In this document: positions 1 through 64,000 of the stretch, in pieces | How the letters are laid out: every line of letters starts with the position of its first letter | How positions within the stretch are numbered: the first letter of the stretch is position 1 | Assembly (NCBI RefSeq): GCF_011440375.1 | Contig: NZ_JAAOIR010000002.1 | Location: 1 to 64,000 of the forward strand | Origin: Halorubellus sp. JP-L1 | GTDB lineage: Archaea > Halobacteriota > Halobacteria > Halobacteriales > Natrialbaceae | Length of the DNA: 64,000 nucleotides | Direction: 5' to 3' | Program-made: the position numbers and the translations under genes | The notes under the pieces: generated by a model | The model's database searches: none | Seen by the model: the letters and a program-made list of their open reading frames with translations, nothing else | Told to the model about the DNA's origin: nothing

Positions 1-172
1 CCTACGGCGCTTCGCGACGCTCCGCGACACCACCGCCGAGAACGGAGACGACCGCGAGCAACGTCGCTCGCGCCTACGGCGCTTCGCGACGCTCCGCGAC
101 ACCACCGCCGAGAACGGAGACGACCGCGAGCAACGTCGCTCGCGCCTACGGCGCTTCGCGACGCTCCGCGAC
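1..172. repeat. 72-bp tandem repeat, about 2.4 copies
   Basis: A unit beginning cctacggcgcttcgcgacgc starts at 1, 73 and 145, so the period is 72 bases. The first two copies are identical, and the third breaks off near 172, a few bases from the stop codon (178) of the minus-strand zinc-ribbon gene. The array may extend to the left of the window. There are no spacers, so it is not a CRISPR. No protein is assigned. Confidence 0.9.
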
Positions 173-177
173 GCCCC

Positions 178-480
178 TCAATCCTCCGTCCAGTAGTAGA
201 TGTCCTCCCGCTCCGTCCCGCAGTTCGGGCACGCCTCCGGGAGCGCGCCGTCGATCTCGCCCATCTCGCCGCACTCCCAGCACCGCCACATCAACTCGGC
301 CTCGCCGAAGTCGTGGCCGGCGCGCGAGTGCTCTATGCTCCATCCCTCGACGCCGTCGTCGGCCGTCACGTAGAACCCGTGCTCGTCGAACCCGCGGACG
401 TGCCCGAGCAGTTCGCCGTCATCGTCGTACACCTTCGTCCCGAACCGAACGTCACCAGTCGCTTCCTCCATCTCGCTCAT
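178..480 (-). CDS. Small zinc-ribbon protein (DUF7130-like, rubredoxin-like tail)
   Basis: A 100-aa acidic protein with no assigned enzymatic function. The N-terminal part (residues ~10-55) looks like a small beta-rich domain built around 'GTKVYDDDGELLGHVRGFDEHGFYV'-type strands. The C-terminus is a four-cysteine zinc ribbon, CWECGE then CPNCG, as in rubredoxin/rubrerythrin-like small haloarchaeal proteins. I chose the ATG at 480 over an in-frame ATG at 507 because the sequence CTTATG near 505-510 on the minus strand sits about 27 bases upstream, as expected for a leaderless transcript. A protein-interaction or redox role is inference. Its 3' end abuts the 72-bp repeat array. Confidence 0.75.
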   Translation of the reverse strand: MSEMEEATGDVRFGTKVYDDDGELLGHVRGFDEHGFYVTADDGVEGWSIEHSRAGHDFGEAELMWRCWECGEMGEIDGALPEACPNCGTEREDIYYWTED

Positions 481-915
481 ATAGTGCCCAACGTTACCAT
501 GGAACATAAGCGTCCGTCTCGATGTCTTCCTCGCAGTATCGGCGGCGGTCGCGATCGGCAATCGACGACGACTGTCGCCGCGGCGCGGCGGAGTCACGTG
601 GAACCGGGTCGGTAAGGCGAGCATCCGTCGAAGAAATCCCGGGGCGGCACGCGCGTCGTGACCGTTCGCTCCCTCACGCCGTATCAGGTTCTTGGAGCGG
701 GTACGCTCCGACTGCGTCCACCGGCGCGTCCGTTCACGCGGCGAAACCCGAGGTTACGGCGTTGAACGAAGCCCGGGCTTATTTCACTCAGTCCGCTACA
801 CTTCGCTATCTTGACGCCGCCCCACTCGCAACCACGCCTGCCCGAAGCGCCCCGGAGAACGCCGCCGCTGCCCCCTCGGGCCGCCGCGACGGGACGCGCT
901 TTCGAGTGACGTGCG
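481..915. other. Intergenic stretch without a recognised gene
   Basis: It lies between a minus-strand zinc-ribbon gene and the plus-strand protease gene. It holds the promoter of the former (minus-strand CTTATG at 505-510). A possible TATA element 'gcttatttc' near 777-785 could serve the protease gene with a leader of about 100 nt. Open frames here look like G+C-driven noise and match nothing I recognise. Confidence 0.5.
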
Positions 916-2103
916 ATGACAGAGGGACCCGCAGACACCGACGACTCCGGGATCGGGCCGCGAGCGCTCCAGCGGCTCCGCGACGCCGACCTGTCGTCGA
1001 TGCGTCGACGACGGTTCGTCAGGACGCTCGTCAACGCCGGGTTCGGAGCCGCCGCCGCGTCGCTCCTCGCCCCCGACGACCTGTTCGCCACGCGCCCCGA
1101 CGAGGTCCCGATGGTCTACGGGTTCACGCGGAGCGAGGACCCGTGGCGGGTCGAACCGCGGACGAAACCCGTCCCGCGCGAGTGGTACAACGACCTCCAG
1201 CGGGCGTTCGACGTGCAGGAGGTGCTCGTCGAGAGCGGCATCCCCGGCCTCGCCGGCGTCTTCGTCCAGCCCGGCGACTACTCCGACCGCGACACCTCGC
1301 TGCTCCTCGACGCGACCACCGAATCGGACCTCCCGGACGTCGGCGAACTGGCTCGCGACGTCGGCTACACGATCAACTACCTCGAGTCGGTGTCGCCCGT
1401 CCCGCAACGCCGGCGCGACTCCGTCGAACTCCGGCTCGTCGACGAAATCCCCGACGAGCGCATTCCCGGGAGCGTCACGTGCGCCACGGACGCCGGAGAG
1501 GGCACGCTCGCACCGGCGATGTACGACCCGTCGACCAAACGGCGGTTCTTCACGACGGCGAACCACGTCTACGGCGAACAGGGCGAACTCGAGACCGCCC
1601 ACCGCGGCGAATCGCTGACGGCCCTCGCCATGGACTCGTCGGCCGTCCTCGGGCACGTTCGACGCGGCTTCCCGGACGACGACGTCGTCCGCGTCGACCC
1701 CGCGAACGGGTACGAGCCGGCGAGCCGGATCCACGGCGCCTCGCCCTCGCGCGTCGGCGGCCAGTTCACGAAGTTCGGTCTCGCGGACCTCGCCGCCAGG
1801 GACGAACCCCTCCAGAAGATGGGTGCCCGAACCGGCCACACGAGCGGCCAGATCAAGGGCGTGAACGGCGTGACGTGTTACTACGGGACGCCGTGCCGGC
1901 GCGGCCAACTGAAGTGGGGCGGCCAGCGGACGGTCCAGAGCGGCGACAGCGGCTCTGTCGCGTACCACCCCGACCCGGAGAACCCGGACCGGCAGCAGCT
2001 CGTCGCGGGATTCAACAACGCCCACGCGTGGTGGCCGGTCGGCGACTTCAGCTGGGGAACCGCCGCCCATCACGTCCGACAGACCCACGGCTATCACTTC
2101 TGA
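916..2103 (+). CDS. Tat-exported chymotrypsin-fold serine protease-like protein
   Basis: A 395-aa protein. Residues ~29-55 form a twin-arginine signal (RRRRFVRT followed by a small-residue hydrophobic stretch), so it is probably exported folded. A trypsin-like triad can be read: His217 in TTANHVYG, an acidic cluster Asp254-256 before VVRVDP, and Ser345 in GDSGS. The spacings (about 39 and 89 residues) match the His57/Asp102/Ser195 order of the chymotrypsin clan. The ~110 residues after the signal peptide are not recognised and could be a pro-region or substrate domain. Haloarchaeal secreted proteases are more often subtilisin-type halolysins, so this is a different family. A short membrane-protein gene follows. 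The fold is inferred from motifs only, and the substrate is unknown. Confidence 0.75.
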   Translation: MTEGPADTDDSGIGPRALQRLRDADLSSMRRRRFVRTLVNAGFGAAAASLLAPDDLFATRPDEVPMVYGFTRSEDPWRVEPRTKPVPREWYNDLQRAFDVQEVLVESGIPGLAGVFVQPGDYSDRDTSLLLDATTESDLPDVGELARDVGYTINYLESVSPVPQRRRDSVELRLVDEIPDERIPGSVTCATDAGEGTLAPAMYDPSTKRRFFTTANHVYGEQGELETAHRGESLTALAMDSSAVLGHVRRGFPDDDVVRVDPANGYEPASRIHGASPSRVGGQFTKFGLADLAARDEPLQKMGARTGHTSGQIKGVNGVTCYYGTPCRRGQLKWGGQRTVQSGDSGSVAYHPDPENPDRQQLVAGFNNAHAWWPVGDFSWGTAAHHVRQTHGYHF

Positions 2104-2108
2104 ACACA

Positions 2109-2186
2109 ATGAGAACCCGCAACCGTACCCGTCCACACGAGCGGGACAGCTACCACGACCACGCCAGTCGAGTCGTCCGACGATGA
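2109..2186 (+). CDS. Possible 25-residue basic ORF coupled to next gene
   Basis: Six bases after the protease stop, an ATG opens a 25-codon frame rich in Arg and His. It ends in the ATGA that also starts the membrane-protein gene at 2183. Its composition is unlike the acidic proteins around it, so it may be chance. The stop/start overlap would still allow translational coupling. No homologue is recognised. Confidence 0.2.
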   Translation: MRTRNRTRPHERDSYHDHASRVVRR

Positions 2187-2428
2187 CCGAAGACCGCTCG
2201 ACGCCGCGCCGAGTGCACTCGCTGCTCGCGACCGCTCGAGCGGTCATCGAAGCGAACCGGCGCCACCTCCTCGCGGACGCGGCCGCCGTCGTCGCCTGGG
2301 CCGCGATACTCGTCCTGGCCTTCGGCGCGCTCGGCGGTCCACGCTGGCTGTTCTACAGCCTCCTGGTCGGCGGCATCGTCACCTACACGCTCGCTCGAGA
2401 ACCGCTGACGGGGCCCGGGGAAGAGTGA
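2183..2428 (+). CDS. Small two-helix membrane protein
   Basis: An 81-aa protein, function unknown. A basic N-terminus (residues 1-30) is followed by two hydrophobic segments, about 32-51 (ADAAAVVAWAAILVLAFGAL) and 55-69 (WLFYSLLVGGIVTYT), then a short charged tail. This fits a small hairpin membrane protein of the kind common in haloarchaea. It lies 80 bases after the protease gene on the same strand and could share its transcript. It converges with polC, whose stop is 50 bases further on. Confidence 0.7.
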   Translation: MTEDRSTPRRVHSLLATARAVIEANRRHLLADAAAVVAWAAILVLAFGALGGPRWLFYSLLVGGIVTYTLAREPLTGPGEE

Positions 2429-2480
2429 CGGCACGGCCGACCGACGCGCCACCGCGAACCGTGAGTCGCCCGGCGGACTT

Positions 2481-5400
2481 TCACATGAAATCCGCGATGC
2501 CGGACTGCTTGTTGTGGTCGTTCTCGAAGATCGACTCGAGCGCCCGCTCTAGCTTCTCCAAGCGCTGCTTCGTGTACGTTCGACAGCCGAAGTCGTCCGC
2601 GACGTCGATCGCCGTCTGCATGTACTTGTTCACGGACCCCTCGTGGACCGTGAGGTTCACGCGCCCGCCGCACTCGCGGCACTCGCCGGTCAACGGCATC
2701 CGCCGGTACTTCTCCCCGCAGTCCAGACACCGCGTCTCCTGGCGCGCGAACGCCCGCAGGTTCCCGATGAGGTCCGGTAGGAAGTGCCCCTCGATGATGC
2801 GCTCCGCCACGTCCGTCTCGTCCACCGCACGCAAGTTCCGCGAGAGATGCAACTGCGCGTCCATCTTCTCCTCCATCGACCCCAGCGTCTTGTACGCCGA
2901 CAGGTCCGGCCCCAGCGCCAGATCGCTCGTATCGTGCGTGTGGAAGAAGTCCGTGTACTCCCGGTCGCTCCCCAGGTTCTCCTCCGCGATCGTCATGATC
3001 TCCTCGACGTCCTCCGGGTCCGCCATCTCCCGGGTCGCCTCGTAGAACTCCCGCGGATACTCCCACATCACGTCCATGTTGTGCGCCTCGTCGTCGATCT
3101 CCGACGGATCGATTCTGGAAGACATGACCAGCGGCGCGTCCATTCGACCACCTCGCTTGTTCGGCAGGTACGATTTGCTAAAATTCAAAAGTCCATCTAA
3201 AAGGAGCATCACACAATCTTCATCCCCGTCGCAGTTACGGCGCTTTGCTGCGTGGAAGTAGGGGTGCGCGTAGCCGACGGCGGCGCTCGTGAAGCCGACG
3301 ACGCGGCCGACGGTGGCGGCGCTGGTGTGGGGGGCCATGCCGAAGACGAGTTCGCCGATGAGGTCGTCGCGGTCGTCGAACTCGTAGAAGCGGTCGAGGC
3401 CGTAGTACTGGTCGAGGAGGTCGTCGACGAACGCCGCGGTCTTCAGCATGTGTTCTGCGGCGCCGTTCGAGAGGACGACGTCCTGGACTTTGAGTTCGAC
3501 GAGTTGGTCGTCGTGCCGGAGGGGTTCGCCGTGGACGTCTTCCTCGTAGCCGAGGCCCTTGAACTGGTCGGCGGTGGCGTCGAGTTCGCTCGGGCGGACG
3601 GCGGTGACGGGGAGGTCCGTCATGTCGTAGCGGACGGTGCCGTCCTTGAACGACGAGACGTCGTGTTTCGCGCGGAGGATGCCCTTCTCCATCGGTTCGG
3701 GCGTCTTGTTCGCGGACATCAGTCCCTGGACGCCCTTGAGGATCTCGAACGCGTTCTCGCGTTCGCCGACGGCGCGCATGGCGTCGTGGTAGACCGCGTC
3801 GACGTCGATCTCGGTGGGTTCGACGCTGGTGCCGTCGGCGTCACAGCGGTCGCAGTGGACGCGGCCGGCGTCGTCGGGTTCGAGGTCTTGCTCGCAGAAC
3901 GGACACCAGTACTCGGGGTCGGTGCGGGCGTCGCACTCGGGGCAGCGTGCGCGCCACGTCTCGGTGTCGCAGGCGGGGCAGCGGCGGCGGCCGACGTCGG
4001 ATTCGACGAGGCCGGGCGTGGACTGCATGTCGGGGGCGTGCTTGGCGGCTTCGCCGACCGAGCGCTGGCTGCCGCCGGCTTCGCCGATCGGGAAGAGCGT
4101 GTGGACGGCCGGGGAGAGGTCGCGGGATTCGGACTTCTCGGGGCGCCCCATGCGGTTCCCGATGCGGGTCGGAGCGCGCTCCACGAGTTCGAAGGGTGCG
4201 ACCTCGTTCGCGGCTTCGATGGCGTTCTCGCCGTCGGCGTACTCGCGAGCGCGCTCGGAGAGGTCGTCGGCGGTCCACGTCCGCTCGAGGTGGACGGTCG
4301 GGCCGTCGGCGTCGGGGTCGCGGGTCGCTTCGACGCCGAGGGAGCGAGCGAGCGGCACCCAGTCGTCGACGCGGAGTTCGTCGTCGGTCTGGCGGTGCGT
4401 GACGAGGAGGCGTTCGAGGACGCGGCGCGTGGTCTCGGTGCGTTCGAGGACGAGCACGCCGGGGGCGTCCGGGTCGATCGGCTCTCGGTCGTCGTCGTCG
4501 GCTCCCTCACCAGCCGCGTCGGCGGACGACGATTGGTCGCCCCCTTTGCGGTCGTTCCGGTCGTCGTCGCGTGCGAGCGCGCCGCCGTCGGCGACGGCGG
4601 GTTCGACGGCGGCGTCGGCGACCGCGTCGGCGAGCGTCTCGAAGTCGTCGACGCTCACGTCGTGGAACATGTACGTGTACTGCGGGTGCAGGGGGGCGTC
4701 GTACGCGCTCGCCCAGTCGAGGGCGGTGCTCGCGTCCGGGTCGGCGAGGTCGACCCTGGGGGAATCCTGTAGCGCTTGCACGTCGCAGCCCGCCGCTTCG
4801 AGGTCCTGGCGCCACCACTCGACGGTGTACGAGGCCGGTGCGAGCGGGTGGTTGTTCTCGACGAACTCGCCGTAGTTCACGAGGTACTCGCCGAGGTCGA
4901 GGATGGACTCGACGCCGTTGCGGACCTCCTTCGCCTCCGCGGGGTCGTCGATGCGGCGGACGTCGCCGTTCGCCAGGCGGACCGTCGGGCCGTCGATGGA
5001 GTCCACGGGCACCACGCCCGCGGCCTTCCCCGGCCGTTCGGTCTTGATCTGCGTGCCGGTCGCGAGGAAGTCGTCGACGAGGTGCATCGTCGCCGGGTGG
5101 ACGCCAGCGGTCGCGAACCCGTGGTTGCGGGCGCGACCGTACCGGAGCCGGAACCCACCGGACTCGGAGGGGTGCCCGAAGACGGGGCGGCCCGCGATGA
5201 GGTCCCGCAGGTACTTCTTGGACTTCTCGGGCCGGAGCGGTCCCGTCGGCGCGGCGTCGTCCGCACCCTCGGCGTCGTCGGCGTTCGCGTCGGCGTCCTC
5301 GCCGTCGCTGGCGGCCGCCTCGGCCTCGCTCTCGGCGTCGTCGCCGTCGTCCTTGCCGATGGTGCCGTCGATGAGGTCCTGGAGCCACGGCCAGTCGACG

Positions 5401-6194
5401 TCGTCGAGCGTCCGCGTGTACCGCTGGATCTTCGGCGCCTTCAGCGCGATTCCTTCCGCGAGCACGAGGCACATCCCGCCCCTGGCGGCGTTCGTGTCGA
5501 CGCGCTCGAGGTCCCGGCCGCCCTGAACTTCCTCGTCGCCCGTCGCCTCGCCGTCCAGCATGATCGGCATGTGCTCGGCGATGAACTTCGTCTCCTCGTC
5601 CTTCGGCGAGTACTGGAGGCCCGTCTCCGAGTCGTAGAGATCGACCTCCTCGGCGTACCGCTCGACCTCCTCGTCGCGAGCCTTGAACTCGTCGACGTCC
5701 AGTAGCGTCCGCGCGTAGTCCGCGACGAGCACCGAGAGCGCCTGCGCGGTCCCGCCCGCCGAGCGGATCGGGCCGGCGTAGTAGATGTTGATGAACTCCG
5801 TCCCGTCGTCGTTCGTCAGGAGCTCCACGCGGTCGATGCCCTCGATGGGCGCTGCGACCACGCCCTCAGTGAGGAGCGCGACCGCGGTCCGCACCGCCCC
5901 TTCGACCTTCCCCTCGCGGGAGTCGTAGTCGCCGACCGACCCCTCGACGAAGTCCTCGACGAGCGCGAGCGCCGCCTCCTCGCGACTCATCTCGCCCTCG
6001 AGCTCGCGAACGCGCTCGGCGACGCCGTCGATCCCGAGGATGTTCTCCACGCGGTCCGCCATGTCTCGCGCCGTCGGGATCTCGACCTCCGGCTTCGGGT
6101 CGTCGCCGATCCGCTTCGCGCGCTCGGCGACGTCGAACGCTTCGTCGAGGTTGGCTTCGAGCCGCTCGAAGTACCGCTCGTCTGCCTCCCGCAT
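2481..6194 (-). CDS. polC: DNA polymerase D large subunit DP2
   Basis: A 1237-aa catalytic subunit of the archaeal replicative polymerase D, which works with DP1 (not in this window). Visible features: the DP2 N-terminal domain (~1-280); an acidic low-complexity linker (~283-315); a cysteine-rich zinc region (CPAC...CPEC...CPFC...CDRC); the active-site motif NCDGDED at 987-993; a second zinc ribbon (CLDCGEKY...CRECGG); and a C-terminal PIP-like box QSGIADFM that should bind PCNA. There is no intein, although NCDGDED is an intein site in Pyrococcus DP2. Codons just around this motif are A/T-rich, unlike the rest of the gene (see findings). The start ATG lies directly after the stop of the PPC-domain gene, so the two are probably co-transcribed. 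Confidence 0.96.
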   Translation of the reverse strand: MREADERYFERLEANLDEAFDVAERAKRIGDDPKPEVEIPTARDMADRVENILGIDGVAERVRELEGEMSREEAALALVEDFVEGSVGDYDSREGKVEGAVRTAVALLTEGVVAAPIEGIDRVELLTNDDGTEFINIYYAGPIRSAGGTAQALSVLVADYARTLLDVDEFKARDEEVERYAEEVDLYDSETGLQYSPKDEETKFIAEHMPIMLDGEATGDEEVQGGRDLERVDTNAARGGMCLVLAEGIALKAPKIQRYTRTLDDVDWPWLQDLIDGTIGKDDGDDAESEAEAAASDGEDADANADDAEGADDAAPTGPLRPEKSKKYLRDLIAGRPVFGHPSESGGFRLRYGRARNHGFATAGVHPATMHLVDDFLATGTQIKTERPGKAAGVVPVDSIDGPTVRLANGDVRRIDDPAEAKEVRNGVESILDLGEYLVNYGEFVENNHPLAPASYTVEWWRQDLEAAGCDVQALQDSPRVDLADPDASTALDWASAYDAPLHPQYTYMFHDVSVDDFETLADAVADAAVEPAVADGGALARDDDRNDRKGGDQSSSADAAGEGADDDDREPIDPDAPGVLVLERTETTRRVLERLLVTHRQTDDELRVDDWVPLARSLGVEATRDPDADGPTVHLERTWTADDLSERAREYADGENAIEAANEVAPFELVERAPTRIGNRMGRPEKSESRDLSPAVHTLFPIGEAGGSQRSVGEAAKHAPDMQSTPGLVESDVGRRRCPACDTETWRARCPECDARTDPEYWCPFCEQDLEPDDAGRVHCDRCDADGTSVEPTEIDVDAVYHDAMRAVGERENAFEILKGVQGLMSANKTPEPMEKGILRAKHDVSSFKDGTVRYDMTDLPVTAVRPSELDATADQFKGLGYEEDVHGEPLRHDDQLVELKVQDVVLSNGAAEHMLKTAAFVDDLLDQYYGLDRFYEFDDRDDLIGELVFGMAPHTSAATVGRVVGFTSAAVGYAHPYFHAAKRRNCDGDEDCVMLLLDGLLNFSKSYLPNKRGGRMDAPLVMSSRIDPSEIDDEAHNMDVMWEYPREFYEATREMADPEDVEEIMTIAEENLGSDREYTDFFHTHDTSDLALGPDLSAYKTLGSMEEKMDAQLHLSRNLRAVDETDVAERIIEGHFLPDLIGNLRAFARQETRCLDCGEKYRRMPLTGECRECGGRVNLTVHEGSVNKYMQTAIDVADDFGCRTYTKQRLEKLERALESIFENDHNKQSGIADFM

Positions 6195-6614
6195 CTATAG
6201 CCAGAGGTCGAGGTCGGTGGTCGCGTCGTGCTCGCGCACGAGCTCGGTGTCGAACGCGGCGACGTACACCTCGCCGGCGAACACCGTCGCCTCGTCGAGG
6301 TGGCCCGCCACCGACTCGCCGTCGGGCCGGGAGAGGACGACGTGCGTGTGCGCGAACGGCTCCCCGTCGAGCTCGCTCAGGTTCCCGACGCACGCCGCGA
6401 CCTCCAGGTGCTCGTCGAACTCGACGGGCTCGTACTCGCCCTCGTCCTGGTGATAGTACCAGACGGTCGCGTCCTGGACCGCGCCGAGCCCCACGAACCA
6501 CCCGGCGTCGATCTCCTCCTCGACGGCGAGTTCCTCCAGCTGGGCGCGCCAGTCCCGCCCCGTCTCGAGCCGTCCGAGGTACTCCCCGACGGTCTCGACT
6601 TCCCGGTAGTGCAT
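6195..6614 (-). CDS. PPC/DUF296 domain protein
   Basis: A 139-aa single-domain protein of the PPC (plants and prokaryotes conserved, DUF296) family. In plants the family accompanies AT-hook DNA-binding motifs; here there is no AT-hook. The family pattern is visible: WFVGLGAVQDATVWYY, then FAHTHVVLS with the conserved His pair, then GHLDEATVFAGEVYV. The ATG at 6614 is preferred: a T-rich element (minus strand GATTTTTCC, ~6638-6646) lies about 28 bases upstream. The stop codon directly abuts the polC start, which suggests one transcript. The link to replication is inference from position only. Confidence 0.85.
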   Translation of the reverse strand: MHYREVETVGEYLGRLETGRDWRAQLEELAVEEEIDAGWFVGLGAVQDATVWYYHQDEGEYEPVEFDEHLEVAACVGNLSELDGEPFAHTHVVLSRPDGESVAGHLDEATVFAGEVYVAAFDTELVREHDATTDLDLWL

Positions 6615-6770
6615 ACCAACGCCCACGACGCCACTGGGGAAAAATCTGACCAACGGTCGCGCCGGTCGCCGCGACCCTCGACGGACCCCGGCGACGCCGG
6701 TCGACGTGGCTCGAGGATGGCGCTGCGGCTACGGAGTCGAACGACCGTAGAGGTGGGAGAGACGTTGCCT

Positions 6771-6941
6771 CTATCGCCAGTCCGGGAGGTCCGGGGCGTC
6801 GTCCGCCTGCATCGCGAGCCACGCACCGTCTGCTGTGATGTCGGCGATTACGTACTCCTTACTGGAGCCCTCGCCGTCGACAGACGATACCACATCGTAC
6901 CCACTGTTCGCGTCGGTGGGTCCAGACTCGGATGCGGCCAT
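6771..6941 (-). CDS. Small conserved haloarchaeal protein (DUF7556-like)
   Basis: A 56-aa acidic protein whose core reads EYVIADITADGAWLAMQ...APDLPDWR. This resembles a family of ~55-residue haloarchaeal proteins of unknown function. Its reading frame is supported by the promoter: a TTTATA box on the minus strand (6966-6971) is centred about 27 bases upstream of the ATG at 6941, a good leaderless arrangement. It has no cysteines or membrane segment. Its function is unknown. Confidence 0.7.
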   Translation of the reverse strand: MAASESGPTDANSGYDVVSSVDGEGSSKEYVIADITADGAWLAMQADDAPDLPDWR

Positions 6942-6965
6942 GTGTGCCCATGTCTCATGGAGGGG

Positions 6966-6971
6966 TATAAA
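6966..6971 (-). promoter_or_regulatory. TATA box of the 56-aa gene
   Basis: The plus strand reads gtataaac, so the minus strand reads TTTATA. It lies about 27 bases before the ATG at 6941 and fits an archaeal TATA element with a leaderless start. Confidence 0.6.
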
Positions 6972-7384
6972 CGCTCCGAAAAAACAGGACGGTTTATCGG
7001 CGCGCTTGCGGCTCCAAACTCGGGGAGGGCGACCGGATCGGTGGTCGGTCGGTCACGTAAGCGACCGTTTCGGTGTGTGAAGGACAACCACGGAATGCTG
7101 GTCGTTCCAGCGCGCAATCGCACGGAAACGAGCCCGTACCTCGGTCCCGGATCGCCGCCCCGTCGTCCGTTCGATGGGACCGGTCGATAGTTCCGCACGA
7201 CTGCGAGCGTATCTTATCCCTTTCTTGGTATATTCCGCTGCGGATAGCGGCAACAATCCGGGGAACCTCGAAGTCGGTGCAGTCTTGCGAAAACCAACGC
7301 CCTCTTATGAATGTTTGGGTATGTAAAACGGCGGCAGACCATAACGGTAATTTTAACCGAATCGTCTCCAAAGCAGTGCGTGGG
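6972..7384. other. Long regulatory gap before the peptide-transporter operon
   Basis: About 410 bases without a recognised gene. It is locally less G+C-rich than the genes. T/A-rich elements occur near 7212-7235 and at 7349-7358; the last is the likely operon promoter. A short inverted repeat CCGCT...AGCGG lies near 7239-7254. Frames open upstream of 7385 in phase with dppA, but they run through the promoter and lack a signal sequence at their start. Confidence 0.5.
7349..7358 (+). promoter_or_regulatory. TATA box of the dpp operon
   Basis: aattttaacc is centred about 30 bases before the ATG at 7385. It is the best archaeal TATA-like element in the gap and predicts a transcript with almost no 5' leader for the substrate-binding protein. 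Confidence 0.65.
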
Positions 7385-9295
7385 ATGACAGACAATACCA
7401 GCGTCGACCGACGTCGCTTCCTGCAAGCGACCGGTGGCGCAGCAACTGCAGCGGCAATCGCGGGTTGCCTCGGTGGCGGCGACGAAACCGAGACCGAACC
7501 CGAAACCGAAGACGGTGGCGACGGGACCGACACGACCACTGGCGGAGACGAGGAGCCCCAGGGCAACGACCGCACCCTGCAGCTCATCAACTCCACGATC
7601 ACCACGCTCGACCCCATCAAGGCGACGGACACCGCGTCCGGCACGATCATCCAGAACGTGTTCGACGCCCTGATGAACTACCCGAACGGCGAGATCGCAG
7701 TGGAGAACCTCCTCGCGGAGGAGGTCTCGGTCTCCGACGACTTCCGGACCTACACGTTCACGCTCAAAGAGGGCGTCCAGTACCACGACGACATGGGCGA
7801 GGTCACGGCCGAGGACGTCGTGTACTCCTTCGAGCGCCTCGCGGCCTCGGACAACTCCCGACGGACGTACTTCATTCTCGCATACGCGCTCAACATCGAG
7901 CACGAGACGGACGACGAAGGCGCGTACGTCCCCGGCTCGCTCAACATGGCCGCGACCGGTGACTACGAGTTCAAGATGCAGCTCGCGAAGCCGTTCGCGC
8001 CCACACTCGAGATGCTCGCGTACACGTCGTTCTCGGTGATCCCGAAGGGGATCGTCGGCGACATCGACGTCGTCCCGTCCGGTGGCAGCCTCGGCTCCGA
8101 CGAGACCGAGGACATCGGCGACGGCGAGATGGCCCACGAGGAGTTCGCGACCAACAACCCAGTCGGTGCGGGTCCGTACGTGTTCGACCACTGGGAGACT
8201 AGCCAGGAAGCCGAGATCGTCCGAAACGACGACTACCACGGTGGCGAAGTCCTGAACGGCGGCGTCTTCTGGAAGGTTATCCCGAAGCCGGAGACCGCCT
8301 ACCAGTACGCCCAGAACAAGAACTCCGACCTGATCTCGATGCCGACGTCGAAGTACGACCCCGGCAAGGTCAACGTCGAGGGAACCGACGACCTCGGCCG
8401 CAAGTACGGGACGTACGGCCCGATGGAGAACAGCGCCACCGCCAACTACCTCCAGGTCGCGTCGATCAACACGTACTACATCGGCTTCAACTGCGAGAAC
8501 GTCGAGAAGCCCGCCCGGCAGGCCATCGCGTACGCGATGAACCAGCAGGAGGGCGTCGAGCAGGTGTTCAAGGGTCGTGGCAAGGCCGCGTACCACCTCA
8601 CGCCGCCGAACATCTACCCGGGTGGCGCACCCGAGTACGACTCGCACGCGGAGAACAACTACCCCTACGGGTACAACCAGACGCAGATCCAGCAGGCAAA
8701 GAGCGTCATGGAGGACGCCGGCTACGGCCCCGACAACCAGTACGAGGTCACGTTCACGACGTACCAGTCGTCGACGTGGCAGGGCCTCGGCAAGATCCTC
8801 CGCGACAAGCTCGCGTCCGCGCACGTCAACATGCAGCTCGAGGAGGCGCCGTTCTCGACGCTCCTCCAGCGTGGCCGGAACGGGAACCTCGAAGCGTACT
8901 CGCTGGGCTGGATCATGGACTGGCCGCGCCCGAACAACTTCCTCGGGCAGGTCGTGCCGGAGCTCACCAACACGGACCAGGAAGGCGGCGCGCAGGGCTT
9001 CTACCTGGACTGGGACGGCGACGAGGGTGGCATGAGCAGTGCCGCACAGCAGGCCCAGAGCGCCTGGGAGACGATCCAGAGCAACCCCGAGCCGACCGAC
9101 TCCGCACAGAGCGAGCGCGACTCGGCGTACGTCCAGATGGAGGAGGCCATGTGGGATGACATGGTCCTCCTTCCGATGTACCACGTCGCAGAGGAGCGTC
9201 TGTGGTACGACTGGGTCGACATTCCGCGCTTCGGCGGTGGCGGTCCCTCCCGCCAGAAGAAGTGGAAGGTCGTCATCAACGAGCGCGACCAGTAA
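7385..9295 (+). CDS. Peptide ABC transporter substrate-binding lipoprotein
   Basis: A 636-aa extracellular binding protein of the SBP_bac_5 (DppA/OppA) family. It captures peptides or similar solutes for the permeases encoded next. The N-terminus has a Tat motif (DRRRFLQA) and a lipobox ending IAGC, with Cys28 as the expected lipid-anchored residue. An acidic Gly/Thr/Glu tether (~30-60) follows, then the binding domain (~65-630). The ATG at 7385 is chosen because it places the Tat motif at residues 8-13 and sits just after a TATA box; longer in-frame starts would bury the signal. It is the first gene of a five-gene cluster. A T-rich terminator and a second weak start region follow before the permeases. 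This could let the binding protein be made in excess, which is inference. Confidence 0.93.
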   Translation: MTDNTSVDRRRFLQATGGAATAAAIAGCLGGGDETETEPETEDGGDGTDTTTGGDEEPQGNDRTLQLINSTITTLDPIKATDTASGTIIQNVFDALMNYPNGEIAVENLLAEEVSVSDDFRTYTFTLKEGVQYHDDMGEVTAEDVVYSFERLAASDNSRRTYFILAYALNIEHETDDEGAYVPGSLNMAATGDYEFKMQLAKPFAPTLEMLAYTSFSVIPKGIVGDIDVVPSGGSLGSDETEDIGDGEMAHEEFATNNPVGAGPYVFDHWETSQEAEIVRNDDYHGGEVLNGGVFWKVIPKPETAYQYAQNKNSDLISMPTSKYDPGKVNVEGTDDLGRKYGTYGPMENSATANYLQVASINTYYIGFNCENVEKPARQAIAYAMNQQEGVEQVFKGRGKAAYHLTPPNIYPGGAPEYDSHAENNYPYGYNQTQIQQAKSVMEDAGYGPDNQYEVTFTTYQSSTWQGLGKILRDKLASAHVNMQLEEAPFSTLLQRGRNGNLEAYSLGWIMDWPRPNNFLGQVVPELTNTDQEGGAQGFYLDWDGDEGGMSSAAQQAQSAWETIQSNPEPTDSAQSERDSAYVQMEEAMWDDMVLLPMYHVAEERLWYDWVDIPRFGGGGPSRQKKWKVVINERDQ

Positions 9296-9313
9296 CGCCC
9301 GGAACGACTTCGC

Positions 9314-9328
9314 GTTTTCCGTTTTTTC
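9314..9328 (+). terminator. T-rich terminator after dppA
   Basis: gttttccgttttttc follows the dppA stop by 18 bases. Runs of T on the coding strand are the usual archaeal termination signal. Partial termination here would favour the binding protein over the permeases. Confidence 0.5.
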
Positions 9329-9387
9329 GCGGCCATAGCGACGCCTACGCGCCGGTTATCATCAACCGTGGAACGCAAGACATAACC

Positions 9388-9456
9388 ATGGGTGCGAAAT
9401 ACACTATCAGTAGAACAATGGTGATGGAAGTGGCTCACCGGAGGGCCGAAAAATGA
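9388..9456 (+). CDS. Possible 22-residue leader ORF overlapping dppB start
   Basis: ATG at 9388 opens a 22-codon frame that ends with the TGA overlapping the dppB ATG (ATGA). An element gttatcat near 9354-9361 lies about 30 bases upstream, as for a leaderless start. The peptide is basic and has no recognised relative. It may only serve to load ribosomes for dppB, or may be chance. Confidence 0.3.
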   Translation: MGAKYTISRTMVMEVAHRRAEK

Positions 9457-10523
9457 GTCGGTGGTCGTACTTCGCTCGCCGGCTCGTACTGGCGGTTCCG
9501 GTCGTGCTCTTCGGAACGACCCTCACGTTCATGATCATCTACCTGGGCCCGATAGACCCAGTGTCGGCCATCCTTGGCCCGCAATCAAACCAACAGGCCT
9601 ACGAACAGATCGAGGCCCAGCTCGGGCTGAACAAACCGCTGTTCGGGCAGTACCTCGACTTCATCGCGAACCTCGCGATGTTCGACCTCGGCGATTCCTG
9701 GGTCATCCAACCGGACACCTCGGCGATGGAACTCATCGGGAGCTTCGCACCGCGGACGCTCTGGCTGGGCTTCTGGTCGGTGCTCCTCCCGCTGTTCATC
9801 GGGATACCGCTGGGCTTCTACGCCGGACTGAATCCGAACACGTGGTCGGACTACTTCGCGTCCCTCGGCGGGATCGTCTGGCGGTCGATGCCGAACTTCT
9901 GGCTCGGCGTCATCCTGTTGGCGTGGCTGAGTCAGGACAACGTCCTCTTCGGGTTCAACTGGAAGACGTTCGTCGTCGACACCGGTATCGTCGGCGCACC
10001 GTCGTTGAACTTCTACGACGTCGCGGGCGTGACGAGCATCGACCTGTTCGGGACAACGCTGTTCCGGCTGCCGTTCAAGTTCAACTTCGAGACGTTCCTC
10101 GCGGCGATCAAGCGCATCCTGCCGCCCGCGATCGTGCTCGGGTCGGCGTCGATGGGTAACGAGATGCGTCTCGGCCGGACGGCGGTCCTGGAGACGGTGA
10201 ACTCGAACTACGTCGAGACCGCGCGCGCGAAGGGGCTGTCGAGCGGGAAGATCGTCTGGAAGCACGTCTTCCGGAACGCGCTGATCCCGCTCGTCCCGAT
10301 CATCCTGAACGAAGCGTTCCTCCTCATCGGTGGGTCCGTCATCCTGGAGACCATCTTCGGGATCAACGGCCTCGGCTACCTGTTCTTCCAGGCGGTCGTG
10401 CAGGCCGACCTGCCGCTCGCGGGGTCGCTGATGTACATCTTCATCCTGCTAATCGTGTTCTTGAACATCCTACAGGACTTCCTGTACACGATCATCGATC
10501 CGAGAGTGGGGTACGACAAATGA
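9453..10523 (+). CDS. Peptide ABC transporter permease, DppB type
   Basis: A 356-aa inner-membrane permease of the BPD_transp_1 family. About six helices are visible, beginning with residues ~9-31 (RLVLAVPVVLFGTTLTFMIIYL). The family signature that docks the ATPase is present near residues 250-265 (TARAKGLSSGKIVWKHVFRNALIP). A Shine-Dalgarno sequence ggaggg (9440-9445) stands 7 bases before the ATG, so this internal gene starts by a leadered route, unlike the first gene. The downstream permease overlaps by 4 bases. Confidence 0.93.
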   Translation: MSRWSYFARRLVLAVPVVLFGTTLTFMIIYLGPIDPVSAILGPQSNQQAYEQIEAQLGLNKPLFGQYLDFIANLAMFDLGDSWVIQPDTSAMELIGSFAPRTLWLGFWSVLLPLFIGIPLGFYAGLNPNTWSDYFASLGGIVWRSMPNFWLGVILLAWLSQDNVLFGFNWKTFVVDTGIVGAPSLNFYDVAGVTSIDLFGTTLFRLPFKFNFETFLAAIKRILPPAIVLGSASMGNEMRLGRTAVLETVNSNYVETARAKGLSSGKIVWKHVFRNALIPLVPIILNEAFLLIGGSVILETIFGINGLGYLFFQAVVQADLPLAGSLMYIFILLIVFLNILQDFLYTIIDPRVGYDK

Positions 10524-12259
10524 GCGAACGAAACGAGGACTCGACGTTCAGAGAGCGCGTGCTCGCGCACCCCGAACCTGCGATGATCTGGCTCGCGGGG
10601 GCATTCCTGCTGTTCCTCCCGCAGGCGAGTGCGTTCTTCGAGACGCTCATCCTCTGGGGCGACATGGTGAACCCGTTCACGACGGGGTCGCTCGAGATCA
10701 TGAGCTGGTACGTCGACACGATGTACAGTACGGGTGGGACGGTCGGTGGCACCATCCTGACCGCGATCGGTGCATTCGTCGCCATCGCGGTCGTGACGGT
10801 GCTCATCAAGGCGTTCTTCATCCCGTTCTCCATCGTGGAGAGTCTCGGCGTGGAGGACTGGCCGATCAGCACCGACCTCCTCGAGCGCGTCATCGTCGGC
10901 TCGATCGTCGCGGTGGCCGGACTGCTGCTCGTGTTCTCGCCGCTCGGGAGCGCGCTCCAGTCGCTGTTCGCGATCGTCGCGGACGTCGGGACCGTGTTCG
11001 CCGACCGGTGGACGCTCCTGTCGCGCGAGGTCATCCCGAACCAGGGGTTCGCGCCACCGTCAGGCGCGACCGACCAGTACTCGACCGGACCGCTCGGTCC
11101 GTACCACGGGACGTTCCTCGGCCTCGAACCGGCCGTCGCGTGGGCGATCCGCGTCGTTCTCGTGTACGTGTACGCGTTCGTCTGGATCGCGTGGGCCTGG
11201 TTCGGCTACAAGACGTTCCGCCGGCACTACCGGTACGCTGACTGGACGCCGCGCGACGACATGATCGATCGCTTCAGCACGCACCGCTGGGGCCAGTTCG
11301 GGTTCGTCGTCGTCGCGATGTTCCTCGTCATGGCGATCTTCGCGCCACCGCTCGGTCCGGTGACCGCGCAGGAGAACATCCACGAACCGTACAGTTACTC
11401 GGTGAACTACACGGAGGACGGGGAGGTGCTGAACATCACGCACGGCAGTGCGAACTCCGGGTCGACCTCGCAGGGCGGTGACCGGAACGTCGGCATCCTC
11501 CAGTACGACGACTTCGGTCGGTTCCATCCGATCGGGACGACGACCGGCGGGAAGGACCTATGGACGTTCATGACCATGGGGTCCCGCGTCAGCCTGTTCA
11601 TCGGGCTGCTCTCGGTCGTCGGGAGCGGGTTCATCGGTGCGGCGCTCGCGCTCGTGACGGCGTACTACAAGGGCTTGACTGACCTCATCGTCGTGGTGAC
11701 GTCCGACGGCATCCAGGCGATGCCGGCGTTGCTCGTGCTCATCCTCCTGGGGACGGTGCTCGCGGACCATCCGATATCGAACGTGTACAACGGCGCGCTC
11801 GTGTTCGTCCTCATCTTCGTCGCGATCGGCTGGGCGGGGATGTGGCGCGCGCTCCGTGGACCCGCGTTACAGGTGTCCGAGCAGGAGTGGATCGACGCCG
11901 CCAGGAGTTACGGGCAGCGACCGACGACCACGATGAAGAAGCACATGGCGCCGTACATCCTCGGCTACCTGCTCGTGTACGGGTCGCTGCGGCTCGGCGG
12001 CATCATCATCAGCGTCGCCGCGCTGTCGTTCCTCGGCCTGGGGATCGAGCCGCCGGTCCCGGAGTGGGGTCGGATGGTGAACTCCGGTCAGCCGTACGTG
12101 TCCGGGCCGTCGTGGCACATCGCGACCGTCCCCGGTCTGATGGTCGTGCTCGTCGTCACGGGCTTCAACGCGTTCGGTGACGGCATCCGCGACGCGATCG
12201 ACCCGCAGTCCGAAGGGGCGTCGGGTGACGAGGCCGCGGCTGCAGGGGGTGGTGGATGA
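10520..12259 (+). CDS. Peptide ABC transporter permease, DppC type, long N-terminus
   Basis: A 579-aa permease partner of DppB. The canonical BPD_transp_1 region is in the C-terminal half (~345-565), with the EAA-type loop around DAARSYGQRPTTTMKKHMAP. The ~270-residue N-terminal part carries extra hydrophobic segments (about 20-40, 70-95, 125-155, 210-230) not found in typical bacterial DppC of ~300 aa. An external loop (~285-340) is rich in Ser, Thr and Asn. The start overlaps dppB by 4 bases, so translation is coupled. Confidence 0.9.
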   Translation: MSERNEDSTFRERVLAHPEPAMIWLAGAFLLFLPQASAFFETLILWGDMVNPFTTGSLEIMSWYVDTMYSTGGTVGGTILTAIGAFVAIAVVTVLIKAFFIPFSIVESLGVEDWPISTDLLERVIVGSIVAVAGLLLVFSPLGSALQSLFAIVADVGTVFADRWTLLSREVIPNQGFAPPSGATDQYSTGPLGPYHGTFLGLEPAVAWAIRVVLVYVYAFVWIAWAWFGYKTFRRHYRYADWTPRDDMIDRFSTHRWGQFGFVVVAMFLVMAIFAPPLGPVTAQENIHEPYSYSVNYTEDGEVLNITHGSANSGSTSQGGDRNVGILQYDDFGRFHPIGTTTGGKDLWTFMTMGSRVSLFIGLLSVVGSGFIGAALALVTAYYKGLTDLIVVVTSDGIQAMPALLVLILLGTVLADHPISNVYNGALVFVLIFVAIGWAGMWRALRGPALQVSEQEWIDAARSYGQRPTTTMKKHMAPYILGYLLVYGSLRLGGIIISVAALSFLGLGIEPPVPEWGRMVNSGQPYVSGPSWHIATVPGLMVVLVVTGFNAFGDGIRDAIDPQSEGASGDEAAAAGGGG

Positions 12260-13650
12260 TGTCCACGCCCGAGCAGGTCGCGACTGACGACTCCGTGCTC
12301 CGCGTGAAGAACCTGCAGACGTCGTTCTTCACGGACAAGGAGACGATCCGTGCGGTCGACGAGATCAGTTTCGACATCGAGAAGGGCGAGACGGTCGGTA
12401 TCGTCGGCGAGTCCGGGTCGGGCAAGTCCGTGACGGCGCGCTCGATCATGGGGCTCGTCGAGAGCCCGGGGAGCGTACTCCGTGGGAGTAGCGTCCAGTT
12501 CCGCGTGGCGAGTGCCGTGGAGGAGTTCGCGAACACCTTCGAGAGCTCGACGGTCGACCTCGGGCAGCTCGCCGCCGAGAACGATCTCACGGCGGAACTC
12601 CAGGACGCGTTCACGCAGCTCAGTGCGGTACCGAGCGACGTCACGGAGGACCCGCGGTACGCGGACGAGCGTGCGGAGGACGTGAACGTCCGGAAGATGG
12701 TCGACGACGGCGTCGTCACCTGGAACGACCTGATCACGTCCGGGTACGCGGACGAACTCGGACTGGTCGACGAGAACGACTTCGTGTTCATCGAGTCCGG
12801 CGAGATCACGTCGGGTGGCGCGACGGTCGAGTCGGGGTACATCGACGTCACTCGCGCGCACGACCGCGGGCTCCGGAAGCTCCGCGGGGGGAACATCGCG
12901 ATGGTGTTCCAGGACCCGTTGACGTCCCTGAATCCCGTGTACACGGTCGGAAACCAGATCAAGGAGGCGCTGAAGCTCCACCGTGGCCTGCGGGGTGCGG
13001 AGGCGACGGAGGAGGCGATCAACCTCCTGGAAGCGGTCGGGATTCCGGACTCGCGGCGGCGCGTTCGCGAGTACCCTCACCAGTTCAGTGGTGGGATGCG
13101 TCAGCGTGCCGTCATCGCGATGGCGTTGGCGTGCGATCCCGAACTCTTGATCTGTGACGAGCCGACGACCGCACTCGACGTGACGATCCAGGCGCAGATC
13201 CTGGAACTCCTCGAGAACCTCCAGGAGGAACGCGGCCTCTCGATCATGTTCATCACGCACGACATGGGTGTCATCGCGGACATCTCCGATCGCGTGAACG
13301 TGATGTACGCCGGCGAGCTCGTCGAGACGGGTGACGTGAGGGACATCTTCCACGACCCGAAGCATCCGTACACGCAGGGGCTTCTGCGGTCGATCCCGGG
13401 CCAGCAGGCCGGGGATCGTCTGGAGACGATCGAGGGCGACGTGCCGACGCCGAACGAGGATCCGACGTACTGTCGGTTCGCGCCGCGGTGTCCGGAGGCG
13501 TTCGACGACTGTGAGGCGGTGCATCCCGAGCAGGTCGGGGTGTCGACGGAGGAAGACGACCACGTCGCCGCGTGCCTGCTGTATCCGGAGGACGTGACGC
13601 AGGCAGAGGCGATCGAACTCCACAAGGCGAAAGGAGGGCGGAACGAATGA
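12256..13650 (+). CDS. Peptide ABC transporter ATPase, DppD type, with inserted domain
   Basis: A 464-aa cytoplasmic ATPase. Walker A GESGSGKS lies at 51-58, the Q-loop VFQD at 217-220, the signature FSGGMRQRA near 277, Walker B LLICDEP, and the C-terminal oligopeptide-transporter extension with Cys residues follows. Between Walker A and the Q-loop, where relatives have about 45 residues, there are about 160. This adds a domain (~75-205) containing NDFVFIESG and VESGYIDVT. A homologous insertion occurs in the next gene. The start has two ATGs in tandem (12256, 12259) overlapping the dppC stop. Confidence 0.92.
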   Translation: MMSTPEQVATDDSVLRVKNLQTSFFTDKETIRAVDEISFDIEKGETVGIVGESGSGKSVTARSIMGLVESPGSVLRGSSVQFRVASAVEEFANTFESSTVDLGQLAAENDLTAELQDAFTQLSAVPSDVTEDPRYADERAEDVNVRKMVDDGVVTWNDLITSGYADELGLVDENDFVFIESGEITSGGATVESGYIDVTRAHDRGLRKLRGGNIAMVFQDPLTSLNPVYTVGNQIKEALKLHRGLRGAEATEEAINLLEAVGIPDSRRRVREYPHQFSGGMRQRAVIAMALACDPELLICDEPTTALDVTIQAQILELLENLQEERGLSIMFITHDMGVIADISDRVNVMYAGELVETGDVRDIFHDPKHPYTQGLLRSIPGQQAGDRLETIEGDVPTPNEDPTYCRFAPRCPEAFDDCEAVHPEQVGVSTEEDDHVAACLLYPEDVTQAEAIELHKAKGGRNE

Positions 13651-15302
13651 GCAAACAAGCGATGTCAACGGCGCAGTCGACGGACGAGGAGCACGCGATG
13701 ATCGAGGTCCGCCAGCTCAAGACGTACTACGAGGGCGGCGGCCTGATCTCGAGCAACCCCGTGAAGGCGGTTGACGGGGTGGACTTCGACATCCGGAGCG
13801 GTGAGACGCTCGGGCTCGTCGGCGAGTCCGGGTGCGGGAAGTCGACGCTCGGTCGGACGCTCGTGCAACTGGAGGACGCGACCGCTGGGATGAGTCGGTT
13901 CTCGAAGCCGGAAGTCGTCCAGCAGTTCGCGAACGGGAACCGTCGTCGGACGGTGTTCCTGCCGGACGTCTACGGCGAGCACGACGCGGTGTCGCTCGTC
14001 GAGCAGTTGCTCGACGACGGCGTGCTTCCCAAGCACATCACTGACGTCCCGCGGTTCGCGACGCTGTCGCCCGGCGAGGTGAACGCGGGGACGCTCGTGG
14101 ACGATGGGAACGTCACGGTGGAGTCCCTCGTCGACGCCGGATTCGGGGAGCGTCTGGGCCTGTACGGCGAGAAGGACTTCGTGTTCGTCGAGTCCGGGTC
14201 GAAGGACGGCGACACCGTCACGGTCGAGTCGGGCTACATCGACGTGACGTCGGCGCCGGATTACGCGCTGAAGAAGCTCCGCGGGAAGCAACTCGGGATC
14301 GTCTTCCAGGACCCCGAGTCCAGCCTGAACGACCGGATGACGGTCGGGGAGATCGTCCGGGAGCCCCTGGACGTGCACGGTTGGGGGACCAAGCGCGAGC
14401 GCCGCGAGCGCGTTCGCGAACTCCTGGATACGGTCGGGTTGCGGCCGGAGCACTACTTCCGATACCCCCACCAGTTCAGTGGTGGGCAGCGCCAGCGCAT
14501 TGGGATCGCGCGAGCGCTCGCGCTGGAGCCTGACTTCCTCGTGCTGGACGAACCGGTGTCGGCGCTGGACGTGTCCGTGCAGGCGAAGATCCTGAACCTC
14601 CTAGAGGACCTCCAGACGGAGTTCGGGTTGACGTACCTGTTCATCGCGCACGACCTCTCCGTCGTCAGGCACATCTGCGACCGCGTCGCCGTGATGTACC
14701 TCGGGAACATCATGGAGATCGGGGAGACCGAGGAGCTGTTCGACGCACCGGCGAACCCGTACACGCACTCGTTGCTGTCCGCGATCCCGGAGCCGGATCC
14801 GGATTCGAACAAGGAGCGCGTGACGCTCCGTGGGACGCCGCCGAGTCCGCGCGACCCGCCGGTCGGTTGTCCGTTCAGTACGCGGTGTCCGGTGAAGATC
14901 CGTCCGGAGGCGTATCGAGAGATGGACGACGACGTCTGGGAGCGCATCGAGGTGTTCCGGGAGGTCGTCCGCGAGCGAACGCGCGCGGACCGGTCGTTCT
15001 CGGACCGGGTGCGGGAGTTCCTCGGGAAGGAGACGCGGTTCTCGGACATCACGGAGATCACGGACGAGCTGTTCGGTGACGTGCAGGTTCCGGACGGCGC
15101 GCAGCAGCATCTCCGCGAGGCGGCGAGTTACGTGGAGGCGGGCAACGACAACCAGGCCCGGGAGTACCTCTTCGAGGAGTTCGGGAGCGTCTGCGACAAG
15201 GAGAAACCGCGGCATCACGATGTGACGGCGCTCCGGACGAGTTACTGCCATCGGCACCTCGACGAGTACGAGGACAGCCAGTCGGTCTTCCAGCAGCTGT
15301 AG
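13647..15302 (+). CDS. Peptide ABC transporter ATPase, DppF type, with inserted domain
   Basis: A 551-aa second ATPase of the transporter. Walker A GESGCGKS at 59-66, Q-loop VFQD near 219-222, signature FSGGQRQR, and Walker B LVLDEP. It has the same kind of insertion as DppD between Walker A and the Q-loop (~80-208), sharing KDFVFVESG and VESGYIDVT. After the oligopeptide-type extension there is a further ~150-residue tail (about 405-551) that is not typical; it is charged and helical-looking and ends in a Cys/His-containing segment. The ATG at 13647 overlaps the dppD stop by 4 bases. Confidence 0.92.
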   Translation: MSKQAMSTAQSTDEEHAMIEVRQLKTYYEGGGLISSNPVKAVDGVDFDIRSGETLGLVGESGCGKSTLGRTLVQLEDATAGMSRFSKPEVVQQFANGNRRRTVFLPDVYGEHDAVSLVEQLLDDGVLPKHITDVPRFATLSPGEVNAGTLVDDGNVTVESLVDAGFGERLGLYGEKDFVFVESGSKDGDTVTVESGYIDVTSAPDYALKKLRGKQLGIVFQDPESSLNDRMTVGEIVREPLDVHGWGTKRERRERVRELLDTVGLRPEHYFRYPHQFSGGQRQRIGIARALALEPDFLVLDEPVSALDVSVQAKILNLLEDLQTEFGLTYLFIAHDLSVVRHICDRVAVMYLGNIMEIGETEELFDAPANPYTHSLLSAIPEPDPDSNKERVTLRGTPPSPRDPPVGCPFSTRCPVKIRPEAYREMDDDVWERIEVFREVVRERTRADRSFSDRVREFLGKETRFSDITEITDELFGDVQVPDGAQQHLREAASYVEAGNDNQAREYLFEEFGSVCDKEKPRHHDVTALRTSYCHRHLDEYEDSQSVFQQL

Positions 15303-15309
15303 GCCGGCC

Positions 15310-15762
15310 GTGTCTTCTACGGATTCCACGCCGCGCGAGGCGGTCGAGGTCGTCGCGTTGAAGGTCGTCGACTTGCTGACGTACGTGGTGGTACTGGTTG
15401 CGGTGGTGTTCGTGCCGGTCGCGGCGTTCGAGCTGTCGACGTTCGGCGGGCTCGTGTTCACGAAGTGGGTGCTGTTCGTCGTGGGTGGCGTCCTCGGCGT
15501 GTACTCGAGCTTCCAGTTGCGGCCGGCCGGGCCGGAGCGTCGGGCGGCGGCGGTCGACGCTGGTCCGAGCAGTGCGACGGTCGGTGGCCGGGAGGTGTCT
15601 CGCCTGCAGCGCGTGGCGGCGGCGATGCCGCCGGCGCGGTGGACGGGGTTGACGCCGACGGAGCGGTTCTCGCCGTACACGAAGCAGTTCGCGGCGGCGG
15701 TCGCGTTCGTCGTGACGGCGTGGCTGCTGGAGGTCGTGTTCGACGTCGGCCTCGGACTGTAG
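15310..15762 (+). CDS. Membrane protein of unknown function
   Basis: A 150-aa protein with a GTG start only 7 bases after the dppF stop, so it is probably the sixth gene of the transcript. Hydrophobic segments are at ~20-44, 50-66 and 128-147, with a polar loop between. The loop motif TGLTPTERFSPYTKQF is notable. It resembles small haloarchaeal membrane proteins annotated only as DUFs. A role with the peptide transporter is suggested by position alone. Confidence 0.75.
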   Translation: MSSTDSTPREAVEVVALKVVDLLTYVVVLVAVVFVPVAAFELSTFGGLVFTKWVLFVVGGVLGVYSSFQLRPAGPERRAAAVDAGPSSATVGGREVSRLQRVAAAMPPARWTGLTPTERFSPYTKQFAAAVAFVVTAWLLEVVFDVGLGL

Positions 15763-15853
15763 GCGGGGCGAGCAGGCGTCGTGACGGGTTTCCTTCGGTG
15801 AGTCGTCGACGGATAGAGACACCCTTAACCGACTCGGGTGTGTTGTGCGACCC

Positions 15854-16486
15854 ATGCCCGAAGCCCCCGATATCGACGAGGAGGATTTCACGCACGCGGA
15901 CCGGATCGCGGCGAACGCGGACGCGATCCGGGAGGCGTGGGAGGCGACGCTCGAGGACATGGAGGCGATGGCGGAGGCCCGACGCGAAGATGGATGGGAG
16001 GCTGTGACGTGCATGGCCGTGGATACGGCGCCGACGAACCCGGACGCGGGCGACCGCGACGACTTCGGGCTCGTGTTCGTGCTCCCGAACAACATGGCCG
16101 AGGAGTTCGAGGCGGCCTACGAGGGGAAGGCGTTCCCGCAGTACGAGGTGTACCGGGCCGCGGACGAGGGACGTGCGTACCTGGTCGTCGAGTACATCGA
16201 CCCGGAGTCGGAGACGGCGATCTTCGTCGCGAGCCAGTACGAGCTCCGGTTCGCGCCGGGGATGGTGACGGCGGCGCGTCGCGAGGAGACGATGTACACG
16301 TACGCGCAGCTCGTCGACGGGACGCGCATCGGTGCGTTCGAGCACGATAGCGTCGACAAGTTCGTCCCGGAGATCGACCGCATCGAGGAGTACCGGATGG
16401 AGACGCCGGACCCCCAGGAGGTCGCGAAGAAGCTCGACGACGTGGAGCCGGAGGCGGTCGAGGACGCGGACGTCGACGAGGCCTGA
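15854..16486 (+). CDS. Conserved acidic haloarchaeal protein (DUF7529-like)
   Basis: A 210-aa soluble acidic protein. The first ~45 residues are helical and charged. The core (~48-165) alternates strands, e.g. FGLVFVLPNNMAEEF and AYLVVEYIDPESETAIFVASQYEL, and the C-terminal tail is Glu/Asp-rich. No catalytic motif is recognised. The ATG at 15854 is preferred over one three codons upstream because 'cccttaacc' (15822-15830) lies about 28 bases ahead, as for a leaderless transcript. Confidence 0.75.
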   Translation: MPEAPDIDEEDFTHADRIAANADAIREAWEATLEDMEAMAEARREDGWEAVTCMAVDTAPTNPDAGDRDDFGLVFVLPNNMAEEFEAAYEGKAFPQYEVYRAADEGRAYLVVEYIDPESETAIFVASQYELRFAPGMVTAARREETMYTYAQLVDGTRIGAFEHDSVDKFVPEIDRIEEYRMETPDPQEVAKKLDDVEPEAVEDADVDEA

Positions 16487-16562
16487 GCGTACTGTCGGCG
16501 GTCGTGAGTGTCGCTCGCCAGAAACAGGGGCTTTATTTCCGTTTTCGCTGTAGAGTGCGAGT

Positions 16563-17414
16563 ATGAATGTCGCGGACGCGATGACGACGCGCTCGGAGCT
16601 AGTCACGGTCGAGTTGCCCGGGACGCGCGACGACGTGCTGGAGTACCTCCAGGAGTACGAGTTCTCGTCGGTGCCGGTGGTGAAGCGGACCGACGCGGGC
16701 GAGGAGTACCGCGGGCTGGTGTCTCGGGACGCGCTCATCGAGCACCCCGACGAGGACCAGTTGGCGATCCTGATGGAGGACGTGCCGACGACGACGGCCG
16801 GGGAGAGCCTGGAGTCGGTCGCCCGGGTGATGGTCGAGGAGGGCGCGCGTCGCATGCCGGTCGTTGACGGCCAGCTGGAGGGTATCGTGACGGTGACGGA
16901 CGTCGTGCACGCGATCGCACGCGGCGACGCGGCGACGGATGCGACCGTCGAGGGCTACGCGTCCCGGGACGTGAACACGACGTACGAGGGGACGCCGCTT
17001 CCGGTCGCGGAGCGCGAGCTGTTCTACGCGAACGTGCCGTACGCGGTCGTGCTCGACGACGACGCGGACGTGTCGGGGATGTTGACGGAGGTCGACATCC
17101 TCGAGGTGGCGCGGATCGTCGAGGGCGAGGACGACACGGGCGACTCGATCGCGAACGAGGACGACGAGTGGATGTGGGAGGGGATCAAGGCGGTCGGTGG
17201 CCGGTACGTGCCGACGCGGAACGTCGAGATTCCCGCGGAACCGGTTCGGGAGTTCATGACGGCGGACGTGGTGACGATCTCGACGCGGACGTCCGTCGAG
17301 GAGGCCGCCCAGCGCATGATCAGCGAGGACATCGAGCAGGTGCCGATGGTGTCCGGCGACCGGCTCGTCGGCATCGTCCGGGACGTGGACCTCCTGGAGG
17401 CGCTGTATGAGTAG
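16563..17414 (+). CDS. Four-CBS-domain protein
   Basis: A 283-aa protein made of two CBS pairs (about 1-120 and 130-283). Each repeat has the xxxPVV and GIV(T/R)xxD pattern, e.g. RRMPVVDGQLEGIVTVTDV and EQVPMVSGDRLVGIVRDVDLLE. CBS pairs bind adenosine nucleotides and report energy state. The gene overlaps glyS by 8 bases, so it is translated just ahead of glycyl-tRNA synthetase. This makes an energy-sensing link plausible, but that is inference. Confidence 0.9.
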   Translation: MNVADAMTTRSELVTVELPGTRDDVLEYLQEYEFSSVPVVKRTDAGEEYRGLVSRDALIEHPDEDQLAILMEDVPTTTAGESLESVARVMVEEGARRMPVVDGQLEGIVTVTDVVHAIARGDAATDATVEGYASRDVNTTYEGTPLPVAERELFYANVPYAVVLDDDADVSGMLTEVDILEVARIVEGEDDTGDSIANEDDEWMWEGIKAVGGRYVPTRNVEIPAEPVREFMTADVVTISTRTSVEEAAQRMISEDIEQVPMVSGDRLVGIVRDVDLLEALYE

Positions 17415-19140
17415 CGACCTGAGCGAGCTCGCGCGCCGTCGCGGGTTCTTCTTCCAGGCGAACGAGTCCTACGGCGGCGTCGCTGGGTTCTACACGTACG
17501 GTCCCGAGGGGGCGGCGTTGAAGCGGAAGGTCGAGGAGGCGTGGCGCGACCGGTTCGTGACGAAGGAGGGGAACCTCGAGATCGATTCGCCGACGGTGAC
17601 GCCCGAGGCGGTGTTCGAGGCCTCGGGTCACCTCGAGGGATTCGACGACATGCTCGTCGAGTGCGCGGAGTGCGGGGAGAGTCATCGCGCGGACCACGTG
17701 GTCGAGGACGCGACGGACGTGGAGGACGCCGAGAGCCTGCCGACCGACGAGGTCGAGGACCTGATCGCGGAGCACGACCTGCCGTGTCCGGAGTGCGGGG
17801 CGAGTCTCGCCGGCCAGCCCGTGGAGACGTTCAACCTGATGTTCGAGACCGAGATCGGGCCGGGCGGCGACCAGGCGGGGTTCCTGCGCCCGGAGACGGC
17901 CCAGGGGATGTTCACGGAGTTCCCGCGTCTGAAGGAGTACGCGCGCAACCAGACGCCGTTCGGCGTCGCGCAGATCGGGACGGGCTACCGGAACGAGATC
18001 TCGCCGCGCAACGCGCTGTTGCGCGCTCGCGAGTTCACGATGGCGGAGCTGGAGATGTTCGTCGACCCCGAGGCAGACGAGCCGGACCTTGCCGCGGTCG
18101 CGGACGTCGACCTGCCGCTGTATCCGGTGGACGCGCAGCAGGCCGACGGCGAGGAGTACCTGCACATGACGCCCGTGGAGGCCGTCGAGGCGGGCGTGGT
18201 CGGGAGCGACTGGATCGCGTACTTCCTCGGGCGGTCGACGGCGTGGTTCGAGCGCGTCGGCGTGGACCTGGAGCGATTCCGGCTCCGCCAGCACCTCCCG
18301 GGCGAGCTCGCGCACTACGCGAGCGACTGCTGGGACGCGGAGGCGCTCGTCGACGGCGACTGGGTCGAGATCGAGGGAATTGCGGCTCGGAGCGACTACG
18401 ACCTCTCGAAGCACGCCAAGTACGCCGACGACTCGTTCACGATCTTCAAGGAGTACGACGAGCCGGTGTCGACCGAGCGTGCGACGGTCGACCCGGACAT
18501 GAGCTACCTCGGCCCCGAGTTCGGTGGGGCCGCGGGCGAGGTCGCCGACGCCCTGCAGGCGCTCGCGGAGCGCGACCGGTCGGCGTTCGACGGCGACGAG
18601 GTCGTCGTCTCCGTCGACGGCGACGAGTACGCGGTCCCCGTCGAGCAGACGGGGTTCGCGGTCGAGGAGGTCACGGAGCACGGCGAGCACGTCACGCCGC
18701 ACGTCGTCGAGCCGGCGTTCGGCGTCGGTCGCGTCGTGTATTCGGTGCTCGCGCACGCGCACGAGTCGGACGTCGTCGAGGGCGAGGAGCGGGACGTGCT
18801 CCGGCTCCCGCAGGCGGTCGCGCCGACGTTCGTCGGCGTGTTCCCGCTCACTGACCAGGACGGCCTGCCCGAGACGGCCCGCGAGGTCGCGGAGACGCTC
18901 CGCGCGGCCGGATTGGACGTCACGTACGACGACTCGGGGAGCATCGGGCGTCGGTACCGCCGCCAGGACGAGGTGGGGACGCCGTACTGCGTGACGCTGG
19001 ACGCCGACCCGGAGGGGACGGCGACGATCCGCGAACGCGACTCGACCGCGCAGGCGCGCGTCGAGCTGGACGACCTCGTCGGGACGCTCGCGGAGTTGCG
19101 GGCGGGCGAACTCGCGTTCGAGGACCTCCCGGAAGCGTGA
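17407..19140 (+). CDS. glyS: Glycyl-tRNA synthetase
   Basis: A 577-aa class II synthetase of the archaeal/eukaryotic alpha2 type, which charges tRNA-Gly. The N-terminal catalytic core starts with LARRRGFFFQANESYGGVAGFYTYGPEG. A Cys4-type insertion (CAECGE...CPECGA, ~80-137) follows. Motif 2 is around FGVAQIGTGYRNEISPR and motif 3 around VVEPAFGVGR. The C-terminal ~110 residues form the anticodon-binding domain (APTFVGVFPL...). It overlaps the CBS gene upstream and the dolichol-kinase-like gene downstream, so the three form one translation unit. Confidence 0.95.
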   Translation: MSSDLSELARRRGFFFQANESYGGVAGFYTYGPEGAALKRKVEEAWRDRFVTKEGNLEIDSPTVTPEAVFEASGHLEGFDDMLVECAECGESHRADHVVEDATDVEDAESLPTDEVEDLIAEHDLPCPECGASLAGQPVETFNLMFETEIGPGGDQAGFLRPETAQGMFTEFPRLKEYARNQTPFGVAQIGTGYRNEISPRNALLRAREFTMAELEMFVDPEADEPDLAAVADVDLPLYPVDAQQADGEEYLHMTPVEAVEAGVVGSDWIAYFLGRSTAWFERVGVDLERFRLRQHLPGELAHYASDCWDAEALVDGDWVEIEGIAARSDYDLSKHAKYADDSFTIFKEYDEPVSTERATVDPDMSYLGPEFGGAAGEVADALQALAERDRSAFDGDEVVVSVDGDEYAVPVEQTGFAVEEVTEHGEHVTPHVVEPAFGVGRVVYSVLAHAHESDVVEGEERDVLRLPQAVAPTFVGVFPLTDQDGLPETAREVAETLRAAGLDVTYDDSGSIGRRYRRQDEVGTPYCVTLDADPEGTATIRERDSTAQARVELDDLVGTLAELRAGELAFEDLPEA

Positions 19141-19763
19141 CGGAGTCGGGTAGCGATCAGTTGGCGGGACTCCGCGACGAGGTGGCGCGACGCCTCGTAC
19201 ACGCGAGCGGTGCGGCCGTCCCGGTCGCGTGGCTCCTGGGTGCGCCGTGGTGGCTCGTGCAGGCGTTCATGGTGGTCGCGGCGGTCGGCGCGGCCGTCCT
19301 CGAAGCCGTCCGCCTGTTCGTCGGCCTCGAGTGGGTGGTGTTCGACAAGCTCACTCGCGAGTACGAGCAGGACAACCCCGCGGGGTACGCGCTGTACATG
19401 TGGAGCGTCGCCGCGGTCGTCCTCGCGTTCGGCCACGAGCCCCGGATCGCGGTGGTGGCGATGCTCGCGCTCTCGCTGGGCGACCCCATCAGCGGCCTGC
19501 TCGCGTCCGGGGAACTGCGGACGGTGAAGCGACCGCGGGTCCTGCTCGCGATGTTCGCGACGACGCTCGTACTCGCGTGGCCGTTCTTGCCGCTGTCGGC
19601 GGCGCTCGTCGCCGCGGTCGGCGCGACGGTCGCCGACGGCGTGAAACCGCGGTTCCGTGGGGTCATCGTCGACGACAACCTCTCGATCCCGATCGTCGTC
19701 GCCGTGGCCGCGTGGGCGGCCATGCGGTACTTGCCCTCGCTCGCCCCGCCACTCGGTGCGTGA
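19137..19763 (+). CDS. Dolichol kinase-like membrane protein
   Basis: A 208-aa integral membrane protein related to dolichol/phytol kinases, which use CTP to phosphorylate a polyprenol. Six to seven hydrophobic segments are visible. The family marker GDPISGL is near 120-126 and VADGVKPRFRG near 165. The GTG start overlaps the glyS stop (GTGA). It probably supplies lipid carrier for protein glycosylation or recycles isoprenoid alcohol; the substrate cannot be told from sequence. Confidence 0.8.
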   Translation: MTESGSDQLAGLRDEVARRLVHASGAAVPVAWLLGAPWWLVQAFMVVAAVGAAVLEAVRLFVGLEWVVFDKLTREYEQDNPAGYALYMWSVAAVVLAFGHEPRIAVVAMLALSLGDPISGLLASGELRTVKRPRVLLAMFATTLVLAWPFLPLSAALVAAVGATVADGVKPRFRGVIVDDNLSIPIVVAVAAWAAMRYLPSLAPPLGA

Positions 19764-19853
19764 CGGCAACCGGTCGTCGCCGACGACCGGGCGCTTCACT
19801 TCCGCCGCGCTCGGCGAACCCTTAACCCGCCGGGCGCGCTACGAGTCGGGTAG

Positions 19854-22439
19854 ATGGCGACGACTGACGACGGCGACGTCGCGTACGTCGAGCACCCGCT
19901 CCTGAATCCCGGGTTCATCGAGCGACGCCTGTACCAGCTCCAGCTCGCGGGCGCGGCAGCGGACGCGCACACGCTCGTCTGCCTCCCGACGGGGCTGGGG
20001 AAGACGACGGTGAGCTTGCTGGTGACCGCGCGGCGACTGCACGAGGTCGGGGGGACCGCGCTCTTGCTCGCGCCGACGAAGCCGCTCGTGAACCAGCACG
20101 CGCAGTTCTACCGCGAGGCGCTCTCCGTCCCGGACGACGAGATCGTGGTGTTCACGGGCGAGGTCAAGCCCGAGGACCGCGCGGCGCTCTGGGGCGAGGC
20201 ACGGGTGGTCATCGCGACGCCGCAGGTCGTCGAGAACGACCTCGTCGGCTCGCGGATCACGCTGTCGGACGTGACGCACGTGACGTTCGACGAGTGCCAC
20301 CGCGCGACCGGCGACTACGCGTACACGTACATCGCGGAACGCTACCACCAGGACGCCGAGAACCCGCTCGTGACGGGGATGAGTGCCTCTCCGGGTGGGG
20401 ACGAGGAGGAGATCGAGACGGTGTGCGCGAACCTCGGCATCCGGCAGGTCGAGGTGATGACGGAGGAGGACGCGGACGTCGACGAGTACACGCACGACAC
20501 GGACGTCGAGTGGGTCGAGGTCACCCTCCCCGACGAGATCCTCGAGATACGGGACGCGCTGAACGACGTCATCAGCGATCGCTTGGAGGAGTTGAAGGAG
20601 CTGGGTGTGACGAGGAAGACGTCGCCGGACCTTTCGGAGAAGGAGGTCAACCGGATGAGTTCGGAGCTTCGCACCCTCATGGACAACGACCAGAGCGAGG
20701 GCTACCAGGGGATGAGTTTCCTCGCGGAGATCCGCAAGTTGCGGACGGCGGTGACGTACGTCGAGACCCAGAGCGTCGAGAGCCTCCGGCGGTACTTCGA
20801 GCGCCAGGAGAACGCGGCGCGCTCGTCCGGTGCGTCGAAGGCGAGCCAGCGGATGATCTCGGAGGCGAAGGTCGAGGAGGCGATGCGGCGCGCGAGGCGG
20901 TACGACGACCTCCACCCGAAGTACGCGCAGGCGCGCCGGCTGCTCGCGGAGACGCTCGGGCTCGAGGGCGGGGAGCGCGTCATCGTGTTCACGGAGTCCC
21001 GGGACACGGCGGAGGCGCTCACGGACTTCCTCTCCGATGGCTTCGACGTCCGCCGGTTCGTCGGTCAGGGCGACAAGGAGGGCAGCGACGGGATGACCCA
21101 GAAGCAGCAACAGGAGACCCTGGACGACTTCCGGGCGGGCGAGTTCGAGGTGCTGGTGTCGACGAGCGTCGCCGAGGAGGGCCTGGACGTCCCCGAGGTC
21201 GACCTCGTGTTGTTCTACGAGCCGGTGCCGACGGCGATCCGCTCGATCCAGCGGAAGGGCCGGACGGGCCGGCAGGCCGAGGGGCGCGTGGTCGTCCTGA
21301 TGGCTGAGGACACCAGGGACGAGGCGTACTTCTGGATCAGCAAGCGCCGGGAGCGCGAGATGGAGTCGGAGTTGCGCGACCTGAAGGCGAGCGTCGACGA
21401 CCTCGCGGAGGAGCTGGACGACTCTCAGGCGTCGCTGTCGGCGTTCGAGGACGCGGACGACGCCGCCGGCGCGGACGGCAACGACGCCGGTGGCGGGGAC
21501 GGTGCCGACGGCGGCGGTTCGGCCGACGAGTCGATGTCGTCGTCGGAGACGGCTGGGACGACCGCGGCACAGACGGCGAGCGACGGCGGCCCTCAGCCCG
21601 GCCTCCAGGACTTCACTGGCGGCGAGAGCGATGGTGGCGAGGCCGGTGACACGGAGAGCGACGCGGACGGCGACGGCGAGAACGACGAGCCGGATACCGC
21701 CGAGGCTGGCGCGGACGGCGACGCGCCCGTCGACGCTGACGCCGTGGAGCGCGCGGAACCGGACGCCGACGGCGGCGTCGAGGTGGTGGTCGACCAGCGC
21801 GAGATGGACTCGTCGATCCCGCGCGAGCTCTCGAAGCGCGAGGGCGTGACGACGCGGCTGGAGACGCTGTCGGTCGGGGACTACGTGCTCTCGGATCGCG
21901 TGGTCGCGGAACGCAAGTCCGTCGACGACTTCCTCGACACGCTAACGGGCGGCGACCGGTCGATGTTCGAACAACTCGGGGACGCGAGCCGGCACTACTC
22001 GCGGCCGGTCGTCGTGCTCGAGGGCGAGGGGAGTCTATACGGGCGGCGGAACGTCCACCCGAACGCGATCCGTGGCGCGCTCGCGTCCCTCGCCGTCGAC
22101 TTCGGCGTGAGCGTCCTGCGCACGCAGAGCGAGGCGGACACGATGGAGTTGCTGTCCGTGATCGCTGAACGCGAGCAGGAGGCGGAGGACCGCGAGGTGA
22201 GCGTGCACGGCGAGAAGGCCTCGAAGACGCTCGTCGAGCAACAGGAGTACGTCGTCTCCTCGATCGCGGACGTCGGCCCGGTGACGGCGCGCTCGCTCCT
22301 CGAGCACTTCTCGACGGTCGAGGCCGTCATGACCGCTCGTCAGGACGACCTCGAGGAAGTCGATGGCGTCGGCGCGGTCACCGCCGAACGCATCCGCGAG
22401 GTCGTCGGGAGCGAGTACGACCCCGGAACGAACGAGTAG
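19854..22439 (+). CDS. hef: Hef helicase/XPF-type nuclease
   Basis: An 861-aa fork-repair protein that processes stalled forks and branched DNA. N-terminal SF2 helicase: Walker A PTGLGKTT at ~45-52, DECH box, GMSASPGG, and motif VI QRKGRTGR. A charged Gly/Asp/Ala/Glu linker (~535-640) is low-complexity and typical of haloarchaeal acid adaptation. The ERCC4 nuclease domain (~645-780) has VDQRE and the catalytic ERKSVDDF at 686-693. A tandem helix-hairpin-helix end (~795-855) follows. Both activities look intact. It has its own promoter region (TTAAC at ~19820-19830). Confidence 0.95.
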   Translation: MATTDDGDVAYVEHPLLNPGFIERRLYQLQLAGAAADAHTLVCLPTGLGKTTVSLLVTARRLHEVGGTALLLAPTKPLVNQHAQFYREALSVPDDEIVVFTGEVKPEDRAALWGEARVVIATPQVVENDLVGSRITLSDVTHVTFDECHRATGDYAYTYIAERYHQDAENPLVTGMSASPGGDEEEIETVCANLGIRQVEVMTEEDADVDEYTHDTDVEWVEVTLPDEILEIRDALNDVISDRLEELKELGVTRKTSPDLSEKEVNRMSSELRTLMDNDQSEGYQGMSFLAEIRKLRTAVTYVETQSVESLRRYFERQENAARSSGASKASQRMISEAKVEEAMRRARRYDDLHPKYAQARRLLAETLGLEGGERVIVFTESRDTAEALTDFLSDGFDVRRFVGQGDKEGSDGMTQKQQQETLDDFRAGEFEVLVSTSVAEEGLDVPEVDLVLFYEPVPTAIRSIQRKGRTGRQAEGRVVVLMAEDTRDEAYFWISKRREREMESELRDLKASVDDLAEELDDSQASLSAFEDADDAAGADGNDAGGGDGADGGGSADESMSSSETAGTTAAQTASDGGPQPGLQDFTGGESDGGEAGDTESDADGDGENDEPDTAEAGADGDAPVDADAVERAEPDADGGVEVVVDQREMDSSIPRELSKREGVTTRLETLSVGDYVLSDRVVAERKSVDDFLDTLTGGDRSMFEQLGDASRHYSRPVVVLEGEGSLYGRRNVHPNAIRGALASLAVDFGVSVLRTQSEADTMELLSVIAEREQEAEDREVSVHGEKASKTLVEQQEYVVSSIADVGPVTARSLLEHFSTVEAVMTARQDDLEEVDGVGAVTAERIREVVGSEYDPGTNE

Positions 22440-22465
22440 GGCTCGATTCTCGAAGATAGAACGGA

Positions 22466-23125
22466 TTATCGGTCGAGCGCGTCGAGGGTGTCGGTGGCGT
22501 CGCGGACGACGGCGAGGTATTCGCGGGCGCGGTCGGGGTCGTCGGTACGCGCGGCGGCGGCGGCGAAGCGCTCGAGCGTCGCTTCGACGTTCCCGACGGC
22601 GTCCCCGTCCGTGGCGACGGGGTCGTGACCGCGGTCCACGGCGTCTGCGTTCCGGTCGGGGGCGTCGCCGCGAGCGTCCGAGCTCGGGGTCGCCGGCGTC
22701 AATTCGGTCGCAGAGGCAGGTTCGGCCGCAGAAGTCGGGTCGGTCGGTGCGTCGGCCGCGGGTGCGTTCGTGGAGGCGTCGGAGTCGGGCGACGGCGTCG
22801 GTTCGGTCTGGACCTCGATGGCGTCCGCGCCGGCGTCCTCCTGCTGGTCGGTGCTCTGTCGACTGGCCGTCTGCTGGTCGGCGGTCTGCTGGTCGGTTCC
22901 TCGCTGGTCGGTCTCGGCATCGGCGTCGCCGTTGCAGGACGGGCAGAACTCCTGGCCGTCGTACCGGAAGATCGGGTCGCCACAGCGCCCGCAGTGACTG
23001 TTCGTCATCGTCGCACCCTTCAGGAGCAACTCGCTCATGTGCTGGGTCGCCTCGCGGTCCTCGCGCTCGGCCTCGTACTTCTCCCTGAGTCGCTCGCGCT
23101 CGGCTTCCTTGTCGAAGTCGCTCAT
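22466..23125 (-). CDS. Sjogren's autoantigen p27-like zinc-ribbon protein
   Basis: A 219-aa protein of the Sjogren's syndrome/scleroderma autoantigen 1 family, found in archaea and eukaryotes; the biochemical role is not established. The N-terminal helix ([21 protein letters not shown]) is followed by [11 protein letters not shown] and a zinc ribbon C-x2-C...C-x2-C ([20 protein letters not shown]). Residues ~67-170 are a Gln/Thr/Ala/Asp-rich disordered stretch, and the end (~175-219) is helical. It converges with hef and diverges from mdh, sharing a 192-base upstream region. Confidence 0.85.
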
Positions 23126-23317
23126 GGTCGACGAGAGACGCTCGGCGGCGAAAAGCGTGGCGTTCGTGCGACACGTACCGTCGGCGGAGACCGAATTGGA
23201 CCTCGTGACCGCCGGAGGGAGACGGCGACGAGTACCCACCAGCGGCGTCGCGGGGCGGCGGGCAGGACTTGCGACTTCGACACGATTAACTCCCCTGCGG
23301 TGGCAGTTTCTGGTGTT

Positions 23318-24232
23318 ATGACGAAAGTCAGCGTTGTCGGCGCGGCCGGTACGGTCGGTGCCGCCGCAGGGTACAATCTCGCGCTTCGGGACGTCGTGGA
23401 CGAGCTCGTCTTCGTGGACATCCCGGACAAGGAGGACGAGACCGTCGGGCAGGCCGCCGACGCGAACCACGGCGTGGCGTACGACTCGAACACGACGGTT
23501 CGACAGGGCTCGTACGCGGACACCGCGGGGTCGGACGTCGTCGTCATCACGGCGGGCATCCCGCGTCAGCCGGGCCAGACGCGCATCGACCTGGCGGGCG
23601 ACAACGCGCCGATCATGGAGGACATCCAGTCGAGTCTCGACGAGCACAACGACGACTACGTCTCCGTGACGACGTCGAACCCCGTCGACCTCCTGAACCG
23701 CCACCTCTACGAGGCCGGCGACCGCGACCGGAACAAGGTCGTCGGGTTCGGCGGCCGTCTGGACTCCGCGCGCTTCCGGTACGTCCTCAGCGAGCGCTTC
23801 GACACGCAAGTCCAGAACGTGGAGGCGACGATCCTCGGCGAGCACGGGGACGCGCAGGTCCCGGTGTTCTCGAAGGTCCGCGTCGACGGCCGCGACCCCT
23901 CCTTCAGCGGTGACGAGAAGGAGGAGATCCTCGGCGACCTCAAGCAGTCCGCGATGAACGTCATCGAGCGCAAGGGCGCGACGGAGTGGGGGCCGGCGAC
24001 GGGCGTCGCGCACATGGTCGAGGCGATCCTGAACGACACCGGCGAGGTGCTGCCTGCGAGCGTGAAGCTCCAGGGCGAGTTCGGGCACGAGGACGTCGCA
24101 CTCGGCGTTCCCGTGAAGCTTGGCGCGAACGGCGTCGAGGAGGTCGTCGAGTGGGACCTGTCGGCGTACGAGCGCGAGCAGCTCGGCGAGGCGGTCGACA
24201 AGCTCAGCGAGCAGTACGACGAGATCGCCTAG
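23318..24232 (+). CDS. mdh: Malate dehydrogenase
   Basis: A 304-aa LDH-like malate dehydrogenase interconverting malate and oxaloacetate in the TCA cycle. It has the Rossmann glycine motif GAAGTVG (7-13), NAD-binding acidic residue in FVDIP, substrate loop with the Arg pattern [10 protein letters not shown], catalytic His in [11 protein letters not shown], and the conserved NPVDLL. The length is normal for the halophilic tetrameric enzyme. The ATG at 23318 follows 'gattaac' (~23284-23290) by about 30 bases, a leaderless layout; longer in-frame starts would only add non-homologous sequence. Confidence 0.96.
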
Positions 24233-24353
24233 AAGCAGTCGCGTTCCTTTTCCGGTCGGATTGGTGGTTCGAGTCGACGATCGCGGCGTCGCGAGTTGCG
24301 ACGTCGAAAGTTGCGTCGTCAGTCGCTGGCGCGCGCGGGCGTCGGCGTGGCTG

Positions 24354-24470
24354 TCACCAACTGCGTCGGTCGCGGTCGGTGCGGTCCTCGTCGGGGAGGG
24401 CGTCGGGCACCGACGCGTCGAGGAGGCGCGCCCATTCCTCGATGTGGGCGCGTCGGTCGCTGTGTCCCAT
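24354..24470 (-). CDS. Possible 38-residue protein
   Basis: A short frame starting MGHSDRRAHIEEW and ending RDRRSW. Its first half could be an amphipathic helix. Support comes from a TATA-like element on the minus strand (GAGTTATTC, ~24498-24506) about 30 bases upstream. Codon use is G+C3-rich as in real genes here. There is no recognised family. It sits between the convergent mdh and the Bat-like gene. Confidence 0.4.
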   Translation of the reverse strand: MGHSDRRAHIEEWARLLDASVPDALPDEDRTDRDRRSW

Positions 24471-24595
24471 GCCGGTAGGTATCGTGAACGTCCGAGAGAA
24501 TAACTCTTACGCCGATTGTATACGTTTCGGGCGATTGAACAGACGCCGTCGGGGGCGGGCGCTGGACTCTCGCGGTCTGGGGGTCGCCGATTCGG

Positions 24596-26569
24596 TCAGG
24601 GCCGGTCGAAGAACTCGCCGACGAGTTTGCGTTCGGCGGCGCGGAGGTGCTGGTGGTACGTCGACCGGGCGATACCCATGGATTCGGCGAGGTCGTCGCC
24701 GCTGGTCGGCCGCGGCCATTCGAAGAACTCGCCGAAGTACGCGCGGCGGAGGGCGGTGAGCTGGCGGTCGGTGAGGTCGGCTTCGAGGGCGGCGACGAAC
24801 TCCTGTTTCGTGGCGTCGGCGCGGTCGCGTTCGCGGTACGCGGTCAGTTCCACGTCGGCGAACGCGGACTCGACGTGGTCGACGAGCGACCGCGCGTTCG
24901 CGTCCCTTGGGAGTTCCACTTCGACGGTGGCGTTCGTCGGCGACGCCGTGATCTCGCGGATGTCGGCGCCGTAGTCGGCGAGCGTCGACAGCAGACCGGC
25001 GTTCTCGACCTCGAACTCGACGAGGCACGCGCCCTCGGTCGCGGTGACGACGGTGACGTCGACGACGTCCGGGAGGTCGGCGGCGACCGCTTCGAGTCGG
25101 TCCGGGTCGTCGGTCTCGACGGTGAAGAACATCCCGAGGCGGTCGTCGTCGCGATGCATCGAGCCGGCGTAGGACAGCGACACGTCCGCGTCTTCGGCGA
25201 TCCGGACGAAGAACGCGTCGCGGTTCCGGACGGTGAAGGCGAGGGAGACGACGTCGTCGGCGGTGAGCGTTCGCCGGGTCTCGACGGCGGAGATGGCGGT
25301 GCCGGCCATCCGCCCGAGCGCGTTCAGGACGGCGACTTCGCGGTCGTCGACGGCGGTGGCGTCGTCGACGTACGCGCAGAGGACGCCGTACTTCGCGTCG
25401 CGGTGCGAGAGCGGGACGACGGCGACGGTCGCGAACGCGTCGTCGACGCGGGCCTCGTGCCAGTCGCGGTCGGGGAGGTCGGCGACGTCGACGACTTGCG
25501 TCTCGCCGGTCTCGATCGCGGTCTGGATGGGGCCGTCGCTCGCGCGCAGGTCGAGGGGGTCGCCGTCGGGCGTGCCGCCGGCGATCGCGGTCGGCGCGAT
25601 GGTCTTCTCGGCGAGGTCGGGTTCGCCGACCCACGCGCACGTGTACGGGTCGTTGTCGACGATGAGGTCGCACGTCGCGGTCTCGACGGACTCGCGCGTG
25701 GTGGCTTCGACGAGCGCCTGTCCGGCGTCCTGGACGAGGCCGTCGATGCGTTCGAGGACGTGCTGGAGGCTCTCGCGTTCGGTCGCGAGTTCGGCGGCGC
25801 GGCGTTCGGCGACGCGTTCGGCGTTCACGCGCTCGCTGACGTCGGTCTGGAAGCCCACGAAGTGCGTGACGTCGCCGTCGGCGTCCCTCACTGGTGCGAT
25901 GTCGACGCGGTTCCAGAACTTCTCGCCGTCGGCGGTGTAGTTCGCGAGTTCGGTGGTGACGCTCGTCTCGGCCTCGATGGCGGCGCGCATCTCCGCGACG
26001 GCGTCGGGGTCTGAATCCTCGCCCTGGAGGAATCGACAGTTCCGGCCGACGACGTCCGCGCGGTCGTAGCCGGTGAGGTCGACGAACGCGTCGTTCGTGT
26101 ACACGAGCGGCATGTCGTCGGCGTCGGCGTCGGCGATCGTGATGCCGACGGGGGCTTCGTCGAGTGCGCGTTGCGTGAGGACGCCCGTGCGGTCGCGGCC
26201 GTCGTCGACGGCGCGCGAGACGGCGTCGTCGAGGCGGCGCTGCCAGTCGTCGACGCGGCGGACGTACGCGGTGACGTCGAGGGCGACGGCACGTTCGGCG
26301 AGCGCCTCGTCGCCGTCCGCGGTCAGGACGACGAACGGGACGTCGCCGTGGACGTCGCGGACGGTCTCCAGGAGGTCGATCGCGGACCGGTCGCCGAGGT
26401 CGCGCTCGCAGATGACGCAGTCGACGGCGTGATCGCCGAGTTCGACGAGCGCCGCGTCGGCGTCGTCGACGGCGGTCGAGTCGCGGCCGGTCGTCGCGAG
26501 GGCGTCGACGGTCGCCCCGGCTCGGTCCGAGTCCGCGTCGACGACGAGAACCCGGGGACGTGTCGTCAT
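24596..26569 (-). CDS. Bat-like regulator with pseudo-receiver, LOV, GAF-like and HTH domains
   Basis: A 657-aa bacterioopsin-activator-type regulator. Order: receiver-like domain (~5-118) in which the expected phospho-Asp position reads Glu55 (DCVICE); PAS/LOV domain (~130-245); helical linker (~246-275); GAF-like region (~280-420); Bat domain (~430-590); and an HTH of the bacterio-opsin activator type (~597-650, LTDRQLTALRRAYFGEFFEWPR). The PAS domain has the full LOV flavin signature: GRNCRFLQ with Cys178, NYTADGEKFWN, and FVGFQTDVSER. So it may sense blue light or redox through FMN. Target genes are unknown; no opsin genes are in the window. Confidence 0.9.
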   Translation of the reverse strand: MTTRPRVLVVDADSDRAGATVDALATTGRDSTAVDDADAALVELGDHAVDCVICERDLGDRSAIDLLETVRDVHGDVPFVVLTADGDEALAERAVALDVTAYVRRVDDWQRRLDDAVSRAVDDGRDRTGVLTQRALDEAPVGITIADADADDMPLVYTNDAFVDLTGYDRADVVGRNCRFLQGEDSDPDAVAEMRAAIEAETSVTTELANYTADGEKFWNRVDIAPVRDADGDVTHFVGFQTDVSERVNAERVAERRAAELATERESLQHVLERIDGLVQDAGQALVEATTRESVETATCDLIVDNDPYTCAWVGEPDLAEKTIAPTAIAGGTPDGDPLDLRASDGPIQTAIETGETQVVDVADLPDRDWHEARVDDAFATVAVVPLSHRDAKYGVLCAYVDDATAVDDREVAVLNALGRMAGTAISAVETRRTLTADDVVSLAFTVRNRDAFFVRIAEDADVSLSYAGSMHRDDDRLGMFFTVETDDPDRLEAVAADLPDVVDVTVVTATEGACLVEFEVENAGLLSTLADYGADIREITASPTNATVEVELPRDANARSLVDHVESAFADVELTAYRERDRADATKQEFVAALEADLTDRQLTALRRAYFGEFFEWPRPTSGDDLAESMGIARSTYHQHLRAAERKLVGEFFDRP

Positions 26570-26590
26570 ATCTCATACTCAGACTGCAAC

Positions 26591-26598
26591 CGTATAGG
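26591..26598 (-). promoter_or_regulatory. TATA box of the Bat-like gene
   Basis: The minus strand reads CCTATACG about 26 bases before the ATG at 26569, consistent with a leaderless transcript. Confidence 0.5.
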
Positions 26599-26685
26599 AG
26601 TGATGCGTCGTCGGGTCGTCCGGTCGTCGCGGGCGCGCGCCGTCGTCCGACGCTGCTCCTGTGATCCGTTGCGTGCGCTCGCCGG

Positions 26686-26931
26686 TCAGGGGACGAGTTG
26701 GTCGCCGTCGTCGTCGTAGACGCGGATGGCGTCGACGGGGCAGGCGCGCGCGGCGAACTTCGCGTCCAGTTCGGCGTCCTCTGGGACCTCGCGCACGAAC
26801 ACGCCGTCCTCGCGCTCGTCGCTCCCATCGAGCACGGCCTTGCCGGCGTCCTCGTCGCGTTCGAAGGCGTCCCACTCGGCGACGCACTGGAACATTCCGA
26901 TGCAGGTGTCGTAGTCGTACTCGACGCGCAT
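26686..26931 (-). CDS. Ferredoxin, single-cluster type
   Basis: An 81-aa ferredoxin-like electron carrier. The N-terminal cluster segment is YDYDTCIGMFQCVAE, with Cys residues 6 apart, and the third ligand lies in AARACPVDAI near the end. This pattern fits a [3Fe-4S] or [4Fe-4S] mono-cluster protein, not the plant-type [2Fe-2S] ferredoxin of haloarchaea. The acidic middle (FERDEDAGKAVLDGSDERED) is a typical haloarchaeal expansion. Redox partner unknown. Confidence 0.85.
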   Translation of the reverse strand: MRVEYDYDTCIGMFQCVAEWDAFERDEDAGKAVLDGSDEREDGVFVREVPEDAELDAKFAARACPVDAIRVYDDDGDQLVP

Positions 26932-27020
26932 GCGTCGAGGTTCGCGCGACCGGTGGAAAACCCTGACGCCCCGGGCGGGCGGCGTTAGCCGACGGCGAGG
27001 GCGGGAGTCGGGTGGGTCGG

Positions 27021-27299
27021 TCAGTCGGTGGCTTCGTGGACAGTCGCGTCGTCGCCGTCGGCGACGAGCCGTTCTTTGCGCGCTCGCGAGAACGTCTTGA
27101 TCTCGTGCTCGCGGGACATGGCTGCTGAGCGCGTGTCGTAGGACTCGACGTGGACGAGCGAGACGGGGGTGCGCCCGCGCGTGTACTTCGCGCCGTCGCC
27201 GGCGTCGTGCTCGTCGACGCGTCGGTCGACGTCGGTCGTGTACCCGGTGTAGTACGTCCCGTCGTCGCACTCGAGGACGTAGACGAAGTGACTGCTCAT
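27021..27299 (-). CDS. GIY-YIG nuclease-like protein (UPF0213 type)
   Basis: A 92-aa single GIY-YIG domain. The two halves of the motif read FVYVLEC and [17 protein letters not shown], with the catalytic Arg, then [12 protein letters not shown] and the Glu in SREHEIKTF. Such stand-alone proteins (YhbQ-like) may act in DNA repair, but the role is not settled. The start codon lies in a 17-bp tandem repeat, so copies of the first four codons recur upstream in other frames. Confidence 0.88.
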
Positions 27300-27352
27300 G
27301 GGTAGTGACTGCTCATGGATAGTGACTGCTCATGGATAGTGACTGCTCACGG
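27288..27352. repeat. 17-bp tandem repeat over the GIY-YIG start codon
   Basis: The unit gtgactgctcatggata starts at 27288, 27305, 27322 and 27339; the last copy is diverged. On the minus strand each of the first three units supplies an ATGAGCAGTCAC. As 17 is not a multiple of 3, only the copy with ATG at 27299 is in frame with the gene. There are no spacers. Confidence 0.9.
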
Positions 27353-27407
27353 GGCGTGATGTCTTGCGCGGATGCAAAGAGCCTTCGCGTGGTGAATCAC
27401 TGCGCGG

Positions 27408-27560
27408 TCAGGAATCGGGTGCCGCTCGGCGTCTGGATTCCTCGGCAATGCCGGCGTTCGCCGAGCAGTTCACGCACGCCAGGATCCGGCCGTGTTCGTC
27501 CGAGAACACGCGAGCGAAGCGTTCGGAGACGTGTGCGCCGCAGTTGTCACAGTCTGGCAT
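27408..27560 (-). CDS. Small zinc-finger protein (DUF7563-like)
   Basis: A 50-aa protein with two CxxC pairs: CDNC near residue 4 and CVNC near residue 30. Between them, AHVSERFARVFSDEHGRILA forms a short hairpin-like region, so one zinc ion is probably bound. Many haloarchaea carry such tiny zinc-finger proteins, mostly of unknown role. A clear TATA element lies about 57 bases upstream of the ATG, implying a leader of about 30 bases. Confidence 0.8.
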   Translation of the reverse strand: MPDCDNCGAHVSERFARVFSDEHGRILACVNCSANAGIAEESRRRAAPDS

Positions 27561-27612
27561 AGTGGGGGGACCGGCGTGGTTCGGGAGCCGGTAGCACGCT
27601 CTTGGTGATGTT

Positions 27613-27623
27613 CCTATAAATAC
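27613..27623 (-). promoter_or_regulatory. TATA box of the 50-aa zinc-finger gene
   Basis: The minus strand reads GTATTTATAGG. It stands out in the G+C-rich context and lies about 57 bases before the ATG at 27560, which implies a leadered transcript. Confidence 0.65.
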
Positions 27624-27696
27624 GCCCGGAACCAGGAGGCGTCGTTGGGAATCGGGAAAAGTTTCTTTGCGGATGCCGTGAAACTGGTCGGGGTCC

Positions 27697-28488
27697 TCAC
27701 GCGTCGTCCGTGCGAGGAGCGTCACCGTCTCGGGCCGCGCCGACGGCGCGAGCGACGAGCGCGGCCTGTGCGCCGGCGACGAAGCCCGCGTCGACGTTCA
27801 CGACCGAGAGTACCGTACAGGACTGGAGCATCCCGTCGAGCGCCGCCTCGCCCTCGCCACCGTGCCCGTAGCCGGTGGAGACGGGGAGGCCGACGACGGG
27901 CGCGTCGACGAGGCCGGCGACGACCGTCGGGAGCGCGCCCTCGCGGCCGGCGGCGACGACGAGCGCGTCCGCCGCGTCGAGCGCGTCGCGCGCGTCGAGG
28001 ACGCGGGCGATGCTGGCGACGCCGACGTCCGCGATCGTCTCGACGGTCGCGCCCATCTCGCGGGCGACGACCGCGGCCTCGCCGGCGGCTTCGGCGTCGC
28101 CGGTGCCGCCGGTGACGACGCCGACCGTCGCGGGGACCTCCGGCGGGTCGTAGTCGGCGGCGTGCACGACGACGAACCGCGCTCGGTCGTCGACCTCGAC
28201 GGTGGCGTCGGGGTGGGCGTCGGCGACGCGCTCGCGGACGGCGCTCGCGGCCGCGTCGCTCGCTCGCGTGACGAGCGCGCGCCCGGTGGTCTCGACGGCC
28301 GTCGCCGCGAGGTTCGCGACCTCGGTGGGCGTCTTCTCGTCGGCGAGTACGGCTTCGGGGACGCCGCGGCGTTGCTCGCGTGCGGCGTCGAACCGTCCGT
28401 CGTCGGTCGTGGCGTACCCGCGCAGTTCCGCTTCGGCGGCCGCCGGGGAGAGATCGCCGGCGGCGACGCGTTCCAGGACGTCTCGCAT
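27697..28488 (-). CDS. larB: LarB-type pyridinium-3,5-biscarboxylate mononucleotide synthase
   Basis: A 263-aa PurE-related carboxylase. In lactate racemase cofactor synthesis LarB carboxylates and hydrolyses nicotinate adenine dinucleotide. The N-terminal ~85 residues are helical (MRDVLERVAAGDLSPAAAEAEL...), and the PurE-like core follows: VGVVTGGTGD, EMGATVETIADVGVASI, and VVGLPVSTGYGHGGEGEAALDGMLQSC. The ATG at 28488 gives the usual family length; upstream in-frame sequence lacks similarity. LarC and LarE are not in this window, so the NPN nickel-cofactor pathway is assumed, not shown. Confidence 0.88.
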   Translation of the reverse strand: MRDVLERVAAGDLSPAAAEAELRGYATTDDGRFDAAREQRRGVPEAVLADEKTPTEVANLAATAVETTGRALVTRASDAAASAVRERVADAHPDATVEVDDRARFVVVHAADYDPPEVPATVGVVTGGTGDAEAAGEAAVVAREMGATVETIADVGVASIARVLDARDALDAADALVVAAGREGALPTVVAGLVDAPVVGLPVSTGYGHGGEGEAALDGMLQSCTVLSVVNVDAGFVAGAQAALVARAVGAARDGDAPRTDDA

Positions 28489-28723
28489 GGACGAGACTCC
28501 GTCCCGCACGCACACCAACCCGTCGCTCCCGTCCACCGCGTCGCGCTCGCGAGCCAGCCGCTGAGCGAGTCGCGCGCGAGTCGCCGCGGGCGCCGACGCT
28601 CGCCGTCTCGACGACGGCGCCGCCCCCAGTAACGTGATCCCACCAAAACTTGTCGGTCTCGGACGCACCAGACACACCCCGAGACGCGCTCTCGCGCCCG
28701 TCTGACGGCGCTAACTGGAAACT

Positions 28724-28732
28724 ATTATAAAG
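28724..28732 (+). promoter_or_regulatory. TATA box of the histone-fold gene
   Basis: attataaag lies about 28 bases before the ATG at 28756. It supports that start over the ATG at 28738 and a leaderless, probably strong transcript. Confidence 0.7.
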
Positions 28733-28755
28733 GGGGCATGGGTATGGCCGCTTGT

Positions 28756-28923
28756 ATGGCAGACCTCATCGTCAAGGCAGCCGTGAAGGAACAGCTCGAG
28801 GGTAAGAACGTTGCGTCCGACTTCTACGACGCACTCGACGAGGAAGTCGAGGAGCTCCTCGAGGACGCCGCCCGCCGCGCCGAAGCGAACGACCGGAAGA
28901 CGGTCCAGCCGCGCGACCTCTAA
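28756..28923 (+). CDS. Short histone-fold protein (DUF1931-like)
   Basis: A 55-aa protein. Its long central helix (SDFYDALDEEVEELLEDAARRAEAND) followed by RKTVQPRDL matches the alpha2-loop-alpha3 part of archaeal histones and DUF1931 proteins, where the R-[KT]-V-x-P-x-D turn is characteristic. The N-terminal helix is short. It is strongly acidic, so direct DNA wrapping is doubtful; a role in protein interaction or nucleoid stress response is inference. It is monocistronic, with its own TATA box and a hairpin terminator. Confidence 0.85.
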   Translation: MADLIVKAAVKEQLEGKNVASDFYDALDEEVEELLEDAARRAEANDRKTVQPRDL

Positions 28924-28952
28924 ACTCGGTTCGAACCGACTTCTCGACGAGG

Positions 28953-28971
28953 GGTGACCGCGGTGGTCACC
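28953..28971 (+). terminator. Hairpin after the histone-fold gene
   Basis: Perfect inverted repeat GGTGACC (28953-28959) and GGTCACC (28965-28971) with a 5-base loop, 30 bases after the stop codon. It is a plausible terminator or RNA-end protector. Confidence 0.45.
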
Positions 28972-29000
28972 GCTCGGCTTTCAGTACCCGACAGCCACGG

Positions 29001-29027
29001 CCCCGTCCGTCGACGTCGACGACGGGG
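29001..29027 (-). terminator. Hairpin after rpiA
   Basis: Arms CCCCGTC (29001-29007) and GACGGGG (29021-29027) flank a self-complementary GTCGAC-rich centre. It lies about 50 bases past the minus-strand rpiA stop and separates it from the convergent histone-fold gene. Confidence 0.4.
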
Positions 29028-29076
29028 TCGTGGGGGCTCCGCAATCGCCGCGGACGTCGCGAGCGACGGCGTCGGT

Positions 29077-29838
29077 TCAGCTCCCGTCGTCGTGGACGTC
29101 GACGCCGTCGTCGGTGCCGACGTGGACGGAGTGGGCGAGGTCGACGAACAGGCCGTGCTCGACGACGCCGGGCGTCGCGGAGAGCGCGCTGGCGAGCGCG
29201 GCGGGGTCGTCGACGGCGTCGAACGCGCAGTCGAGGACGAGGTTCCCGTTGTCGGTGACGACCGGACCGTCCTTCCGGTCGGCGCGCCGGAGTTCGGGGT
29301 CGCCGCCGCGGTCGCGGACGGCGGCCGCGACGACGGTCCGCGCCGCCGGCAGCACCTCGACGGGGATCGGGACGGAGACGGCGTCGGCGACCTTCGAGGG
29401 GTCGGCGACGACGTGGAACTCGTCGGCCGCGGCGTCGACGAGCTTCTCGCGGGCGTGCGCCGCCCCGCCGCCCTTCACCAGGACGACGTCGGCCGCGCCC
29501 GTCGCATCCGCCGCGTCCGGTGCGTCGTCGGCCTCGACGCCACCGGCTCCGCCGACGCCGACGACCTGGTCCGCGCCGTCGATGGCGACGTCCACGCCGT
29601 CGACGTCCGCGAGGTCGACGAGCGGGACGCCGACGTCGCGAGCGAGTTCGCGGGCCGCGAACGACGTCGGGACGCCGCGAACGTCCAGGCCGGCGTCGAC
29701 GCGCTCGCCGAGTTCGCGGATGGCGTGCGCGGCCGTCGATCCCGTCCCGAGGCCGACGACCATGCCGTCCGCGACGTGCTCGACGGCGCTCTCGGCGGCG
29801 CGGCGCTTCTGGTCCTCGCTGCCACCGGTCTGCTTCAT
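29077..29838 (-). CDS. rpiA: Ribose-5-phosphate isomerase A
   Basis: A 253-aa isomerase converting ribose-5-phosphate to ribulose-5-phosphate for nucleotide synthesis. Family motifs: [10 protein letters not shown] (phosphate loop), IDGADQV with catalytic Asp, [14 protein letters not shown] containing the catalytic Glu, and DNGNLVLDC near the C-terminus. A short insertion rich in Ala and Asp ([18 protein letters not shown]) sits between the last two core motifs and looks like a halophilic loop. The upstream 109 bases are shared with the divergent ABC-exporter operon. Confidence 0.95.
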
Positions 29839-29947
29839 CGTCCACACGCTCGACCGGCCAGAAGTTAGGCCGTTCGGTCCCCAATGGCTCCCTGCGAGCG
29901 CACCGTCGGGTACGGCATTGATACGTCTCGACGACGTACGTGAACGC

Positions 29948-30763
29948 GTGACAAGCGGTTCGAGCGGCGAGGACGCAGCGAGCAGCGAGGACGCAGCGAG
30001 CACGTCGGTCGACGACGCGCCGGCCGCGAGCGCTGACGCGAAGGAGACGACGGACGCGAGCGGGGCGGCGGACGCGGCCGTGGCGCTCGCGGACGCTCGG
30101 AAGACCTACCAGCTCGGCGAGCCCGTCCACGCGCTCGACGGCGTCACCATCGACGTCCCGCGAGGGTCGTACACGGCGGTCATGGGGCCGTCGGGGTCGG
30201 GGAAGTCGACGCTGATGAACCTCGTCGGCTGTCTGGACACGGCGACGTCCGGGCGCGTGTTCGTCGACGGCGAGGACGTCGGTGCGATGAGCGACCGCGA
30301 GCGAACGCGTCTGCGCGGGGAGAAGGTCGGATTCGTGTTCCAGACGTTCAACCTCATGCCGCGACTCACGGCCCTGGAGAACGTCGCGCTGCCGCTCGTG
30401 TTCCGCGGCGTCGACCGCGACGAGCGCCAGGCGCGCGCGGCCGACATCCTCGACCGCGTCGGCCTCGGCGACCGCCTCGAACACGCGCCCAACGAGCTCT
30501 CGGGCGGGCAACGCCAGCGCGTCGCCATCGCGCGAGCGCTCGTGAACGACCCCGCGATCCTGCTCGCGGACGAACCGACGGGGAACCTCGACTCGGAGAC
30601 GGGCGCGAACATCCTCGACCTCTTCGACGAGCTGCACGCGGAGGGGAACACGATCGTCATGGTCACCCACGAGCGCCACGTCGCGGAGCGCGCCGAGCGC
30701 GTCGTCCACCTGCTCGACGGACAGATCGAGCGCGTCGAGGAACTACCGGGTGAGTCGGCGTGA
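29948..30763 (+). CDS. ABC exporter ATPase, MacB/LolD type
   Basis: A 271-aa ATPase of the MacB-like class. An acidic N-terminal tail (~1-45) precedes Walker [11 protein letters not shown]-loop VFQTFNL, signature LSGGQRQR, and Walker [13 protein letters not shown]. The GTG at 29948 is chosen: 'ttgatacg' (~29916-29924) lies about 28 bases upstream, and no better ATG precedes the conserved region. The gene pairs with the permease that follows after 43 bases. The last five codons and stop are echoed at 30795-30810. Confidence 0.9.
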
Positions 30764-30810
30764 GGTCCCGAGCGACGAGGTCGGAGCCAGTGGCGGGTGA
30801 GTCGTCGTGA
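30748..30810 (+). repeat. Direct repeat of the ATPase stop region at the permease start
   Basis: gggtgagtcggcgtga (30748-30763), the end of the ATPase gene, recurs as gggtgagtcgtcgtga at 30795-30810, an offset of 47 bases and 15/16 identity. The second copy supplies the GTG start (30807) of the permease gene. Confidence 0.8.
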
Positions 30811-32042
30811 AGTTCCGGACGACGGTGGCGATGTCGTGGCGCGCGATCCGCGCGCACAAGCTCAGGTCGACGCTGACGACGCTCGGCGTGGTCATCGGCG
30901 TCGCGGCGGTCTTGACGTTCGTCATCCTCGGCGCGAGCCTGCAGGCGGGCGTCATCGGCGACGTGAGCCCGGACGACCGCGAGAACGTCTACGGGTGGGC
31001 GGCACCACCGGATACGAACGGCGGCCCCGGTGCGGGCGCACAGCCGGTGTTCACGCCGCGGGACCTGGAGCGGATCGAGCAAGAGCCGGCGGTCGAGGCG
31101 GCGTACGGCTTCCAGCCGGTGCCGACGCAGACGCTGTCCGCGCGCAACGAGACGGTGCCGCGCGGGAGCGGCGTGTACGCGACCGGGCCGGCGTATGTCG
31201 ACGCCGAGGACGTCGCGCAGGGCCGGCAGTTCCGCGCGGGCGAACGCGAGGCGGTCCTGAACCCGGCGGCGGCGGCGCTGTTCGACCCGAACCTCTCGAT
31301 CGGGGACGAGATCGCGATCCAGGTGCCGGTCGTCGGGACGGTGAACGCGACCGTCGTCGGCATCACCGAGGACGCCGAGTCGCGGAGTCCGTTCGAGGGA
31401 TTCAATCCCGAACCGCGCGTGTACGTGCCGACGGACCCGTACGTGACCGACGTCACGCAAGCCGACCGCACGCGGTTCTCGCTCGTCGTCGTCGAGGCGA
31501 CCGACCAGGGGAGCGTCGACGACGCACGAGACCAGGCGCTCGCGTACCTGAACAGCTCCGAGAGCGACGCCGCCGGGTTCGGCGACGAGGATCTCGCATT
31601 CAACTTCCAGACGAGCCTGGAGCTGCTCGACCAGTTCCAGGAGCTGTTCGACGTCCTCCAGAACTTCGTCGTCGGCGTCGCCGGCATCTCGCTACTCGTC
31701 GGCTCCATCGGGATCGCGAACATCATGCTCGTCTCCGTCACCGAACGCACCCGCGAGATCGGGATCATGAAGGCCGTCGGCGCCCAGCGCCGGGACATCC
31801 TCCAGCTGTTCATCGTGGAGGCGGTCGTCCTCGGCGTCGTCGGCTCCATCCTCGGCCTCGTCCTCGGCCTCGTCGCAGGGTACGGCGTCGCCCAACTCGT
31901 CGGCCTCGAGCAGCTCGTCGTCCCCTGGGAGTGGGGCGCGATCGCGGTCGTCGTCGGCATCGCCGTCGGCGTCCTCGCCGGCCTCTACCCCGCGTACAAC
32001 GCCTCCAAGACCGACCCAATAGACGCACTGCGGTACGAGTGA
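30807..32042 (+). CDS. MacB/FtsX-type ABC exporter permease
   Basis: A 411-aa permease. An N-terminal helix (~18-45, LRSTLTTLGVVIGVAAVLTFVILGASL) is followed by a large external MacB_PCD-type domain (~46-290) and three C-terminal FtsX helices (~295-318, 340-366, 377-400). The cytoplasmic loop TERTREIGIMKAVGAQRRDI is the ATPase-coupling motif. It works with the ATPase upstream; whether it exports a lipopeptide, drug or acts mechanically is unknown. The start is GTG at 30807, inside a repeat of the previous gene's stop region. The 3' end is also tandemly repeated. Confidence 0.9.
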   Translation: MKFRTTVAMSWRAIRAHKLRSTLTTLGVVIGVAAVLTFVILGASLQAGVIGDVSPDDRENVYGWAAPPDTNGGPGAGAQPVFTPRDLERIEQEPAVEAAYGFQPVPTQTLSARNETVPRGSGVYATGPAYVDAEDVAQGRQFRAGEREAVLNPAAAALFDPNLSIGDEIAIQVPVVGTVNATVVGITEDAESRSPFEGFNPEPRVYVPTDPYVTDVTQADRTRFSLVVVEATDQGSVDDARDQALAYLNSSESDAAGFGDEDLAFNFQTSLELLDQFQELFDVLQNFVVGVAGISLLVGSIGIANIMLVSVTERTREIGIMKAVGAQRRDILQLFIVEAVVLGVVGSILGLVLGLVAGYGVAQLVGLEQLVVPWEWGAIAVVVGIAVGVLAGLYPAYNASKTDPIDALRYE

Positions 32043-32110
32043 GCAATCGGTTCGATCGACGGACTGCGGTACGAGTGAGCGGCCGATTCGATCGACGGAC
32101 TGCGGTACGA
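32026..32110 (+). repeat. 36-bp tandem repeat of the permease gene end
   Basis: The segment with the last codons and stop of the permease (actgcggtacgagtga from 32027) recurs at 32063 and, losing the stop, at 32099. The period is 36 bases. The first echo keeps the same TGA; the second reads cgagcc. The downstream part of the unit (gttcgatcga/gattcgatcga) is also repeated. Confidence 0.9.
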
Positions 32111-32186
32111 GCCGGTGGCGGGTCGCGCCCGGGACGCCCGTACCGCTTGGGCCAAAGATAAGACGGTTCGGGTGCTATTCTCTACC

Positions 32187-32372
32187 ATGGTCATTCCAGG
32201 CTACGATCTCGACGACCTCGACGAGAACCTCCGCGAACGCATCGACGAACAGAAACTCGACGACGTCCTCGACGACGAGGACCGCGCTCGCCTCGAGTCC
32301 GGCGAGAGTCTACTCGACGTCCTCGACGACGAGGACATCGACCGCGTCACCGCCCCGAAAGAATCGAACTGA
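32187..32372 (+). CDS. Small acidic protein of unknown function
   Basis: A 61-aa very acidic protein with two similar blocks, LDDVLDDED and LLDVLDDED, which look like a short internal repeat of helix-forming sequence. No family is recognised. 'aaagataag' (~32153-32161) stands about 30 bases upstream of the ATG, a leaderless promoter pattern, so the gene is likely expressed. There are no cysteines or membrane segments. Confidence 0.7.
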   Translation: MVIPGYDLDDLDENLRERIDEQKLDDVLDDEDRARLESGESLLDVLDDEDIDRVTAPKESN

Positions 32373-32439
32373 CCGCGCGCCGAACGCGCCGCCCTGCGGT
32401 CGCGGGAGTCCCGGGACGAGTTTGCGGCCGTGAGGGTCG

Positions 32440-33420
32440 CTACTCGCCCGCGGCCATGCCTTCCTCGCCGCCGAGGACGCGCGGTTCGATGTACACCGTC
32501 TTCACGGACGACTCCATCGTCTTCAGCTTCGACTCGATCGCGGTGATGGCGTCGTCGATCTCCTCGGTGTCCATGCTCGGGTCGAACGCGACGTCGGCGG
32601 TGACGACGAGCTTCTGCGGCCCGAAGAACACCGTCCGGAAGTCAGCGACGTTCTCCACGCCGTCCCAGTTCGCGACGGCGTCGCGGAGCGGCGTCTCCGC
32701 GTCCTCGGGGAGGCTCTCGCCGAGGATGAGGCGCTTGTTCTCCCACGCGAGCAAGATCGCGAACCCCATCAGGAGCAGGCCGATGACGAACGCCGACGCC
32801 GCGTCGTAGACCGGGTTCTCCGTCACGCGCGAGGCGTACACGCCGGCGAGCGCGATGCCGGCGCCGGCCCCCGCGATCGTGTCCTCCGTGAGCGCCGTGA
32901 GCGTCGTGATGTCGCTCGACTTCCGGAACGCCTCCCAGATGGACGTCCAGCCGTTCCGGTCCATCTGTATCTTGATGGCCTTGTACGCCTTCGCGAACGC
33001 CCACGCCTCGAAGACGATCGCGCCGATCAGGACCGTGTAGTTCACCCACACGTTCGGGATCTCCGCCGCGACGACCGGGAGCGTCACCGTCCCCGTGGAG
33101 ACGGGCTCGGGGTGCTGGAGTGCGTGCAGGCCGTGGTTCGCGGACTCCCAGCCCGCGATCCCGAACAGCATCACGGACACGAGGAGCGCGTAGAAGAACT
33201 GCGCCTTCCCGTACCCGAATGGGTGACTCCGGGAGGCTTCTCGTCCACCGTACTTGATTCCGACGAGGAGGAACACCTGGTTCCCGGTGTCCGAGATGGA
33301 GTGATACACTTCCGAGAGCATCGCGGGACTGCCCGTCAGCAGGTAGCCGACGAACTTCATGATCGCGATGGAGCCGTTCGCGACGAGTGCCGCGAGGACG
33401 ACGCTGGTACTGGAGGCCAT
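32440..33420 (-). CDS. Cation diffusion facilitator transporter
   Basis: A 326-aa metal exporter of the CDF family. Six hydrophobic segments lie within ~5-235. Metal-site motifs: HSISDTGNQ in helix 2 (H-x3-D) and TALTEDTIAGAG in helix 5, where Glu-Asp replaces the usual His-x3-Asp, a pattern reminiscent of the SLC30A9-like branch. The loop SHPFGYGKAQFFYALL is conserved. The C-terminal ~85 residues form the cytoplasmic dimerisation domain. Zn2+, Mn2+ or Fe2+ are possible substrates; sequence does not decide. Confidence 0.9.
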   Translation of the reverse strand: MASSTSVVLAALVANGSIAIMKFVGYLLTGSPAMLSEVYHSISDTGNQVFLLVGIKYGGREASRSHPFGYGKAQFFYALLVSVMLFGIAGWESANHGLHALQHPEPVSTGTVTLPVVAAEIPNVWVNYTVLIGAIVFEAWAFAKAYKAIKIQMDRNGWTSIWEAFRKSSDITTLTALTEDTIAGAGAGIALAGVYASRVTENPVYDAASAFVIGLLLMGFAILLAWENKRLILGESLPEDAETPLRDAVANWDGVENVADFRTVFFGPQKLVVTADVAFDPSMDTEEIDDAITAIESKLKTMESSVKTVYIEPRVLGGEEGMAAGE

Positions 33421-33493
33421 CTATTCGTTCTGTCACGGGCCCGCGTCGACAAAAGCTGTTTCCGTATCGGCTCACCTCGCGCCCGGGACCGCT

Positions 33494-33549
33494 GGTCGCC
33501 AGTCGTCGGTCGCCATGCGCCGTTCGCCAAGCGCCGGTCGCCAGGTACA
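33494..33549. repeat. Degenerate 14-bp tandem repeat
   Basis: The core ggtcgcca or gttcgcca recurs at 33494, 33508, 33522 and 33536, exactly every 14 bases. It fills the gap just downstream of the minus-strand HTH gene and upstream of the CDF gene. Confidence 0.6.
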
Positions 33550-33568
33550 GATCGCGCCGCAGAGTCGC

Positions 33569-34222
33569 TCAGGCGGGCGCGTACGTCCAGACGCCGTCGC
33601 CGCCGTCGACGGGCGCGTCCACGCCCGGGAGCGTGCGAAGGCGCGGTCGAACGCACTCCCACCAGTTCTCCCGGTCGTCGTAGCCCGCGCTGTGGCCGGG
33701 GTAGACCGCGTCGACGATGGCGGCGTCGGTCGCCGCGCCCTGCTCGACGAGGTACTCCCACGCGCTCCGGATGGCGTCGCGCCGCCAGTCCTGCATCATC
33801 TCGCTCACGCCGGGAACGTCGAGTTCGGCGATGGCGTCCGCGACGGCGTCCGTGCGGTCGGCGTCCGGCGACCCGGACGCGAGCCGTTCGACGTGCGCGG
33901 TCGCCGGCAGGTACCACGCGTGCACGGACGCGCTCTCGGACGCAAGCGTCTTCTCGGCGAGGTCGCCGTCGGCGACGAGCGCGTCGAGCGCGTCGACCGC
34001 GCGCTCGCGCTCGAGTCCGGTCTCGGCGACGACCTCCCGGAGCGTTCGCGGGGCCGCGTCGACGAACGTCCCCGCGACCGCGTCGCGGTCGACGACCGCT
34101 GGCCGGCCGCCGCCGCTGTCGGCGTCGGTAGCGTCGGCGTCGGTGGCGTCGGCATCGTCACCGGCGGCGTCGCCGCCGTCGACGACGGCCGGCGCCTCGT
34201 CTCGTTCGCGCTCCTGGGACAT
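33569..34222 (-). CDS. Winged-helix-like haloarchaeal protein
   Basis: A 217-aa protein. After a disordered Asp/Ala-rich N-terminus (~1-42), residues ~45-105 look like a winged helix (TLREVVAETGLERERAVDALDALVADGDL). A second domain (~125-217) has MQDWRRDAIRSAWEYLVEQGAATDAAIVDAVYP and ends with NWWECVRPRLRTLPGV. I know this as an architecture of unnamed haloarchaeal proteins, with no function established. DNA binding is inferred. The ATG at 34222 gives a start just before the acidic tail. Confidence 0.75.
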   Translation of the reverse strand: MSQERERDEAPAVVDGGDAAGDDADATDADATDADSGGGRPAVVDRDAVAGTFVDAAPRTLREVVAETGLERERAVDALDALVADGDLAEKTLASESASVHAWYLPATAHVERLASGSPDADRTDAVADAIAELDVPGVSEMMQDWRRDAIRSAWEYLVEQGAATDAAIVDAVYPGHSAGYDDRENWWECVRPRLRTLPGVDAPVDGGDGVWTYAPA

Positions 34223-34283
34223 GCGCCGGACTTGGCGGGCCGGCCCCAAGGTCCTTTCCCACGCTCGCCCGACACCGCCGGTG

Positions 34284-34378
34284 ACACGGTGTCGCGTCGC
34301 CTTGTCGTCTGGTCGCTGCGTCGTCGGATCGCCGCGTCGCCGCGTCGTCGGGTCGCTGCGTCGTCACGTCGAAAGACT
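34284..34378. repeat. Degenerate gtcg-rich short repeats
   Basis: Variants of 'ggtcgctgcgtcgtc' and 'gatcgccgcgtcgcc' recur through this stretch between the divergent HTH and phosphoesterase genes. They form an imperfect 10-17-base array. No function is seen. Confidence 0.5.
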
Positions 34379-34405
34379 CGACCGGCGGCGACGCGAAGAC
34401 GGGGT

Positions 34406-34942
34406 ATGCTCGTCGTCGTCTCGGACTCGCATCGCGAGACCGGTACCGGACTGGACGGACGGACGCTCGCCGCGGTCAGGGAAGCGAACGTGGTCGCTCA
34501 CGCCGGCGACTTCGTTACCGCCGACGCCCTGGACGCGTTCCAGGACGCCGCGTCGCGACTGTACGCCGTCTGCGGGAACGCTGACCGGCCCGCGGTCCGC
34601 GAGCGTCTGCCGACGGCACGCTCGTTCGTATACGAGGGCGCGACCGTCGCGATGACGCATCGCCAGCAGGGCGGTGCGATGGGCCTGGAGCTGTTCGGGC
34701 GCGAGCGGGACGCGGACGTCGTCGTCTCCGGGCACACGCATCGCCCCCGCGTCACGCGGACGGAGACGCTGACGCTCCTGAACCCGGGGAGTCACGCGGA
34801 CCCGCGCGGGAACCGCCGCGGGCACGCGGAACTGGAGCGAGTCGCGGACGGCCTCGACGGCCGTCTGGTGTCGCCCGACGGCACCGTCGCGGAGACGTTC
34901 CACGTCCCAGCCGCCGACATCGGCGACGTCGACGACTCCTGA
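34406..34942 (+). CDS. YfcE/Vps29-type metallophosphoesterase
   Basis: A 178-aa calcineurin-like phosphoesterase. Metal-binding blocks in order: VVSDSHRE (D-x-H), VAHAGDFV (GD), VCGNADRP (GN[HA]D variant, as in YfcE-like proteins), MTHRQQGG, and VVSGHTHRP with the GHTH block. This set predicts an active di-metal phosphodiesterase. The substrate is unknown; homologues hydrolyse model phosphodiesters. It is followed by a long G-rich gap. Confidence 0.92.
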   Translation: MLVVVSDSHRETGTGLDGRTLAAVREANVVAHAGDFVTADALDAFQDAASRLYAVCGNADRPAVRERLPTARSFVYEGATVAMTHRQQGGAMGLELFGRERDADVVVSGHTHRPRVTRTETLTLLNPGSHADPRGNRRGHAELERVADGLDGRLVSPDGTVAETFHVPAADIGDVDDS

Positions 34943-35112
34943 CCGCTGGCACTCGAAGAACGCCACCGCTGCTGCGCGCCAGGCTGTGTCGCGGGGATCG
35001 TCGCGGATGGAGAGTGGACTGTGTCGAGGGATCGTCGCGGAAGGGTAGGGGGTGGAGGCGTCGCGGTGGAGGGCAACGGCCTCGGTGGCAGGGGGCGTCG
35101 GCGTTCGGGGAG

Positions 35113-35211
35113 GGGAACCGCGTGAGGGCCGGCGATGGGGGAAGGGAACTGCGTGGGGGTGGGGGCAGGGGAGGGGAACTGCGTGGGGGTGGGGGTGGCG
35201 TTGGGGGAGGG
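35113..35211 (+). repeat. G-rich repeats with G-quadruplex potential
   Basis: gggaact/gggaacc blocks begin at 35113, 35144 and 35174 (spacing 31 and 30). Between them are runs such as gggggtgggggcagggg, giving at least two adjacent sets of four G-tracts separated by 1-2 bases. This fits the rule for intramolecular G-quadruplexes on the plus strand. Confidence 0.75.
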
Positions 35212-35257
35212 CAGGTGGCGTCAGCGGGAGCGGCGGGGATGGGCACCTTGGACGCAC

Positions 35258-35269
35258 CTGTACGTACAG
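35258..35269. promoter_or_regulatory. Perfect palindrome ctgtacgtacag
   Basis: A 12-base perfect palindrome in the gap downstream of the minus-strand ArsR-like gene. It could be an operator, but no promoter clearly depends on it. Confidence 0.25.
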
Positions 35270-35369
35270 CGTATGTATCAAAAGGGATACCGGAGACTCA
35301 AAGCGGAGTTTTACCTAGAGTGCTCGCGGGCGAACGCTCGGATTTCGCCGGTCACGGACTTGAAAGAAA

Positions 35370-36050
35370 TCAGTTGTGTCGTGCGTACCAGTACGCGAAC
35401 CCGGCTGCGAGGACGAGCGCGCCGCCGACGAAGAACGCCGCGCCGGGCGGGATGCCTGCGGCGGCGGCGTCGACGGTGCCGGTCGCCGCGTCGGTCGCCG
35501 CGGTCGTCGTCTCGACGGTCGTCGTATTGTTCGGGTTCCCCGCGACCGGCTGTTCGCCCGGGCCGGGTGCGGGTCGGCCGATGGCGGGGTCGCCGCCGAA
35601 CAGGCCGCCGAGGTCGCCGGCGAGTGCCTGCACGAGCACGGAGAGCCCGGCGAGCACCGCGAACGCACCGAGGAGGCGCGTGAGTGCGGCCTTCAGCCCC
35701 GTCGACTTCTCCTCGCCGCCTGCGAAGACGACGAGTGGTTGGTTCGCGGGCGCGTACACATTCATCTCGCGGCCTTTCGCGGAGTACGCGGTGTCGATCA
35801 CTTCGATGACGTCCGCGTCCTCCAGCTTCTCGAGGTGGTACTGGGTGTTCTGGAGGGACGTGTCGACGCGGTCGGCCAGCTTCGACGGTGTCCCCGGGTC
35901 CTCGTGGAGTGCCGTCAGCAGTTCCCTGGCAGTGCCCGAGGAGAGCGCCCCGATGAGGTCGTCGGCGTCCTCGCTGTCGAGCCCGATGACGCGGGGTTCC
36001 GCGTCCTCGACGGCCGACGTGTCGGGGGTGGAGGGCAGCAAGTCAGCCAT
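35370..36050 (-). CDS. Membrane-anchored ArsR-like HTH regulator
   Basis: A 226-aa protein. The N-terminal half holds an ArsR-type winged helix (~30-110: GTARELLTALHEDPGTPSKLADRVDTSLQNTQYHLEKLEDADVI). A hydrophobic helix follows at ~127-145, then a Thr/Ala/Pro-rich, Tat- or surface-like linker (~150-195) and a second hydrophobic helix at ~199-217 with a short basic tail. This is a one-component sensor layout with the HTH inside and the linker outside. The TATA element aaatatacaaa (minus strand, ~36083-36094) lies ~38 bases upstream, implying a short leader. Confidence 0.82.
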   Translation of the reverse strand: MADLLPSTPDTSAVEDAEPRVIGLDSEDADDLIGALSSGTARELLTALHEDPGTPSKLADRVDTSLQNTQYHLEKLEDADVIEVIDTAYSAKGREMNVYAPANQPLVVFAGGEEKSTGLKAALTRLLGAFAVLAGLSVLVQALAGDLGGLFGGDPAIGRPAPGPGEQPVAGNPNNTTTVETTTAATDAATGTVDAAAAGIPPGAAFFVGGALVLAAGFAYWYARHN

Positions 36051-36390
36051 GTGGAACCGCTAGTCATCGATTCCCATGAATGTTTGTATATTTTCGTCGC
36101 GGAAATCCACGGGAGGGAACCGCGGAACTGGACGCCCGGTTCGATGTCGGAATCTGAATATTCAGCCCGTCGAGGTTTCAGAACCGGCAATACTTGGGTG
36201 GTGGGTTCGGAGATAACCGTTGGTATTGGCATCAAGTAGCGTGGGTCGTGTTACCTTTCAACGATCCCGGGTCCGCCGATCGCGAGCAATCGCTGCCGCC
36301 ACGGCGCGCGACCTGACCCGGCGACGACCGCCGCCGTCCGAGCGCCCTGCGAAAGGCCTATGATGGCGCTACCGGAACGTGCAGCCAACA
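36051..36390. other. Divergent regulatory gap with palindromes
   Basis: About 340 bases between the ArsR-like gene and the 47-aa membrane-peptide gene. It contains a perfect palindrome ctgaatattcag (36154-36165) and an inverted repeat ggtttcagaacc (36174-36185), both between the two promoters. No gene is recognised. Confidence 0.6.
36154..36165. promoter_or_regulatory. Perfect palindrome ctgaatattcag
   Basis: A 12-base A/T-centred palindrome about 105 bases upstream of the ArsR-like gene. It is a plausible dimeric-regulator site, possibly for autoregulation; this is inference. Confidence 0.35.
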
Positions 36391-36534
36391 ATGGCGTGGT
36401 TAGGCTTCATCCCCGAGGATCCCGTCGCGCTCGTCTTCGTCGTCCTCGTCCTCGCGCTCATCTTCTTCGTGTACCTCATGCTCCGGAAGACCGTCACGGA
36501 GTTCAGCGAGGGCATGCGCAAGGGCGGCAACTGA
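36391..36534 (+). CDS. 47-residue single-helix membrane protein
   Basis: A short protein starting MAWLGFIPEDPVA, with one membrane helix (~11-30, all Val/Leu/Ile/Phe) and a basic amphipathic tail LRKTVTEFSEGMRKGG. Such small membrane proteins (DUF7859-like) occur widely in haloarchaea with unknown role. 'gcctatgat' (~36357-36365) stands about 30 bases upstream, a leaderless pattern. The positive tail predicts the C-terminus inside. Confidence 0.7.
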   Translation: MAWLGFIPEDPVALVFVVLVLALIFFVYLMLRKTVTEFSEGMRKGGN

Positions 36535-36594
36535 CGCGACCGACGGCGTCCCCCGACCGACGACGCCGGTGATTCGAGCAGTCGCTTCCTTCAG

Positions 36595-36654
36595 GCGACG
36601 ACGTCCCCGATACGGGTGACCGCTGTCGTTACGCGACGACGTCCCCGATACGGG
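36595..36654 (-). repeat. Direct repeat of the ltaE gene end
   Basis: gcgacgacgtccccgatacggg at 36633 (last codons of the minus-strand gene) recurs at 36595, an offset of 38 bases. On the minus strand both copies read R-I-G-D-V-V-A then stop, but the gene uses GCG TAA and the echo uses GCC TGA. Confidence 0.85.
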
Positions 36655-37645
36655 CGATCGCTTCGTCCACGTCGTTCCGCGAGACGTCGAGGTGCGTGCA
36701 GAGGCGGACGCGACCGCCACCGAACCCGGAGCAGCGAACGCCGGCGTCCTCGCACGCGCTCGCGAACGCGTCCTCGGTCATCCCGGTGCCGGTGACGTCC
36801 GCGACGACGATGTTCGTCTCCGGCTCCTGGACCGCGATGCCGTCGACGTCGTCGAGGCCGGCGGCGAGCAGCCGAGCGCGTTCGTGGTCGGTCGCAAGCC
36901 GCTCGACGTTCTCCAGGGCGTGCAGGCCGGCGGCACCGAGGACGCCCGCCTGCCGCATCCCGCCACCGAGGAGCTTGCGGACGCGGCGCGCGTCCGCAAC
37001 GAATTCCTCGTCGCCGACGAGCATCGACCCGACGGGCGCGCCCAGGCCCTTCGAGAGGCAGAACATCACGGAGTCGACAACGTCGGCGAACGCGCTCGCG
37101 GGCTCGTCGAGCGCGACGGCGGCGTTGAACAGGCGCGCGCCGTCGAGGTGGACGGGCACGCCGTGGTCGTGGGCGACGTCGGCGGCCGCGCCCAGTTCCT
37201 CGGGCGCGATCGCGAGTCCGCCCCGCGAGTTGTGCGTGTTCTCCAGACAGAGCAGGCCCGTGCCGGCGCGATGGAGGTCCTCGTCGACGAGCGCGTCCGC
37301 CACTTGCTCGGGAGTGGGCACGCCGCGCTCGGCGTCGAACGTCCGCACCTGGAGCTCGGAGTGTTGGGCGAACCCGGCGAGCTCCCACTTGTAGACGTGC
37401 GACTGCACGTCGACGACGGCCTCCTGGCCGCGCTCCGTGTGGACGCGCGCCGCGATCTGGTTCCCCATCGTTCCGCTCGGCACGAACAGCGCCGCGTCCA
37501 TCCCCAGCATCTCGGCGGCCCTGGATTCGAGTTCGGCGAGCGTCGGGTCCTCCTCGTAGACGTCGTCGCCGACATCGGCGTCGGCCATCGCCGCCCGCAT
37601 CTCCTCGCTCGGCTTCGTGACGGTGTCGCTCCGGAGGTCTATCAT
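36629..37645 (-). CDS. ltaE: Low-specificity threonine aldolase
   Basis: A 338-aa PLP enzyme (fold type I, beta-eliminating lyase family) splitting threonine/allo-threonine into glycine and acetaldehyde. The N-terminus MIDLRSDTVTKP is diagnostic. PLP contacts: FVPSGTMGNQIA, VPVHLDGARLFNA, and the Schiff-base Lys in FCLSKGLGAPVGSML. The ATG at 37645 starts exactly at the family N-terminus. The C-terminal codons RIGDVVA-stop are duplicated just downstream. Confidence 0.95.
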   Translation of the reverse strand: MIDLRSDTVTKPSEEMRAAMADADVGDDVYEEDPTLAELESRAAEMLGMDAALFVPSGTMGNQIAARVHTERGQEAVVDVQSHVYKWELAGFAQHSELQVRTFDAERGVPTPEQVADALVDEDLHRAGTGLLCLENTHNSRGGLAIAPEELGAAADVAHDHGVPVHLDGARLFNAAVALDEPASAFADVVDSVMFCLSKGLGAPVGSMLVGDEEFVADARRVRKLLGGGMRQAGVLGAAGLHALENVERLATDHERARLLAAGLDDVDGIAVQEPETNIVVADVTGTGMTEDAFASACEDAGVRCSGFGGGRVRLCTHLDVSRNDVDEAIARIGDVVA

Positions 37646-37799
37646 GCCCGGACGTACCCGCGGTGCGCGCAAAAGCCTGCCCCAATCCGACCGATTCCGT
37701 CGTCGAGGCGTCGCGGTCGGCGCGACGCCGCCCGGTTGGACTGGACGACACAGTCAGGGGTGGCGAGGGTTCAAGTAGGAGACCGCGGCCAGCGGCGGT

Positions 37800-38540
37800 A
37801 TGGCGAACACGGAGACTGCGACGCTGTACGCCGGCGACGCGACCGTCGTCGAGGACGCGACCGACCGCCGCGAGTTCCGCGGGCGCGTGGTCGTGCTCGC
37901 GAAACCGGACGGGACGGTGCTCGTGCACGATCAGGACGGCTACCAGCCGGTCGCGTGGCTGACGCGAGCGGACGCGGTGACGGTGACCGACGACGAGGAC
38001 GCGGTCAGGGTGACGGCGCACGACGAGCGCGCGGACGACTGGCTGCGCGTCACCGGCCACGACGCGCGACTCTCCGGCCGGTACCCGGTGTCGGTCGCGG
38101 GCGACCCGGTCGGGGACTGTCCGGAGTGCGACGGCGCGCTCGTCGACACCGGCGGCGCGGTCGCGTGCGTGCACTGCGACGCCGTCCACGGTTACCCCGA
38201 CGACGCCACCCTCTACGGCGCGACCTGCGACTGCGGCCTCCCGCGGATGCGCGTCGAGCGCGGCGCGGCCATCGACTGCTGCGTCGACCGCGACTGCGAA
38301 CGCCTCGACGACCGCGTCCGCGAACACGTAGAGCGTGCGTTCGACTGCCCGGACTGCGACGGCGACCTCGTCGTCCAGTGCGAACGCGGGCTCTTCCTCG
38401 CGTGCGAGCACCGCCCCGACTGCGACACCGCGTTCTACGTCCCGAGCGGCGTCCACGACGGCACCTGCGACTGCGGCCTCCCCGCGTTCTCGGTCGCGAA
38501 CGGCCGCCGCTGCCTGGACGCCACCTGCGACGCAACGTAG
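37800..38540 (+). CDS. NucS-like N-terminal domain fused to zinc ribbons
   Basis: A 246-aa protein. The first ~85 residues resemble the DNA-binding beta-barrel of NucS/EndoMS (RGRVVVLAKPDGTVLVHDQDGYQPVAW), but the nuclease domain is absent. The rest has a series of Cys-rich ribbons: CPECDGALV...CVHCD, CDCGLPRMRVERGAAIDCC, CPDCDGDLVVQ...C, and CDCGLPAF...C, like topoisomerase I C4 zinc fingers. So it is probably a non-catalytic DNA-binding protein. The role is unknown; haloarchaeal relatives have the same architecture, from memory. Confidence 0.8.
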   Translation: MANTETATLYAGDATVVEDATDRREFRGRVVVLAKPDGTVLVHDQDGYQPVAWLTRADAVTVTDDEDAVRVTAHDERADDWLRVTGHDARLSGRYPVSVAGDPVGDCPECDGALVDTGGAVACVHCDAVHGYPDDATLYGATCDCGLPRMRVERGAAIDCCVDRDCERLDDRVREHVERAFDCPDCDGDLVVQCERGLFLACEHRPDCDTAFYVPSGVHDGTCDCGLPAFSVANGRRCLDATCDAT

Positions 38541-38586
38541 CGCGACGCGGCCGGCATCGCCGACCGCGGAATCCGACTCTCGAGGC

Positions 38587-38747
38587 GTATGCTGGGCAGG
38601 CAGTTCGTGGGAAACGGCGACCTGGCGGTCGCCGTATGCTGGGCAGGCAGTTCGTGGGAAACGGCGACCTGGCGGTCGCCGTATGCTGGGCAGGCAGTTC
38701 GTGGGAAACGGCGACCTGGCGGTCGCCGTATGCTGGGCAGGCAGTTC
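38587..38747. repeat. 47-bp tandem repeat, 3.4 copies, hairpin in each unit
   Basis: gtatgctgggcaggcagttc starts at 38587, 38634, 38681 and 38728; the first three 47-base units are identical and the last is truncated at 38747. Each full unit contains GGCGACC-TGGC-GGTCGCC, a 7-bp perfect stem with a 4-base loop. The array ends 40 bases before the endA start. There are no unique spacers. Confidence 0.93.
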
Positions 38748-38787
38748 AATCGACACCGCTTTCGGCTGTCACCGACTCCCTCCGAAC

Positions 38788-39903
38788 ATGAACATCGAGG
38801 GGCACGTCGACGGCGACGTCGTGCACGTCGGCCACGACGCCCGCCAGCGGTTCCACGACTCTCGCGGCTACGGCTACCCACTGGAGGGGAACGACGTCGC
38901 GCTCGCGCCCGTGGAGGCAGCGCACTTGCTCGCCAGGGGCGACCTCGCGAGCGTCGACGGCATGGACTTCCGCGCGTTCGTCCGCGCGAGCGACGACCCG
39001 ACGCTGCCCGTCCGGTACCTCGTGTACGCGGACCTCCGCGAGCGCGGGTTCTACTGTGCGCCCGCCCACCCCGACTGGACGGCGTTCGCACGTACTGACG
39101 GCACTGCGGACGATGCTGGCGGTCGGCGGGGCGACGACTTCGTCGTCTTCCCGCGCGGGAGCGGACCGGGCGACGGCGAGATCGCGTACCGCGTCCGCGT
39201 GTCGGGCGAACGGACGTCGGTGCCGGCGCGCGCGCTCGGCGACTGCGTGCTCGCGGTCGTCGACGAGGAGTCCGAGATCACGTACCTGGAGACGCGGACG
39301 CCCGAGGTCTCGGGGACGGTGACGCCGTCGCTCCCCGAGTCTGCGTCCGCGGACCTGCTCGCGGACCGCGTAACCGTCTGGGGGCCGGCGGGCGACGCAC
39401 TCTACGAGCGAGGGTTCTACGGGACGCCGCTCTCCGGGCGGGACACGGGGACGGGCGCGATCGTGGTGTCGCTCGTCGAGGCCGCGCACCTCGCCGCGAA
39501 CGATGCGCTCGACGTGCCAGCGGACGTCGTCGTCGCCCGCGGCCGCGACGTCGAGGGCGAGCGATACGACCGTCGCCTGGCGGCGTACCGCGACCTCCGC
39601 GCGGCCGGCGTCGCACCCAAGACCGGGTTCAAGTTCGGCGCGGACTTCCGGACGTACGCCGACTTCGAGAGCCCGGACGACGTCGGGCACAGCGAACGCC
39701 TCGTCCGCGTTCTCCCGAGCGAGCACGCATTCGCGCCGCGGGACCTCGCGCTCGACGTTCGCCTCGCCAACGGCGTGAAGAAGACGATGACGTTCGCGCT
39801 CGTCGACGCGACCGGCGACGGCCCCGCGACTGGCGACGAGACAGCGACCGGCGACGACGGTGCGACCGTCGAGTGGCTCGCGATCTCGCGACTCACGCCC
39901 TGA
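38788..39903 (+). CDS. endA: tRNA-splicing endonuclease (double-length type)
   Basis: A 371-aa enzyme that cuts bulge-helix-bulge introns from tRNA and rRNA precursors. The protein is a fusion of two endonuclease repeats: an N-terminal half (~1-165) that has lost catalytic residues and a C-terminal half with the triad, Tyr in FRTYADFE, His in GHSERLVRVL, and Lys in GVKKTMTF. This is the alpha2-type (epsilon-free) haloarchaeal enzyme acting as a homodimer. It directly precedes trpS, matching the known clustering with the intron-containing tRNA-Trp pathway. A 47-bp repeat array lies just upstream. Confidence 0.94.
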   Translation: MNIEGHVDGDVVHVGHDARQRFHDSRGYGYPLEGNDVALAPVEAAHLLARGDLASVDGMDFRAFVRASDDPTLPVRYLVYADLRERGFYCAPAHPDWTAFARTDGTADDAGGRRGDDFVVFPRGSGPGDGEIAYRVRVSGERTSVPARALGDCVLAVVDEESEITYLETRTPEVSGTVTPSLPESASADLLADRVTVWGPAGDALYERGFYGTPLSGRDTGTGAIVVSLVEAAHLAANDALDVPADVVVARGRDVEGERYDRRLAAYRDLRAAGVAPKTGFKFGADFRTYADFESPDDVGHSERLVRVLPSEHAFAPRDLALDVRLANGVKKTMTFALVDATGDGPATGDETATGDDGATVEWLAISRLTP

Positions 39904-40008
39904 CCGTCCGGAGCCTCGGCGGGCCGTCGATCCATGGGATCGGTCGTGCCGCGAAGTGCGGGTGTCGAGAGCGAACGCTTTTTGCGCGTTCCGCGGCGAG
40001 TGCGGGGT

Positions 40009-41616
40009 ATGACAGACGACGCCGACGCCACGGCCGACGCCGCTGCGGGCGTGGACGAGGAGGAAGCGGTCCGAACCGACGGCGGTGACGCCGCCGCGGC
40101 GGGTGCGGACGACGTGGCGCTCGACCCGTGGGGGTCCTCGACGGTCGCGGACTATCGAAAACTGTTCGAGGAGTTCGGCATCGAGGAGTTCGACGAGCTC
40201 CTCGAGTCGGTGCCGAACCCGCACTACCTGATGCGTCGCGGCGTCATCTTCGGTCATCGCGACTATCGGCCGGTCGCGGAGGCGATGCGCGAGGGCGAGC
40301 CGTTCGCGGCGCTCTCTGGGTTCATGCCGACGGGCGACCCCCACATCGGGCACAAGCTCGTGTTCGACGAGATCATCTGGCACCAGGAGCAGGGCGGGGA
40401 CGCGTACGGCCTCATCGCGGACCTCGAGGCGCACGCCGCCCGGGGGTTGACGTGGGCGGAGATCGACGAGCATTCGCGGGACTACCTCCTCAGCCTGCTC
40501 GCGCTCGGGTTCGACCCCGAGGACGGTGAGCTCTACCGGCAGAGCGACAACCGCGAGCTCCAGGATCTCGCGTTCGAGCTGGGTGCGGAGGCGAACTTCT
40601 CTGAGTTCCAGGCGATCTACGGGTTCGACGGCGAGACGGACGTGAGTCACATGCAGAGCGTCGTCACGCAGATGGCGGACATCCTCTACCCACAGTTAGA
40701 GGAGCCGAAGCCGACCGTGATCCCGGTCGGGCCCGATCAGGACCCGCACGTCAGGCTGGCGCGGGACCTCGCGACGCGGATGCGCTACTTCAAGGTCACG
40801 GCGGCGTACGCGAGCTTCGAGTGCGACGACGCGGAACGCGAGCTGGTCGCGGCGGCGTACGCGGCGCTCGCGGACGACGTGGAGGAGGGCGGGAACGGCG
40901 ACGAGTCGGTGCGTTGCGAGGACGCCGCTGACTGGTTGCGCGAGCACGCACCGGAGCCGGTCGACGCCCGAGAGTCGGTGGTCGCGAAGCTCGAAGAGGC
41001 GGGGATGGAGCCGGTGCGACCCCGGACCAGGTTCTTCGACCGGCAGGCGACCGACGACGCGTTCGAGGCGCTCGTCGAGGCCGTCGACGGCGAGAAGCGC
41101 GTGTACGAGGGCCACGTCGACTCGTTCGAGCTGGATCGCGCCGAGGCGGAGGAGCTCGCGCGCCAGGTGGAGCTCGACCACGGCGGGTACGGGTTCGTAC
41201 CGCCGTCGTCGGTCTACCATCGGTTCATGACTGGGCTGACCGGTGGGAAGATGTCGTCGTCGGTGCCGGCGAGTCACATCAGTCTGCTCGACGACCCCGC
41301 CGAGGGCTACGACAAGGTGAAGTCCGCGACGACCGGCGGTCGCGAGACCGCCGAGGAGCAGCGCGAGAAGGGTGGGCGAGCCGACGAGTGCCCGGTGTAC
41401 GAGCTCTACGCGTACTTGCTCGCGGGCGACGACGACGAGTTCGCGACGGAGGTGTACGAGGAGTGCGTCGGCGGCGAACGTCTCTGCGGGGACTGCAAGG
41501 AGCAGGCCGCGGTCCTCATGGAGGAGTTCCTCGAGGAGCACCAGGAGAAGCGCGAGGAGGCCGAGGCGCTCCTCGAGGACCTCGATATCGACCTGGATTC
41601 GGACCGGCAGCGCTAG
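40009..41616 (+). CDS. trpS: Tryptophanyl-tRNA synthetase
   Basis: A 535-aa class I synthetase. HIGH-type motif PTGDPHIGHK and KMSKS-type GGKMSSSVPAS are intact. The N-terminal ~40 residues are an acidic extension, and there is an acidic insertion (~285-330) as in halophiles; the C-terminal Cys pair region LCGDCKEQAAV is conserved in archaeal TrpRS. The ATG at 40009 lies 30 bases after a T-rich box ('gctttttgcg', ~39976-39985), so it probably has its own leaderless promoter. Confidence 0.95.
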   Translation: MTDDADATADAAAGVDEEEAVRTDGGDAAAAGADDVALDPWGSSTVADYRKLFEEFGIEEFDELLESVPNPHYLMRRGVIFGHRDYRPVAEAMREGEPFAALSGFMPTGDPHIGHKLVFDEIIWHQEQGGDAYGLIADLEAHAARGLTWAEIDEHSRDYLLSLLALGFDPEDGELYRQSDNRELQDLAFELGAEANFSEFQAIYGFDGETDVSHMQSVVTQMADILYPQLEEPKPTVIPVGPDQDPHVRLARDLATRMRYFKVTAAYASFECDDAERELVAAAYAALADDVEEGGNGDESVRCEDAADWLREHAPEPVDARESVVAKLEEAGMEPVRPRTRFFDRQATDDAFEALVEAVDGEKRVYEGHVDSFELDRAEAEELARQVELDHGGYGFVPPSSVYHRFMTGLTGGKMSSSVPASHISLLDDPAEGYDKVKSATTGGRETAEEQREKGGRADECPVYELYAYLLAGDDDEFATEVYEECVGGERLCGDCKEQAAVLMEEFLEEHQEKREEAEALLEDLDIDLDSDRQR

Positions 41617-41697
41617 CCGCACGCTCGACTCGGGATTCGAGCGCGAGGACGCCCCGTCGCCAGCGCCGTGGGCGGCCGTCGATCCGTTCGCGGAGCG

Positions 41698-42369
41698 TCA
41701 CTCTGGCTTGCGGAGGTAGACGGCTGGCGAGCCGGTTCGCTGGACGTACTCGGCGTCGGGGTCGGCGTCGACGGCGGTCCAGTAGTTCCGCGGGTGTGCG
41801 CCGAGGACGTCGTGGATGCGGTCGTAGGAGAGGAGATTCTCGCCGGCGGCGACGAGCGAGAACGCGTCGCGCTTGTCGTGGTCGGTCTCGTCGAGCCCCT
41901 GGGCCCACGATTGCATGTTGCGGTTCGGGTACGTGAGGACGAGGTGGCCGCCGGGGGCGGTGAGTCGCCAGAGTTCGCGGAGCGTGGCCGTGGCGTCGCG
42001 GACGAAGTAGAGGACGGCCATGCAGTAGACGACGTCGAACGTCCGGTCGATCCCGGTGTCGGGGAGGGCAGCGACGTCGAACGAGACGTTCTCGAGGCCC
42101 TCTTCGTCGGCTTTCACGCGGTTCGCGTCGACGACCGCGGGCGCGGCGTCGTAGCAGTGGACGTCGACGTCCGGGCGGCGTTCGGCGACCGCGAACTCGG
42201 CGGCGGCGGGGCCGCAGCCGACGCTCGCGAGCGACTCGACTGGGTCGCGCTCGCCGCGTGCGGCGTGGTCGAGGAACCCGTCGAGGTGGTCGGCCATGTC
42301 GTCGCCGCCGACGTACGCGCCGCGGTCCCAGTCGCCGTCCTCGTAGTGCGATTCCCAGGAGAACCCCAT
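41698..42369 (-). CDS. SAM-dependent methyltransferase, class I
   Basis: A 223-aa protein. The SAM fold is clear: motif I variant LASVGCGPAAAEFAV, acidic end of beta2 VHCYDAAPAV, motif near FDVVYCMAVLYFV, and TAPGGHLVLTYPNRNM (post-motif). The substrate is unknown. Charged N-terminus MGFSWESHYEDGDWDRGAYVGGDD. The ATG at 42369 is preferred; further upstream the in-frame sequence is Arg-rich and non-homologous. Confidence 0.85.
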   Translation of the reverse strand: MGFSWESHYEDGDWDRGAYVGGDDMADHLDGFLDHAARGERDPVESLASVGCGPAAAEFAVAERRPDVDVHCYDAAPAVVDANRVKADEEGLENVSFDVAALPDTGIDRTFDVVYCMAVLYFVRDATATLRELWRLTAPGGHLVLTYPNRNMQSWAQGLDETDHDKRDAFSLVAAGENLLSYDRIHDVLGAHPRNYWTAVDADPDAEYVQRTGSPAVYLRKPE

Positions 42370-42533
42370 GTCGGGTGGAGGAAGGGGCCGCGGCTTAGTG
42401 CTTGTGAACCGTCGCGGAATTGGCCGTAATCCGACCCTACGGCGGCGTCTGCCGCCTATACGGGATATTCGGCGACGGCTACCACGCGAAACGATTGGAA
42501 GCATTAAATGAATGGATGCCAAGTGTAGATTCA

Positions 42534-43040
42534 ATGGCTACCACGTCCGTTGCAGACGACGACAGGGAGGGATCGTACACGCCGGCCGGGGACGTCGACG
42601 CGGTTCTCGCCGCGCTCGAGGACGTCGACGTCGAGGCATCGAACGACGGGGTCGCGGGCGAGCACGACGACGACGCGGTGCTCCCGGGGCTCGACGCCGC
42701 GCTCGAGGAGCTCGCGGCGGCCGTCGGCGCATCGGCCGACGACCCCGGAACCGACGACGACGGGGACGACGCCGGTTCGACGGCGGACTCGGGCGAGCGG
42801 GGCGACTCGAGCGACCGGGGCGACTCGAGCGACCGGGGCGGGTTGACGCGCGAGCGCGCGGACTTCGACGTGGTCGCCGAGAACACGGAGGTCGACTCGA
42901 TCCCCTACGAGAACGCGGCGGCGTTCCTCGCGAACACGCTGTACGCGGTTCCGCCGGCGAACACGCGCTTCGAGTGGGTCGCGTTCGAGACCGAGGCCGA
43001 GGACCCGACGCCGGACTGGGACCTCGACGTCGACTGGTAG
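42534..43040 (+). CDS. Acidic protein of unknown function
   Basis: A 168-aa highly acidic protein. Residues ~1-110 are low-complexity (Asp, Ser, Gly) and include a duplicated GDSSDRGDSSDRG. The conserved-looking part is the end: RADFDVVAENTEVDSIPYENAAAFLANTLYAVPPANTRFEWVAFE. The start at 42534 is chosen because 'cattaaatg' (~42502-42510) lies ~28 bases upstream; in-frame ATGs at 42516 and 42420 are alternatives. No family is recognised. Confidence 0.6.
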   Translation: MATTSVADDDREGSYTPAGDVDAVLAALEDVDVEASNDGVAGEHDDDAVLPGLDAALEELAAAVGASADDPGTDDDGDDAGSTADSGERGDSSDRGDSSDRGGLTRERADFDVVAENTEVDSIPYENAAAFLANTLYAVPPANTRFEWVAFETEAEDPTPDWDLDVDW

Positions 43041-43141
43041 CGACGTTCGGTTCGAGCGCGACGCGGCGGGTGCAGCGAGCGGTGAGAGCGGACGTGGACG
43101 TGGACGTGGACGAGAATCGGAACGCGTGGGTTTCAGCGGAA

Positions 43142-43150
43142 CGTTTAATC
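43142..43150 (+). promoter_or_regulatory. TATA box of the pheST leader
   Basis: cgtttaatc lies about 29 bases before the ATG of the 27-codon leader ORF. It fits a leaderless start at 43175 and is the strongest promoter-like element upstream of pheS. Confidence 0.6.
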
Positions 43151-43174
43151 TGTGGCAGGTGCCTACGGTGACGT

Positions 43175-43258
43175 ATGGTAGCCGCATCCGGCTCCGGTGG
43201 GAGCGTCGACGAGCACGCCACGACTCCGGGAGTCGGCTTCTTCTTCGCAGCGGCGTGA
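43175..43258 (+). CDS. Phe-containing leader ORF upstream of pheST
   Basis: A 27-codon frame starting MVAASGSGGSVDEH and ending G-F-F-F-A-A-A with three consecutive TTC codons just before the stop. It begins about 29 bases after a TATA element, so its transcript should be leaderless. The stop is followed within 15 bases by nested hairpins (43271-43325), and pheS starts 130 bases downstream. Position and Phe codons resemble the bacterial pheST attenuator leader, but archaeal attenuation of this kind is not established, so the regulatory role is inference. It could instead be a small functional peptide or chance. Confidence 0.55.
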   Translation: MVAASGSGGSVDEHATTPGVGFFFAAA

Positions 43259-43270
43259 GCGCGGTGGACG

Positions 43271-43325
43271 TTCGAGTGCGACCGCATCGCGGGGAACCGC
43301 GCCTGCGGTCGTCTTCGGGCTCGAA
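43271..43325 (+). promoter_or_regulatory. Nested hairpin between leader ORF and pheS
   Basis: Outer arms TTCGAG (43271-43276) and CTCGAA (43320-43325); next GACCGCA (43280-43286) and TGCGGTC (43304-43310), a 7-bp perfect stem; innermost CGCGG-GGAA-CCGCG (43288-43301). It is a strong RNA structure in the leader. No T-run follows directly, so it is not a simple terminator. Confidence 0.6.
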
Positions 43326-43387
43326 ACCGCTCTCGTCGCGAGTAGGAACTGATAACTGACCGAGTAGCGGATACGCACACAAGATCG

Positions 43388-44890
43388 ATGGAACTGAAAG
43401 CGACACACGTCGCGGTCCTGGAGACCGCGGACGCGACCGAGCCGCGGTCGGTCGACGCGATCGCCGACGAGTCCGGGGAACCGCCGGAGTCCGTCGTCGG
43501 CGCGGCGTTCGACCTGGCCGAGCGCGGGCTCGTCGACGTGACCGAGCGCGTCGAGGAGTCGGTGGCCCTGACCGCGGAAGGCGAGAGGTATCGTGACGCG
43601 GGCCTCCCGGAGGTCCGATTGTACCGAGCGGCGAAGGCGGCCGGTGCGACCGGCGACGAGGCGGTGCCGATGGGCGAGGTCATCGGCGCGAGCGACCTCG
43701 GCGACGCCGTGGACATCGCGCTCGCGAACTACGCCCGGAAGGGGTACGGCGTCGTCGAGAGCGGCGAGATCACTGCCGACGCGGACGCGGCCCCGGACGC
43801 GGACCCGGAGGCGGCGGCGCTCGACGCGGTCGCTGCTGGCGAGGCCGTCGACGACGACGTCCGCGAGAACCTCGAGCGCCGGAACCTCGTCGAGGTGACA
43901 GAGCGCACGCTCCGGTTCGTGGAACTGACCGAGGACGGCGTCACCGCGCTCATGGAGGGCGTGGAGGCGACCGACGCCGTCGGTCAGGTGACGCCGGAGC
44001 TGCTGTCCTCGGGCGAGTGGCGCGAAGCGGAGTTCGCCGAGTACGACGTCGAGGCGGACGCGGACGTCGAGTACGGCGGGAAGGAGCACGTGCTTCGCCA
44101 GACCGCCGAGCGCGTGAAGGACGTCCTCGTCGGGATGGGTTTCGAGGAGATGGACGGCCCGCACGCGGACGCGGAGTTCTGGATCAACGACTGCCTGTTC
44201 ATGCCCCAGGACCATCCCGCTCGCACGCACTGGGACCAGTTCGCGCTCGACGTGCCGCCGATGCAGGACCTCCCCGAAGAGCTCATGGCGCGCGTCGAGG
44301 ACGCGCACCGGAACGGCGTCGGCGAGGACGGCGACGGCTATCACTCGCCGTGGGGCGAGGAGATGGCGCGCGGCGTCGACCTGCGCGGGCACACCACATC
44401 GCTGTCCATGCGATACCTCTCCGGGCACGCGGTCGGCGACCTGGAACCGCCCCAGCGGTACTTCTCCGTGGAGAAGGTGTACCGGAACGATACCCTGGAC
44501 GCGACGCACCTCCTGGAGTTCTTCCAGATCGAGGGCTGGGTGATGGCCGAAGACCTCAGCGTGCGCGACCTCATGGGGACGTTCGAGGAGTTCTACGCGC
44601 AGTTCGGCATCACGGACATCGAGTTCAAGCCCCACTACAATCCCTACACGGAGCCGAGCTTCGAGCTGTTCGGCGAGCACCCGGAGACCGGCGAGGTCGT
44701 CGAGATCGGGAACTCGGGGCTGTTCCGCGAGGAGGTCCTGTCGCCGCTGGGCGTGGACTGTGACGTGATGGCGTGGGGGCTCGCGCTGGAGCGCCTGCTG
44801 ATGCTCACGCACGGGTTCGAGGACATCCGTGACGTGCACGGGACGCTCGTCGACCTCGAGTTCCTCCGCGACGAGGAGGTGGTGTACTGA
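43388..44890 (+). CDS. pheS: Phenylalanyl-tRNA synthetase alpha subunit
   Basis: A 500-aa alpha subunit of the (alpha-beta)2 class II enzyme. The N-terminal ~190 residues carry winged-helix tRNA-binding domains with an acidic insertion (TADADAAPDADPEAA). The catalytic core follows: motif 1 around FEEMDGPHADAEFWIND, RGHTTSLSMRYL, motif 2 RYFSVEKVYRNDTLDATHL, FEQ-type FQIEGWVM, and motif 3 AWGLALERLLML. The stop overlaps the pheT start by 1 base (TGATG). Upstream lies the leader ORF and hairpins. Confidence 0.96.
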   Translation: MELKATHVAVLETADATEPRSVDAIADESGEPPESVVGAAFDLAERGLVDVTERVEESVALTAEGERYRDAGLPEVRLYRAAKAAGATGDEAVPMGEVIGASDLGDAVDIALANYARKGYGVVESGEITADADAAPDADPEAAALDAVAAGEAVDDDVRENLERRNLVEVTERTLRFVELTEDGVTALMEGVEATDAVGQVTPELLSSGEWREAEFAEYDVEADADVEYGGKEHVLRQTAERVKDVLVGMGFEEMDGPHADAEFWINDCLFMPQDHPARTHWDQFALDVPPMQDLPEELMARVEDAHRNGVGEDGDGYHSPWGEEMARGVDLRGHTTSLSMRYLSGHAVGDLEPPQRYFSVEKVYRNDTLDATHLLEFFQIEGWVMAEDLSVRDLMGTFEEFYAQFGITDIEFKPHYNPYTEPSFELFGEHPETGEVVEIGNSGLFREEVLSPLGVDCDVMAWGLALERLLMLTHGFEDIRDVHGTLVDLEFLRDEEVVY

Positions 44891-46869
44891 TGCCCGTCGT
44901 CGACGTGCATCCCGACGAGCTACGGGAGCTGACGGGTCACGAAGAGAAATCGGACGAGGAGCTCAAGGACGACCTGTTCGGGCTCGGCCTCGAGTTCGAG
45001 GGCGAGACCGAGGACGGCGCGTTCGAACTCGAGTTCGCGCCGGATCGCCTCGACCGTCTCAGCGTCGAGGGCGTCGCGCGGAGCCTCCGGTACCACTACG
45101 GCGACGACCGCGGCGTCTACGTTCCGAACACGAACGACGCGGACTGGACGATCCAGGTGGACGACAGCGTGCCCGACGAGCGCCCGTACGTCACGGGCGC
45201 CGTCGTTCGGGACGTGGACCTCGATGAGGACGCGCTGGATTCGCTCATCCAGCTCCAGGAGAAGCTGCACGCGACGATGGGTCGCAAGCGCGCGAAGGGC
45301 GCCATCGGCATCCACGACCTGACGATGCTGAAGGGAGCGCAAGTCGAGCGGGACGATGATGCGACCGGCGACGGGGAGGACGTCGGTGACGTCGGCGACG
45401 ACGTGCGGGTCGTGGAGACGAACAAGTCCATCTCGTACGTCGGCGTCGAGCCGGACGAGGACGCGTTCGTGCCGCTGGACTCCGATAGCGAGCTGACGCC
45501 CGCCGAGGTCCTCGAATCGCACGCGACGGGCCGGGAGTACGCGGACCTCGTCGCCGAGTACGAGCGGTATCCGGCGATCTACGACGACCTCGGGCTGTTC
45601 TCGTTCCCGCCGGTCATCAACGGTCGCCGGACGGAGGTGTCGACGGACTCGCGGAACCTCCTCGTGGAGATGACGGGCACGGACCAGTGGACGATCGACA
45701 AGATGCTGAACGTCGTCTGTTATGCGCTCGAAGCACGTGGGGCGACGATCGAGGACGTCCAGGTCGAGTACCCGGACAGCGGCGTGTACGCCGCGGACGA
45801 CCGCGCGAATCCGGGGGCGACGCTCGTCCGCCCGGACCTGACCCTCGACGAGAAGCGGGTCGCGCACGACCGCATCGAGCGCGTGCTCGGCGTCCCGCTG
45901 GACGCGAGCGAGGTCGCGGACCTCGCGGAGCGCGCCGGGCTCGACGCCGCACCGGTCGATACGGCGACCGGGGCGCATCCCGAAGCGGCCGCGGGGACCG
46001 GAAGCGACCTGCCCGACGACCCGCGGGGGGAAATCGAGGGGTCGGGGGCGACGACGGCGAGCGCGGACCGAGCCGGCGGGAGTGGGGACGCCGAACCCGC
46101 GGGGTCGACCGTCGAGGGCGACCTCGTCTACGACGTCGACGTGCCGCCGTACCGCGTGGACGTCCTCCACGCGCTGGACGTCGTGGACGACGTCGGTCGC
46201 GCGTACGGCTTCAACGAACTCGACCCGAAGGCGCCGGACGTGTCGACGAACGGCGGCCGGCACGAGCGCTCGCGCCTGGAACGCGCGGTCCGTAGCCAGC
46301 TCGTCGGCCTCGGGTTCCAGGACTTGCTGAACTTCCACATGGTCGCGAGCGAGGAGAACTACGACCGCATGAACCTGACTGCCGCCGACAGCGCCGCCGA
46401 CGCGGACGCGCTCGGCGCGGCGCCGCCGGTGACGATCACGGAGCCGTACAGCGAGGACTACGAGCAGTTGCGGTCGTGGGCGCTCCCGAGTCTCGCGCTG
46501 GTCCTGGAGAACAACACGCACCGCGCGTACCCCCAGGACCTCGCGGAGATCGGCCTGGTCGCGCACGTCGACCCAGACGAACCCACGGGCGTCCGCGAGG
46601 AACGCCACGTCGCCGCGGTGCTCGCTCGCGCCGACGCCTCCTACGAGGACGCCAAGAGCCGCCTGCAGGCGCTCGCGCGGAACTTCGACGCGGACCTGGA
46701 GACGCCGCCGACGGCACACCCGTCGTTCATCGACGGCCGGACCGCGAGCGTCGTCCTCGACGGCGAGGAGGCTGGCGTCGTCGGCGAACTCCACCCGAGC
46801 GTGCTCGTCGAGCACGATCTGGAGGTGCCGGCGGTCGGGTTCGAGTTCGACCTCGGAGCGCTCGAGTAA
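44890..46869 (+). CDS. pheT: Phenylalanyl-tRNA synthetase beta subunit
   Basis: A 659-aa archaeal-type beta subunit with B3/B4 editing region (~95-260), B5 DNA-binding-like domain, and a catalytic-like module (~430-600: RSQLVGLGFQDLLNFHMV...). A halophilic low-complexity insertion (~360-405, Gly/Ala/Asp/Ser) interrupts B5, between LAERAGLDAAPVD and YDVDVPPYRVDVLHALD. The last 17 codons are repeated 133 bases downstream with only synonymous changes and their own stop. Translation is coupled to pheS. Confidence 0.95.
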   Translation: MPVVDVHPDELRELTGHEEKSDEELKDDLFGLGLEFEGETEDGAFELEFAPDRLDRLSVEGVARSLRYHYGDDRGVYVPNTNDADWTIQVDDSVPDERPYVTGAVVRDVDLDEDALDSLIQLQEKLHATMGRKRAKGAIGIHDLTMLKGAQVERDDDATGDGEDVGDVGDDVRVVETNKSISYVGVEPDEDAFVPLDSDSELTPAEVLESHATGREYADLVAEYERYPAIYDDLGLFSFPPVINGRRTEVSTDSRNLLVEMTGTDQWTIDKMLNVVCYALEARGATIEDVQVEYPDSGVYAADDRANPGATLVRPDLTLDEKRVAHDRIERVLGVPLDASEVADLAERAGLDAAPVDTATGAHPEAAAGTGSDLPDDPRGEIEGSGATTASADRAGGSGDAEPAGSTVEGDLVYDVDVPPYRVDVLHALDVVDDVGRAYGFNELDPKAPDVSTNGGRHERSRLERAVRSQLVGLGFQDLLNFHMVASEENYDRMNLTAADSAADADALGAAPPVTITEPYSEDYEQLRSWALPSLALVLENNTHRAYPQDLAEIGLVAHVDPDEPTGVREERHVAAVLARADASYEDAKSRLQALARNFDADLETPPTAHPSFIDGRTASVVLDGEEAGVVGELHPSVLVEHDLEVPAVGFEFDLGALE

Positions 46870-46878
46870 GCCTGAAGG

Positions 46879-46889
46879 GGCGTTTTTTC
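46879..46889 (+). terminator. T-rich terminator after pheT
   Basis: ggcgttttttc lies 10 bases after the pheT stop; the run of six T is a typical archaeal terminator for the pheST transcript. Confidence 0.6.
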
Positions 46890-46905
46890 ACCCATGTTTT
46901 GCGGG

Positions 46906-46930
46906 TCCCGAGCGGAGCGAGGGACCCGGT
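46906..46930. other. Inverted repeat between the two pheT tails
   Basis: Arms GGGTCCC and GGGACCC flank gagcggagcga, which is itself semi-symmetric. Such 'gagcgnagcga' hairpins are common in haloarchaeal intergenic DNA. It sits between the pheT terminator and the duplicated tail and may be part of the imported segment. Confidence 0.6.
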
Positions 46931-46998
46931 AAAAGATGGTCGTAGTACGATCTGGAGGTACCGGCGGTCGGGTTCGAGTTCGACCTCGGGGCGCTCGA

Positions 46999-47190
46999 TT
47001 GACATCCTCCCCGCCCTGAAGGGAGGGGATTTCTCTTCGGTCCCCCGTAAGCCGCCGCTATCGGCGGTCGACTCCTGACACGTTCCTCGTTCTCGGCAGT
47101 CCTTCGCTTCGCTTACCAGGTTCCGTCTGGGAAGGGACGGGTTCGTTCCAGTTGTAACGATTAGGCGTCACCCCCTTTCCTCGGTCTGGC
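46999..47190 (-). mobile_element. Remnant right end of an IS200/IS605-family (tnpB) element
   Basis: Read on the minus strand, the end is a hairpin ccctcccttcagggcgggg followed by aggatgtca, the characteristic terminus of haloarchaeal IS1341/IS605-type elements. Internal to it are a second hairpin (CCGCCG-ATAG-CGGCGG on the minus strand, ~47052-47067) and the 3' part of a tnpB-like frame. The rest of the element and its left end are missing: a normal + strand gene starts at 47202. The right-end RNA region (omegaRNA/reRNA position) is preserved, so a guide-like RNA could still be made; that is inference. Confidence 0.65.
47058..47186 (-). pseudogene. TnpB C-terminal fragment
   Basis: About 42 codons open on the minus strand, reading KGVTPNRYNWNEPVPSQ, then TEPGKRSEGLPRTRNVSG and a stop at 47058. 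The Asn/Trp/Pro-rich, basic composition and its place just before the right-end hairpin match the C-terminal tail of haloarchaeal TnpB proteins, from memory. No catalytic (RuvC or zinc) residues remain, so it is a dead 3' remnant. Confidence 0.5.
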
Positions 47191-47201
47191 TTCCTCCCAG
47201 T

Positions 47202-48413
47202 ATGGACGAACTGACTGAGGCTGACGATGGTGGCGGACGCCGCGAGTTGCTGGACGACGTCTTCGCCTGCCTGGGGAGCGGCGAGCGCCGTCGGGTCCTC
47301 GAACTCGCGCTCGATCGGGCGCCCGACGCGGTGGGCGTCGAGGAGGCGGTTAGCGTGCTCGCTGCCCGGGCGGACGACGACGACGCGACGGCGTCGGCGG
47401 AGCGGGAGGCGAAGACTGCGCTCCGTCACGCGCACCTCCCGAAGCTATCCGCGGCCGGCCTGCTCGAGCACGACGCCGACGCGGGCGCGTTCGCGCTCGC
47501 GGATCATCCCGCGTTCGAGGACTCGAGAATCGTCGGCGTCGTCGAGGGCGACGTCGAGGACAGTCCCGAGTCGCTCGATACCTTCCTCGCGGCGATCTCT
47601 GACGCGCGTCGTCGAGCGGTCCTCGACGTGCTCAGCCATCAGTTCGGCCGGATTCACGTGGAGACGCTCGCGCGCGAGCTCCTGGCCGACGCGGAGACGA
47701 GCGAGTCCGAGGTCCCTGGCGCGGCCGTCGAGCAGGCGCTCGGAGGCCTCCATCACGTCGACCTCCCGGCGCTCTCCGACGCGGGACTGGTGGCGTACGA
47801 CGCCGACGCGGGGACGGTCGAGTACCGGGGCCACCCCGAGCTGTCCGTGCCGTGGATGCACTCCGTCCTCGAACCGGCGTTCCGCGGGTCGATCACGGGC
47901 GAGGTCGAGCCAAGCGGCATCGGCGAGATCGAGGGACGCCAGGGGGTCGTCTCGTTCGGGCAGTCCCTGTGCGAGCGCGCCGACGACGAGCTGTTCTGCA
48001 TGTTCACGGACACGGACTTGCTCGAGGCGGGGTGTCTCACGCGGATCAGGGACGCCGCCGACCGCGGCGTCGACGTCTACCTCGGGACGCGCGACCCCGA
48101 CATCAGGGCGTACGTCCGCGAGAACGCGCCCGAGGTCGTGCTCTGGGAGCCCAACACGGACTGGTTGAACATCCCGGTCGCCGGCGACCGCGTCGGTCGA
48201 CTGGTGCTGGCCGACCGCGAAGCCGTCATGCTCGGGACGCTCCTGGAGGAGGAGACCGACGGCGTCCACGAGGAGCAGGCGATCGTCGGCGAGGGCGAGC
48301 ACGACACGCTCGTCACGATGATCACCCAGCTCCTCCGCCCGCACCTGGAGACGATCGACGACGAAGTGGACGACGTCGAAGCGGACGACGTCGAAGCGAT
48401 GCTCCCGCTGTAA
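47202..48413 (+). CDS. Double winged-helix protein with TrmB/PLD-like sensor
   Basis: A 403-aa predicted transcription regulator. Two similar N-terminal HTH units (~13-105 and ~120-225; both contain RRxVLxLx...LPxLSxAGLxxxDADAG), of the DUF7344 kind, are probably tandem duplicates. The C-terminal ~165 residues (~232-395) resemble the PLD-like sensor half of haloarchaeal regulators (QSLCERADDELFCMFTDTDLLEAGCLTRIRDAADRGVDVYLGTRDPDIRAYV). The ligand is unknown. Its promoter must lie in or beyond the IS remnant, since only 12 bases separate them. Confidence 0.82.
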   Translation: MDELTEADDGGGRRELLDDVFACLGSGERRRVLELALDRAPDAVGVEEAVSVLAARADDDDATASAEREAKTALRHAHLPKLSAAGLLEHDADAGAFALADHPAFEDSRIVGVVEGDVEDSPESLDTFLAAISDARRRAVLDVLSHQFGRIHVETLARELLADAETSESEVPGAAVEQALGGLHHVDLPALSDAGLVAYDADAGTVEYRGHPELSVPWMHSVLEPAFRGSITGEVEPSGIGEIEGRQGVVSFGQSLCERADDELFCMFTDTDLLEAGCLTRIRDAADRGVDVYLGTRDPDIRAYVRENAPEVVLWEPNTDWLNIPVAGDRVGRLVLADREAVMLGTLLEEETDGVHEEQAIVGEGEHDTLVTMITQLLRPHLETIDDEVDDVEADDVEAMLPL

Positions 48414-48507
48414 CGGCCGGGCCACCACTGAAGTCGGCCGTCCGTCCGGCGGACCCGGGACGACGAGCGCGCCGCGTCGGGGTCGCTCGGTAGCGGATGC
48501 GCGACGG

Positions 48508-49668
48508 TCAGAGGAGCGCGTTCTCGATTCGCTCGCCGAGCTCTTCGAGTCTCTCGACGGGTTCGTTGCTGAAGACGATGCGGACGTACTGGTCGCTGTT
48601 CTCGTCGCCCCAGTGGCGCATCGGGGTGGCCGCGACCTTGCTCTCCTCGAGCAGGCGGTCGGAGGCAGTCGAGGAGTCGTACCCGAGTTCTTCGACGTTC
48701 ATGAGCTGCATCCAGCCGCCCTTCGAGGGGACGGTGGTGACGCCGACGTCCCGGAGCTGTTCGGTGACGGTGTCGCGCCGTCGCTGGAGTTCGGGGACGT
48801 ACTCGTTCGGTTCGAAGTCGGACTCGATGGCGGCGAGCGCGCCCGCCTGCCCGATGCCGCCGGGCGTCGTCGTGTTGTAGATGTGGGTTCGCGCGGCGTC
48901 GTTCATGAACTCCTCGGGGCCGACGATCCAGCCGACGCGCCAGCCGATCATGCCGTAGGACTTCGTGACGGAGCCCGCGATGACGGTTCGTTCGGCCATC
49001 CCGTCGAGGGAGGCGGGGTGGATGAGGGGGAGGTCGTCGAAGAGGACGGACTCCCAGATGGCGTTGTACAGCAGCCAGACGTCGTGCTTCTGGCAGAGGT
49101 CGCTGATGGTTTCCCACTCCTCGCGGTTCAGGACCGCGCCGGACGGCATCGACGGGTTGACGAGGAGGAGGACCTCGGTGTCGTCCGTCACCGTCTCCTC
49201 GAGCGCGTCGACGTCGAGCCGCCACTCGTCGCCGGCGTTCTCGTAGGGGACGAACGACGGTTCGCCGCCGGCGAGCCGGGTGCGGTTTATCATCCCCGCG
49301 TAGATGGGGTCGGTGAGGACGACCTCGTCGCCGGGGTCGATCATCGCGAGCAACGAGTCGAGCACGCTCTCGCCCGTGCTACAGGTGATGACGACGTTCT
49401 CCTTCCCGTAGTCCTGACCGGAGCGGTCGTTCGTCTGGCCGGCGACCGCCTCGCGGAGGTCCTCCTTCCCGATGAAGGGGAGGTAGCTGTTCGCGTCGAA
49501 CGTGCCGACGGCGTCGCGCGTGGCTTCCTTCACCTCCTCGGGGAGTAGCTCGGACATGAGGTTCACGTCGAGGTTCTCGAGGCGCAGTACCTCCGGGTCG
49601 TCGCCCGCAGCGTTGGCGACCTCGTCGATGTCGAAGCCTGGGACGTCCTGCAGTCGATCGGTAGTCAT
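48508..49668 (-). CDS. PLP-dependent aminotransferase, class I/II
   Basis: A 386-aa fold-type I aminotransferase. Cofactor motifs: TCSTGESVLDSLLAMI (phosphate loop), VNPSMPSGAVLNREEW (the usual N-P-x-N-P-T-G block, here with Ser and Met), YNAIWESVLFDD (D/Y pair variant), and the Lys in GSVTKSYGMIGWRVGW. Arg in YVRIVFSNEP binds the substrate carboxylate. The altered N-P-S-M-P-S-G and N-x-x-W-E in place of D-E/D-x-Y suggest a distinct specificity. Divergent from the M29 peptidase gene. Confidence 0.9.
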   Translation of the reverse strand: MTTDRLQDVPGFDIDEVANAAGDDPEVLRLENLDVNLMSELLPEEVKEATRDAVGTFDANSYLPFIGKEDLREAVAGQTNDRSGQDYGKENVVITCSTGESVLDSLLAMIDPGDEVVLTDPIYAGMINRTRLAGGEPSFVPYENAGDEWRLDVDALEETVTDDTEVLLLVNPSMPSGAVLNREEWETISDLCQKHDVWLLYNAIWESVLFDDLPLIHPASLDGMAERTVIAGSVTKSYGMIGWRVGWIVGPEEFMNDAARTHIYNTTTPGGIGQAGALAAIESDFEPNEYVPELQRRRDTVTEQLRDVGVTTVPSKGGWMQLMNVEELGYDSSTASDRLLEESKVAATPMRHWGDENSDQYVRIVFSNEPVERLEELGERIENALL

Positions 49669-49856
49669 GCGGTAGCAATTGACGCGGATGGGGTAATAGT
49701 TCCCCGGCCTGGTTCGGCAGCGACCCCGCCGGAGTATAGTGATTTTTCGTGAAGTACGTCGGCGAGCTGTCTCCTCGTCCGGGCGTCCTCGACGCGGTCG
49801 CGATGGGGGTTCCGGGAATGGAAAGGTGTTTGCGGCACGCTCTCGGATTCCGAGGC

Positions 49857-50960
49857 ATGGACCCGCGAGTTCGCGAGCACGCACAGATCGTCGCCAATCA
49901 CTCCGCTGGCATCGAAGCCGGGGACAACGTCGTCGTCGACGCGCACGGCTCCGCGGGCGACCTCGTGACGGCGCTGTTCGAGGCGTGCGCGGACGTCGGC
50001 GCGAATCCGCTCGCGATATCCCAGCGGATGGGCGACCGGTTCCGGCGCGCGTACCTTCGGAACGCCGACCCGGAGGACTTCGAGTTGCCGAGTCACGAGA
50101 TGGCGCTGTTCGAGGAGATGGACGTCTACGTCGCGATCCGCTCGGGTGGGAACGTCACGCAGACGAGCGACGTCGACAGCGACGTCCAGATGGCGTACGA
50201 CAAGGCGCGTCGGCCGCTGCTGGAGGAGCGCCTGGGGAAGACGTGGGTGCTCACGCAGTACCCGACTGACTCGTTCGCGCAGCTCGCGGAGATGAGCACG
50301 GAGGGCTACGAGAACTTCGTCTGGGACGCCGTGAACAAGGACTGGGACGAGCAGGGTGCGTTCCAGCAGCAGATGGTGGAGATACTCGACGCGGGCGAGG
50401 AGGTCCGCATCGTCTCCGGCGACAGCACCGACGTGACGATGAGCGTCGCGGGGAACGAGACCCTGAACGACACCGCGGAACGCAACCTCCCCGGCGGCGA
50501 GGTGTTCACCGCACCGGTCAAGGACTCCGTCGAGGGCGAGGTACTGTTCGACAAGCCGCTCTACCACCAGGGCCGCGAGATCACGGACGTCCGCCTCGTC
50601 TTCGAGGGCGGGCAAGTGGTCGAGCACGAGGCGGCGAAGAACGAGGCCGTCCTCACTGGCGTCCTGAACACGGACGAGGGCGCGCGCTACCTCGGCGAAC
50701 TCGGCATCGGGATGAACCGCGACATCACCGAGTTCACGTACAACATGCTGTTCGACGAGAAGATGGGCGACACCGTCCACATGGCGGTCGGGCGCGCGTA
50801 CGACGCCACCGTCGGCGACGAGAACGAACAGAACGACTCCGCCGTGCACGTCGACATGATCGTCGACATGAGCGAGGACTCGCGCATCGAGGTCGACGGC
50901 GAGGTCGTCCAGCGCAACGGCACGTTCCGTTTCGAAGACGGGTTCGAGGACGAGGCCTGA
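49857..50960 (+). CDS. Aminopeptidase, M29 (AmpS/T) family
   Basis: A 367-aa metallo-aminopeptidase that removes N-terminal residues from cytosolic peptides. N-terminal domain ~1-125; catalytic region ~225-367. Metal ligands in the M29 order: Glu in AKNEAVL, Glu in LGELGIG, His in DTVHMAVG, and His/Asp in AVHVDMI, with the Tyr in GRAYDAT. The ATG at 49857 gives the family start; upstream in-frame sequence is rejected. It could use peptides taken up by the dpp-type transporter, which is speculation. Confidence 0.9.
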   Translation: MDPRVREHAQIVANHSAGIEAGDNVVVDAHGSAGDLVTALFEACADVGANPLAISQRMGDRFRRAYLRNADPEDFELPSHEMALFEEMDVYVAIRSGGNVTQTSDVDSDVQMAYDKARRPLLEERLGKTWVLTQYPTDSFAQLAEMSTEGYENFVWDAVNKDWDEQGAFQQQMVEILDAGEEVRIVSGDSTDVTMSVAGNETLNDTAERNLPGGEVFTAPVKDSVEGEVLFDKPLYHQGREITDVRLVFEGGQVVEHEAAKNEAVLTGVLNTDEGARYLGELGIGMNRDITEFTYNMLFDEKMGDTVHMAVGRAYDATVGDENEQNDSAVHVDMIVDMSEDSRIEVDGEVVQRNGTFRFEDGFEDEA

Positions 50961-50975
50961 GGCGTCGCCGTCGAT

Positions 50976-53426
50976 TCAGTCGGCGACGAGCGCGCGGACG
51001 ATGTGGTCGGTGCAGCCGACGTAGATGACGTCGTCGACGACCGTGGGTGCCCCCACCACCGCGTAGTCGGTGTCGTGCGTCCACAGCTCACTGCCGGTGT
51101 CGGCGTCGAACGCGTGGAGGCTGTCGGCGCCGAGGTATACGACGCCGTCGGCGACGGTGGGTGCGGCGTTGGTCGTTTCGCTCGTGGTCCTCCTCCATCG
51201 CTCTGACCCGTCGGACCGGTCGAGTGCGTACACGACACCGTCGTCGGCCATCAGGTACACGCTGTCGTCGGTGACCGCCGGCGAAGCCTGGAGGTCGACG
51301 TCGAACCGCCACCGTTCGCTCCCGTCCGTTCGGTCGAGCGCGTACAGTTGACTGCTGGCGGCGTCGCCGTTGGAGAACGCGACGTAGACGGTGTCGTCGT
51401 CGACCGTCGGCGCGGTGATGCCGCCCTCGACGTCGCCGAACCGAGTCCAGTTGCTCGCGCCGACGGCGACGTCGTACGCGGGGGCGACGTCGTACGCGCC
51501 GAGAACACCGGCGGCTGACGCGGCGTAGAGGACGCCGTCGACGACCGCTGGGTCGACCGTAACTATCATCCCGACGCTCGCGTTCCCGAGTTCGTCGCCC
51601 GTCGACGCGTCGAGCATCGCAACCTCACCGTAGAGGTTCCCGAAGAACGCGGCCCCGCGGGCCACCGCGGGCGCGACCCAGCACGAGTCGATCAGTTCCG
51701 TTCGCCAGACGCGCGTGCCGTCATTGGCATCGACGGCGTGAGCGTGCTGGTCGTTCCCGCCGACGTAGACGGTGCCGTCGACGACGGTGGGCGAGGACTG
51801 GGAGCCGTCGTCGATGCGGTACACCCACTCGACGGTTCCATCCGACGCGTTCAGCGAGTACAGGCCGTGACCGTTCCCGTTCCCGGTCGCGTACACGGAC
51901 CCGTCGACGACGGCGGGTTCATTCGCCTCCTCGAAACTCACCCCTGTCGACCACGCCTCGGTCACGCCTCCGTCCGGCCCGGTCTCGGTTCGCGCCCAGC
52001 TCGAGTTCGCGAAGTCGTACTGGACGGTCGGCCAGTCGCCGTCGCCGTCGTCGGTGCCGTCGCGGTCGTCATCGCCTCCGGTGCGGTCGAGGATGCGGAC
52101 GTCGTCGAACACCCAGGCGGCGTCGCCGGCGCCGTAGAAGCCGATCCCGCCGTCGGTCGGCGCACCGTCTGGTTCGGGCGCGCTGAGTTCGACCCACGGG
52201 TTCTGTGTGCCGACGGTGACGACGATCTCGTCGCCGGTCGCGGCCCAGTCGACGGTCATCACGTAGTACCAGTCGCGGTTGAGGTCCACGTTCGTTCTCG
52301 CGATCGTCTCCTCGTCGTCGGGACTGCGGCTGTACTGGAGGCGGACCTCGTCGTCGGCGGGTTCGAACTCGAGTTCGTAGCGACGCTGGAAGTCCTCTGG
52401 GTCGGCGATGCCGAAGCTGAACATCGCGTAGCCGTCCCAGTTCCCCATCGTTCCGAATTCGAGCCGGAAGCGGTCGCCGCGGCGCGGGTACCTGGGGAGG
52501 CCACCGTGGGACTGGAGGTCCGCGCCGTCGCCGCCCTGGAACTGGAGCTCCTGCGCATCAGCCGCCCAGTTGGCCTTTGGGCCGTCTCTGGCGACGTACT
52601 CGGTGAGGTCGCCGTCCTCGAAGTCGTCGACGACCCCCTCATCGCCGTTACCACCGTTGCCGCCGTTTCCGCCGCCGCCGTCGCCGCGGTCGTCGCAATC
52701 GAGTATCGTCACGTAGTCGAACACCCACGCGGCGTCGCCGGTTCCGTAGAACCCGATGCCGCCACCGGTCGGCGCGCCGCCGGGTTCGGGAGCGCGGAGC
52801 GTCGTCCGACCGTTGCTCTGGTCGGTGACCGAGACGACGAGGTCGTCGCTCGAGGCCGCCCAGTCCACCTCGACGTCCTGCAGTTCGCCGCGCTCGAATT
52901 CGTGGGACGCTCGGGCGATCGTCTCCTCGTCGCCGGGGGCGCGGCTGTACTGGAGGCGGACCTCGTTGGCGGCTGGTTCGAACTCGAGCTCGTAGCGACG
53001 CTGGAAGTTCTCTGGGTCGGCGATGCCGAAGCTGAACATCGCGTAGGCCTCCCAGCCGCCGACCGGGTAGAAGTTGAACGAGAACCGGTCGCCGCGGCGC
53101 GGATACGTTCCGAGACCGCTGTATGACTGGAGGTCGGCGCCGTCGCCGCCCTGGAACTGGAGGACGCGGCCGTTGCGGAACGACGCGACCCGCCAGTTGG
53201 CCTTCGGGCCGTCCCTGGCGACGTACTCCGAGAGGTCGCCGTCCTGGAAGTCGTCGACGACGCAGCGCGCCCGTGCGTCGTCTCGCCGGCGTTGGTCGTT
53301 CTCGTACTTTCCTCGCTCGCTGCCAGCGGCGGCGTGGCCGCCGACTGCGGCGAGTGCACCTGCGCCCAGCGTCCGAAGGAGGAGCCGCCGTTCGATGCTC
53401 CCCGAACCAGAACCTTCGCTGGTCAT
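50976..53426 (-). CDS. Exported protein: two LamG-like domains and PQQ-type beta-propeller
   Basis: An 816-aa surface or secreted protein. A Tat signal is at ~11-35 (IERRLLLRTLGAGAL). Two concanavalin-like domains of ~190 residues follow; both contain VVDDF(Q/E)DGDL, EYVARDGPKANW, FQGGDGADLQS, FGIADPE(N/D)FQRRYELEFEP and GGIGFYG(T/A)GDAAWVFD. They are so alike that a recent internal duplication is likely. A PQQ-like propeller (~440-816) with repeats of VDGxVYxG...LxAxDxxDGxxxWR follows, as in BamB-type scaffolds. No catalytic residues are seen, so it is likely a binding protein. Confidence 0.85.
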   Translation of the reverse strand: MTSEGSGSGSIERRLLLRTLGAGALAAVGGHAAAGSERGKYENDQRRRDDARARCVVDDFQDGDLSEYVARDGPKANWRVASFRNGRVLQFQGGDGADLQSYSGLGTYPRRGDRFSFNFYPVGGWEAYAMFSFGIADPENFQRRYELEFEPAANEVRLQYSRAPGDEETIARASHEFERGELQDVEVDWAASSDDLVVSVTDQSNGRTTLRAPEPGGAPTGGGIGFYGTGDAAWVFDYVTILDCDDRGDGGGGNGGNGGNGDEGVVDDFEDGDLTEYVARDGPKANWAADAQELQFQGGDGADLQSHGGLPRYPRRGDRFRLEFGTMGNWDGYAMFSFGIADPEDFQRRYELEFEPADDEVRLQYSRSPDDEETIARTNVDLNRDWYYVMTVDWAATGDEIVVTVGTQNPWVELSAPEPDGAPTDGGIGFYGAGDAAWVFDDVRILDRTGGDDDRDGTDDGDGDWPTVQYDFANSSWARTETGPDGGVTEAWSTGVSFEEANEPAVVDGSVYATGNGNGHGLYSLNASDGTVEWVYRIDDGSQSSPTVVDGTVYVGGNDQHAHAVDANDGTRVWRTELIDSCWVAPAVARGAAFFGNLYGEVAMLDASTGDELGNASVGMIVTVDPAVVDGVLYAASAAGVLGAYDVAPAYDVAVGASNWTRFGDVEGGITAPTVDDDTVYVAFSNGDAASSQLYALDRTDGSERWRFDVDLQASPAVTDDSVYLMADDGVVYALDRSDGSERWRRTTSETTNAAPTVADGVVYLGADSLHAFDADTGSELWTHDTDYAVVGAPTVVDDVIYVGCTDHIVRALVAD

Positions 53427-53525
53427 GCCAACCATCACCACGACTGCGAACATAGGTACACCAGATAGTTCCGGCCTTCCGGCGTCGTGTCCACGAACCT
53501 ACTCGAAGCGATAGGCATGTTACAG

Positions 53526-53541
53526 ACTACCAAACGGTAGT
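53526..53541. promoter_or_regulatory. Inverted repeat actacc-aaac-ggtagt
   Basis: A perfect 6-bp inverted repeat with a 4-base spacer, 100 bases upstream of the beta-propeller gene. It could be an operator of that gene or the 3' end hairpin of the UPF0201 gene, which stops at 53636. Confidence 0.35.
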
Positions 53542-53635
53542 TTCGGTCGAACACGCCCACCAGCGAACCCGACGACTGCGACGCACCCGGCGCGATACGG
53601 ATGCCAGAGCGGCGCGAACGCGACCGTCGAACCCG

Positions 53636-54070
53636 TCAGTTCCCTGGGCCGCGATCCTCGGCGTCACTGGTGACGGGCCGGCCGTCCTCGGTCGGCGGCG
53701 CGAGGTAGTCCACGAACTCGTCGACGCTCGGATCCGCGACGCGAACGCGAACGTGGAGGTCGCCGAGTTCGTCCGGGTTCCCGACCGCGAAGTTCACGAC
53801 GCCCTGGAACGCCGCCTGCTTCTTCAGCGCGAACGCGAACGCGTCCCCGTCCCGTCCGGCCTCGAACTGGCCCCTGGCGGTGTCGAGGATCTCTTGGGCG
53901 TGCAGGCGCTCCGAGAAGTGCTCCAGTTGGTGCGTGGTCGCCAATACCTCGCCCGGCTGTTCGCTCACGTCGGCCTCCGGGAACAGGTTCGTCACCGCGT
54001 CCACCACGCGGTCCGTCACCTCCGTATCGTTCACGGGTGCCGTGATCTCGACGTCTACCGAGTAGATCAT
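53636..54070 (-). CDS. UPF0201-family protein
   Basis: A 144-aa protein of the UPF0201 family of archaeal RNA-binding-domain-like proteins. The N-terminus is a beta-alpha-beta unit (MIYSVDVEITAPVNDTEVTDRVVDAVTNLFPEAD); the centre is HAQEILDTARGQFEAGRDGDAFAFALKKQAAFQGVVNF, and VRVADPSVDEFVDYLAP is near the end. The RNA-binding role is from family assignment, not tested. It overlaps the upstream UPF0200-like kinase gene by 4 bases; the two are neighbours in many archaea. Confidence 0.88.
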   Translation of the reverse strand: MIYSVDVEITAPVNDTEVTDRVVDAVTNLFPEADVSEQPGEVLATTHQLEHFSERLHAQEILDTARGQFEAGRDGDAFAFALKKQAAFQGVVNFAVGNPDELGDLHVRVRVADPSVDEFVDYLAPPTEDGRPVTSDAEDRGPGN

Positions 54071-54645
54071 ATCGACTCCTCCGTGACGGCGTCCGGGCCG
54101 TCCTCGAGCAGCGCCTGGATGCGTTCGCGGAACGCCTCGAGCGAGGCCGTGTTCTCGATTCGGACGTCGGCGCGCGCCATCGCGTCGTCCATCCCGAACC
54201 CGCGCTCCCGCTCGTCGCGCTCCCGCAGGGTCTCGCCGACGTCGCCGTCGGTCTCGTCCCGGCCGCGGTCCGTGATGCGGTCCTTCCGGACCTCGAACGG
54301 CGCGTCGATGCTCACGAGCAGCCAGTCGTCGCCGAACGCGTCCTCGAACCGGTCCGCTTCGACGCCCGACCGCAGGCCGTCGACGAGAACGGTGTCCACG
54401 TCGTCGGTCGCGAGGTACTCGCGGATGATGGGGAGCGAGCGCGCGGCGATCGCGTCCGGGCCGTTCTCCTCGCGGAGCGCTTGCGCGATCTCGCCGTGGT
54501 GGGTCGCTGGGTCGAGTCCGCGGTCTCGGCACTCCTCGCGGATGACGTCTCCCATCGTCACCACCGGGATTCCGGCGTCGCGCGCGACCGCCGCAGCTTC
54601 CCCTTTCCCGCTCCCGGGCAAGCCGACGGTACCGATGACAGTCAT
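54067..54645 (-). CDS. UPF0200-type P-loop kinase (dephospho-CoA-kinase-like)
   Basis: A 192-aa P-loop protein. GLPGSGKGE (8-16) is the Walker A, followed by a lid-like Arg-rich segment RDRITDRGRDETDGDVGETLRERDERERGFGMDDAMARAD. The fold resembles adenylate or dephospho-CoA kinases (GDVIREECRDRGLDP; VLVDGLRSGVEADRF). The phosphate acceptor is uncertain. Coupled by ATGA to the UPF0201 gene. Confidence 0.87.
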   Translation of the reverse strand: MTVIGTVGLPGSGKGEAAAVARDAGIPVVTMGDVIREECRDRGLDPATHHGEIAQALREENGPDAIAARSLPIIREYLATDDVDTVLVDGLRSGVEADRFEDAFGDDWLLVSIDAPFEVRKDRITDRGRDETDGDVGETLRERDERERGFGMDDAMARADVRIENTASLEAFRERIQALLEDGPDAVTEESI

Positions 54646-54733
54646 TGGAGACGACTACTCGAGTCGGCGGCTTAACCCCACCGCTCTCGCGGCCACGGGA
54701 AGACCCATACCGCCAGCCGTCCACAGTTCTCGT

Positions 54734-55111
54734 ATGGCCGACCAGCACTCCCTCCCGGTTCGCGCGGCGTACTTCCTCCTCGTCGGCTGGTGGCTCACGC
54801 TGTTCGCGATCGAGGTCGCGTGGCTCCTGAACGTCACCGTCGTCGGCATCCCCATCGGCGTCACGATCATCAATCGCGTCCCGTACCTCCTCACGCTCAG
54901 ACGCCGCGACGCCGACGTCCGCAGCGACGGCACCGCCCAGGCCGGGTTCCTCAAGCGAGCGGTCTACTTCGTGCTCGTCGGCTGGTGGGCGAGCCTCGTC
55001 TGGGCGCACGTCGCGTGGGCGTTCTGTGTCACCGTCATCGGCATCCCCATCGGCGTCTGGATGTTCGACCGCCTCCCCTACGTCACCAGCCTCCACCGCC
55101 TCGACGCCTGA
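54734..55111 (+). CDS. YccF-family membrane protein
   Basis: A 125-aa inner-membrane protein made of two similar halves, each with a WW-containing helix and the signature VTVxGIPIGV (NVTVVGIPIGVTI and CVTVIGIPIGVWM). The pattern and length match YccF. Function unknown. It is followed by a tRNA gene on the same strand. Confidence 0.85.
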   Translation: MADQHSLPVRAAYFLLVGWWLTLFAIEVAWLLNVTVVGIPIGVTIINRVPYLLTLRRRDADVRSDGTAQAGFLKRAVYFVLVGWWASLVWAHVAWAFCVTVIGIPIGVWMFDRLPYVTSLHRLDA

Positions 55112-55137
55112 CCTTGAGCGCGACACCGAATCCGGAC

Positions 55138-55148
55138 CGCTTTTTTGC
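55138..55148 (+). promoter_or_regulatory. Promoter of tRNA-Arg
   Basis: cgcttttttgc contains a T-rich TATA-like core 27-32 bases before the mature tRNA 5' end, as expected for archaeal tRNA promoters. Confidence 0.5.
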
Positions 55149-55172
55149 ACGGACCGACGAGAACACGACCGA

Positions 55173-55247
55173 GGGCACGTAGCTCAGCCAGGATAGAGCG
55201 TCGGACTTCTAATCCGACGGTCAGGGGTTCGAATCCCCTCGTGCTCG
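55173..55247 (+). tRNA. tRNA-Arg (anticodon UCU)
   Basis: The cloverleaf is complete: acceptor arms GGGCACG (55173-55179) and CGTGCTC (55240-55246, with one G-U pair); D arm GCTC...GAGC; anticodon stem TCGGA/TCCGA around loop CTTCTAA (anticodon TCT, codon AGA); and T arm GGGG-TTCGAAT-CCCC. No intron. No CCA is encoded. It is followed by gtttt, a likely Pol terminator. No direct repeat of the 3' end, as an integrated element would leave, is visible in the window. Confidence 0.93.
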
Positions 55248-55511
55248 TTTTCATCGGCTGGTCGTCGCTTGTGGGACTTCCATCGTTTTGTGTTCGATGG
55301 CGGGGAGGCAGTCGTCCTCGTCCTCCCCAGCCGACGCCTCGCTCGCGATGCTCGTTCGGCGTCCCTCGCGCGGTGTCGAGCCGACGCGGCTCGCCGTCGC
55401 TCGCCGCGTCGTCGCAGCGCGCGCCACGGTGGCAGGTGTTGGTTCGAGTCTCTGAGGGATTGGGTCGGGTCGACCCGAGTCGTTTTGCCGTGCGTGCTCG
55501 AACGGTCGGGT

Positions 55512-55949
55512 ATGTCGAAGTACTTCGAGGACGTCGAGGTCGGCGAGGAGCACGCGTTCGGCGAGTACGAGGTCGGCGAGGCGGAGATCCTGGAGTTCGG
55601 CGAGCAGTACGACCCGCAGGTGTTCCACACGGACCCGGAGGCGGCTCAGGAGTCGATGTTCGGGGACCTGGTGGCGTCGGGCTGGCATACGTGCGCGATG
55701 ACGATGCGGTTGCTGGTGGAGAACGAGCTCGCGGACACGAAGGCGATGGGCGCGATCGGCGTGGACGAGTTGCGGTGGAAGCAGCCGGTGTTCCCGGGTG
55801 ACTCGCTGCGCGTGGAGACGACGGTGCTCGCGAAGGAGGACTGGCAGCCGGGCGTCGGGCTGGTGCGGTCGCAGACGCGGACGTTCAACCAGGACGACAG
55901 CGAGGTGTGCTCGTTCGTCGGGCTCGTCCTCTACCAGAAGCGCGACTGA
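55512..55949 (+). CDS. MaoC-family (R)-hydratase-like protein
   Basis: A 145-aa hot-dog-fold protein of the MaoC family, which hydrates enoyl-CoA or related CoA thioesters. The hydratase motif has Asp/His positions in FGEQYDPQVFHTDPEAA, and GDLVASGWHTCAMTMRLL is the usual second block. FPGDSLRVETTV and FNQDDSEVCSFVGLVLYQK complete the fold. The window holds another MaoC domain, fused to CBS, at 57930. Confidence 0.9.
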   Translation: MSKYFEDVEVGEEHAFGEYEVGEAEILEFGEQYDPQVFHTDPEAAQESMFGDLVASGWHTCAMTMRLLVENELADTKAMGAIGVDELRWKQPVFPGDSLRVETTVLAKEDWQPGVGLVRSQTRTFNQDDSEVCSFVGLVLYQKRD

Positions 55950-56017
55950 TCCGTCGGTGTGGGGTGTGGTGACGCGATGGCGGAACGTTTTCGGTGGGTG
56001 CCGTCGACGTCGACGAC

Positions 56018-56692
56018 ATGACGGAGACGTTCCGGCGTGCGGTGTTCTTCGATCTGGACCACACGCTCCTCGCCTTCGAGACGGAGTACGCGGACGTGTT
56101 GCGCGAGGTGACCGAGCGTCACCTCGGTGCGGGGGACGAGGCGTTCGAGGTGACGTACAGCGACCGGTTCCTGGAGCTCCTCGGCGACCACGTCGACGAG
56201 CCGTACCGGCGGGCGTTCGAGCACGCGCTCGACGAGCACGATTACGCGGACGACCCCGCGGTGTCGGTGGACGGGCTCGTGGAGACGCTCCGCGAGCGCG
56301 AGGTCGCCGGCGTCGCGCCGTCCCCCGGCATCGAGCGCGTGCTGGACGCGCTCGACGAGCGCGACGTCGGCGTGGGCGTGCTCACGAACGGCGTGCCGGA
56401 GTTCCAGCTCGCGAAGCTCCGCGGGCACGGCCTCGACGCGTACGTGGACGCGTCGGTGGTGTCCTACGAGGCGGGCGCGCACAAGCCCGACGAACGCCCG
56501 TTCGCGCTCGCCGCGGAGCGCCTGCCCGCCGACGAGTACGTGATGGTCGGAGACTCCTACGGGGCGGACGTCGAGGGCGCTCGCGCGATGGGGTGGCGGG
56601 GCGTGCACTACGCGCCCGACGGCGACTCGCCGGCGAGCGACCCGCTCGAGTCGTTCGACGACCTCCTCGAACGGCTCGACCGCTTCGACTGA
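56018..56692 (+). CDS. HAD-family hydrolase
   Basis: A 224-aa haloacid-dehalogenase-type phosphatase. Motif I FFDLDHTLL (nucleophile Asp), motif II VGVLTNGVP (Thr), motif III Lys in EAGAHKPD, and motif IV VMVGDSYGADVEGARAMG. A helical cap lies at ~25-95. This set predicts an active phosphatase on a small metabolite; the closest classes are phosphoglycolate or nucleotide phosphatases. The ATG at 56018 places motif I at residues 9-17. Confidence 0.92.
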   Translation: MTETFRRAVFFDLDHTLLAFETEYADVLREVTERHLGAGDEAFEVTYSDRFLELLGDHVDEPYRRAFEHALDEHDYADDPAVSVDGLVETLREREVAGVAPSPGIERVLDALDERDVGVGVLTNGVPEFQLAKLRGHGLDAYVDASVVSYEAGAHKPDERPFALAAERLPADEYVMVGDSYGADVEGARAMGWRGVHYAPDGDSPASDPLESFDDLLERLDRFD

Positions 56693-56737
56693 GCGGCGAG
56701 CGTCCCGGTGGATGACCGGCGGGCGCCTCGCGCTCGC

Positions 56738-57811
56738 TCAGTCGAACCCCGATATCAGGGTGACGAGCCACTGCGCGGGGTCGGGGCTGTCCCGTACCTC
56801 GACCGACTCGACCCACTTCACCCACTGGAAGCCCCTGCGGCCGGGCGCGACGAGTCGGAGCGGGTAGCCGTGGCCGTGCGCGAGCCGGTCGCCGTCGACG
56901 TGCGTCGCGAGCAGCGCGTCCGCGGCCGCCGTGCGCGGGAGGCTCCACCGGTACCCCGTGATCGACGTGAATCGAACCCAGTCGGCGTCGGGGTCGGCGT
57001 CGGCGGCGTCCAGCAGGTCGCGGACGCGGACGCCCCGCCAGTCGTGCTCGCTGTACCAGCCGCTCGTGCAGTCGAGGAGCGAGCGCTGGTTGCTCGCGGG
57101 GACGGCGGCGTCGCCGAGCACCGCCGATTCGTCGAGGTCGAGCGGGCGGTCGACGAGTCCGTGGACGGCGAGCGTCCACGCTGCGGGGTCGACGGGGTCG
57201 GGGTCGTCGGCGACCCAGGACGTGACGGGGAAGCGGTTCCCGTCGTCGCTCCCGCGTTCGGTCGACCCCGTGAATCGGCGCGCGGGACCGAGGAGCTTCG
57301 TCGCGCGCCACGCGACGGCGCCGGCGACGAGCGTCGCGGAGAGCTTGAGCGCGTTCCGGCGGCTCGCGTCCCGGCGCGTGGGCGTCCGGAACCGCGAGTA
57401 CAGGTGGACGACGAGGACGGGGAGGAGCGCGAGGCCGACGTACGCGTGCAGGACGAGGCCCGTGAACGGCCCGACTTGCTCGAGGAGGCCGAGCGTCCAC
57501 GCGAGCCCGGACGCGAGCGCGAGGACCGCGATGGCGGTGAGCGCGACCGACACCCAGACGGTCCGGTTCCAGGACCCACGGAGGCGGTGGCCGACGCGCG
57601 CGAGCTTCGCGGCGAGTGCGCCGACGAGGACGACGCCGGCGACGCCGTGCAGCCAGAGCACCCACGCGTCGCTCGGCGTGCCCGCGAGGATGCTCGCGAC
57701 CCCGGTCGCGGTCGCGACGACGACGCCCGCGAGCAGGAGGGCGTCGACGAGCCGGCCGGGCAGCCACGACGAGAGCCGAGACACGCCCCCGAATACGCGC
57801 TCGACGGGCAT
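56738..57811 (-). CDS. Membrane molybdopterin-dependent oxidoreductase
   Basis: A 357-aa protein. The first ~170 residues hold four or five hydrophobic segments like a short cytochrome b561-type anchor with His residues (WLHGVAGVVLVGALAAKLARVGHRL, FTGLVLHAYVGLALL). The second half (~190-357) is a sulfite-oxidase/YedY-like Moco domain with the Mo-ligand Cys in LLDCTSGWYSEHDWRGV, and YPLRLVAPGRRGFQWVKWV. There is no Tat motif at the N-terminus, so the cofactor domain may face inside, or the 'TRRDASRRNALKLS' region may be an internal signal. Electron acceptor unknown. Confidence 0.82.
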   Translation of the reverse strand: MPVERVFGGVSRLSSWLPGRLVDALLLAGVVVATATGVASILAGTPSDAWVLWLHGVAGVVLVGALAAKLARVGHRLRGSWNRTVWVSVALTAIAVLALASGLAWTLGLLEQVGPFTGLVLHAYVGLALLPVLVVHLYSRFRTPTRRDASRRNALKLSATLVAGAVAWRATKLLGPARRFTGSTERGSDDGNRFPVTSWVADDPDPVDPAAWTLAVHGLVDRPLDLDESAVLGDAAVPASNQRSLLDCTSGWYSEHDWRGVRVRDLLDAADADPDADWVRFTSITGYRWSLPRTAAADALLATHVDGDRLAHGHGYPLRLVAPGRRGFQWVKWVESVEVRDSPDPAQWLVTLISGFD

Positions 57812-57929
57812 GAGTGCTGGTACCGGCCCGCGTTCGCGACACGGCGGTCGCGGCGGCGGTGCTCGCCGCGCTCGCACCACGGCGGTCGCCACCCGGACGG
57901 TTTTGGACGTGCCGGTCGCAGGGCGAGGT

Positions 57930-58841
57930 ATGCTCGTGGACCTCTCCGTCGAGGCGGTCATGACCGCGCCCGTCGAGACGATTTCGCCCGACGCGACCCT
58001 GGAGACGGCGGCGACGCGACTCGCCGAGGGCGTCGGCTCGCTCGTCGTCACGGAGGACGGCGACGCCGTCGGCATCGTCACGAAGACCGACCTCGTCGCG
58101 GCGCTCGCGGCCGGTCGGACGGACGCCACCGTCGAGCGCGCGATGTCGACGCCGGTGCACTCGGTGCACGTCGACGACGACCTCGGGGACGCGGCGGTGG
58201 TCCTCGGGGAGGCTGACGTCGGGCAGGTGGTCGTCGTCGACGACGCGGACGCGGTCGTCGGCGTGCTGTCGGCGACGACCGTCGTCGACTACGTCCCGGC
58301 GCTCGCGCACCGCCACGGCGTGGCGGGCGCCGGCGACCCGAAGCGCGCCGGCGACCGCGACCGGCACGGGCACGTCCGAGAACCCGGTCGCGTCGACACG
58401 GCCTACGAGGAGGGCGACTGGGCGTTCGAGTGGGACGGCGGCGACGGCATCGCCGTCGGGAACGTCGCCCGGTTCTCGAAGCACGTCACGGAGGCCGACG
58501 TCGAGGAGTTCGCGCACGCGACCGGGGACACGAACCGCCTGCACCTCGACGACGAGTTCGCGGCGGGGACGCGCTTCGGGCGCCGGATCGCCCACGGCGT
58601 CCTCTCGCTCGGGCTCGTCTCCGCGGCGCTCGCGCGGATGCCCGGCGCCATCATCTACCTCAGTCAGGACTGTTCGTACCTCGGCCCGGTCGACGTCGGC
58701 GAGCGCTGCATGGCGACGTGCGAGGTCGTCGACGACCTCGGCGACGACAAGTACCGCCTCGACGTCGCCGTACAGGACGAGGACGGTGAGGACGTTCTCT
58801 CGGGCGGCTCCACGATACTCGTCGACGACATCCCCGAGTAG
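57930..58841 (+). CDS. Fusion of a CBS pair with a MaoC domain
   Basis: A 303-aa protein. Residues ~1-125 are two CBS motifs (VEAVMTAPVETISPDATLETAATRLAEGVGSLVV..GIVTKTDLVAAL and MSTPVHSVHVDDDLGDAAVVLGEADVGQVVVV). A charged ~40-residue linker follows, then a MaoC/hot-dog domain (~165-303) with FAHATGDTNRLHLDDEFAAGTRFGRRIAHGVLSLGLVSAAL. The frame is continuous with no sign of a frameshift. It suggests a hydratase gated by adenine nucleotides; that is inference. Promoter: 'cggttttgg' (~57897-57905), ~29 bases upstream. Confidence 0.85.
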   Translation: MLVDLSVEAVMTAPVETISPDATLETAATRLAEGVGSLVVTEDGDAVGIVTKTDLVAALAAGRTDATVERAMSTPVHSVHVDDDLGDAAVVLGEADVGQVVVVDDADAVVGVLSATTVVDYVPALAHRHGVAGAGDPKRAGDRDRHGHVREPGRVDTAYEEGDWAFEWDGGDGIAVGNVARFSKHVTEADVEEFAHATGDTNRLHLDDEFAAGTRFGRRIAHGVLSLGLVSAALARMPGAIIYLSQDCSYLGPVDVGERCMATCEVVDDLGDDKYRLDVAVQDEDGEDVLSGGSTILVDDIPE

Positions 58842-58880
58842 CCCGCCGCGACGCCTTCGGACGAGCAGGACGGCGTGCGC

Positions 58881-59963
58881 TCAGACGAGGAGGACGGCGA
58901 GCGCGATCGAGATGAAGACGACCTTGAGCGCGGTGTTGAGTGCGACGACCTTCGAGCCGAAGCTGGCGCCCCAGATCCCGTACTGGAAGGGGATGGAGCG
59001 CTTGAACGTGGAGACGGCGAAGGAGACGATGCCGCCGACGAGCATCGTCGCGACCGCGGTCCGCGGGGTGAAGGGACCGTCGGGGCCGACGAGTGGCGCG
59101 ACGAAGAACGCGCCGCTCGTGGTGTCGACGGCGAACACGCCGACGACGCCGGCGGCCGCACCCGGGAGGCCGAGGAGGCCCGTAAGCGGGTCGGCGAGTC
59201 CCGTGATGGCGTCGAACGCGGCGGGGTAGCGCTCGACGACGACGAGCACGAGCGAGTACACGACCAGGAGTCGCGGGACGACCCGGCGGAGCGTCGACCG
59301 CGTCGACGCGAGCGCCTCGCGCCCGCGGTCGCGGGCCGTCGCGTCGCTCTCCGCTCCGTCGTCGCCAGCGGTGGCGTCCTCGCCGCTGGCGTCGCCGTCG
59401 CTATCGGCCGTTCCGGTGGCGGCGTCCTCGCGGCCGCCGTCGGTCGCGCGCTCGGCGCCGCCGCCGAGGTCGTCGGGGGTCGCGCCCGGGTTCACGTTCT
59501 CGGGGCCGAGCAGGACGGCGCCGCCGGCGACGCCGACGAGCGTGATGGCGAGCGAGATGGCTGCGCGCGCGCCGACGTACAGGAGGCCGACCTCGAGGCC
59601 GAGGATCGGGACGAGGACGGGGACGTAGAACGTGAAGATGTGCTGGACGAACCCGAAGAACGTGTTGATCGTGACGGCGACGAGCGTCGCGCGGTCGTCG
59701 AGCGTCCCCGAATCCCTGAGCGTCGCGAGCATCCCGTAGCCCGCCGTCGGCGAGGCGGCGGTGGTGACGACGGCGACGCCGGCCTCCGCGGGGAGGTTCG
59801 CGCGAGCTGTCAGGGGTTCGGCGAGCCCGCGGACGCGGTCGACGACGCCGAACGCGACGGCGAGGTTCGCGAGCGTCACGCCGACCGCGATGAGGACGGT
59901 GACGGTCGCAACCCGCGGGAGCACCTGCCCGAGCACGACGTCGACGATGGACGCGTCGCTCAC
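58881..59963 (-). CDS. Nucleoside-recognition-domain membrane protein
   Basis: A 360-aa membrane protein with two gate-like (nucleoside recognition/SpmA-type) blocks. Hydrophobic segments run through ~12-150 and ~250-360, with a long acidic, Gly/Ala/Asp-rich cytoplasmic loop (~160-225) between them. Conserved AASPTAGYGMLATL and VDTTSGAFFVAPLV blocks resemble each other. The GTG at 59963 is preferred: a T-rich box (minus strand GACTTTACT, ~59986-59994) lies ~28 bases upstream. An in-frame ATG at 60008 would start within that promoter. Substrate unknown. Confidence 0.8.
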   Translation of the reverse strand: MSDASIVDVVLGQVLPRVATVTVLIAVGVTLANLAVAFGVVDRVRGLAEPLTARANLPAEAGVAVVTTAASPTAGYGMLATLRDSGTLDDRATLVAVTINTFFGFVQHIFTFYVPVLVPILGLEVGLLYVGARAAISLAITLVGVAGGAVLLGPENVNPGATPDDLGGGAERATDGGREDAATGTADSDGDASGEDATAGDDGAESDATARDRGREALASTRSTLRRVVPRLLVVYSLVLVVVERYPAAFDAITGLADPLTGLLGLPGAAAGVVGVFAVDTTSGAFFVAPLVGPDGPFTPRTAVATMLVGGIVSFAVSTFKRSIPFQYGIWGASFGSKVVALNTALKVVFISIALAVLLV

Positions 59964-60127
59964 ACCCCTGCCTCGGACTGCCGTCAGTAAAGTCGTCTCG
60001 ATACGCAAACGGGCACAGGACCAGCGAGCCGGTGGTCGCCGAAAGCTCGATGCGTCGGTAGGGACGCGCTCGACGCGTCAGGAACCGACCGAACCGGCGG
60101 CCTGGAGGCCGCCGGATGCTTGCCGAG

Positions 60128-61189
60128 TCACTTTCCGCCGCAGGCGTCGACCTGCTCCATCTGCTCCTCGCCGTTCTCGCGGTGCTGTCGCGCCTCGACG
60201 AGATTCCCGTCGCTCGCGTCCGTGGCACCCTCCTCGAACGCGATCGCGGCCTGCTCGAGGTGCGTGGTCTGGCACGACGCGACGTCGATGCGCGCCGACA
60301 GGTCGCCGTCGGCGTCCGCGTCCGCGGTCGCGAACGTCTCGTTCGCGGTCTCGAAGTGCGCCCTGGCGTTCTCGAAGTCCGCCTTCGCCGCGTCGAACTC
60401 CTCGGCCTCGCTGTGGCTCCGGCCGGACTCGAGGTCCTGCGCGCCGAGGATGCTCGCCTCGTACCCGCCGGTGAGCGTCTCGAACCCGTCGACGAGCGTC
60501 GCCGTCTCCGTCACCGCGCTCTCGACCTTCGCGTACTCGACGCCGTCGACGGCCGCGAGCCGGTCCGGGTCGACCCCAGTGAGCGCGTCCTCGGCGGTCG
60601 TCGTCCGCTCCTGGGCCGTCGTCGCCTTCGAATTCGCGTCCCGGACGACCGACAGCGCCTCGTCGTAGTTCTCCGCGTCCACCGCGGTCTTCGCGTTCTC
60701 GGCGACCGCGTCCGGGTCGACCGCGAGCAGGATGCCGACGACGCGCGTCAGTTCCTCGAGGACCGTCGCGAGGTGCCGGAGCGTCTCGATCTGCGCGGCC
60801 TGCTCGTCGGTCGCGGTCTCGCTCGCCGCGTCGAGGTTCCCGCGAGCCTCCTCGATGCCGGACAGGAGCTTCTCCTGGTCGAGTTCGACCTCCTCGGGCG
60901 CGTCGAGCTCGTCCTGGACCTTGTTCAGGCGGAGCGCGACGGCGTTCAGCGTACTCACCGCCTGCGCGACGTACAGGTCCGCGTCGTTCTCGCCGTCGGT
61001 CGTGGACTCCTCGCCACCGCCGTCGCCCCCGTCGCTCGTGTTCTCGCCGCCGTCACCGTCGCCGCCACCGTCACCGCCGTCGTTTGCGCCGCCGTCGCCA
61101 CCGCCGCCGGGCGACGGCGCGTTCGAGCAGCCCGCGACGACCGCGGCGCCGACGGTCGCGACGGTACCGAGTAGTTCTCGTCGTTCCAT
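60128..61189 (-). CDS. Lipoprotein with helical repeat region
   Basis: A 353-aa exported lipoprotein. Start MERRELLGTVATVGAAVVAGC gives a Tat-like RR and a lipobox with Cys21. A Gly/Asp/Ser tether (~22-65) follows, then ~280 residues of helical, Ala/Glu/Asp-rich sequence (coiled-coil-like; e.g. TATDEQAAQIETLRHLATVLEELTRV). Two Cys near the end (ASCQTTHLEQA and VDACGGK) could pair. No family is recognised; it is likely a surface-anchored helical-bundle protein. Confidence 0.8.
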   Translation of the reverse strand: MERRELLGTVATVGAAVVAGCSNAPSPGGGGDGGANDGGDGGGDGDGGENTSDGGDGGGEESTTDGENDADLYVAQAVSTLNAVALRLNKVQDELDAPEEVELDQEKLLSGIEEARGNLDAASETATDEQAAQIETLRHLATVLEELTRVVGILLAVDPDAVAENAKTAVDAENYDEALSVVRDANSKATTAQERTTTAEDALTGVDPDRLAAVDGVEYAKVESAVTETATLVDGFETLTGGYEASILGAQDLESGRSHSEAEEFDAAKADFENARAHFETANETFATADADADGDLSARIDVASCQTTHLEQAAIAFEEGATDASDGNLVEARQHRENGEEQMEQVDACGGK

Positions 61190-61271
61190 ACGGCCACCTG
61201 CAGCTACGCCCCCTTGAACGCGTTGGCGGTTCCAGTAGGTTCGCACTATTCAGGACCGTTCAGAGCGTTCA

Positions 61272-61294
61272 CGCCGCCGGAATTTCCGGTGGCG
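61272..61294 (-). terminator. Near-perfect palindrome after the MgtE-like pair
   Basis: cgccgccggaa-t-ttccggtggcg has 11-base arms with one G-T mismatch. It lies 49 bases past the stop of the minus-strand membrane gene (61343) and could form a terminator hairpin or cruciform. Confidence 0.4.
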
Positions 61295-61342
61295 ACCGAA
61301 GAGCGAGTGCGCCGATGGTCGGTGGTCGCACCCGGGTCGCGG

Positions 61343-61906
61343 TCAGGTGGCGAGGACGTCGGCGACGGCGACGAGGACGAGGACGCCGAGGACGTCGCAG
61401 GTGTTCGTGACGACCGGGATGACGACGTCGTCCGGGTCGAGACCGCGAACGTACGCGACGTAGGTCGCGACGAGCGTCACGGCGACGGCGAGGACGGCGA
61501 GCGCGAGGCCGGCGACGGTCGCGACGAGGACGACGCGGAGCGGCCCGAGTCGCGTGGTGCCGGCGACGAGTTCGGCGGTCGCCCACGCGCCGAGGCCGAC
61601 GGCGGGGAACACGGTCGCGGCGAGCGCGAACGTCGCGAGCGCGTTCCCGACGAGCGCGTCGTCGTCGGGTTCGAACGAGACGGTGCCGAGGTGGACGGCG
61701 GTGGAGAGGCGGGCGGCGAGCACGCTCCCGAGGTTCCCGGCGGTCCCGATGGTGACGGGGACGAGCACGAGCAGCGACGGTGACGCGAGCAGGGTCTCCT
61801 CGACGCTCCCGAGGACGAGGCCGCTCCCGAGTTCGACGAGCGAGAGCACGACCAGGAGCGGGAGGGTGGCGCGCGTGATCGCTCGCACCGTCCAGTCCTC
61901 CGGCAT
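61343..61906 (-). CDS. MgtE-like membrane domain protein (second of pair)
   Basis: A 187-aa protein equal to one MgtE/SLC41 integral-membrane repeat, a divalent-cation channel. Five hydrophobic segments are visible. The family block LLVLVPVTIGTAGNLGSVLAARLSTAVHLG corresponds to the N-[LV]-G-x-x-x-[AG] signature, and IPVVTNTCDVLGVLVLV is at the end. The cytoplasmic N and CBS domains of full MgtE are missing. It abuts its sister gene with no gap, so the two half-channels probably assemble as a heterodimer. Confidence 0.85.
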   Translation of the reverse strand: MPEDWTVRAITRATLPLLVVLSLVELGSGLVLGSVEETLLASPSLLVLVPVTIGTAGNLGSVLAARLSTAVHLGTVSFEPDDDALVGNALATFALAATVFPAVGLGAWATAELVAGTTRLGPLRVVLVATVAGLALAVLAVAVTLVATYVAYVRGLDPDDVVIPVVTNTCDVLGVLVLVAVADVLAT

Positions 61907-62488
61907 CTACACGCCCCCGAGCACGAACTCGACTACTCGCACGGCGATCAGGAGGAAGGCGAGGCCGACGAAGTCGCCGGTGGTGGTGACGACCGGGCCG
62001 ACGAACGTGTCGGGGTCGAGGCCGCGCCGGAATCCGACGACGACGACGGAGACGACCGCGAACGTGAGCGCGAGCCCGGAGAGCACGCCGGCGACGAACG
62101 CGATCGCGACGAGCCCCAGCAGGGACGCGGGATCGTCCCCGAGCAGGCGGAGGGCCGCGTACGTCGCGGTGGCGGCGAGCACGGAGACGAGGACGCCGTT
62201 CGCGAGCGCCGCGGCGATGGCGCCCCGGAGCCGGTCGTCGTCGAGGTCGAACCGCGGTTCGAGCAGGCCCTGGTGGAGCCCGGTCGCGAGCCGCGCACCG
62301 AGGCTCCCGTAGACGTTCCCGCGCGTCGCGAGGAGCGCGGGAACGAGCACGAGCAGGCCGGAAACGTCAGCGAGGTCGCTCCGCATCCCGCCCAGCACCG
62401 CGCCCGCGAAGAGGCCGCCGACGACGCTCGCGGACATCGCCGGAAGCGCCTGTCGGTACGCGCTCGCGGCGACCTCGCGGACTGTCAT
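61907..62488 (-). CDS. MgtE-like membrane domain protein (first of pair)
   Basis: A 193-aa partner of the preceding protein. The corresponding signature is LLVLVPALLATRGNVYGSLGARLATGLHQG; the end is VGPVVTTTGDFVGLAFLLIAVRVVEFVLGGV. Both genes have D-[DP]-x-[FV]-[VI]-x-P-V-V-T-x-T-x-D, the conserved acid block of the pore. Gene order and exact abutment at 61906/61907 imply coupled translation. Confidence 0.85.
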   Translation of the reverse strand: MTVREVAASAYRQALPAMSASVVGGLFAGAVLGGMRSDLADVSGLLVLVPALLATRGNVYGSLGARLATGLHQGLLEPRFDLDDDRLRGAIAAALANGVLVSVLAATATYAALRLLGDDPASLLGLVAIAFVAGVLSGLALTFAVVSVVVVGFRRGLDPDTFVGPVVTTTGDFVGLAFLLIAVRVVEFVLGGV

Positions 62489-62599
62489 AGGCGACGGCAC
62501 ACGCCCGCGCCCCTTGACGCTTCCCCAGGCCGCAATTCGCTTCGTCATCGCGACCCGGAAGCGACAGGTATTCCGAGCACGCGCCCCGAGTTGGCGTCG

Positions 62600-63007
62600 A
62601 TGACTGACACGGCGACCGAGTCGACCGGCGAGGACGAGGCGACTGGTTCGGCCGATAGTGTCGACGGTGCGTGGGTCGCGGTGGAGGTGGCGTCGGTCGT
62701 GACGGCGACGGTCGCGTTCGCGCTCTGGCTCGACGGGTCTCAGGCGGTCGCGGTCCCCGGCGGGTCGCTGTCGTCGTTCGATGCGGGCACGTTGTTCCTC
62801 GCGCTCGGCGCGCTCGCCGCCGCCGGCAAGGCTCGACACCGCAGCCTCGACCTCCGGGCGATCGGGCACGTGATACTCGCCGTCGGCTTCGGCGTCGTCG
62901 CCGGCTTCGGCTCGGTCGTCGTCGGCGGCGTCCTCACCGGTGCGACGATCGGGATCGTCGTCGCCGTCGCCGGCGCGAACCTCGTCGTACTCGACTTCTT
63001 CCGATAG
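62600..63007 (+). CDS. Small membrane protein with echoed 3' end
   Basis: A 135-aa protein with an acidic N-terminus (~1-24) and about four hydrophobic segments (~27-45, 57-75, 90-108, 112-133). No family is recognised. It ends L-D-F-F-R; the five terminal codons and stop are repeated four more times downstream in a 32-bp array. The start ATG at 62600 follows a weak upstream region. Confidence 0.7.
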   Translation: MTDTATESTGEDEATGSADSVDGAWVAVEVASVVTATVAFALWLDGSQAVAVPGGSLSSFDAGTLFLALGALAAAGKARHRSLDLRAIGHVILAVGFGVVAGFGSVVVGGVLTGATIGIVVAVAGANLVVLDFFR

Positions 63008-63137
63008 CGCGGTCGCAGTATCTCGACTTCTTCCGATAGCGCGGTCGCAGTATCTCGACTTCTTCCGATAGCGCGGTCGCAGTATCTCGACTTCTTCCGA
63101 TAGCGCGGTCGCAGTATCTCGACTTCTTCCGATAGCG
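62990..63137. repeat. 32-bp tandem repeat containing the gene end and stop
   Basis: ctcgacttcttccgatag begins at 62990, 63022, 63054, 63086 and 63118; the spacer cgcggtcgcagtat completes each 32-base unit. The first copy is the real 3' end of the membrane-protein gene. Copies are identical. The array ends 9 bases before the stop codon of the convergent S9 peptidase gene. No unique spacers. Confidence 0.95.
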
Positions 63138-63145
63138 GCGGTGTC

Positions 63146-64000
63146 CTACATTGGTTCGTCCACGTCCTCGAACGCCGCGGAGTACCCCTGGAACCAGTCG
63201 CGGATGCGCTGGATGCGGTCGACGACGTGCCCGGGTTCGCCCGACCGCGAGAGTTCGTGGCCCTCGCGGGGATAGCGGACGAACCGCGTGGGCGTGCCGG
63301 CCTTTTGGAGGCCGCGGTGGAGGAGTTCCGCGCCCGCGGTCGGGACGCGGTAGTCGTCGTCGCTGTGGACGACGAGCGTCGGCGCCGTTATGTCGTCGGC
63401 GGCGAGCGCCGGCGAGTGCCGGTAGAGTAGTTCGGGGTCGTCGAACGGCGTGGTGCCGTAGTCGCCCTCGACGAGCATGTACGCGGCGTCCGTCGACCCG
63501 TAGAACGACACGAGGTCGTAGACGCCGCGCTGCGGGACGCCCGCGTCGAACCGGTCGGTGTGCGCGAGCAACCACGCCGTCATGTATCCGCCGAAGGAAC
63601 CGCCGGCGACGAACGTCTCCGTCTCGTCGACCGCGCTCCGCTCCTGGACGGCGTCGACGCCCGCGAGGACGTCCGCGGCCGTCACCGGCCCCCAGTCGCG
63701 CTCGATCGCGGCCTGGAATGACTGGCCGTAGCCGGTCGCGCCGCGCGGGTTGCACGCGAACACGCAGAACCCGGCGGCGGCGAGCGTCTGGAACTCGTGC
63801 CACATCGTTCCCGACGGCGTCCACGTGACGTGCGGGCCGCCGTGGACCTCGACGACCAGCGGCGCGGACTCGTCGGGGCCGAGTTCGGGCGGCGTGAACA
63901 GCCAGCCCTCGATCGTCGCGTCGCCGGCCGGTGCGCGGCCGCGGTCTGCCTCGGGTTCGAGGCGCAACTCGCGTTCGTCGCCGGCGGGGACGGCGACGGG
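63146..64000 (-). CDS. S9 prolyl oligopeptidase, C-terminal part (cut by window edge)
   Basis: 285 codons of the catalytic domain; the N-terminal propeller lies beyond the window. Catalytic triad of the S9 family: nucleophile Ser in GGSFGGYM, Asp in VVHSDDDYRVP, and His in YPREGHELS. The oxyanion region is EVHGGPH. NPRGATGYGQSFQ is the usual S9C (acylaminoacyl peptidase) segment. It probably degrades peptides in the cytosol. Its 3' end abuts the 32-bp repeat array. Confidence 0.93.
   Translation of the reverse strand, partial: PVAVPAGDERELRLEPEADRGRAPAGDATIEGWLFTPPELGPDESAPLVVEVHGGPHVTWTPSGTMWHEFQTLAAAGFCVFACNPRGATGYGQSFQAAIERDWGPVTAADVLAGVDAVQERSAVDETETFVAGGSFGGYMTAWLLAHTDRFDAGVPQRGVYDLVSFYGSTDAAYMLVEGDYGTTPFDDPELLYRHSPALAADDITAPTLVVHSDDDYRVPTAGAELLHRGLQKAGTPTRFVRYPREGHELSRSGEPGHVVDRIQRIRDWFQGYSAAFEDVDEPM

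Follow-up and report, generated by a model that had tools for sequence, protein, structure and literature searches.

The pheS and pheT genes of Halorubellus sp. JP-L1 are preceded by a short open reading frame (ORF) ending in phenylalanine codons and by a hairpin, which raises the question of whether this leader could sense the supply of phenylalanine through the position of the ribosome and, if so, by which step it would act on pheS. A preliminary description of the window (the whole 64-kb stretch of DNA that was analysed) had pointed out a 27-codon ORF, a TTC run near its end and a TATA-like element ahead of its ATG, and all of them were present on direct reading. The ORF runs from the ATG at 43175 to the TGA at 43256-43258, the TATA-like TTTAAT lies at 43144-43149 (-31 to -26 from the leader ATG) with GGAACG just before it, and pheS starts 129 nt downstream of the leader stop codon. 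The pheS of the window is 92% identical to that of Halorubellus salinus, the nearest genome in the collections. Upstream of the leader there is a 206-aa ORF (42420-43040) with no Pfam match. The features are displayed in Table 1.

Table 1. Positions of the features of the pheS leader region in the window.
Feature	Positions	Strand	Basis
Upstream leader promoter PL: BRE-like GGAACG and TATA-like TTTAAT	43138..43149	+	Sequence; homologous boxes in relatives
Leader ORF, 27 codons, ATG to TGA, MVAASGSGGSVDEHATTPGVGFFFAAA	43175..43258	+	Sequence; conserved at 88/117 pheS loci
TTC TTC TTC, three consecutive Phe codons, proposed sensor	43238..43246	+	Sequence
Post-stop hairpin: outer stem, purine internal loop, inner stem-loop	43257..43334	+	Covariance-model match, fold, covariation
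Internal loop, 5' strand UGGAC (consensus YGGAC)	43265..43269	+	GGA invariant in the 26-sequence alignment A2
Internal loop, 3' strand CGAAA, then CCGC closing the outer stem	43322..43326	+	CGAAACCG invariant in A2
pheS-specific motif GGAACTGATAACTGACC; probable BRE/TATA of a second, pheS-proximal promoter	43345..43361	+	Pattern match
pheS, phenylalanine-tRNA ligase alpha subunit, regulated gene	43388..44890	+	Pfam PF01409, 1.9e-75
pheT, phenylalanine-tRNA ligase beta subunit; start overlaps the pheS stop	44890..46869	+	PF17759, 1.9e-38

Concerning conservation, a fixed rule (an ORF that starts with ATG, is 18-50 codons long and has Phe codons clustered towards its end) was applied to pheS loci from 80 named genome records and from further genomes of the class, which gave 117 distinct upstream regions. 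A leader was found in 88 of these 117 regions. The same rule gave on average 0.3 leaders in dinucleotide shuffles, and a single one on the reverse strand. This comparison of sequences confirmed that the leader stands before pheS more often than expected by chance, and the objection left in the preliminary description, namely that the ORF or its Phe codons might not be conserved in relatives, did not materialise. The peptide follows the consensus MASEP-x(10-14)-GFGFFFA at the pheS loci of haloarchaea and is encoded by 24-29 codons; in the Haloferax relatives it has 26-28 aa and ends in GFGFFFLTA. Leaders were present in Halorubellaceae, Haloarculaceae, Natronomonadaceae, Haloferacaceae, Haladaptataceae, Natronoarchaeaceae, Natrialbaceae and Halobacteriaceae, and the alignments strongly support that leader, promoter, stop codon and hairpin have been kept across at least eight haloarchaeal families.

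About a quarter of the pheS loci carry no leader, with pheS still present. In a PheS tree of 80 rows, the well-supported branches force at least seven independent changes between presence and absence of the leader, which are read mainly as losses because the bearers have the peptide motif in common. In other classes of the phylum, 20 pheS regions were compared and none had a Phe leader adjoining pheS. Moreover, a profile search with the leader across the genomes gave only pheS above background, with no second copy elsewhere. At one locus (L007:3320-3451) the leader frame is broken by one base ahead of the Phe run and the hairpin is intact; the frameshift is possibly a sequencing error of the metagenome assembly.

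The promoter is conserved in position as well. Of 87 leader-bearing loci, 77 have a TATA-like box (RAACGYTTTTG) at -29/-30 relative to the leader ATG, a position that fits the predicted geometry of a leaderless transcript starting at the leader ATG. Leaderless mRNA is the commonest type in H. volcanii, with 72% (PMC4983044). Furthermore, the H. volcanii pheS gene (HVO_2948) has a mapped transcription start site (TSS), with a 5'UTR 150-250 nt long that contains a uORF of 26 aa (PMC4983044, Table 2 no. 13), so that the uORF of this species is experimentally on a transcript, since the TSS lies upstream with a long pheS 5'UTR. Being at the same gene and in the same place, with 26 aa behind a mapped TSS, this uORF is almost certainly the same element as the leader described here. 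Its peptide mass is given as 2772 Da, for which there was no exact match among the leader sequences examined. It is one of the 16 uORFs listed in that study, and its main text is silent on the Phe run, the hairpin, conservation and regulation (PMC4983044).

Concerning the Phe codons, the cluster is kept in the relatives as GFGFFF or near variants, and TTC and TTT vary synonymously. TTT, a rare codon, is roughly five times as frequent in the leader clusters as in pheS: it makes up 68 of 322 leader Phe codons (21%) versus 49 of 1099 in pheS (4.5%; Fisher p 3e-18, a value that is optimistic as the rows are related by descent). This excess might sharpen stalling. In the relatives, evolution of the central part of the peptide is close to neutral, in line with the codons being what matters and not the peptide.

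Directly after the leader stop codon comes a hairpin whose architecture is conserved: the outer stem has 5-8 bp and ends in GCGG/CCGC, the internal loop is YGGAC/CGAAA, and the inner stem-loop is GC-rich and variable. The nested stems noted beforehand are indeed there and form one nested hairpin, but the conserved outermost GCGG/CCGC stem with its UGGAC and CGAAA loop had been overlooked. In the window, the hairpin (43257-43334) has a folding energy of -49.3 kcal/mol, with z = -4.5 against 200 dinucleotide shuffles. Changes on both sides were found in 10 of 13 pairs of the 26-sequence alignment and, with 80 model-aligned sequences (77 distinct), double changes appeared in 12 of 13 pairs. The first count is the more independent one because the 80-sequence alignment was fitted to the model. 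In the latter alignment, the double-change cells numbered 211 versus 74 when shuffled and 42-60 when the partner was slid by 1-3 columns.

A covariance model of the hairpin gave at most one copy per genome, with matches in 41 of 117 genomes at E<=0.01. All 30 matches that were fetched lie at pheS, 29 of them according to the encoded PheS sequence and one (L142) according to the pheS coordinates, and the model did not find the element above background at genes other than pheS. At E<1, the hairpin was recovered at about 67 of 77 leader-bearing loci versus none of the 19 loci where no leader is present; one locus (L022) gave a borderline match only (E 6.6). With 21 bits, the copy in the window has a weak score on account of its long inner stem, which means that divergent copies would escape the model. 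Two known identities were considered for this structure. Comparison with Rfam 15 by cmscan over 43060-43420 gave no match to a known family up to E = 1, and a kink-turn was discarded because the geometry of the loop is unsuited on inspection, also with no Rfam match.

How far the Phe codons lie from the hairpin is informative about how the two could be connected. From the last Phe codon to the hairpin loop there are 18 nt on average in the relatives, and its two parts (last Phe codon to stop, and stop to loop) compensate each other, with r = -0.65 over 82 loci. In the full set, the summed distance has a variance of 3.5 versus 5.5 for the last-Phe-to-stop part and 4.3 for the stop-to-loop part. 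With only 58, 37 and 27 dissimilar loci retained, r was -0.58, -0.50 and -0.55, respectively, and in the two smaller thinned sets the summed distance varies slightly more than the stop-to-loop distance alone. Because of this compensation, selection appears to act on the distance from the Phe codons to the hairpin, to judge from the aligned loci. Given the general size of a ribosome, one waiting at the last Phe codon would just touch the hairpin, and one at the stop codon would cover its 5' strand. The arrangement of Phe run, stop codon and hairpin spacing therefore points to the putative anatomy of a ribosome-position sensor.

The same data bear on a different idea, according to which the ORF encodes a small functional protein whose position before pheS is incidental. 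Its N-terminal MASEP motif is conserved and hundreds of small proteins exist in H. volcanii (PMC4983044). However, this is very improbable considering that the peptide has no second copy elsewhere and a near-neutral middle, that its Phe codons stand at a fixed distance from an RNA hairpin, and that leader and hairpin are absent together.

Regarding these data, we consider it probable that pheST in haloarchaea has a Phe-sensing leader in which a hairpin state that depends on stalling sets the expression of pheS. The leaderless transcript would start at the leader ATG and the first ribosome would translate the leader of 24-29 codons. When Phe-tRNA is scarce, the ribosome would stall on the Phe codons with its front edge just short of the hairpin, which would stay folded, and when Phe-tRNA is ample, it would reach the stop codon, and the 5' strand of the hairpin would be covered or melted. 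The folded and the melted hairpin would then lead to different expression of pheS, in the simplest form with stalling giving more PheRS. The sensing of Phe supply by the leader is well supported by the comparative evidence; stalling, its direction and the output step are what we infer here. The output would most likely be transcriptional, through what becomes of the elongating polymerase upstream of pheS when transcription and translation are coupled; an output after transcription comes a close second.

Several candidates for the output step were examined. Between the leader stop and pheS, no run of more than three T was found in any of the 88 loci, so there is no U-tract of four or more and no classical intrinsic terminator, and an attenuator of the enterobacterial type (hairpin plus U-run) was rejected. 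It should be noted that this region is T-poor, with TTTT observed 0 times versus 1.1 expected, a depletion that is not significant. A hairpin switch that sequesters the pheS start was discarded as well, given that predicted access to this start is equal with the hairpin folded or with its 5' strand masked. In addition, a general P0 helix between the leader end and downstream sequence reached 5.73 versus 5.52 in swapped controls and was kept for Haloferax only, and no general mutually exclusive alternative structure was found across the loci. Of the Phe-starvation attenuator proposed in the preliminary description, the sensor half has strong support, with Phe run, leaderless-type promoter, stop codon and hairpin conserved and at distances that suit such a sensor; the attenuator half stays putative, with neither a U-tract nor a consistent alternative structure found.

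The lack of a U-tract would also suit a control of translation or stability, in which the state of the ribosome and the hairpin set processing, decay or internal initiation of the transcript with no premature termination. The loci L211 and L212 (G001 and G007), where the leader ends about 35 nt before pheS with neither hairpin nor proximal motif, have a layout suited to translational coupling and may, from their sequence, be a reduced, translation-coupled form. However, the structure at the pheS start is predicted to be unchanged whether the hairpin is folded or blocked, and the distance from leader to pheS is mostly too long for termination-reinitiation (median 135 nt). We regard this control as possible but would give it less than even weight.

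In H. volcanii, 59% of transcripts were stopped by a hairpin that lacked a T-stretch (PMC7237163), so that the Phe-sensing leader may well have a transcriptional output. The same result, along with the very high stability of the hairpin, could be taken to mean that the hairpin itself is a terminator which leader translation melts, so that Phe sufficiency raises pheS, in the opposite direction. This is unlikely: the synthetase would fall when Phe-tRNA is short, against the usual logic of synthetase leaders, and a simple terminator has no need of a purine internal loop.

Apart from the leader, the region just upstream of pheS contains a second conserved element. The pattern GGAACYGNTAACTGAC had at most one exact match per genome, with 18 of 79 genomes matched and none with the reversed-pattern control, and the matches lie just upstream of pheS wherever the pheS coordinates were at hand. 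A longer form of the motif is matched in at least 11 of its 18 positions by 110 of 117 pheS loci, whether or not a leader is present. The motif GGAACYGNTAACTGACC stands 30-50 nt before the pheS ATG and is retained even after leader loss. Its layout is like a BRE plus a weak TATA, but its conservation is above that of an ordinary core promoter. According to these patterns, it is probably either a second promoter, giving a leaderless pheS transcript that would bypass the leader, or a protein site. It could even be that this promoter mainly drives pheS, with the leader unit left as a decoy or relic, as the presence of the motif with and without leader and its resemblance to a BRE and a weak TATA at about 30-35 nt from the pheS ATG would allow. 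However, the upstream TSS is the only one given for H. volcanii pheS, with no further TSS at the gene itself (PMC4983044, Table 2), and leader and hairpin remain under clear selection, which makes this proposal quite doubtful.

A similar arrangement was observed at another synthetase gene. Upstream of the accessory TrpRS gene of Haloferax and a few other genera there is a conserved uORF of about 23 aa (M.STS.A.CWRW....EVDSIAV), seen in L230-L238 (also L160-L163) and patchy in its spread (10 of 242 genomes). In Haloferax, the Trp codons are flanked by a TCCACTTCCC/GGGAAGTGGA hairpin within the ORF. This uORF matches the one of 23 aa listed for HVO_A0127, and it resembles a leader that senses Trp.

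Concerning novelty, no archaeal ribosome-mediated attenuator was found in the literature searched, with most subscription papers outside the reach of the search. The preliminary description knew of no established archaeal case, and the search agrees with this, but the uORF of H. volcanii pheS behind its mapped TSS was already on record (PMC4983044). With moderate confidence, we propose that this is the first archaeal class of ribosome-read leader-peptide control, occurring in most of the haloarchaeal lineages sampled, on leaderless mRNA, with a new post-stop hairpin, no intrinsic terminator and a Trp counterpart. If true, leader-peptide sensing of tRNA charging exists outside bacteria too. As the case is conserved in genetically tractable haloarchaea, two questions become directly testable: whether archaeal transcription-translation coupling is tight enough for attenuation, and how a stalled ribosome switches gene output with no U-run terminator.

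Ribosome-read leader-peptide control of synthetase genes is a textbook bacterial device, and the Phe leader can be compared with several known or proposed systems. Among haloarchaea, the Trp leader of the HVO_A0127 type is likewise a small ORF in which the cognate codon recurs and which precedes a synthetase gene, but its peptide and hairpin are different and its spread is patchy. The bacterial T-box leaders also control aminoacyl-tRNA synthetase genes in cis through tRNA charging; in the haloarchaeal leader, however, the sensor is a translated-type ORF, and no T-box match was found by cmscan (Rfam 15, 43060-43420). In the enterobacterial pheST attenuator, the Phe-rich leader peptide pheM stands directly before pheS and is followed by RNA structure. 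The haloarchaeal leader has the same order, with a Phe-rich peptide before pheS and RNA structure next, but it differs in the lack of a terminator U-run, in its leaderless-type promoter, in the archaeal transcription machinery and in a hairpin with a purine internal loop. We know of no sequence relationship between this leader and pheM. Since the U-run terminator is absent, the haloarchaeal leader falls outside the enterobacterial pheM family, yet, in the mode of action proposed here, it would work like a bacterial attenuator.
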